Source: a virus. Taken from it: DNA of 27,339 nt. The notes beneath the pieces are model-generated. The model worked only from the letters and a program-made list of their open reading frames with translations. It was not told where the DNA came from and searched no databases. Location: positions 1 through 27,339 of the IMG/VR virus record IMGVR_UViG_3300044816_000034; one strand, written 5' to 3'. Numbering within the stretch: the first letter of the stretch is position 1; each line of letters begins with the position of its first letter. Shown piece after piece: positions 1 through 27,339 of this stretch. Position numbers and translations under genes: made by a program.

Positions 1-1356
1 GGCGTAATACAGTTGTCGGCGGTCGGTGGGTGACTTGGACTGGTTGAAATAGCACTCGTAGGAAACATTCCCTGCGCCGGTCCCAGCGTTGGACGAAACG
101 AAGTTGTACACGTACTGGATAAAGTTCGGGTCGTCACCGGACCCGAACACCGGGTCAACCCCCCATTCGCTGAGCGCTAACGGTTTACCATGCGTCGTCG
201 CAAACGCTAGATACTCAGGCAGGTTACGCGGCCCACCCGACGAGTCGAACCCGGACCCACCGTTAATGACCACATTCTTGTATGTGTCCCCGTAGTAATC
301 GGTCCCGAGGACATCCACATACGCGTCGCCCGGCCACAGGGTCCGCCAGTCGTACATATCAGATGGCCGGTTCGTTGCGGTGATCGTGGAGAACACAAGT
401 TTCGCGGCGGGAAAGATCGACTGTTGCAACCCGCGGAACCGTTGCCATGCCGTGATGAACGCAGCCACCTCCGTTGACCGAACCTGCCAGTCGTACCATG
501 ATGCGTTCATCTCATGGCAGAAACGCAGGTAGATGGTTCCCCTCGGGATTCTCGTCCAGTGTGTTTTGACGTTGTTCAGGATCGCCGTCCACTTGGCGTC
601 GTAGCTGCCGGTGGCGGCGTTGGCCCAGGTGTTGTTCGCCGCTGTCGCATCTCCACCGTTCGCAGTTGACCACACCCCGCCGATGGTGACATCCATATCA
701 CCGGACCACGAGGCGTAGGTGCCGCCAGCATCCAAATAGGTCAGCCCAGTTGACGGCGCCGAGTACGCCGCGTCCTGCCAGGTCGTGGCGATTGGTGCAG
801 GCCCGGTGCCTCCACGCCACACGTTGAAATCACCGTTTGCGATGTGGGATACCCCTGCCACGCTTGGCCCACCCGCGCCGGACTTCCAACTGATGCTGCC
901 GCTGACAACTGGCACTGCGCCGGACCCGGGGTGAACGTACAGGGGGCGTTCAACGGGGCCAGGTTGGGCTAGGAAAACTGTGTGCGGGTACACGGCGATG
1001 GTGATAACCGTTGACCCGCTGGTGAATTGGAGGGAGTATCCGTCTGGGCCGGCGGGGGCGATGAACTGGTTCGACACGAGCGTGATGGATGGTGGGCCAC
1101 CGGTTTGGACCCATGTCCCGGCGGGGAGTGTGACGGTGTCGAATGGTTCCACGGTTTGATCCGCCGCCGATGACACTGCTGTGGCGACACCACTGGTGAA
1201 TACGCACTCGAAAACACCTGATGCTGCCGCCGCGACCCCAGCGGTGAACACCAACTCGAATGCGTTGGTGTTCGTCGCTTGACCCCACGTTTGGACCAGT
1301 TCAAATGTCGACAGTGGTGCCGCGGCACCCGACGTTTCGACCAGTTCGAATGCCAT
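1..1356 (-). CDS. Minor tail protein with GH26-like glycosidase domain (partial, runs off the left edge)
   Basis: The frame is open for 452 codons from an ATG at 1356 to base 1 without a stop, so the C-terminus is missing. The start overlaps the stop of the upstream gene (TAATG). Residues 2-62 hold four tandem repeats that begin F-E-L/C-V. A linker around residue 140 (YVHPGSG) leads into a catalytic-looking domain. That domain has the strand YLRFCHEMNASWY, with E282 as likely acid/base, and ALSEWGVDP, with E397 as likely nucleophile. HEMN and SEWG with this spacing are typical of GH26 (beta-mannanase-like, clan GH-A) enzymes. Inference: a tail-tip enzyme that cuts a mannan- or glycan-type polymer on the host surface. 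The true substrate cannot be read from the sequence. It is the last gene of the tail-fibre block seen here. Confidence 0.8.
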   Translation of the reverse strand, partial: MAFELVETSGAAAPLSTFELVQTWGQATNTNAFELVFTAGVAAAASGVFECVFTSGVATAVSSAADQTVEPFDTVTLPAGTWVQTGGPPSITLVSNQFIAPAGPDGYSLQFTSGSTVITIAVYPHTVFLAQPGPVERPLYVHPGSGAVPVVSGSISWKSGAGGPSVAGVSHIANGDFNVWRGGTGPAPIATTWQDAAYSAPSTGLTYLDAGGTYASWSGDMDVTIGGVWSTANGGDATAANNTWANAATGSYDAKWTAILNNVKTHWTRIPRGTIYLRFCHEMNASWYDWQVRSTEVAAFITAWQRFRGLQQSIFPAAKLVFSTITATNRPSDMYDWRTLWPGDAYVDVLGTDYYGDTYKNVVINGGSGFDSSGGPRNLPEYLAFATTHGKPLALSEWGVDPVFGSGDDPNFIQYVYNFVSSNAGTGAGNVSYECYFNQSKSPTDRRQLYYA

Positions 1357-2750
1357 TACGCCGCGGAGACTTTCACGATCAGGGCACGCCTGTCGGACAG
1401 TGCTGGGATCGCCGCCAATGCGGTGGAGTCCAACACGAGGTTGTACGTGGCGACAGTGTTGGTGAGGGTGAAATCGGCGGTGAACAACTGTGTGGTGCCG
1501 TCAGCTTTGTACGCGATGCCCCGCATCGTCAACGCCGAACTCGTCCACCGACCCCGCAGCGGGAACGTGATCCCACCCAACCCGAGCGGGGCGTAAGTAA
1601 TGGTCGCCTTGTCGGTGTGCACTGGGGTGCCGGTGTTCTGGATACCGGTGGTGTCGTTGGCGTCGTTGAGGTTCGCCGCCGCTGTGGTACCAGCCAACGC
1701 CGTGAACACACCCAACGTGACAGCCACAACAGGGGTCGGGTCACCCGACGCGGGGTGCACATACGCGGTGACCTGAGCGGGAGTCGCAGCACCAGCCGTG
1801 TTCGACGCGTCGAACTGGAACACGTACGTACCCGCAACAGTCGGCGTCACCGTCCCCGTAACCGTCGTGGAACCGCTGATCGTCGGGGACGTTGGCCCAC
1901 TGATCTGTGACCAACCCTGCGACGTCGCAGTACCCGTGATCGTCCCATTCAAACTGAGCGCCGTACCAACAACCGGGTCCGACGCGCTGATCGTCGCGGA
2001 CACAGTCGGGGCAGTAGCAGCCGGCGCAACAGCGATCGACCAACCAACCCGGGACCCAGCCGCGGTCGTCGTCGGTGGGGTGTTCGAGTAGTTGATGAAC
2101 GTCTTCGCGCCCGGTGTGCTGGCGGCTGCGATGGTCGTCAGGTCAGCGTGCATACCGGTGGAGGAGATCGACACCGCCGTGCCCGCGGTGAACGACTTAC
2201 GGTCCGGTGTGCCACCTTCATAGGTCATGTCCAGGTACAGGGTGGTACTGCCTGCGTACCCGACCATGCTCAACAGGATCGTGTTCGCCACCGTCGTTGA
2301 CGGGGTGTTGGGGGTGACGTACGTGGATGACCCGGTGCCGGACACAGACCCGAGGATCGCGTTGACCGCGTTAGCCCCAGACGTGCCGGTGTTGTCGATA
2401 CCCCGCAACACAATCCCAGACACCGACACGCGGGTGAGGAGCGCAGTTGTTCCGTCCGCTTGGAACGTGGTGACTGTGACCACCGCACCCGTTGCGCCCG
2501 TGGGTGACGCGGCAGCGTTGGTGACGATCCCCCGGAACAAGGTCGCCCCAAGACCGGACACTGTTTGCTTGTCCTGCTGGACGAACGTCACCCCCGGCGC
2601 GGAAACAGCCATCACCGTAGTCGAACTGGTCCCCATCACCATGCAGAAGAGAACGTCACCCACCACCACAGTCGGCAACACCGACGTGTTCCTCGTGGAC
2701 ACCGAAGTTGTGTCGCCAGCACCGAACGTACCGGGTTTCGTGATCGCCAT
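1356..2750 (-). CDS. Minor tail protein with Ig/PKD-like domain (464 aa)
   Basis: This is a complete ATG-initiated frame of Ser/Thr/Gly/Ala/Val-rich beta-strand sequence typical of siphovirus tail-tip proteins. Residues 1-240 resemble a beta-sandwich module found in phage and actinobacterial surface proteins, ending in GWSIAVAP. Residues 246-333 look like an Ig/PKD-type domain, with SLNGT, GTYVFQFDASN and a closing AYVHP. Residues 340-464 form a third beta module (LGVFTALAGTTAAANLND) that resembles C-terminal domains of minor tail proteins. No catalytic motif is visible, so a binding or structural role is inferred. It lies 12 nt after the tailspike gene, and its stop overlaps the start of the GH26-like gene, which suggests coupled translation. 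The YVHP..SG linker near residue 331 recurs in that neighbour. Confidence 0.75.
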   Translation of the reverse strand: MAITKPGTFGAGDTTSVSTRNTSVLPTVVVGDVLFCMVMGTSSTTVMAVSAPGVTFVQQDKQTVSGLGATLFRGIVTNAAASPTGATGAVVTVTTFQADGTTALLTRVSVSGIVLRGIDNTGTSGANAVNAILGSVSGTGSSTYVTPNTPSTTVANTILLSMVGYAGSTTLYLDMTYEGGTPDRKSFTAGTAVSISSTGMHADLTTIAAASTPGAKTFINYSNTPPTTTAAGSRVGWSIAVAPAATAPTVSATISASDPVVGTALSLNGTITGTATSQGWSQISGPTSPTISGSTTVTGTVTPTVAGTYVFQFDASNTAGAATPAQVTAYVHPASGDPTPVVAVTLGVFTALAGTTAAANLNDANDTTGIQNTGTPVHTDKATITYAPLGLGGITFPLRGRWTSSALTMRGIAYKADGTTQLFTADFTLTNTVATYNLVLDSTALAAIPALSDRRALIVKVSAA

Positions 2751-2762
2751 ATCAGCCTTCCG

Positions 2763-4184
2763 TTAGTTCGCTGCGTCAACGACGTTCGGGCAGTCCCGGT
2801 ACCTGTACTTCGGGACCGTCGCCGTGTCGTACCTCAGGAATGTGTTCGCCGCCGCGATGGTCCCGATGCCACCCGTGGGGTAGTTGTAAAACCCGGTTTG
2901 GTCGAGCACGATCCGCCCAATCGTCGTGGACGTTTGCGCCCCCAAAACCTGGATGAACCCACCCAATGTGGAGTTAACGATCCGCAACGAAGGCAACGAC
3001 CCCGAATGAACCCTGACGATGGACGACACCAACGGCCCGAACGCCAGGAAACTGTTCGCCGTGTCCGCACAGTTGTCGATCGTGATGTGCGCACCGTTGC
3101 CATACCACGCCACATCGAAGAACTTACAATTCTCGTGCCTCAACTCCAAGCGGATACCGTTGAACGTGGCCTGCATCGTGGACGCATTATGCCCGGCCGT
3201 GACATCCCCAGTTTTGAAGAACACACCACCAACCTTCGCCGTTGCGTCAGCGATCCCAAGAATCCACGACCCACCCCTACAGTTCAGGAACCCACCCCGG
3301 TTGAACACCAAGCAGTCACCGGACAGGTACTCAAACTTGCATTCATCGAACACGTAGTTCACCATCTGGTCCTGCTGACCGTTGGCCTGCCAGTTGGTGT
3401 ACCCAACCTGGAACAGTGCACCAGCGAACGTGGTGGCGTTGGTGGTGTTGATGCGTTTCAGGAAAAACTCACTGTTCAGGTTCGTTTGCTGGTCACCGTC
3501 GCACAACACACCCCAACGCCACGCCCCGGCGAACTCGATTTCCTCGAACCGGATGTCCTGGTTGTTGCCGGACCCGTACTCGGGGTAGGTGAATGTGGTG
3601 TCACCGTTGTCGCGGGACCAGAAGAAAAACCCGGTGTTCGTGCCGTTCGCGGACCGCAACCGGATGTTTGACACCCTTAGCCGGTTCACCCGGTTACCCA
3701 TCACGAACGGGCTGATACTGCCGGGGTGTTTCCCAGCGGCGGCGGTACCCGCGTAGTCGAAGAAAATCTCACTGACCCGTTTACCGTCGCCCATCACCCT
3801 GAACGAACCGATGATCGCCTGAGCCGCACCCGCAGCGTTCGGGGAATCAACGATGCACCCCGGTTGCGTCACCCGGTAAATCCCAGCCGGGAAATACAGC
3901 GTCTTGGTGCAGTTCCCACCATTAACCGTCGACCCCAGCACCGCGTTCCGGGCGTTGATGATCGCCGTCGTGTCATCCGTCGCGCCGTTCCCCGTCGCGC
4001 CGTAGTCCTTCACGTTCACCAACGACCCGAACGGTGACGCCGTAGGACCCGGCGACAACAACGCCACCGCCGACTTCAACGTCTCAATGTCAGCGTTCAT
4101 GCCGGTGATGTCATTCTTCAGCGGAACATCCCACCCCGTCTGATTCCCCTGCGGGACAGACGGAAACGACAACGATGCAACCAT
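2763..4184 (-). CDS. Tailspike/tail fibre with pectate-lyase-like beta-helix (473 aa)
   Basis: Residues 56-76 (VNVKDYGATGNGATDD and following) are the standard entrance motif of the pectate-lyase-like right-handed beta-helix found in phage tailspikes and depolymerases. Residues 1-50 are a short head region with a helix (DITGMNADIETLKSAV) that probably joins the spike to the baseplate. The rest, to about residue 440, has the short repeating turns and Asn/Gly/Val/Ile pattern of a solenoid. This family commonly binds or cuts capsular or cell-wall polysaccharide. The catalytic acids cannot be assigned without a structure. The ATG at 4184 follows GGGAG about 11 nt upstream, just before the stop of the 48-residue gene. 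Calling it a depolymerase is inference. Confidence 0.75.
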   Translation of the reverse strand: MVASLSFPSVPQGNQTGWDVPLKNDITGMNADIETLKSAVALLSPGPTASPFGSLVNVKDYGATGNGATDDTTAIINARNAVLGSTVNGGNCTKTLYFPAGIYRVTQPGCIVDSPNAAGAAQAIIGSFRVMGDGKRVSEIFFDYAGTAAAGKHPGSISPFVMGNRVNRLRVSNIRLRSANGTNTGFFFWSRDNGDTTFTYPEYGSGNNQDIRFEEIEFAGAWRWGVLCDGDQQTNLNSEFFLKRINTTNATTFAGALFQVGYTNWQANGQQDQMVNYVFDECKFEYLSGDCLVFNRGGFLNCRGGSWILGIADATAKVGGVFFKTGDVTAGHNASTMQATFNGIRLELRHENCKFFDVAWYGNGAHITIDNCADTANSFLAFGPLVSSIVRVHSGSLPSLRIVNSTLGGFIQVLGAQTSTTIGRIVLDQTGFYNYPTGGIGTIAAANTFLRYDTATVPKYRYRDCPNVVDAAN

Positions 4185-4188
4185 AAGG

Positions 4189-4335
4189 CTATCTCCCGAG
4201 GGGGCTCAGGCCGAGCGGACCGAGGCCCAGGCCATTCGTGGTGGGCAAAGAACCATCAACGAGGATCGGTGGGCGACCGAGGATGAACAGGAACCCCGAC
4301 CGGTAAAACCCGACCTGCCACGCTCGGGCACTCAC
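4189..4335 (-). CDS. Small conserved-looking protein in the fibre block (48 aa, GTG start)
   Basis: A GTG at 4335 overlaps the stop of the repeat fibre gene (GTGA). The frame reads VSARAWQVGFYRSG at its N-terminus, then FLFILGRPPILVDG, and ends in a Leu/Gly/Pro-rich tail, with a stop 4 nt before the tailspike ATG. The seamless fit between two real genes, with no other candidate in the gap, argues that it is translated. The sequence is Gly/Pro/Leu-rich with one short hydrophobic patch (residues 14-19) and no recognised domain. Small proteins between fibre genes may be chaperones or structural linkers; nothing here decides this. Confidence 0.6.
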   Translation of the reverse strand: MSARAWQVGFYRSGFLFILGRPPILVDGSLPTTNGLGLGPLGLSPLGR

Positions 4336-5522
4336 GCGCCGAGCAATTCAATATCAATGCTGTCGACCATCCCAGTGCCGTTCGTGACGGTTCCACCACC
4401 CGGTGCAGGGCTGGTTCCGACCCACATCACCATCCCCGGCCACACCGGGCGACTAGGCCAAACCCCCGTGGTTGGGTCCTGCCTCACGGTCAACGCCACC
4501 ACGGACGGCAACACAGACAGGAGGATCTTCCCGAGCGCGTCGAGCCCGGCGACACCATTCGCGATGTTCCGTTCCGAGTCGAGGACCACACTGTTCAGCG
4601 CGTTGGTGATGGCCGTGTTGATCGCCGTTTGCTGCGGCGTCGAAACAGGCTTGCTGAGGTCGTCGGTGTTGTTGACGAGGTTCAACCCCAACGCCAACGT
4701 CGCATCACCAACAGTGCTCGCCGCGAACACAGCCCGCCCAGTAGCACCATTCGGTGGGACAACCGTCCCACCCGTCACCAACGACTGCACAGTCCCACCG
4801 TCAGCAGCGGTACCCGTGGTTGTACCAATCACCAACGACGATGTGCCGGCACCGATCGCAGTCCTGGCAGCAGCCGCATCCACAGCCGTCAACACCGAAC
4901 GACCAACCGTCGTGGAATCACTCACATTCGCAGCCGCCGGTTGGTAATTCCCTGCCTTCGCGTCAGTACTCGCAGTACCCACCACGAGACTCGAAGTACC
5001 CGCACCGATCGCAGTACGCGCAGCAGCAGCATTCGCCGCCGTCATCACCGACCGACCCGTAGCGGTCGTGTCCGTCACATCAACCGCGATGAACGCACCA
5101 CCAGCACCGGAACCCGTAGGTGCACCACCAGCACCGACCGTCACAGCCGCAATCGCCGCGTCGATATACGCCTTCCATTCCGGTGCCAAACCCTGACCCG
5201 ACGACCCCGAAACCTCCGTCAGGTCATCAACATCGAACGTCCCACTATTCGGGACAGTGCGGGTGCTGATGGCGTCGTCACCCGACAGGTAACCACCCTT
5301 ACCATCACTGACCCCGATCAATTCGAAGTTCCATGTCCCCGGGTCAAGGAACACACCCTGAGTTCCCAACGGCACAGTGAACGCAGCCCGCGTCATCTCA
5401 CCATCCGACGTGTCATAACGACGGACCGACGACACCGCCACACTGCCATCAGCAGCAGTCAGCAAAGTGCCCTCAGCGTGCACACCATCCGGGCGTCGGT
5501 AGACGAGGTTGATTAAGGTCAC
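4332..5522 (-). CDS. Tail fibre with AAARTAIGAG repeats (396 aa)
   Basis: The N-terminal ~100 residues (VTLINLVYRRPDG, then a beta-sandwich ending near GTWNFELIGVSDG) resemble the attachment domain of actinophage fibres. Two strong copies follow, at residues 149-183 and 199-234, of a repeat with GRSVLTA, AAAARTAIGAGTSSLV and a spacer. A third weaker copy is near 260-279. Repeats with AxxRxxLG/IG are common in trimeric phage fibres. The C-terminal part ends with LPSVVALTVRQD and a Pro/Gly-rich tip. I chose the GTG at 5522 because GGAGG lies 10 nt upstream; an ATG at 5561 would have no ribosome site. Role: host recognition as part of the tail-tip complex (family knowledge and inference). Confidence 0.75.
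   Translation of the reverse strand: MTLINLVYRRPDGVHAEGTLLTAADGSVAVSSVRRYDTSDGEMTRAAFTVPLGTQGVFLDPGTWNFELIGVSDGKGGYLSGDDAISTRTVPNSGTFDVDDLTEVSGSSGQGLAPEWKAYIDAAIAAVTVGAGGAPTGSGAGGAFIAVDVTDTTATGRSVMTAANAAAARTAIGAGTSSLVVGTASTDAKAGNYQPAAANVSDSTTVGRSVLTAVDAAAARTAIGAGTSSLVIGTTTGTAADGGTVQSLVTGGTVVPPNGATGRAVFAASTVGDATLALGLNLVNNTDDLSKPVSTPQQTAINTAITNALNSVVLDSERNIANGVAGLDALGKILLSVLPSVVALTVRQDPTTGVWPSRPVWPGMVMWVGTSPAPGGGTVTNGTGMVDSIDIELLGA
4821..5078 (-). repeat. Two tandem ~105-bp coding repeats in the tail fibre
   Basis: Copies at about 4974-5078 and 4821-4928 encode near-identical stretches ending in AARTAIGAGTSSLV. They are similar at DNA level too and may recombine, changing shaft length. A degenerate third copy lies further downstream in the gene. 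Confidence 0.7.
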
Positions 5523-5551
5523 CGGGGTCAGCCTCCAAAGGGCACGCCAAG

Positions 5552-5578
5552 CACCCCGCAAACTTTAATTGCGGGGTG
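5552..5578 (-). terminator. Perfect 10-bp stem-loop between holin and fibre genes
   Basis: CACCCCGCAA (5552-5561) and TTGCGGGGTG (5569-5578) are perfect inverted copies with a 7-nt A/T-rich loop. This is in the 88-bp gap between the holin stop (5611) and the fibre start (5522). There is no run of T after the stem on either strand, so it is not a classic intrinsic terminator. It could be a U-less terminator, an RNA processing site or a protein binding site. It separates the lysis block from the fibre block. Confidence 0.4.
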
Positions 5579-5610
5579 AATGAATTAAAGGAACGAGCCA
5601 GAAACCTTAA

Positions 5611-5895
5611 CTACTGACCGGGCGGAACCTTCGGGTCAACCGGAACCGGAGGTGCAGGAGGAGTCAACTCCTCAGTCGTGAACGACGGACCCACATTCCC
5701 AACACCCGACGCCACGATCGAAGTCAACACAGACAACGCCGTAGCAACACCCACAACGACAGCCGCTTGCGACCAATCAATCTCAAGGGGAGTTGCCGCA
5801 TTCGCCGTCAACACACCAATCGCGGACTGCGCCGCGGTACGTACCGCTCGCTCAAGAGTCGCGGCCCAGAACGCACCAGCAGCCAAGACACTCAT
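5611..5895 (-). CDS. Holin, r1t-type (94 aa)
   Basis: The sequence has the pattern of the r1t-like holins common in actinophages: an N-terminal AFWAATLERAVRTAAQSAIGVL segment, then an amphipathic or hydrophobic second segment at residues 40-63 (WSQAAVVVGVATALSVLTSI), then SGVGNVGPSF and a Pro-rich soluble tail. These proteins form holes in the inner membrane at the end of infection. Its ATG overlaps the stop of the lysozyme-like gene (ATGA), placing it in the lysis operon. Length and topology fit the family. Confidence 0.88.
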   Translation of the reverse strand: MSVLAAGAFWAATLERAVRTAAQSAIGVLTANAATPLEIDWSQAAVVVGVATALSVLTSIVASGVGNVGPSFTTEELTPPAPPVPVDPKVPPGQ

Positions 5896-6791
5896 GCTGG
5901 CCCAACCTTCAACGCGTCCAGTTGCGCCGACAACGACGCATGGTTCGGCACGTCATCCCGCAAATGCAGCAGCAGATCTTTGAGCCCCGCGAGGAACTCG
6001 TCATACGGTTGCCCCGCCACCGACGTGCGGTACAACGCCACGAAGAACGGGTCACCCGGGGGAAGTGCCCGCAACCGGGCAACGGTGAGATCCGCAACCT
6101 CATTTGCGAACCGGTCGAGCGCAGCTTGGTCGGCCATGTCGATGATCCAACTTTCATCAGTGAGGGGTGCCGGGGTGAACCGTTCATCCCGGGCGATTGC
6201 CTGCGCTCGCGCCAGTTGCGCTGCGCCGTAGTTCGTTGCGACCTCGGACGCCAACGGGCGTTGCACCCGCAGCAGCATCGCCGTCTGCCAGTTCGCCATC
6301 TGCTTCCCCTGGTACAGCGGGGAACGATCTGACCAGTTAACGGCGTCGAGGAACATCAGTACCGACAGGTCCATCCGCATCGTGGCTGCCATCGGACCCC
6401 AAGCCCCGCCGGTTTCCACCGAAAGTTGCTGGCACGGGCCTGTGCTCCTGCCATTGGAACCGACGATGTCGTGCGGCAAATCCAACGACCGCCGCAGCAC
6501 AGCGCGCATCTGCGCGCGCTGCTCGGGGGTACCGATCGGCTTATTCGTCTGCGGGTTCCAGTTCCACGGGGTCCGGTTCACGACGCCATCGGGTTCGCGG
6601 AATCCTTGCCCGTCGTTGGCGTAGATAAATCCACCACCAGACTCCGTGACCAACATCGTCGTCATCACGTCCCGCACATCCCACAGATTCAGATGGTTCG
6701 ATTCCGCGAACCAATCCGACACCTTGTAGGCGATCATGAGGTTCCGAACCAGGATGGCTTCATCCGCATCCGACGCAGCGAGCCGCACCAT
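5892..6791 (-). CDS. Lysozyme/transglycosylase-like lysis enzyme (299 aa)
   Basis: Residues 40-125 contain VMTTMLVTESGGG, with E50 as likely catalytic Glu, then YAND, a region LDLPHDIVGSNGRSTGPCQQ and then GAWG. The order Glu-Ser-Gly, PHD.VGS and S.G..QQ..., followed by W-G, resembles lysozyme-like or transglycosylase domains in actinophage lysins. The C-terminal ~140 residues are alpha-helical with no recognised wall-binding motif. Start: the ATG at 6791 overlaps the amidase stop (TGATG). An in-frame ATG at 6818 lies inside the amidase gene. It sits between amidase and holin, so it is probably the glycosidase half of a two-protein endolysin. Family call is moderate; the lysis role is supported by context. 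Confidence 0.65.
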   Translation of the reverse strand: MVRLAASDADEAILVRNLMIAYKVSDWFAESNHLNLWDVRDVMTTMLVTESGGGFIYANDGQGFREPDGVVNRTPWNWNPQTNKPIGTPEQRAQMRAVLRRSLDLPHDIVGSNGRSTGPCQQLSVETGGAWGPMAATMRMDLSVLMFLDAVNWSDRSPLYQGKQMANWQTAMLLRVQRPLASEVATNYGAAQLARAQAIARDERFTPAPLTDESWIIDMADQAALDRFANEVADLTVARLRALPPGDPFFVALYRTSVAGQPYDEFLAGLKDLLLHLRDDVPNHASLSAQLDALKVGPA

Positions 6792-7495
6792 CAGGTATAT
6801 GCCGGGTCGGACAACCAACGGAGCAGGTCAAACTCGTCGCCACCCGCACCGGAACCACCACCCGGGGTGCCACTCGTATCCGGGCGACCGGGGTTACCAG
6901 GCGTCCGCACACCGGTCACCCACTCACGCGCCCAAACGATGAACTCATCAAACAAGTACCCGAGGCCGACATCCCAATGCGTCGTACCACCCAGGGCTTT
7001 CGTCACATCCCAGTGAATCCACACTCGCGGCGAAACAGGTGGCAGCCCGGCGTCATGCCGACGCTTGGCCTCCTTCAACTCGTTCAGCGACCCCCACTTC
7101 AGGTCGTTCACGTTGAACCCGTGGAACCGCCACATCAGGCCAACAGCCTTCGCCTGGTTCAACACCGCCGGCGCGTTGTCCCACCACTGCGCCGGTGTCC
7201 ACTCGGCCATGCCGGTGACCTCTGCGCCCCAAAGGATCGCGTTGCCTTGCGGACCGACGTGTGCACCCCAACGGTCCGGCCCGAGTAGCTCAACGATCTT
7301 GTCCTGCCCCGCCATGACGTGCGGCGAGACGCCCTCGTTGGCTGCGTACGAACCGGGCCCGACGAGGCTGCGGACGTTCACGCCTCCCGGGCACTGCAAG
7401 CAATGCACCGCCGCGCCGAATGGTTCCCCGTAGCGCCATGCACCGTAGTCCGGTCCTGTGCGAACCGGTTGAACGCCGCTACCGAGGGTCGCCAT
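6791..7495 (-). CDS. Endolysin, N-acetylmuramoyl-L-alanine amidase-like (234 aa)
   Basis: The first ~185 residues look like an Amidase_2-type zinc enzyme: H31 in a beta strand (AVHCLQ), ANEGVSPHVMAG (H59), WGAHVGPQGN (H79), then AEVTGMAEWT..QW, which matches the (I/W)G.E..G..W T..Q signature, and a later HWDVG (H173). Such enzymes cut the amide bond between muramic acid and the stem peptide. A Gly/Pro-rich linker (199-219) leads to a short Trp-containing end (EFDLLRWLSDPAYT), too short for a known wall-binding domain. The ATG has GAGG 7 nt upstream and overlaps the 53-residue gene by 17 bp. Zinc ligands are assigned by pattern only. Confidence 0.75.
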   Translation of the reverse strand: MATLGSGVQPVRTGPDYGAWRYGEPFGAAVHCLQCPGGVNVRSLVGPGSYAANEGVSPHVMAGQDKIVELLGPDRWGAHVGPQGNAILWGAEVTGMAEWTPAQWWDNAPAVLNQAKAVGLMWRFHGFNVNDLKWGSLNELKEAKRRHDAGLPPVSPRVWIHWDVTKALGGTTHWDVGLGYLFDEFIVWAREWVTGVRTPGNPGRPDTSGTPGGGSGAGGDEFDLLRWLSDPAYT

Positions 7496-7640
7496 TGCGG
7501 TCCTCTTCGTCCAGCAGCGTGTACTGATCCGGGGCCGGACCCGGCATCGGGTGCTCGGCCGCGAACTCCTTCAACTGCTCCGCGTACTCCTCATCGCTGA
7601 GGTTGCCCTCAGCGTTCGGGTCATCGTCGTTCAACGGCAT
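7479..7640 (-). CDS. Small acidic protein of the lysis block (53 aa)
   Basis: The ATG at 7640 has AGGAG 6 nt upstream. The protein is very acidic (MPLNDDDPNAEGNLSDEEYAEQ, and LLDEEDRNGDPR at the end) with a proline stretch PMPGPAPDQ. No domain is recognised. It overlaps the amidase start by 17 bp, suggesting coupled translation. A structural or regulatory role in lysis is possible but not shown. Confidence 0.7.
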   Translation of the reverse strand: MPLNDDDPNAEGNLSDEEYAEQLKEFAAEHPMPGPAPDQYTLLDEEDRNGDPR

Positions 7641-7686
7641 GGTTCTCCTAGGTTTCGTCGCGGGTATTCGATCCCCCATGACCACG

Positions 7687-8166
7687 TCACATCGCCTGCT
7701 GCGCTGCGATCTCCGCGCGGATACGCGCACGGGTTGTGCGTTGCTGATCAATCCACATCCACAGCAACCACACCTGCTGCACAAACACCGTCACGAACAC
7801 CGCGGCAGTGAACCGGTACTGCTCAATCCGGTCCTCAGTGAAAATCGCGGTTTCAACGTTGATGAACCTGAGCGCGAAGTTCATACCCACCACCAACAGG
7901 ACGATCGCGGACTGCGCCAACAACCACACCCACGTACCCGACCACTTCCGCTTCCGTGTCACGGGGTCCTTCGACGGCTTCGAAAACCGCAGATACCCCA
8001 CCACGAACAGACCAGCAGCCAACGCACCCAGACCAGCCCACACCAACGCATACATGTACGTCTGCATCGCCGGCACCACCCAGCACGACCCCAACAGCAA
8101 CAACCAACCGATCACACCAGTGATGAACAACCAGTAGTCGCCCCAAAAGCTCCGCACATGCGTCAC
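7687..8166 (-). CDS. Four-helix membrane protein, holin-like or lysis accessory (159 aa)
   Basis: Four clear membrane segments lie at about residues 11-32, 37-59, 79-99 and 119-140, with a positively charged loop between the second and third (SKPSKDPVTRKRK). The GTG start overlaps the stop of the 59-residue gene (GTGA). The stop lies 46 nt before the small acidic gene. Actinophages often encode one or more multi-span membrane proteins next to the endolysin that act with, or in place of, the r1t-type holin. I do not recognise a named family. The membrane call is strong, the lysis function inferred from position. Confidence 0.75.
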   Translation of the reverse strand: MTHVRSFWGDYWLFITGVIGWLLLLGSCWVVPAMQTYMYALVWAGLGALAAGLFVVGYLRFSKPSKDPVTRKRKWSGTWVWLLAQSAIVLLVVGMNFALRFINVETAIFTEDRIEQYRFTAAVFVTVFVQQVWLLWMWIDQQRTTRARIRAEIAAQQAM

Positions 8167-8342
8167 TGATTTTTCGCCCCCAGAGCCTCTGTGATCCGTG
8201 AGTCCATCCCCTCCGCAACCCTCTGAGCGAACAACAACCGCTGCAAGTCATGCCGTTTCTGCTTCGCGTGCGCGAACGTCCGCCACGCACTATCAATCGC
8301 ATCAGATGAGTTCTCAGGCACGTTCTCGGCTTCGTCGGTCAC
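8163..8342 (-). CDS. Small helical protein of the lysis block (59 aa, GTG start)
   Basis: The GTG at 8342 follows GGAGG by 9 nt and overlaps the end of the upstream membrane-protein gene by 29 bp. The protein begins VTDEAENVPENSSDAIDSAW and continues as a charged helix (FAHAKQKRHDLQRLLFAQRVAEGM). No membrane segment or known domain. Its overlap with membrane-protein genes on both sides puts it in the lysis operon; function unknown. Confidence 0.7.
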   Translation of the reverse strand: MTDEAENVPENSSDAIDSAWRTFAHAKQKRHDLQRLLFAQRVAEGMDSRITEALGAKNQ

Positions 8343-8736
8343 GGTTCGCCGCCTCCGAGTTCGGAACAGTTCGGGTCGGAGGGATGTCACGCGCAGGTCG
8401 CCTGTTCGGCCCCTGCTGCAAAGCATCAGTCATGTCATCAATCGACTGACTCAACTCAACAAACGCAGCGTGGGTGATGTGATAGGCACCGTTCCACCGC
8501 TCAACATCCCTTTGTAGCCGCTCAATTTCGGTGTCCTTCGCAGCCACGATCAGGTCCATCGTGATCCTTGGGATCAGTTTCCCCGTCTGAACAGCCCGGT
8601 AGTGCAGCAGTTCAAGGCGAACAACACCACCACCGATGAGCAACCCCATGCTGACCAAAACGTATGCCCACCACGGGAGTGGGTCACCTGCGGTTAGTTC
8701 CGGGATCGCCAACCAGAACTCCGTGAGGCTGCTCAC
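8314..8736 (-). CDS. Single-span membrane protein with coiled coil, lysis block (140 aa)
   Basis: One N-terminal membrane segment (residues 22-39, WWAYVLVSMGLLIGGGVV) is followed by a likely coiled coil at 66-107 (AKDTEIERLQRDVERW and on) and a very basic C-terminus (RRPARDIPPTR, RDRRSRERA). Anchor plus coiled coil resembles spanin-like or holin-partner proteins of phages with Gram-positive hosts, but no family is recognised. The GTG start overlaps the stop of a possible 18-codon leader (GTGA). It is the first full gene of the lysis block. Confidence 0.7.
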   Translation of the reverse strand: MSSLTEFWLAIPELTAGDPLPWWAYVLVSMGLLIGGGVVRLELLHYRAVQTGKLIPRITMDLIVAAKDTEIERLQRDVERWNGAYHITHAAFVELSQSIDDMTDALQQGPNRRPARDIPPTRTVPNSEAANRDRRSRERA

Positions 8737-8789
8737 ACAAAACTCGAATCAACGGAGCGACGACCAGCGATCGGGTAATGAACAGCCAT
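8733..8789 (-). CDS. Possible 18-residue leader peptide before the lysis genes
   Basis: An ATG at 8789 with GGAGG about 9 nt upstream opens a frame MAVHYPIAGRRSVDSSFV whose stop overlaps the GTG of the membrane-protein gene. The spacing and overlap suit a translated leader that hands ribosomes to the next gene. It is short enough to be chance; the good ribosome site is the main argument. Confidence 0.35.
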   Translation of the reverse strand: MAVHYPIAGRRSVDSSFV

Positions 8790-8795
8790 GACCAA

Positions 8796-8829
8796 CGCCT
8801 CCAAACGAACACGTCCGCTGGAGGCGGAC
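8796..8829 (-). promoter_or_regulatory. Alternative hairpins covering the ribosome site of the lysis leader
   Basis: CGCCTCCA (8796-8803) and TGGAGGCG (8819-8826) are a perfect inverted repeat. In minus-strand RNA the GGAGG ribosome site of the 18-codon frame is inside the 3' arm. A competing hairpin, GTCCGC (8813-8818) with GCGGAC (8824-8829), shares bases 8824-8826 with the first, so the two exclude each other. This lies in the 79-bp gap between the tail and lysis genes. A translational switch or weak terminator is inferred. Confidence 0.4.
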
Positions 8830-8868
8830 AAACAGAACCGGGCGCAACACCGCGCCGGCAACTACCAA

Positions 8869-9516
8869 TCAGTCGTCAGTCGGACCAAGATCAAACACTT
8901 GAATCCACGTATTCGTGAACCGAACACCCGACGCCGTCCCCGAAACCATCAAACCCGACAACTGATACTGCACAGTCCCCGACGCCACCAAATACCAATC
9001 CCGGGACGTGGAATTCTGCTCACCCGGACCCAAAGACTCCTGCAAATAGTTATCCCCATCCGGCAACCCCGGAGTGACGAACAACCGGCCAATAGCAGAC
9101 CCCGACGCCGACAGGTTCTGGATCACCCCGGACGCCACAACATGCAGCAACCGGTTCCCCGGCGGCAACGCCACCGGAGCCAACGGGATAACCACCCCCG
9201 GTGTTACCGACGCAGAGTCAGCAGCCGACGCCCTCGTACCACCCGTCACCTTCCGGTGAACCGACCACCACTGCCAGTTCCCTGACGTCGGATCGAAATA
9301 GCAGTGACCACCACGGTTCACGATCCAACACAGAATCCCAGCCTTCTGCGTCGAAGTGAGCCCAGTGAACGCAGCATCCCGCGCTGTCGTATCAGGGAAC
9401 GTCGCAACAATCCGGTTCCGTGCACTCGCCTCAAACGCCGCAAAATCACCCGGCACATTCGGGGCCTGACCGCCAGCCGGATACACCAGACCTGTGGGAC
9501 CTGTTACCGACACCAT
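8869..9516 (-). CDS. Minor tail protein (215 aa)
   Basis: The ATG at 9516 overlaps the preceding stop (TGATG). The N-terminal 90 residues contain a helical part (FAAFEASARNRIVATFPD) and CWIVNRGGHCYFDPTSGNW, a pattern seen near the start of actinophage minor tail proteins. The C-terminal half is a beta-rich, jelly-roll-like sequence (VIPLAPVALPPGNRL, SRDWYLVASGTVQYQLSG, FTNTWIQVFDLG) that could be a receptor-binding or trimerisation domain. No enzyme motif seen. It is the last tail gene before the lysis block. Confidence 0.65.
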   Translation of the reverse strand: MVSVTGPTGLVYPAGGQAPNVPGDFAAFEASARNRIVATFPDTTARDAAFTGLTSTQKAGILCWIVNRGGHCYFDPTSGNWQWWSVHRKVTGGTRASAADSASVTPGVVIPLAPVALPPGNRLLHVVASGVIQNLSASGSAIGRLFVTPGLPDGDNYLQESLGPGEQNSTSRDWYLVASGTVQYQLSGLMVSGTASGVRFTNTWIQVFDLGPTDD

Positions 9517-9836
9517 CAACCCCAATTCACTGTATAAGCCACCAACAACCGACCACCCAACGACTCAACCTTCACGTGCCGCCCAACGAAGTCGTCACCC
9601 GCGTAACTACTGGACGCTGATGCCGCGCCGATCTCAGCGATGAACGCACCCGACGCTCCACAGTCATACGGGACACCATTGACCACCACCTGAAGACCTG
9701 ACACCGACAGCACCGGCCCTACCCCGGTGACACCACGGCTCACGTTCAACCGGGTAATGACACCCTCAGCGGGAAACAACAGCAGGTCAGGCATGACTTC
9801 ATGCACCGCTGCTGCCAAGTCGTCTGCGCCATTCAT
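9516..9836 (-). CDS. Small minor tail protein (106 aa)
   Basis: The ATG overlaps the upstream stop (ATGA) and the stop overlaps the next ATG, so it is locked into the tail operon. The N-terminus is helical and acidic (MNGADDLAAAVHEVMPDLLLF) and the rest is beta-rich (PVLSVSGLQVVVNGVPYDCG, FVGRHVKVESLGGRLLVAYTV). I recognise no named domain. A baseplate or connector role is inferred from position. Confidence 0.65.
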   Translation of the reverse strand: MNGADDLAAAVHEVMPDLLLFPAEGVITRLNVSRGVTGVGPVLSVSGLQVVVNGVPYDCGASGAFIAEIGAASASSSYAGDDFVGRHVKVESLGGRLLVAYTVNWG

Positions 9837-10906
9837 ACCGGTGCCTGCGTCGACACCGTCGTGATCGCTTGACGCCCGTTCGCGGTCAACGGGTGCGTCA
9901 CCGACGCGATCTGCGTCACCACAACTTCCCCTGTTGGGTCCGGCCCTGTAATGGTGTCCCCCGCATCTCTACGCGGGTCAGGGACACACGAGTAGGTGTA
10001 GGTGAGTGCCTGCCCGGAAACCTTCGCCAGGATGGACAGTGCAGCGCTCAGCGCTGCGTCCGGTGAAGTGATGACCGGTGATGAATAGGTCAGCACCTTC
10101 GGCCCGATCCGCCACTGCGCGGCAGGGCTGGACCGGTCCGCGACCGCCACCTGCGCGTCGAACTGCACACCCTGCGCCGACGATGTCACAGCAACCTGGT
10201 TGAACACCTTAGTGTCATCAGATTTCACGGTCGCTTTCTCCACCGTCCCCGCCAGGTCCGACACCGGGACACCCAACACCTGCGCATCCGCGATCGTGGG
10301 TTGCCCAACCCGGTCAACGAAAACCTCAAGGCTAAACGACTTCGCGTAATCAACGATCGCGTCATGCCTGGCGCGTTCCAACAACGCAGCCGCCGCGACA
10401 CCACCCGTGGTGGTCAGGATCACCGGGTTCTGCAACCCCGGCAGCACCGCACCCGAGTTATAGAACAGGTCAAGGATTGCGTTCACCACCGGTTGCGTTT
10501 CGGTTTGCACCGGGTAAGCGAACTTCGCGTCAACGATCCGCTGGTAATAGTCATTCGCAGTGACCGTCAACGCACTCATGGGCAGCGACCGCTCCGGTGG
10601 CAATACAGGAAACCGCCCCAACGGGCACTCCACCGACGCAGACCTCGAATACTGCACACCCCGGAACGGGCGCACCTCCAACCGGGGTTGCTGCAACCAC
10701 TTCAACCAATCCACGGACGGCGCAACGGCGAGTGACAAGGTTCTGCGCACCCCAGCCGCAACCCAAGTGTCCGTGACGGTTCCGTCCTCAAACGGTGCCG
10801 ACTCCGTGACCATCTGCCCATCAGCCCAAACCTCGACCCGGCACCTCACCTTGTGGCCCGCCCGCAGCGCCCGGGCCAGTCGGACCGGGTCATCCACAGC
10901 CCACAT
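9833..10906 (-). CDS. Minor tail protein, DUF5047-like (357 aa)
   Basis: The ATG at 10906 overlaps the upstream stop (TGATG); a longer frame to 10978 would run into the previous gene. The N-terminal part (VRCRVEVWADGQMVTESAPFEDGTVTDTWVAAGVRRTLSLAV) and the middle (DYYQRIVDAKF, followed by a Val/Ile-rich stretch) match my memory of the DUF5047/minor tail proteins that follow the distal tail gene in actinophages. The C-terminal part (LSILAKVSGQALTYTYSCVPDPRRDAGDTI) resembles domains of gp27-like tail hub proteins. Role: probably the tail hub or baseplate core. Family name by pattern only. Confidence 0.7.
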   Translation of the reverse strand: MWAVDDPVRLARALRAGHKVRCRVEVWADGQMVTESAPFEDGTVTDTWVAAGVRRTLSLAVAPSVDWLKWLQQPRLEVRPFRGVQYSRSASVECPLGRFPVLPPERSLPMSALTVTANDYYQRIVDAKFAYPVQTETQPVVNAILDLFYNSGAVLPGLQNPVILTTTGGVAAAALLERARHDAIVDYAKSFSLEVFVDRVGQPTIADAQVLGVPVSDLAGTVEKATVKSDDTKVFNQVAVTSSAQGVQFDAQVAVADRSSPAAQWRIGPKVLTYSSPVITSPDAALSAALSILAKVSGQALTYTYSCVPDPRRDAGDTITGPDPTGEVVVTQIASVTHPLTANGRQAITTVSTQAPV

Positions 10907-11691
10907 CAGAGCCTCGTGTCCGTCACCAAATCCAGGTACGACCCGTACGCGGCGTCCATCGCCGTGTACGTGGCCCACGCGGCGGCAGCGTCGTCATATG
11001 ACCACACCGGGTCCAAATCCATGTCGGGATCAGCCGACTCATCGAACGGAACGGTCACCAACCTCGCCGGCACCCGCACCCCATCCGCAGGGTTCCCATA
11101 CGAAACCGCTCCAGGCTGAACCCACATCCACCCGATATCCCACCCCGGGGTGCCCGGGGTGTTCACCAGGATCACCTGATCGTCCGCAAACAGCTCCACC
11201 AACGGACCCGTGTCCGTCGTGAAAAGAATCAAAGAACCCGACACCGGTTCCCTCGACCCACCAGAGATGTAAAACGGTTTACCGTCGAACGGAACGAACT
11301 TCGACGCCCGCGACCCCGTCGCCCGGGCATCAACTTTCGTGACCATATCCACCAACACCGACAAGTCAGCCTGCGACGGGTGAACCAACCAAGTCCGTTT
11401 CGACGGCACAAACACCGGGTTCGACGTAGCGGTGAACCCAGCAGCGGTGATGTCATACGTGACGGCCTGGTTGAACGGGCAATGCACATCCAACCACGCC
11501 CACCCACCACCAATCAGGCGCGGTCCCTGCTCCGTCAACACCCTGTGCCTCGTGCCGTCCGCATGATTCCGGTACACATCGATCAACGTGTTATTCGGGA
11601 TCGGATTAGGCGACCCAGTTGTGGACGTACCAGTGAGCTTCACAGACGGCAACCCAGCGAACTGCACCGCGGCAACCAACCCCAACGTCAT
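10906..11691 (-). CDS. Minor tail protein, distal-tail-like (261 aa)
   Basis: It follows the tape measure with an ATGA overlap, the usual place of the distal tail protein. The N-terminal ~100 residues are a beta-sandwich (IDVYRNHADGTRHRVL, WAWLDVHCPFNQAVTYDITA). The later part includes SREPVSGSLILFTTD, a strand set typical of tail adaptor folds, and WDIGWMWVQPG. No enzyme motif. It probably forms the ring joining the tail tube to the baseplate (family knowledge and gene order). Confidence 0.7.
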   Translation of the reverse strand: MTLGLVAAVQFAGLPSVKLTGTSTTGSPNPIPNNTLIDVYRNHADGTRHRVLTEQGPRLIGGGWAWLDVHCPFNQAVTYDITAAGFTATSNPVFVPSKRTWLVHPSQADLSVLVDMVTKVDARATGSRASKFVPFDGKPFYISGGSREPVSGSLILFTTDTGPLVELFADDQVILVNTPGTPGWDIGWMWVQPGAVSYGNPADGVRVPARLVTVPFDESADPDMDLDPVWSYDDAAAAWATYTAMDAAYGSYLDLVTDTRL

Positions 11692-14600
11692 ACCGTCTGC
11701 ACCGCCCGTCGTCTAACCGAAGCAGCGGCATCAGTTAACCCAGCGTCGATCATCTGCGCGACCGCCACCTGTAACGGATCTGAGTTGTCCAAGTTGATGA
11801 CCACGCTCGGCATCTGGCCACTGAACCCAGCTTCCAACGCCTTCGCATGGGTGATGTAGGCGTCAACCTGGGGCTTCGGGAGTACACCCTCACCGGGCGT
11901 CAAGAACGCGCGAACAGAATCGGTCCCACCAAAGCCGGGGACGATCCCACCGTTCGCGTACGCCACACCCCGCATACCCTTCGCGATGGACCCGTAACGG
12001 TCGATCGAGTACAACTCCCCAGCGACGAGGTTCACGAACGGGTCACGCTGCCCACGCGGGACCAGGTTCGACAACCCGTGCGCGGCCAAGGTGTTCCGGA
12101 ACGTTGACCCGATCACCTGAATCAAACCGATCGACGGGTCACCCCGCTGAGCGTTGATGTCCGTCAGGTTCGCAATGTTCGGGTCGCCAGATGACTCCGT
12201 CCGCATCTGATTCAACACCGTATTCGCCAACGACAACGGCTGCTTAATGAACGCCAACGACTGCTCAACTGTTGCGCGCCACCGCTCCACCGCGGCAGGA
12301 AACCCACCACCCGTAGTGGTGGACGCCCCAACAGTAGGCACCGCGCCACCCAGCGCCCCTGCCACCGCGCCACCGATAGCCGATGGCGGCAAGTGGATCT
12401 CGAAGTGCATCGGGTCAGGGGTGCCGCTGAAGTCGCCACCCCACAGCATCCCGTACTGCGCAGCCAACGAATGCGCCGGCCCAGACGGGATGATGTACTG
12501 CCCGGCCCTGCCGTAACCGCTGACACCGTTCGGGTTCCAGGGCGCGTTAACGTCCATCGCGAGCCCGTACGCGTGGAACGACGGGACGCTGGGGTTGTTC
12601 ACGTTGTTGCGGTTCTCGAACCCACCCAACGTTTTCACACCACCAGGGATCGACGGGGCCAGCGCATTCAACAACGCAGCCCACAACCCAGGAGTGCCAC
12701 CCGCAACGCTCGTGCCCAACCCCGCGAACGAGAACGGCACCATCCCGACAGCACGCGCCCAACCAAACGACGACGGATCCTGAGACGAATTGAACTCAGC
12801 GAGATTCACCGAAGCGGAACCCGCAGCAGTAGACTCCATCTCCTTCTGCTTCGTATCCAGCAACGCCTTAGTCCGCGCATAGATCAAGTCACCAGCCTGC
12901 TGACCACCGATGACGCCGCCCTGCGCGAACCTCAGCACAGACGCGCCGTCCGCGCCCATGTACGCGCGCCGGTTCGCCTCCAGGATTTTCGGCGCACCAA
13001 GCTGCCGCGTCAACTGCGGCACCAACACAGCCTCCCCCGGGGAGAGCAGAGCCGGGTAGTTATCCACACCCGGTGCATACCCAGGAACAATCGTTCCAGT
13101 TGCATGCGGGTTCAGATTGATGGTCCCCAGGACACCACCCGCTTGGGTGCCGCCCCAGTTCGTGAACCGCTGAAAGAACCCGTCAATCGCCGTAGAGATG
13201 TCCGTGATCGCAGTCTTAACCTTCGTGACCGCATTGTCGATCCCAGTGGCGACATTCACAAAGAACGTTGACACGTTGTTCCACACCGTTTGCACAGTCG
13301 TCCACAGGCCCATGAAGAACGTCCCAATGGTCCCGATCGCCAAATTCAACGGGGCGAACACGTTCTGGTTCAACCACAACCACACCGTGCTGATCTTGTC
13401 CTGAATCCACGACCAAACCGGGCTGACCGTGTTATTCCACAGGTCCATGAAGAACCGGCCCGTGGTTGACAAAGCGTCGTTGATCCAACCCAACACCGGC
13501 TTAACCGTGATATCCCACGCAGCGGTGAACGCCCCCGAAATCAGTGTCCACGCCGTCTGCACATAATTCACGATCTGATTCCACGCGCCCGTGAAGATCT
13601 CCTTCACACCATCCCACGCACGCTGCCAATCACCCGTGAACACACCAACCACAACGTCAATGACACCCTGAATGACCAAGACGAAGTTGTCCCACGAGTT
13701 CTTCAAGAAATCAAACACCGGCTGCGCTGCAGCCCACATGCCGACGAAGAAATCACCAACAACATGGATGTTCTCCGACAACCACGTAAACGCCGGCTTG
13801 ATCACCCCATCAAACAACGCCGACGTCGCCGCCTGAATGAACGCCCACGCAGTGTCCACAGCATCATGGAACCAACCCACATTGTTGTACGCCCACACCA
13901 CAGCAGCAGCGAACGCCGCCAACGCCACCACAACCAGGCCGATGGGGTTCGCCGACAGCAACGCATCCAAGATGCCCTGGACAACGGTCCACACCTTCAA
14001 CGCACCAATGACAGCAAGGATCACACCAACGAACGTCATCACCGACGCCGGGTTCTCCTGCATAAACCGAGCCAACCAAGTCAGCGCTGGCACAAGCCAC
14101 GAGTGCAACGAATCCGCGATCTTCTGGAACACATCCAACAACACAGACCAAACAGTCAAACCATTACCCGACAAATTCGACACCGCATCAAAAATAGCCG
14201 ACGCGATATCCTTAATCGGCTGCCACAACTTCTGCGCCGTATCCCACAGGGTCGCCCAAATATCCTTCAGTTTGTCGAAGGTCGTCAACCCAAAGTCGCG
14301 GAGCTTCAGAGCAAGGTCGACCAGCGGTGAGTTCGCCTGCCCCGTGATCCTGGACTGGTCAAACCCGGACGTCAACGCATCCCACGCCGCACTCAACTGA
14401 GGCTTCAACGACTCAAAAGTGTCATGCGCCTTCAACATCCCCGCCACCAACGGGTTATTCTCCCCGCCGAAGACCCGCGTCGGGTCGAACCCCTTAGTCA
14501 ACGCATCCCACGCAAGGGAAATCTGAGGCGCAACCTTCAGGTAAGTCTCCCGCGCCGTAAACAACGCACTAACCAGCGGGGAATCCTCAGCACCAAGGCC

Positions 14601-15509
14601 GGCGGACTCACCCTTAAAATCGCCATGCGCGAGGATCGACCACGCACCGCTGGCCTTCGCCCCCAGGTCAGACAACACCGGAAACAGACGCTCATTCAAC
14701 GCCGTCACGGTCGCAGTCACAGCCGGCAGAAACGCCTGCCCCAACTTGCCCTTCATATCAGTCCACTGCGCCGCAAGAATCCGCTGCTGATTCGCCAGGC
14801 CACCACTAGTCCGGGCGAAGTCGCCCTGCGCCAACGTGGTCTGCTCCATGATCGACGCCTGAGCAGCCAACACCTTATTCGCAGGTGTCAACGCATCCTT
14901 CGTTGTCGTGATCAAACCAAGCTGCAACGCCTTATTCCGCAACGTCGCATCATCCAACAACACACCATACTGACGGAGCGGCTCAGACTCACCACGCAAC
15001 CCAGCGGAAATCGCCTCAGCGGCCTGCGCCGGGTCAGTATTATAGAACGACGCCAGGTCCGTGCTGAGCCCTACGAGGTTCTTCGAGAAATCAGCGTTAG
15101 CGCTGCCAGCCAAACCCGCGGCCTTACCATAAACACCGAACTGCGCAGCCGCATTCTGAATCGCCAACTTCGACTGACCAAATGCCTTCGCACCACCAGA
15201 CGCGAAATCGTTAACGCTGCCCGTCGCGTCCCCGAACACGACCTGCAATTTTGACCCGGCCTCGGCTAAGTCGGATGCCTGCGCAACAGCGTCCTTAGCG
15301 AAGTCGCCCACCTTGACGGCAGCGAACGCACCAGCCAATACGCCCGTCAGCTTCTTGGCGCTAGCACCGAACCCCGACGAATAACCGTCCCCAGCATCAC
15401 GGCCGGCGCGTCGCGAATCGACCCCGCGCATTTCTCTATCAATTAATGCTTGTAGGCCACGCATAGACGGGGTAATGTTTAATATTGCTTGCGCCACCTC
15501 AACAGGCAT
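11688..15509 (-). CDS. Tape measure protein with M15 peptidase and lytic transglycosylase domains (1273 aa)
   Basis: This is the longest gene. Start: the ATG at 15509 has AGGGAGGTG 7-8 nt upstream; the frame extends to 15629 but that part overlaps the HNH gene. Residues 1-300 resemble the conserved tape measure N-terminus. Residues 309-393 hold two copies of a ~42-residue repeat. Residues 490-545 are strongly hydrophobic. A Trp-rich repeat region reaches about 760. Residues 955-1042 match Peptidase_M15_4-type DD-peptidases (H979, D986, and H1035 in DPMHFEIH). Residues 1078-1190 match an SLT/lysozyme-like domain (likely Glu1105 in RTESSGDP, then GLIQV). The protein sets tail length, and the two domains probably open peptidoglycan during DNA entry. 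At about 1.5 angstrom per residue the tail would be near 190 nm. Confidence 0.92.
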   Translation of the reverse strand: MPVEVAQAILNITPSMRGLQALIDREMRGVDSRRAGRDAGDGYSSGFGASAKKLTGVLAGAFAAVKVGDFAKDAVAQASDLAEAGSKLQVVFGDATGSVNDFASGGAKAFGQSKLAIQNAAAQFGVYGKAAGLAGSANADFSKNLVGLSTDLASFYNTDPAQAAEAISAGLRGESEPLRQYGVLLDDATLRNKALQLGLITTTKDALTPANKVLAAQASIMEQTTLAQGDFARTSGGLANQQRILAAQWTDMKGKLGQAFLPAVTATVTALNERLFPVLSDLGAKASGAWSILAHGDFKGESAGLGAEDSPLVSALFTARETYLKVAPQISLAWDALTKGFDPTRVFGGENNPLVAGMLKAHDTFESLKPQLSAAWDALTSGFDQSRITGQANSPLVDLALKLRDFGLTTFDKLKDIWATLWDTAQKLWQPIKDIASAIFDAVSNLSGNGLTVWSVLLDVFQKIADSLHSWLVPALTWLARFMQENPASVMTFVGVILAVIGALKVWTVVQGILDALLSANPIGLVVVALAAFAAAVVWAYNNVGWFHDAVDTAWAFIQAATSALFDGVIKPAFTWLSENIHVVGDFFVGMWAAAQPVFDFLKNSWDNFVLVIQGVIDVVVGVFTGDWQRAWDGVKEIFTGAWNQIVNYVQTAWTLISGAFTAAWDITVKPVLGWINDALSTTGRFFMDLWNNTVSPVWSWIQDKISTVWLWLNQNVFAPLNLAIGTIGTFFMGLWTTVQTVWNNVSTFFVNVATGIDNAVTKVKTAITDISTAIDGFFQRFTNWGGTQAGGVLGTINLNPHATGTIVPGYAPGVDNYPALLSPGEAVLVPQLTRQLGAPKILEANRRAYMGADGASVLRFAQGGVIGGQQAGDLIYARTKALLDTKQKEMESTAAGSASVNLAEFNSSQDPSSFGWARAVGMVPFSFAGLGTSVAGGTPGLWAALLNALAPSIPGGVKTLGGFENRNNVNNPSVPSFHAYGLAMDVNAPWNPNGVSGYGRAGQYIIPSGPAHSLAAQYGMLWGGDFSGTPDPMHFEIHLPPSAIGGAVAGALGGAVPTVGASTTTGGGFPAAVERWRATVEQSLAFIKQPLSLANTVLNQMRTESSGDPNIANLTDINAQRGDPSIGLIQVIGSTFRNTLAAHGLSNLVPRGQRDPFVNLVAGELYSIDRYGSIAKGMRGVAYANGGIVPGFGGTDSVRAFLTPGEGVLPKPQVDAYITHAKALEAGFSGQMPSVVINLDNSDPLQVAVAQMIDAGLTDAAASVRRRAVQTV
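14331..14585 (-). repeat. Tandem ~42-residue repeat in the tape measure
   Basis: Two copies share the pattern (D/N)SPLV..(L/M)..(A/H)..T(Y/F)...(A/K)PQ(I/L)S.AWDALT.GFD..R. A partial third copy begins SPLVDLALKLRD. Repeat gain or loss in tape measures changes tail length, so this may record an expansion. Confidence 0.65.
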
Positions 15510-15532
15510 AATTAAACACCTCCCTATTCGTA

Positions 15533-16252
15533 TTAAACCTCGAAATTCAATTGCGCTTGTTTTACTTGGTTGCACCAGAGGTGAGCCAGTTGCAGGTTCC
15601 CTGGGTCGTGTGTGCCGCCGCGTGCCCACGGGTAGATGTGGTCTACGGATGGCCCGAACAAACTAGGCTTGCGCAGGGTCATGTCGATCGGTTCGTGACA
15701 GATCTTGCAGTCGGTGCCGTCCCGTTTGGCGAGCACACTGACTGACATCTTGTGACGCGTATGCCGCGCGGCCTGGCAGTCGGCGCACATCATGGTTAGG
15801 ACGCTGCGCTTCTGCTTGCCTTTGCCGCCCTTGGCCATCAGGTCAATCACTGCGCCGCATCGCAGGCACGGGCGTGTGCGTTCCAATTTGTCGCCGTACG
15901 CCTTCTTGAGCGCGAAGCAGTTGGCGCTACAGGTGATGCGCCTACCGTTCGGCGGCCAGTCCGTCACACCACAAACAACACACACGCGTCCGCTTGACCA
16001 CACGCGCGCCAAGTTGTCATCACCGAACTTGGCGAATCGACCACCATGGCTGTCGCAGCGGTTCAGTCGCCGCCCCGGTTTTTCGCAGCCCTCAACGATG
16101 CAAGGCTTGTCCTTCATTTTCAGCGGCAGGTCCGTCGACCCATGCCTGCACCAGCGGTGGTAGTGCGTCGGGCACATGCCACGGGCAGTCTTCAGGGTCG
16201 TGAAGCGGTCGCAGTCGGGCACGACGCAGGGCTTTGACTTATACTCAGCCAC
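15533..16252 (-). CDS. HNH homing endonuclease with several zinc knuckles (239 aa)
   Basis: A GTG at 16252, with GAGG 5 nt upstream, starts 9 nt after the chaperone stop. The C-terminus has an HNH nuclease motif: VDHIYPWARGGTH (D204, H205), N219 in PGNLQLAH and H224, then C227. Before it are at least four Cys/His knuckles: C9/C14/C27/H30, C51/C56/C66/H69, C91/C94/C108/C112 and C129/C132/C156/C159, plus C182/C185 near the nuclease fold. Such free-standing HNH enzymes cut related phage genomes and spread by gene conversion. It interrupts the usual chaperone to tape-measure order. No intron boundary was seen, and both neighbours appear intact. Confidence 0.85.
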   Translation of the reverse strand: MAEYKSKPCVVPDCDRFTTLKTARGMCPTHYHRWCRHGSTDLPLKMKDKPCIVEGCEKPGRRLNRCDSHGGRFAKFGDDNLARVWSSGRVCVVCGVTDWPPNGRRITCSANCFALKKAYGDKLERTRPCLRCGAVIDLMAKGGKGKQKRSVLTMMCADCQAARHTRHKMSVSVLAKRDGTDCKICHEPIDMTLRKPSLFGPSVDHIYPWARGGTHDPGNLQLAHLWCNQVKQAQLNFEV

Positions 16253-16261
16253 GTTGACCTC

Positions 16262-16744
16262 TTATCCAGGTTGGCCGTCGCCCGGGGATGTATCAGCATC
16301 CGCCGGGCTCTTTACTGTCTCTGATTCTACCGTCATACGGGCGATGTTCTCATCCCACAACCGTTGAAACTCACTGACGGGGACCGCTGTGCCTAACGGT
16401 TCCTGCGTTTTCTGACCTGGCCGTTTGATGGGTTCCGGCCGGTCGTTTTTCTTCGTGTCGGAGTTCAACCACGCGATGAGCGCGAGGTAGTCCACAACAC
16501 CAGCCAACAGGTGATCTGTGACAGCCCACGCGACTTCTTCACCGAACATTTCCCGTACGACCGCACTGGTCCGCGGGGAGTGTTTGATCATCGCCAGCAG
16601 GGCGCGCCATGTCACCACGGCTGGTACGTCAGCGAGTGTGTACCGTTTGTCTAGGAGATCGGCCTCGATAGCTTCCCACTGTTCGCGGGGTAGGGCTACG
16701 AGGCTTTGTATTCCCCCAGTTGGACTCCACTGTGTTCGCCCCAT
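16262..16744 (-). CDS. Tail assembly chaperone, T part (made as a -1 frameshift extension)
   Basis: This open frame overlaps the end of the first chaperone gene in the -1 frame. It is the usual T part of the G-T pair, located just before the tape measure except for the inserted HNH gene. A frameshift at 16711-16717 joins 104 residues of G to 150 residues of this frame, giving a fusion of 254 residues that ends at 16262. The sequence has a helical core (REQWEAIEADLLDKRYTLADV, TWRALLAMIKHSPRTSAVV, VDYLALIAWLNSDTKKN). The chaperones coat the tape measure during tail assembly. It probably has no independent start of its own; the ATG at 16744 has no good ribosome site. Confidence 0.85.
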   Translation of the reverse strand: MGRTQWSPTGGIQSLVALPREQWEAIEADLLDKRYTLADVPAVVTWRALLAMIKHSPRTSAVVREMFGEEVAWAVTDHLLAGVVDYLALIAWLNSDTKKNDRPEPIKRPGQKTQEPLGTAVPVSEFQRLWDENIARMTVESETVKSPADADTSPGDGQPG

Positions 16745-17025
16745 GCTTCGAGGAACTCACCGAACTCCACGATGTCGAGTTGCTTGATGAGGGCCAACGA
16801 GTCGGGGTCGTCGCCGGCGGCGAGTTGCACGAACAGCAGTGATTCGCGGGCGTTTTTCACCCGCTGGTTTTCGATGGACTCGATCTCCATTATCTGCCAC
16901 GCGTTCGGGGCCTTCGCCTTGCTGAGTGACGGCACGGTGATCTCACCAACCGACGACTCATACACGAAGTCATCATCGGACCCGGGGCCACGCTTCGCGA
17001 CAGCAGCCTTCTTCGGCGCGGCCAT
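16696..17025 (-). CDS. Tail assembly chaperone, G part (109 aa)
   Basis: The ATG at 17025 overlaps the stop of the 58-residue gene (TGATG). The protein starts with a Lys/Ala/Gly-rich tail, then VPSLSKAKAPNAWQIMEIESI and a helical core that includes FVQLAAGDDPDSLALI, LDIVEFGEFLEAWGEH. Its place between major tail protein and tape measure and the -1 overlap with the next frame are diagnostic of the G chaperone of long-tailed phages. Most ribosomes should stop at 16696 and a minority should shift. Confidence 0.88.
   Translation of the reverse strand: MAAPKKAAVAKRGPGSDDDFVYESSVGEITVPSLSKAKAPNAWQIMEIESIENQRVKNARESLLFVQLAAGDDPDSLALIKQLDIVEFGEFLEAWGEHSGVQLGEYKAS
16711..16717 (-). promoter_or_regulatory. 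-1 ribosomal frameshift site GGGGGAA
   Basis: In minus-strand RNA codons 103-105 of G are CTG GGG GAA. The five G bases allow the glycine tRNA to re-pair one base back, after which reading continues in the T frame (GGA ATA CAA). The site lies 15 nt before the G stop codon. I saw no strong downstream structure. Confidence 0.7.
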
Positions 17026-17201
17026 CAGACGAGCCTCTCGATACTGACCACGACACGCGTGATGGCACGCTTCGGGTGGGGCGGCTCAGTGTCATCTTCC
17101 GTGTAGATGTACAGCGAGTTGCCGGCATCGTCCGGGTGGCACAGGTACCCGCCGGTCGAGTCCGGGCGGGCATCCGGGAATTCGATTCGCATTTTGGACA
17201 T
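17025..17201 (-). CDS. Small protein sharing the C-terminal motif of the major tail protein (58 aa)
   Basis: The ATG at 17201 opens a frame that stops exactly on the chaperone start (TGATG). Residues 16-37 (STGGYLCHPDDAGNS, then LYIYTEDD) match the end of the major tail protein (TGECYPDASGNSIYLYTSDG). Shared positions are C, P, D, G, N, S, Y, Y, T and D, with a similar DNA sequence as well. No good ribosome site is close to the ATG. Just upstream is the pseudoknot-like structure. It may be a duplicated tail-protein tip made as a separate small protein. Function unknown; the homology is visible by eye. Confidence 0.75.
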   Translation of the reverse strand: MSKMRIEFPDARPDSTGGYLCHPDDAGNSLYIYTEDDTEPPHPKRAITRVVVSIERLV

Positions 17202-17206
17202 GATTT

Positions 17207-17287
17207 CGCAGGAGGGCCTTTCGTTGGTGTGCAGGAGGTTGACCCGTCCGGCGCGGGCCCTCCTGCGTGAGATTGCACGCCGGACGG
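17207..17287 (-). promoter_or_regulatory. Interleaved inverted repeats, H-type pseudoknot-like, after the major tail gene
   Basis: CGCAGGAGGGCC (17207-17218) is the exact inverse of 17256-17267. CCGTCCGGCG (17244-17253) is the exact inverse of 17278-17287. The arms interleave, so both stems can form only as a pseudoknot. In minus-strand RNA stem 1 is 10 bp, loop 1 is 10 nt, the two stems are 2 nt apart, stem 2 is 12 bp and the last loop is 25 nt. The structure starts 9 nt after the TAA of the major tail gene. Stem 2 pairs an AGGAGG with a CCUCCU. Confidence 0.6.
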
Positions 17288-17296
17288 TCTAGTTGG

Positions 17297-17881
17297 TTAC
17301 GGGTTGTTCACGCCGTCGCTGGTGTAGAGGTAAATGCTGTTGCCGGACGCATCGGGGTAGCACTCACCAGTCAAGTCCCACTTCACCGGCGCGGTCTTCG
17401 AGAACGTGATATCCGCCGGCTGCGTGATCTGCATGTTCGGGCACACAATCCGCATGGACCGCACCCCGTCGAGAATGTTCGCAATCACCGACACTGCGGG
17501 GTTCTCTACCGCATTGAACTTCACCGCCTGCAACGTCGGAGCCCCGGCAGTGTTCGTGGTGGTGACGTTCGACGCCCCATACACGAGGTTCAGGACGGGG
17601 GTGTTCGTTTCCAGGCACGTGAACTTCACGTCACCCGTGAACTTCGTCAGGAACGTCCGGACGAGGTCCCCACCCCAGTCCCGGATCTGCACCCAATCAC
17701 GCTTCTGGGAGATCACGAACCCGGACTCATCAATGTACCCGAGGTCCTTGAACGCCACGTTCGGTGCTGTTGCTACTGCGGTTGGGAGAGCGGTACCAAG
17801 AGGGGCGACCAGAATAGCGCCCGACGTGGCCCGGTCCGGATTGCCAACAAAAATGTTGGCGGTCTTCGGAGTGCCTGCCAT
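17297..17881 (-). CDS. Major tail protein (194 aa)
   Basis: It lies directly before the chaperone pair and has the usual tail-tube features: a flexible N-terminus (MAGTPKTANIFVGNPDRATSGAI), alternating beta strands (YIDESGFVISQKRDWVQIRDWGG, with the conserved-looking DWGGDLVRTF) and length near 200. The ATG has AAGGGG 7 nt upstream. The last 24 residues (TGECYPDASGNS and following) recur in the 58-residue protein downstream. The gene ends AAC CCG TAA, a proline codon before the stop with a strong predicted RNA structure 9 nt later. It polymerises into the tail tube. Confidence 0.85.
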   Translation of the reverse strand: MAGTPKTANIFVGNPDRATSGAILVAPLGTALPTAVATAPNVAFKDLGYIDESGFVISQKRDWVQIRDWGGDLVRTFLTKFTGDVKFTCLETNTPVLNLVYGASNVTTTNTAGAPTLQAVKFNAVENPAVSVIANILDGVRSMRIVCPNMQITQPADITFSKTAPVKWDLTGECYPDASGNSIYLYTSDGVNNP

Positions 17882-17941
17882 TGGTTTTCCCCTTCGGGTT
17901 CTGCGCAGGAGGGCCCAGAAGGTTTTGATGCCGGTAAAACG

Positions 17942-18340
17942 TCAGACCAGAACCTCTGATCTCAAATACAACTGCTTGGTGAACACATACCGTGCGGCAC
18001 CCGTATCAGGGTCCGGTTGCCACACCAACCCACCAACCTCAACCACCCGAGTACACCCGGTGTTCAGGTCAGGTAGGGAAGTCAACAGCGCCTCAGTCAA
18101 AGTTCCGAGATCTTCCGCACTGAGTTCGTCCTCAGCCCAACATTCGATGGTCAGCATCGGTGCGTACCTGGCCAGGTCAGGACGCATACCACCCATCAAA
18201 CGGACCTTCGTGAACCTTGGTGGGCGAGGGTCACGGACCTTGCTGCCCACGCCTGCCGTTTCACCGTGAGCTGCGTACTGCGCTTTCAGGAACGCCACAG
18301 TGAACGCAACCCCCGAAGGGACACGCAGAACCTCAACCAC
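17942..18340 (-). CDS. Tail terminator-like connector protein (132 aa, GTG start)
   Basis: The GTG at 18340, with AGGAAG about 7 nt upstream, slightly overlaps the previous stop. The sequence (PSGVAFTVAFLKAQYAA, then PPRFTKVRLMGGMRPD, ending YVFTKQLYLRSEVLV) and its position just before the major tail protein fit the tail terminator (gpU-like) of siphoviruses, which stops tube growth and joins the head. The family assignment rests on synteny more than on motif. Confidence 0.65.
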   Translation of the reverse strand: MVEVLRVPSGVAFTVAFLKAQYAAHGETAGVGSKVRDPRPPRFTKVRLMGGMRPDLARYAPMLTIECWAEDELSAEDLGTLTEALLTSLPDLNTGCTRVVEVGGLVWQPDPDTGAARYVFTKQLYLRSEVLV

Positions 18341-18608
18341 CCGGCACTTCCTGAATAGCAGCCAGCGCCTGAACCAACGTGTGATCCCGAGCCTCACGAA
18401 CATGAGCCCGCGGGTTCTTCGTCTTCACCGACACCCGGTCACGACTGCGGCCCGTGTAGTCCTCGACCTCAAGATCCTCGGGGTGCGGGTGAGCCGCGAC
18501 GACCCGGTCCGCGACCTCGTGAAGTTTCGCCATGACCTCATCAGACTTGAGGATCTTGTCCAACTCGTTGTGGAACAACCGGATACCGAAATCCTCAGCC
18601 ACTGTCAC
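18333..18608 (-). CDS. HK97 gp10-like / neck connector protein (91 aa, GTG start)
   Basis: The GTG at 18608 overlaps the stop of the preceding gene (GTGA); another GTG two codons later is possible. The sequence VAEDFGIRLFHNELDKILKS, then DRVVAAHPHPEDLEVEDY, and a C-terminal RAHVREARDHTLVQALAA resembles short gp10-like head-tail joining proteins of actinophages. It sits third among the connectors. Moderate certainty on the name, high that it is a gene. Confidence 0.65.
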   Translation of the reverse strand: MTVAEDFGIRLFHNELDKILKSDEVMAKLHEVADRVVAAHPHPEDLEVEDYTGRSRDRVSVKTKNPRAHVREARDHTLVQALAAIQEVPGG

Positions 18609-18946
18609 CCACCCGCCCTTTCGAGGTTCACAACAATCCCCGGCTCCCAACCAGTGAACGGTGACCGGAAATCAGCAGGGTCACCATCCACCCGATACAA
18701 CAAACCCCGAACAGTGGCCAGGGAACGGGCCGTCACGCCCGCCAGATTCCCAGGAGGCACAAACACCCGCGGCCGAGACACAACTGCCTCACGCCCCGGT
18801 TCCATTGTTTCGATGCTGCCACCAGGATCAAACGCGCAACCCTCAACCGTCACCGGAGCCGCGAACGACTCGATCGGGTTGCCGTGCGAATCCTCAACCC
18901 CAACCACACGAGCCTGAAACACCACCGGCTCCCCAAACGGGAACAC
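18605..18946 (-). CDS. Head-tail stopper-like protein (113 aa, GTG start)
   Basis: The GTG at 18946 starts 3 nt after the stop of the 78-residue gene. The protein is beta-rich (EPVVFQARVVGVEDSHG, PVTVEGCAFDPGGS, RPRVFVPPGN, GLLYRVDGDPADFRSPFTGW), which matches the stopper fold (gp16/FII-like) that closes the portal channel. Gene order (adaptor, small protein, stopper, gp10-like, terminator) agrees with this call. Confidence 0.68.
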   Translation of the reverse strand: MFPFGEPVVFQARVVGVEDSHGNPIESFAAPVTVEGCAFDPGGSIETMEPGREAVVSRPRVFVPPGNLAGVTARSLATVRGLLYRVDGDPADFRSPFTGWEPGIVVNLERAGG

Positions 18947-18949
18947 GAC

Positions 18950-19186
18950 TCAAGCCTTATCCGCGGACTTCGCAGCAGCAGTCGCCGGCTTCGGCTTCGC
19001 GGCCTCCTCCGCAGCCTTCAACCGAGCCGCACCCTGAGCCTCCGGAGTCGCATCATGCACCCAATCGAAATGCTCCAGGCCAGCCTTCGCGACCGTGATG
19101 CTTTCGCCACGGACACCGACGTGATCCTCACCGTCCGTACCGAGGTAACTGATGGACTCCACCAGCACCGTCCGCTTCTCAGACAT
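18950..19186 (-). CDS. Small connector-region protein (78 aa)
   Basis: The ATG at 19186 has GGAGG 5 nt upstream and overlaps the adaptor stop by 8 bp. The N-terminal half is beta-like (SEKRTVLVESISYLGTDGED, VGVRGESITV). The C-terminal 30 residues are an Ala/Lys-rich helix (RLKAAEEAAKPKPATAAAK). Proteins of this type are frequent between adaptor and stopper genes in actinophages; the role is unknown. Confidence 0.7.
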   Translation of the reverse strand: MSEKRTVLVESISYLGTDGEDHVGVRGESITVAKAGLEHFDWVHDATPEAQGAARLKAAEEAAKPKPATAAAKSADKA

Positions 19187-19661
19187 CACTACCTCCATAA
19201 TAAGAACCATAGGAACCATCAACGCCATACGAGTCACCAAACGGATACCAACCCGGTTCACCATCAAAACCAACACCCGTGATATGCCCGTAAACAACGG
19301 TTGTCGGCGCAGTGTCAAGACTGAACGCGCCTGCCATCTCCGGGCCCTTACAAAGGTCTTGAAGAGCTTGGATCTCGTTCGGCCAAAACGCGTCCCGCTG
19401 ATCCTTCCGCGTATCAACAGTCTGCGAAAACGGACCCGCAGACTGCTGAACCGACGCCCCAGTCCCAGCCTCATTCCACCGCAACACAACACGCCGAAGG
19501 ATCGCCCTGGCAGCATCCACAAACGCAAAATCATCCGCCAAAATCCCCGGCGCATGAACCGCCGCCAAAGCCAACGCATCCGTAATCATCGCGTTAGCTT
19601 TGACAGGGTCCACAACCGCGAACGCATCCAGGTCAGATGGGTACAACGTCACAGCAGGCAC
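19179..19661 (-). CDS. Head-to-tail adaptor (160 aa, GTG start)
   Basis: The N-terminus (VPAVTLYPSDLDAFAVVDPVKANAMITDALALAAVHAPG, residue 1 read as Met) and AARAILRRVVLRWNEAG, followed by AGPFSQTVDTRKDQRDAFWPNEIQALQDLC, are typical of the actinophage adaptor (gp15/HK97 gp6-like) that binds the portal. The C-terminus is Gly/Tyr-rich (GDSYGVDGSYGSYYGG), probably flexible. In most relatives it directly follows the capsid gene; here an HNH gene is between them. Confidence 0.75.
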   Translation of the reverse strand: MPAVTLYPSDLDAFAVVDPVKANAMITDALALAAVHAPGILADDFAFVDAARAILRRVVLRWNEAGTGASVQQSAGPFSQTVDTRKDQRDAFWPNEIQALQDLCKGPEMAGAFSLDTAPTTVVYGHITGVGFDGEPGWYPFGDSYGVDGSYGSYYGGSDV

Positions 19662-19678
19662 GAAGCACCCCTCTCTGG

Positions 19679-20290
19679 TCAGATGAACAACTTGCCCTCA
19701 TACTCAGCGAGGAACGCACGAGCCCAAGCAACCTTGTCCTCAACACGCTGCCCACTTGGCTGAGAGGTTGACCAGAGTTCGAGGTTTTCCAACCGGTTGT
19801 CGTCCTTGACGCCGTTGATGTGATGCACATTCTCATGCGGCAACAACGGACGACCAAGATGCTTCGACATCACAAGGCGATGCTCCAACATGTGGCCCGA
19901 GCCGATCGCGCCGGGATACTCAGGGCCGACGAACACCTTGACATACCCGCCCTCATTGACCTGACGCACTGGGTACGCCCGGTCATAGGCTGCCTCGCAA
20001 TCACGCGTACAGAACGTCCGCGCATTGAGTTGGCTCAAGAACCGACGAACAACCGTCGAGCACCACATGCACGGCACGTTGCGCTTGCCGCCGTTGGGGT
20101 GCCGTTTCTGGTTCGCGTTGGCGACAGCTTGTGAATGCAGCGGCGACCCCAAGAAACAATCGCGACTGCAAAACGCGTGAGGCTTCACCCGAGAGGCGGG
20201 ACGAGTGAAGCTCGCACCGCACGTCTCGCAGGTGAGCGATAGCCGCCCGCCGTAGTTCCGACGAGCGGCTTCCATCGTTGAATTGGTCAT
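19679..20290 (-). CDS. HNH homing endonuclease (203 aa)
   Basis: The C-terminal ~80 residues are an HNH_3-type domain: MLEHRLVMSKHLGRPLLPHE, then VHHINGVKDDNRLENLELW (H156, H157, N165, N169). Two four-Cys knuckles precede it (C21/C24/C41/C45 and C74/C77/C94/C98). The ATG at 20290 is chosen because the in-frame start at 20329 lies inside the capsid gene; no clear ribosome site is seen. It separates the major capsid gene from the adaptor, a frequent landing place for such selfish genes. No intron splice signs were noticed; both neighbours look intact. Confidence 0.85.
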   Translation of the reverse strand: MTNSTMEAARRNYGGRLSLTCETCGASFTRPASRVKPHAFCSRDCFLGSPLHSQAVANANQKRHPNGGKRNVPCMWCSTVVRRFLSQLNARTFCTRDCEAAYDRAYPVRQVNEGGYVKVFVGPEYPGAIGSGHMLEHRLVMSKHLGRPLLPHENVHHINGVKDDNRLENLELWSTSQPSGQRVEDKVAWARAFLAEYEGKLFI

Positions 20291-20334
20291 AACACCATAA
20301 TACAACGAGGGACAGGAGTGCACGCGCAAAAAGC

Positions 20335-21600
20335 TTAGAACGCGGCAGTTCCTTTTGTATAGACAGTGAACGCAGACGGACTGCCTACGACGAATCCGTA
20401 GTAAGCCTCGATAAGTAGCAATGTTAAATTTTCCTGGAACGCCGAGTGGAACGTTGTTCCATCGAAATACGTCGCTTCGGTGGATACCTTGAATGTGATG
20501 TCCATTCCGACGCCGTATGCCGCCTGTGACCAGTCACCGGCAACTGCGCGGATGGTGGAGTCAACGCCACCCTGACCGGACGCGGTGACTGCAACCTTCG
20601 GGTTGGTGCCACCGGTGAGGCCAGCACCGTTGGTGGTGAACGGCGCGGACACCGGTGCCACGTTCGAGGTGATCGCGGGGAACGTGACGGTGTACGGGCC
20701 GCCGGCGGAACCGGAGACGGTGACGCCCGCGAACACCCCGCCCCATGCCTGGATGTTGGTCTGGAGCGTCGAGGCAGCAGCATTGAACGCTGCGGTGTAC
20801 GAGTTGCCACCGGCCGCGATCAGGAACGTCCCGCCGGTCGGTGCGCCGGTGATGGTGATGGTCTGGAGGGCGTCACCCGCACGCCAGTACCGGCCGCCGA
20901 CGCCTTTGTTGAACACTGCTGGCCAGCCGAGGAGGTCCCGGGTGAGGTTCCCGAGTTCATCGTTGGTGCTGGTGGAGTGGTCGTTGGAGAGGAGCGGCCG
21001 ACCAACGGTGTCGGTGGCGAGCATCGCGTCGACCTGCAGCCGCGGGTCAGCAGCCCAACCGGTCATGTCGTAGTTAGCGTCCACGATCTTCCCGACGCCG
21101 GTGACGAGGTCGTTGTAGATGCCGCCGGTGGCCTGGCTGGCGGTGCCGAGGGCGACGGTGTTGGGGGTCAGTGCGATGTAGTCACCGAACGGGCCGGCCC
21201 CACCGGTGCGGAGTGACTTCCCTGTGATCGCGGCGTAGTCGAACGCGCGGGACAGCGCGGTCGGGAGGTCCTGCTTCAGTTGCTCGTACAGCCCACCGGG
21301 GTTGGTCTGAACAACCTCATCGGACACGGGGACGAGGAGCGCGAGCTTCTTCCCGGACATGACCTTGACGCCCACACCGACCTGGCTGGCGGGCTTGATG
21401 CCGCCTTCTCCGACCCAGTCCGCGATGGGGATGTCCATCGGGACGGGGATGGCGGTGTTCGCTGCGACGGACAGCGGAACGCGACGCGCCAGGGACATGA
21501 CGGCGGACTGTTCCACCGCCTTAGCGAAGATGGGACCGGTGATGGTCGGGGGGAGAAGCGTGGCGGAAGTGTTCGCCAACGCAGACGGGTTGATAGCCAT
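20335..21600 (-). CDS. Major capsid protein, HK97 fold, with inserted beta domain (421 aa)
   Basis: The N-terminal half (FAKAVEQSAVMSLARRVPLS, DWVGEGGIKPASQVGVGVKVMSGKKLALLVPVSDE, LTRDLLGWPAVFNKGVGG) and the C-terminus (GDWSQAAYGVGMDITFKVS, ENLTLLLIEAYYGFVVGSPSAF) are typical of actinophage HK97-fold capsid proteins. Between them, residues 244-345 form an extra module starting LQTITITGAPTGGTF and containing VTVSGSAGGPYTVTFP and GLTGGTNPKVAVT. That pattern matches a repeat domain of actinobacterial and phage surface proteins. The module explains why the protein is about 100 residues longer than close relatives. The ATG has GAGG 6 nt upstream. An HNH gene follows. Confidence 0.92.
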   Translation of the reverse strand: MAINPSALANTSATLLPPTITGPIFAKAVEQSAVMSLARRVPLSVAANTAIPVPMDIPIADWVGEGGIKPASQVGVGVKVMSGKKLALLVPVSDEVVQTNPGGLYEQLKQDLPTALSRAFDYAAITGKSLRTGGAGPFGDYIALTPNTVALGTASQATGGIYNDLVTGVGKIVDANYDMTGWAADPRLQVDAMLATDTVGRPLLSNDHSTSTNDELGNLTRDLLGWPAVFNKGVGGRYWRAGDALQTITITGAPTGGTFLIAAGGNSYTAAFNAAASTLQTNIQAWGGVFAGVTVSGSAGGPYTVTFPAITSNVAPVSAPFTTNGAGLTGGTNPKVAVTASGQGGVDSTIRAVAGDWSQAAYGVGMDITFKVSTEATYFDGTTFHSAFQENLTLLLIEAYYGFVVGSPSAFTVYTKGTAAF

Positions 21601-21643
21601 GTTGGCCTCTGTCCTTCGTGTTTAGCGGGGTGTGCCCGCGGGG

Positions 21644-22216
21644 TTATTGAGCATTTCGGCGTGCGTTCTGGAGGATTCGTCCGAACTCGGCCGCTGGGTC
21701 ATTCCCGCCGGCACCAACGTTGCGGCCTTCGGCGGGGACGTACGCCCCTCCGACTCTGCGAGTGTTGGGGTCAGGCATTAGTGCTTTGATCTCGTCGGCG
21801 TGGGCTTGGAGGTCTTCTTTGGTGCTGCCACGCAACGCGGACGCCGGTACGCCGGTGTCTTTGGCGATGGCCGTTTTCCAGTCCGCGATTTGCCGGGCTT
21901 GTTCGGCGTCGGCGGCGCGTTTCGCTTCGGCTGCTTCGAGGTCAGCCGCGCGTTTCTCGGCCGCTTCAGCGCGGGCCTGGATTCGTTCCAGTTCCGTTTT
22001 CTGGGAGTCGACCAGTTTGTCGTACTCGGCGGCTTTCTTGCGGAGTTCGGGGGCGTCTGCGTACTTCGCTTCTGCCCTTTTCACACGGTCCGCGATGATC
22101 CGGTTCAGTTCCTCCTGCGTTGCAGGTGGTTTCCATTCGCTGCTCGCGGGTGGCGTGGTTCCGCTGGTTCCGCCCTGATCCGGGGTGCCTTCGGGTGTGC
22201 CTTCGGGGTTGGTCAT
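21644..22216 (-). CDS. Capsid scaffolding protein (190 aa)
   Basis: The ATG at 22216 overlaps the stop of the 56-residue gene (ATGA); a start at 22258 would be inside that gene. The N-terminus is Pro/Gly/Thr-rich (TNPEGTPEGTPDQGGTSGTT). The middle is a long charged coiled coil (residues 35-110: EELNRIIADRVKRAEAKYAD, then EKRAADLEAAEAKRAADAEQ). The C-terminus has the usual ADEIKALMPDPN and ends with GNDPAAEFGRILQNARRN. Composition and place right before the capsid gene are standard for scaffolds. Confidence 0.88.
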   Translation of the reverse strand: MTNPEGTPEGTPDQGGTSGTTPPASSEWKPPATQEELNRIIADRVKRAEAKYADAPELRKKAAEYDKLVDSQKTELERIQARAEAAEKRAADLEAAEAKRAADAEQARQIADWKTAIAKDTGVPASALRGSTKEDLQAHADEIKALMPDPNTRRVGGAYVPAEGRNVGAGGNDPAAEFGRILQNARRNAQ

Positions 22217-22383
22217 GCCGCTACCCGCTTCACGGCCAGCGGGGCGTACCCAGCCCACATCGCCTTAGCTGCGTCCCTCACAAGCTCGAAAGCCTGATCA
22301 GAGGTCAACCCTTCAGATTGCAGTTCCTTGTAGAACCCGCCTAGCAGTTCGGCGGTTGATCCTTCGGGCACGATGGTGCTCAC
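22213..22383 (-). CDS. Small helical protein before the scaffold (56 aa, GTG start)
   Basis: The GTG at 22383 has GGAG about 5 nt upstream. The stop overlaps the scaffold ATG (ATGA). The sequence (VPEGSTAELLGGFYKELQSE, then LTSDQAFELVRDAAKAMWAG) is one or two amphipathic helices. A similar small protein is common between MuF-like and scaffold genes of actinophages; its role is unknown. The 67-bp gap upstream of it shows nothing else. Confidence 0.75.
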   Translation of the reverse strand: MSTIVPEGSTAELLGGFYKELQSEGLTSDQAFELVRDAAKAMWAGYAPLAVKRVAA

Positions 22384-22450
22384 TGGTTCTCCATTCGACC
22401 GCGCATTAACCGCTGCGCGTGGGCGTCCCCCACCAAACTGGCGGGCAAAT

Positions 22451-23104
22451 CTATTGCGGGTTGGCGGCCATGTAGGCGCGCACGCGGGCCCGGTCCGCGT
22501 CGGTGACGTTTTTCGTGGTCGGGGTGTATGGCTTCACCAACCGTGGTCGGCCACCGAACGCTGGGACGGCGTAGCAGTGGCAGTGGTCGTGGGAGGCGAA
22601 GTCCGCTGAGTGCTTTGAGTAAACCTCGCCCCGCCCGACGAGCATTGCGCAGAAGTGGCATTCACCGCTGCCAGCGCGTTGCCACCCCTCAGCTTTCGGG
22701 TCCGCCACCGACGACACAGCCACGGATGTCCGTGACTGGTTCGCGATGATCCGCTGCAACCCACCCGTTACCAGGGTCAGGGTTGTTCCCTGGTCGGTCC
22801 CGGTGTTCACGGCCCAACCTGCGAGCGCATGAGCTTGTTGCAGGTCCGGTGCCTCAGCGGGGAACGCCGTGAACAACCCCTTGACCCCCTCAGCGGCCCT
22901 GAGTTCGTCGTAGAAGTCCGCACCCAACGTGGCCGCAGCCGACCCATACACACTGACCAACTGGGGCAGCACATCCATCAGCCCGGTGAGGGTCTCGCTG
23001 GTGTTGTTGAACTCCTGCCAAATCAACCGCAGATCATTCTCAGCGAGCCCGGTGAGTTGTTGGAGGTCAGCCCGGTGTTGGTTGGTTAGTTGCAGGAGCG
23101 GCAT
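22451..23104 (-). CDS. MuF-like minor capsid protein (217 aa)
   Basis: The C-terminal half has the signature AEGWQRAGSGECHFCAMLVG, then RGEVYS.HSADFASHDHCHC, with C149, C152, H172, H174, C175 and C177 as a likely metal site. This is the conserved core of MuF/capsid maturation-like proteins in actinophages. The N-terminal half is helical. The ATG follows GAGAGG by ~7 nt and directly abuts the stop of the 49-residue gene. Such proteins are carried inside the head or attach to the portal. No extra toxin or enzyme domain is fused at the C-terminus. Confidence 0.85.
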   Translation of the reverse strand: MPLLQLTNQHRADLQQLTGLAENDLRLIWQEFNNTSETLTGLMDVLPQLVSVYGSAAATLGADFYDELRAAEGVKGLFTAFPAEAPDLQQAHALAGWAVNTGTDQGTTLTLVTGGLQRIIANQSRTSVAVSSVADPKAEGWQRAGSGECHFCAMLVGRGEVYSKHSADFASHDHCHCYAVPAFGGRPRLVKPYTPTTKNVTDADRARVRAYMAANPQ

Positions 23105-23254
23105 TCAGGACCTCTCACCGCGCGGTGTTGCCCACGCGAACACCCCGCCCGCCTCGTCCAATGCCACCATCCGTTGCCGCCACGCCCATAGACGCGGACC
23201 CCGCAGACTGACAACGACGTAACAGAGACATGCGAAGTCGGTCCACCCGGTCAT
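23105..23254 (-). CDS. Small protein between portal and MuF-like gene (49 aa)
   Basis: The ATG at 23254 overlaps the portal stop (TAATG), and the stop TGA is directly followed by the MuF-like ATG, so the frame exactly fills the gap. The protein reads MTGWTDFACLCYVVVSLRG at the N-terminus with a short hydrophobic stretch, then a basic part (PRLWAWRQRMV) and ends in TPRGERS. No domain recognised. The exact fit supports translation. The hydrophobic stretch is too short to be sure of a membrane role. Confidence 0.6.
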   Translation of the reverse strand: MTGWTDFACLCYVVVSLRGPRLWAWRQRMVALDEAGGVFAWATPRGERS

Positions 23255-24687
23255 TACTGGGTCACCGTGCCCTGCTGCCCAGCGTTCATCGTCACCACCG
23301 GCCGACCAGCCTGGGCTGCTGCGGTGATGGCTTGCAGGGCTGCTGAGCCACCGTTGCGGCGTTTGTCGGCCATCGCCCGCTGAATCTGTTGCTCATCCAA
23401 TCCGAGGAGTTCAAGCCCAACGGTTGTCTCGGCCAGCCACGGCACCGCCGCGAGTTGCTTAGCCCCTGCGTCGGCGTGGGCGGCTTTCGACAGGTACAGC
23501 GGGGAACGCCACTTCGGGGCGATCGTCTTCCACTCCGGTGGGATGTCGGTGACGCTGTTCTTCATCGCCAACGCCCGGATCATCGACCGCCGCAAGGGTG
23601 GGCCCCAGTCGTCGGTTGCGCCTTCCGCTTCCGCGATCAAATCCTCACGGGACGCGATGTACGAATCCGCCGACGTGGGGTTTGTCATGTCCGACACACC
23701 CAGCGACGTCAACGGAATCGACGTCTCACCCGAGAACAACTGCGCCTGCTGCTTCAACTGCTCAATATGCGGCTGCGGCGACGACGCCGGGAACTGCTTC
23801 ACATCAGCCCGCGGGTTCGTCGCGTCCTCATCATCGGGGATGCCCTTGATCCGCCCCAGCATGACCTGCCAGTTCGCTTTCAGTGACCCGTCAGCGTTCT
23901 TGAAGATCGTTTCGTTCGCCCCCAGCATCCACATCTCAGGGAAGCTGTAAACGTCGGCGTGGCCTTCCATGCGGATCACAGTCCGCAACGCCATGTCATG
24001 CAACGCCATCACCGGGCGGGAAATCCGGGACGAACCGAACGGGCGACCAACCCGCGGTTTGTACACCAACGGTTCAGCCGGCACACCGTACTCATGCACG
24101 AGCCGGTCAACCATCCACTGCGCACCGTCGCGTTCCGCGACGATCGTCACGTTGTTCAGGTACAGCGCGAGCCCAGCAACCCCACCCGTACCATCCCGCC
24201 TGGTGATACTCAGCAGCGAATCCAGTCGGCGTGTCCGCGGGTTCCACTGACCAGTCGCGGACATCGCGTCCTTGACATGAATCGACCCAACCGGCTCACC
24301 CACACTGTCATCACCCAGGGTGTTCACCAGGAACGACGTCGCGTGAATCAACGAGGATATCGTCGCCGACGAAATCTCCGACCCCAAATGGTTACCCTCA
24401 AACGTCTCCTGATACCCGAGGGAATCCAGGTCACCATCCGGCCACACAAACCCATCACAGTTACAACGCCGCGCCAGGATGTCCACAGCCTTCGCGGACC
24501 ACCCCAACACAATCCCCAGACGGTAATACACGGGTGGGATGATCGTCCCCACCTGCATAATCGCCCGTTTGCCGTCGTAATAGCTAGCGCGGAGGATGTT
24601 CCGGAAAGTCTTAGCCTCCAACTGCGACAGCAGCAGGTTCAGGGTCCGCTGCTCATCATCCGACACATCCGGCAGGGTGACACTCAC
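23254..24687 (-). CDS. Portal protein (477 aa, GTG start)
   Basis: The sequence matches the SPP1-type/Gp6 portal family: LSQLEAKTFRNILRASYYDGKRAI, IPPVYYRLGIVLGWSAKAVD, the wing/stem region with PLVYKPRVGRPFGSSRISRP and MALHDMALRTVIRMEGHADVYSFPE, then ISLTSLGV-like IPLTSLGVSDMTNPTSADSY. The C-terminus is Gln/Gly-rich. Twelve copies form the DNA channel at the head vertex. I place the start at the GTG at 24687, behind AAGGGGGG, because the frame upstream of it (to 24816) runs through the leader of the opposite cassette and has no portal-like sequence. Confidence 0.92.
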   Translation of the reverse strand: MSVTLPDVSDDEQRTLNLLLSQLEAKTFRNILRASYYDGKRAIMQVGTIIPPVYYRLGIVLGWSAKAVDILARRCNCDGFVWPDGDLDSLGYQETFEGNHLGSEISSATISSLIHATSFLVNTLGDDSVGEPVGSIHVKDAMSATGQWNPRTRRLDSLLSITRRDGTGGVAGLALYLNNVTIVAERDGAQWMVDRLVHEYGVPAEPLVYKPRVGRPFGSSRISRPVMALHDMALRTVIRMEGHADVYSFPEMWMLGANETIFKNADGSLKANWQVMLGRIKGIPDDEDATNPRADVKQFPASSPQPHIEQLKQQAQLFSGETSIPLTSLGVSDMTNPTSADSYIASREDLIAEAEGATDDWGPPLRRSMIRALAMKNSVTDIPPEWKTIAPKWRSPLYLSKAAHADAGAKQLAAVPWLAETTVGLELLGLDEQQIQRAMADKRRNGGSAALQAITAAAQAGRPVVTMNAGQQGTVTQ

Positions 24688-24707
24688 GCGCACCCCCCTT
24701 GGTTGCC

Positions 24708-24737
24708 TATGCAGTTGCGTATGCGATGCGGTATGAT
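24708..24737 (+). promoter_or_regulatory. Promoter-like site with three 12-bp-spaced TATG motifs
   Basis: TATG occurs at 24708, 24720 and 24732, exactly 12 bp apart; the first two units share TATGC. The third is part of TATGAT (24732-24737), a good -10 hexamer for the plus strand, which would place the transcript start near 24744. No good -35 is at the standard distance, as in many actinobacterial promoters. The spacing suggests an operator for a protein binding one face of the helix, perhaps the ribbon-helix-helix protein downstream. Inference only. Confidence 0.45.
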
Positions 24738-24743
24738 CGGTGC

Positions 24744-24868
24744 GGAGTCGTTCAGCGCCTAAGTCGTCCGCGAGATGATGGGCGATGGTGTTGGTTATCT
24801 GGTGCCGCGAGGCCAACCACCCGTGCGGGATTAGTCACGGGGTCAGCACTGAGGCGCTGAGCGGCTCC
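24744..24868 (+). promoter_or_regulatory. Long-range 21-nt inverted repeat in the leader of the plus-strand cassette
   Basis: Arms 24744-24764 and 24848-24868 (core TCAGCGCCT / AGGCGCTGA) match at 18 of 21 positions. Two of the three differences become G.U pairs in plus-strand RNA and would be A.C mismatches in minus-strand RNA, leaving 20 of 21 pairs on the plus strand. The 83-nt loop contains a smaller helix (GGTGTTGG with CCAACCACC, one bulge). The 5' arm begins where the transcript should start. This points to a structured leader RNA. Confidence 0.5.
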
Positions 24869-24890
24869 CCCGTTTTCGGAATGAGGAGCC
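24863..24890 (+). promoter_or_regulatory. Hairpin that would cover the ribosome site of the RHH gene
   Basis: GGCTCC (24863-24868) can pair with GGAGCC (24885-24890). An inner CCG-TTTT-CGG stem (24870-24879) helps closing. The second arm overlaps the GAGGAG ribosome site (24883-24888) of the TTG-started gene. The first arm is also the end of the long-range inverted repeat, so the two foldings exclude each other. Confidence 0.4.
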
Positions 24891-24894
24891 TCTC

Positions 24895-25032
24895 TTGCCT
24901 AAAGAGCCGATGAAGAACCGCGTCGTGCGTGTCTCGGACCGCATCTGGGACGCAGCAAAGACTCGCGCAGACGAACGCGGCGAAACCATCAGCGACGCCG
25001 TCCGCAAATTCCTAGAGCGGTACAGCCGATGA
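24895..25032 (+). CDS. Ribbon-helix-helix DNA-binding protein (45 aa, TTG start)
   Basis: A TTG at 24895 lies 6 nt after GAGGAG (24883-24888); the next in-frame ATG (24910) is too far from it. The protein contains KNRVVRVSDRIWDAAKTRAD, then ERGETISDAVRKFLERYSR. This is the standard ribbon-helix-helix (CopG/Arc/MetJ-like) layout: a short basic beta strand (VVRVSD), helix A, a G-E-T/S turn and helix B. Such proteins bind DNA as dimers on tandem or inverted repeats. The stop overlaps the ATG of the 182-residue gene (ATGA), so the pair is translated together. It is on the opposite strand to all structural genes. Likely a repressor of its own promoter; targets unknown. Confidence 0.8.
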   Translation: MPKEPMKNRVVRVSDRIWDAAKTRADERGETISDAVRKFLERYSR

Positions 25033-25577
25033 CCGACGAGTGGACAGCAGAGGACCATTTGCAGTTCTACGAGGAGTGGACGCGCAGCCACCCCCCGAAG
25101 CAGCCCAAACCCGTCGAGTACGCCGCGGGCAACACCCCCGGCGCGAGGGACCGCCTACAACGCCGCATGGCAACGCTCTGCGGACCGCTAGCGACAGTGA
25201 ACGTCTACCAAAATCAAGGCACCCGGAAAGAGCCCCTCCGGATGGCACTCCTCGTCCGATGCACCTTATGCACAGAAACTGACTGGTGGATTAGCGGCGA
25301 GAACTACAGCGAAGTGGCGGCCGGTTGGACTGAGCACCTAAACATGCACCAAGCGCAACCCGCACCGCCGCAACCAGCACCGAGGAAGCCGCACGTCAAA
25401 CCCGTTTACGTTGGCATCACACTTATGGAAGCCGCAGCCGAAACAGGGCTGAAAGAAAAGAAGCTCAAAAGCCTCATCAGGCAAGGCGTGCTGCACAACT
25501 ACGGGTCTAACACCACTCCACGGGTAGACCCCGCACAACTCTCCCTAACGCAATGGGAGAACTACAAGACAACCTGA
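25029..25577 (+). CDS. Possible DNA-binding regulator with Cys2-His2 centre and C-terminal helix-turn-helix (182 aa)
   Basis: The ATG overlaps the stop of the ribbon-helix-helix gene. Residues 1-60 are polar and helical. The middle has C78-x2-C81 and H103-x3-H107, which could bind one zinc, with a Trp/Glu-rich stretch between. A Pro/Gln-rich linker follows (AQPAPPQPAPRKP). Residues 129-172 (GITLMEAAAETGLKEKKLKS, then LIRQGVLHNYGS and TPRVDPAQL) look like an excisionase/MerR-type winged helix-turn-helix. The stop directly abuts the terminase stop on the other strand. No homologue is recognised for the whole protein. A transcription regulator or early-to-late switch is inferred. Confidence 0.65.
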   Translation: MTDEWTAEDHLQFYEEWTRSHPPKQPKPVEYAAGNTPGARDRLQRRMATLCGPLATVNVYQNQGTRKEPLRMALLVRCTLCTETDWWISGENYSEVAAGWTEHLNMHQAQPAPPQPAPRKPHVKPVYVGITLMEAAAETGLKEKKLKSLIRQGVLHNYGSNTTPRVDPAQLSLTQWENYKTT

Positions 25578-27020
25578 CTACAGCACCGTGCCCTCACGAC
25601 CAGCACCACCATCACGACCACCCGGCCGCCTAACCTTGGACGACTGAGCACCCCACAACGCGAACGTGCACGCCTCAACCGGAGTGATATCCGACGCGCT
25701 GTTCTTCTGCGACCACGCCGAACCACCCGCCAACTCACGCTTACGCGCAACCGCCAACGCCGCAGTCACCTGGGGTTGACCTGTATGCACCACCGAGCCG
25801 TCCATCACGCCGTCATAGAACCGGCCGAACGACTCCGCGACCTGCTTCGCGTCCATCGTCGTCACCTTGATCCGCCTGGCGAGAAGATCCTCAACAACCG
25901 ACGCGGCCGGCGACGAACCATTCACCACAACCGCCCGGATACGCCCTGCGTTCGTGCGACACCGATCAGCCACATAATCAGCAACCCAACCAACACCGTT
26001 CTTCTGCTGATCAAGCTCCACATGCCACTTACCGTCCTTGCGTAACCCGCCAAGCGACACAGACGCCGACGAACGATCAGGCGACACACCAACCGCCAAC
26101 GCGAATGCATCAACCGGGATCGACATCACGTCTTCGCGCTCATCCCACGTATCCCGCGGAATCACCTGCTGCGACGCCGTGCCACCCCAAATCCCCAGGG
26201 CCTCACGCGCGAAGTCATCATCATTCGACAGCAACTTCCGCAGCCGCAGAATCGCCCGCGCCGGGGTCCGATGCGGATACGACGGATTCGCCTGCCGCCA
26301 CGACGCCCGATCATCCAAATCAGCGTCATCATCCGCCGAGAACTCCACGTAACAGACGCCCTCAGACGAACCCGCCAACGCCTCAGCCCGCAAGTTACTG
26401 AACGTCTCACCCGGGTCGGACGGCTTCGGTGGCGTACCCATCAAAATCATCTGCGGGTTCTCAGCCTGGTTCATCGTCGGCGCAAGATCCGCCATCGCAG
26501 CCTCAGTCAAGATCTGCGCCTCATCCAAAATCAGGCGACGCACCTTCGAGAAACCACGGATCGCGCCCCGCTCACGAGCCGCGAACACAATCCGCGACCC
26601 ATTCCGAAACCCGATCGACTCATTCCCAGCACCCGTGAAAATCGCATCCGGATCAACATGCGGCGCCATCGGCTTCGACAACGCCAAACCCTTCAACGCC
26701 GTGAACGTCTCACGCGCCACCTTGAACCGATGCGCCGTCCACACCGTCGTAGACCCCGGCGAGATAATGCAATCCGCGAACACCAGGCCGCCGATGTCAT
26801 ACGTCTTCCCAGCCTGCCGACAAATTGACAACCCAACCGTATCCGCCGCATACAACCCGCTAGCGTCCTTCGCCAAAATGCACTTATTCAGATCAGCCTG
26901 CCACGGATCAAACCCCACACCAATCCGCCGACACGTCTCACGAACCGCAGGGAAACCCGACGACACAATCCCCTCAGGCAACACCACATGCCGAGCCTCA
27001 GTTAGCAACCCACTTCTCAT
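25578..27020 (-). CDS. Terminase large subunit (about 480 aa)
   Basis: The N-terminal ATPase has an adenine-site region (VGFDPWQADLNKCILAK), Walker A SICRQAGKTY (residues 65-74), Walker B RRLILDEAQ (D166, E167) and a coupling motif LMGTPPKPSDPGETF. The C-terminal RNase-H-like nuclease has AVGVSPDRSSASVSLGG (D315) and SASDITPVEA (D444). The segment where a second Asp is often found reads VVVNGSSPA (Asn367). It packages DNA through the portal. The start is uncertain: ATG 27020 (used here), ATG 27068 with GAAGG upstream but a 71-bp overlap with the small subunit, or GTG 26987 behind GAGG. The downstream plus-strand cassette separates it from the portal gene. Confidence 0.9.
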   Translation of the reverse strand: MRSGLLTEARHVVLPEGIVSSGFPAVRETCRRIGVGFDPWQADLNKCILAKDASGLYAADTVGLSICRQAGKTYDIGGLVFADCIISPGSTTVWTAHRFKVARETFTALKGLALSKPMAPHVDPDAIFTGAGNESIGFRNGSRIVFAARERGAIRGFSKVRRLILDEAQILTEAAMADLAPTMNQAENPQMILMGTPPKPSDPGETFSNLRAEALAGSSEGVCYVEFSADDDADLDDRASWRQANPSYPHRTPARAILRLRKLLSNDDDFAREALGIWGGTASQQVIPRDTWDEREDVMSIPVDAFALAVGVSPDRSSASVSLGGLRKDGKWHVELDQQKNGVGWVADYVADRCRTNAGRIRAVVVNGSSPAASVVEDLLARRIKVTTMDAKQVAESFGRFYDGVMDGSVVHTGQPQVTAALAVARKRELAGGSAWSQKNSASDITPVEACTFALWGAQSSKVRRPGGRDGGAGREGTVL

Positions 27021-27291
27021 CAGGGGTTGCTGCTGCTTGACCAATGTCGTCGCTCTCCTCCGAGGCATCGAGCGCCTTCAAATCCTTCGCGATCTCCAGG
27101 AGCCGCCTAGACAACGCCGCCAGGTCGCGAGCCGGGGTATTCGGGTCCCCAACCGCCTCAGCGATCCGCGTCCGCATCGCCACAAGCAACTCCCGCTGGT
27201 CGCCAGTCGCCGCCGCGGCCTGCACCGTAAGAGTTCGTTTCGGGGCAGGTGGAGGCGTCTCATCAGTGACCGCGACCAACTTACGAGCCAT
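26998..27291 (-). CDS. Terminase small subunit-like protein (97 aa)
   Basis: The sequence MARKLVAVTDETPPPAPKRT, then RELLVAMRTRIAEAVGDPNT, PARDLAALSRRLLEIAKDLK and DDIGQAAATPDEKW is a pattern I recognise from small proteins before the large terminase in actinophages, annotated as small terminase. The helical core would bind the packaging start site. The ATG has AGGTG about 6 nt upstream and overlaps the large subunit. The 48 bases to its right, to the window edge, show no feature. Confidence 0.8.
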   Translation of the reverse strand: MARKLVAVTDETPPPAPKRTLTVQAAAATGDQRELLVAMRTRIAEAVGDPNTPARDLAALSRRLLEIAKDLKALDASEESDDIGQAAATPDEKWVAN

Positions 27292-27339
27292 CGGGTCACC
27301 TGCCGTTCGTAGGAAAAATGCGATGAGTACAAACCGCCT

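Follow-up and report, generated by a model that had tools for sequence, protein, structure and literature searches.

What is the function of the two interleaved inverted repeats that follow the major tail protein (MTP) gene of this virus? The window, meaning the whole 27,339-base stretch of an IMG/VR virus record that was analysed, carries its late genes on the minus strand, with profile matches to a tail terminator, the MTP, a two-part tail assembly chaperone (TAC), a tape measure protein, capsid, portal and terminase. The major capsid protein (20335-21600, minus strand) has an extra C-terminal domain (residues ~245-354) that matches tail protein and tail sheath PHROGs and is probably an Ig-like decoration domain. 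A preliminary description of the window had reported a perfect 12 bp inverted repeat at 17207-17218/17256-17267 interleaved with a perfect 10 bp inverted repeat at 17244-17253/17278-17287, and had read them as an H-type pseudoknot on the minus-strand RNA that stimulates recoding at the MTP stop codon or else controls the 58-residue gene downstream. A repeat search recovered both repeats at exactly these positions.

Within the window this is the only interleaved pair of perfect stems of at least 10 bp and at least 12 bp (17207-17287), and none of 200 dinucleotide-preserving shuffles of the window contained such a pair. Shorter combinations are expected by chance, with 0.87 interleaved 8+8 bp pairs per dinucleotide-preserving shuffle. 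Another interleaved inverted-repeat pair, of 8 and 10 bp at 3411-3522, is no more than chance would give, about one being expected.

On RNA, one U-G and one G-C pair lengthen the 10-bp stem, S1, to 12 pairs (17287-17276 with 17255-17244). The 2-nt junction remarked on earlier is present between the perfect repeats and is consumed once S1 reaches its 12 pairs. Moreover, two features had been overlooked: the 12-nt arm S2a has a second, nearer partner, P (CCTCCTGC, 17238-17231), and a further copy of its complement, the third, lies at site M in the MTP leader (17915-17904 for 12 nt). Read along the minus strand, the order is MTP TAA (17299-17297), 9 nt, S1a, S2a, S1b, P, D and an ATG at 17201, with the 3' end of D lying 5 nt ahead of this ATG. 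The features concerned are as follows.

17904 to 17917, minus strand: M site, TGGGCCCTCCTGCG, in the MTP leader; a 14-nt complement of the S1 loop region.
17297 to 17881, minus strand: major tail protein (MTP), 194 aa; PHROG 117 / Pfam Phage_TTP_17.
17276 to 17287, minus strand: S1a, 5' arm of hairpin S1; 10 Watson-Crick pairs plus U-G and G-C, 9 nt past the MTP stop.
17256 to 17267, minus strand: S2a, CGCAGGAGGGCC, within the S1 loop; antisense to P, D and M.
17244 to 17255, minus strand: S1b, 3' arm of S1, from the repeat search.
17231 to 17238, minus strand: P, proximal partner of S2a, CCTCCTGC; 8 bp.
17207 to 17218, minus strand: D, distal partner of S2a, GGCCCTCCTGCG; 12 bp, overlapping GAAAGG (17222-17217).
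17025 to 17201, minus strand: 58-codon ORF between the element and TAC, resembling the MTP C-terminal end.
16696 to 17025, minus strand: first ORF (G-like) of the tail assembly chaperone, 109 aa, from a profile match.
16262 to 16744, minus strand: second ORF (T-like) of the tail assembly chaperone, in a different frame, from a profile match.

The relatives came from three sources: IMG/VR, a single scan of genome contigs, and named phages. A nucleotide search of phages for relatives of the window gave nothing useful, and a search of viral contigs for exact window DNA patterns returned one true relative; L005 and L006, also returned, were rejected as coding-sequence coincidences. S1 was present in nearly all of the 52 loci, with 12-17 bp and z of about -4 to -10 against shuffles, and where ~80-125 nt lie between MTP and TAC, nearly all loci of actinobacteriophage type carry it. 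The S1 loop is complementary to P, and in most such loci to D as well, and in most loci no more than about 20 nt separate S1a from the preceding stop codon. Phages that infect Mycobacterium, Gordonia, Arthrobacter, Microbacterium and Curtobacterium were found to carry the element. One of them is the laboratory phage D29, where S1 has 12 bp (z -6.0), P is GCCCGCCA and D is AAGGUUCGCCA, adjoining AUG. The element was not found in low-GC (Firmicute-type) relatives, in which TAC lies directly 3' of MTP, or in Keelan and Success, and Bipper has no MTP-TAC gap.

Of four phages added later, Cheetobro and prophiGD43A-1, like D29, yielded the element under preset search settings, the D of prophiGD43A-1 being weak (6 bp, p 0.076). 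It was recovered from Gretchen only with the D zone widened to 38 nt and from Floral only with a loop limit of 40 nt; because these limits were altered for them, after the first result had been seen, both provide weaker confirmation. In CherryonLim and Vine the hairpin selection took the S2a:P hairpin in place of S1, so that their P and D values are understated.

Because the locus sequences differ completely, pairing was assessed by an alignment-free test in which cognate partners were permuted (cognate versus non-cognate pairing, 38-41 dissimilar loci, 20,000 permutations). A MAFFT alignment of the Arthrobacter group was set aside because arm lengths differ and S1 was misaligned. Mean duplex energies were -19.0 kcal/mol for a locus's own S2a:P against -11.9 kcal/mol when permuted, -18.4 against -11.4 kcal/mol for S2a:D, and -34.8 against -12.9 kcal/mol for the S1 arms, with 0 of 20,000 permutations reaching the observed value in each case. 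The S1 comparison is partly circular, as S1 is by definition the best hairpin per region, and its fairer measure is the z-scores against shuffles in which hairpins were chosen likewise; P and D played no part in the choice. Ranked against other 25-nt windows of their own locus, D had a median position of ~1.1% and P of ~1.8%. The topology of an H-type pseudoknot on the minus-strand RNA finds strong support in these data: its two interleaved stems both show compensatory change in relatives, rather than one of them being conserved alone. G-U pairs account for 9% of S1 pairs, and beside the SD, D repeatedly shows a C-to-U change relative to P, whereby one G-C pair becomes G-U (Andrew, Daob, Eesa, BENtherdunthat, Cozz, Zapner, L034, L037 and L061). 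Both the G-U pairs of S1 and the U in D where P has C fit recognition of RNA rather than DNA.

The relatives also indicate to which gene the element belongs. In the window the MTP gene ends in CCG TAA, 9 nt ahead of S1, and past this stop the +1 frame is open for 68 codons and the zero frame for 107, much as the preliminary description had it. Across the 52 loci, however, there is no conserved shift site or open extended frame: a proline codon directly precedes the MTP stop at four, and the median open length past the stop is 32 codons for readthrough and 30.5 codons for the +1 frame, closure coming at random lengths. In L004, whose MTP is 72% identical, the protein ends in SA followed by TGA, with 0 and 12 open codons in the readthrough and +1 frames. 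In L004 and L016, HNH genes part the element from MTP by 533 and 537 nt; it still adjoins the TAC start. The intervening gene of L004 is of the NUMOD4-HNH type; both stems are unchanged there, and D has the same sequence as in the window and ends 2 nt ahead of the TAC ATG. The HNH stop lies 5-6 nt ahead of S1a in both genomes and looks like the ancestral MTP stop region. Given these insertions and the frame data of the 52 loci, the element is tied to the TAC start rather than to the MTP stop, and recoding as its conserved function is refuted, since neither the proline nor the open frames are kept and the structure is not fixed to the MTP stop. The two HNH-type homing endonuclease ORFs (L004 1533-2021; L016 3045-3596) share one insertion site at the 3' end of the MTP gene.

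In relatives the target of the element is the start region of the first TAC ORF. The 58-codon ORF of the window duplicates part of the C-terminal end of MTP (51% identity where the two align) and is missing from L004, the closest relative. Comparison with the relatives indicates that it is an insertion between the element and TAC, and that the original target is TAC. The stop of the ORF shares bases with the TAC start (TGATGG), so that translation of TAC may now proceed by coupling to the ORF. As to the suggestion that the structure controls this downstream gene, control in the downstream direction fits, while the gene originally addressed is a different one.

In the relatives compared, the pairing overlaps the SD/start region of TAC and tracks the TAC start through evolution. 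D overlaps the SD in mycobacteriophages such as Guanica15 (CACCAGGAGG), the SD-AUG spacer in Arthrobacter and Gordonia types and the AUG itself in L012 (GGGCUCCGCAUG); in D29 it abuts the start (AAGGUUCGCCA followed by UG). This pairing is not universal, since D is weak though P is kept in Bernstein, L023, L024, L029 and L030. The S2a:D linker usually measures 20-40 nt, which is ample for both stems together. The linker from S1b to P is often only 3-8 nt, with an S1 of 12-16 bp, and S1 and S2a:P may therefore be alternatives that do not coexist. In CherryonLim (L071 1831-1932) and Vine (L078 1831-1928), with a linker of 3 nt and an S2a:P hairpin that matches S1 in stability, the two look mutually exclusive. 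Taken together, these comparisons of sequence lead us to regard the structure as real and conserved, with the TAC start as its target, and its architecture (pairing of RNA, covariation, position and the tie to the TAC start) as established.

We favour, with moderate confidence, the reading that the element is a pseudoknot with an internal decoy that occludes the ribosome-binding site and limits TAC translation relative to MTP. It would be a cis-acting RNA regulator of the MTP-TAC intergenic region, in which S2a, presented by the S1 loop, is complementary both to D, the ribosome-binding site of TAC, and to P, a copy of that site further upstream. With S1 closed, S2a:D pairing would form a pseudoknot over the SD and/or the SD-to-AUG spacer and block TAC initiation, while S2a:P pairing would leave D free and relieve the TAC start. 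That D represses, that P releases and that the ribosome is the trigger is our inference: since S1a usually begins within ~20 nt of the upstream stop, ribosomes ending MTP may open S1 and favour S2a:P, which would couple TAC to MTP translation. Should S1 and S2a:P be alternatives, then S1a, S2a, S1b, P and D would make up an attenuator-like set. The spacing between stop and S1 could also be a by-product of compact genomes and of the places where HNH genes insert. Tail assembly needs far more tube protein than chaperone, both from one late transcript, and the likely purpose of the element would be to keep the chaperone, required in catalytic amounts, low relative to the very abundant tail-tube protein.

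More tentatively, the S1 loop may be a hub that chooses between M, P and D and so sets the ratio of tail-tube protein to chaperone. M, a 10-16 nt complement of the S1 loop within the MTP leader, occurs in at least nine phages (the window, L004, L012, Gaia, BENtherdunthat, Zapner, prophiGD43A-1, Gretchen and Floral). In the predicted folds of L004, L012, Gaia, BENtherdunthat and Zapner, M is placed in the 5' arm or the loop of a hairpin to which the MTP SD also belongs; the predicted fold around M in the window differs from these. Pairing with M would open the hairpin hiding the MTP SD in several phages (activation), P would act as a neutral decoy, and pairing with D at the TAC start would repress. 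If this were true, one loop would raise MTP and lower TAC, acting in cis over ~600 nt or in trans between transcripts.

Several other functions are conceivable for the element. It seems unlikely that S1 is an intrinsic (perhaps partial) transcription terminator past the highly expressed MTP gene, with the loop complementarity secondary: at least five U occur in the 8 nt past S1 at 13 of the 52 loci, mostly Arthrobacter-type, but the U tract is missing at the other 39, a search of the window for terminator-like sites (a GC-rich stem followed by a U tract) found none, and termination leaves the covarying P and D at the TAC start unexplained. We give rather little credence to the opposite sign of control, in which the pseudoknot would activate TAC translation, S2a pairing near the SD and presenting the start site as in IncI-type repZ/timP mRNAs. 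The known precedents combine hairpin loop pairing near the SD with coupling to upstream translation; here, however, D usually lies over the SD-AUG spacer or the AUG itself, a stretch that the 30S channel accepts only as a single strand. An element for processing by RNase III or another RNase, or for stability, which would separate or protect the MTP message, with the TAC pairing a consequence of processing-site duplication, is improbable. The long GC-rich S1 (12-17 bp) directly past the MTP stop and M:S2a complements of up to 16 nt would suit it, but it predicts neither that P and D share a sequence tracking the loop nor the fixed position of D at the SD/AUG. It is very improbable that the repeats are protein binding sites at the DNA level, for while one motif (M, P, D and S2a) recurs in inverted and direct repeats, it varies among phages yet the pairing is kept, and G-U pairs are common. 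Hardly credible at all is a stimulator of +1 shift or readthrough at the MTP stop, which the 9-nt spacing past CCG TAA and the open frames of the window would suit but which the scarcity of proline codons, the random frame closure and the HNH genes parting MTP from the element contradict.

Rfam gave no match above the gathering score for the window or 17 relatives; the lack of a conserved primary sequence is part of the reason why RNA-family searches miss the element. No description of it was found in the open-access papers searched, subscription papers lying outside this search, so that an earlier description is possible; nor did the papers searched yield a dosage device at the MTP-TAC junction beyond the known G/GT frameshift. 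In actinobacterial viruses the pseudoknot with its decoy is apparently a widespread, undescribed RNA switch for tail-protein dosage. It would answer the dosage problem in a way open to direct test, and it would define a new RNA family in which covariation is unusually clear.

With respect to known systems, a stem-loop to the right of the Corndog major tail gene in Cluster O mycobacteriophages has the same gene position and a 12-bp stem; the relevant passages describe it just as a likely terminator and do not mention complementarity between loop and TAC start (PMC4351075). The SAS/ESAS of Cluster K mycobacteriophages is a conserved 13-bp sequence found at 13-19 genes per genome (PMC11373665). 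Like the element it consists of short repeats directly ahead of start codons, but its sequence is conserved, whereas the motif of the element changes from phage to phage and pairs with a loop. Autogenous pseudoknots at ribosome-binding sites control ribosomal protein S15 rpsO and T4 gene 32. These share with the element an H-type pseudoknot in an mRNA leader at the ribosome-binding site of the regulated gene, but they bind their own protein product, while the element is not known to have a protein partner. The rpsO cases include the mycobacterial one (PMC8470358). The element differs from the S15 and gene 32 pseudoknots in sitting between two genes and in having a loop with a decoy, P, and sometimes M. 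In IncI/IncB plasmid repZ/repA a pseudoknot activates translation and an antisense RNA competes with it. There too a hairpin loop pairs near the SD of the downstream gene and upstream translation is involved; the upstream partner of these plasmids, however, is a leader ORF, whereas the element has a structural gene upstream and pairs over the SD/AUG.
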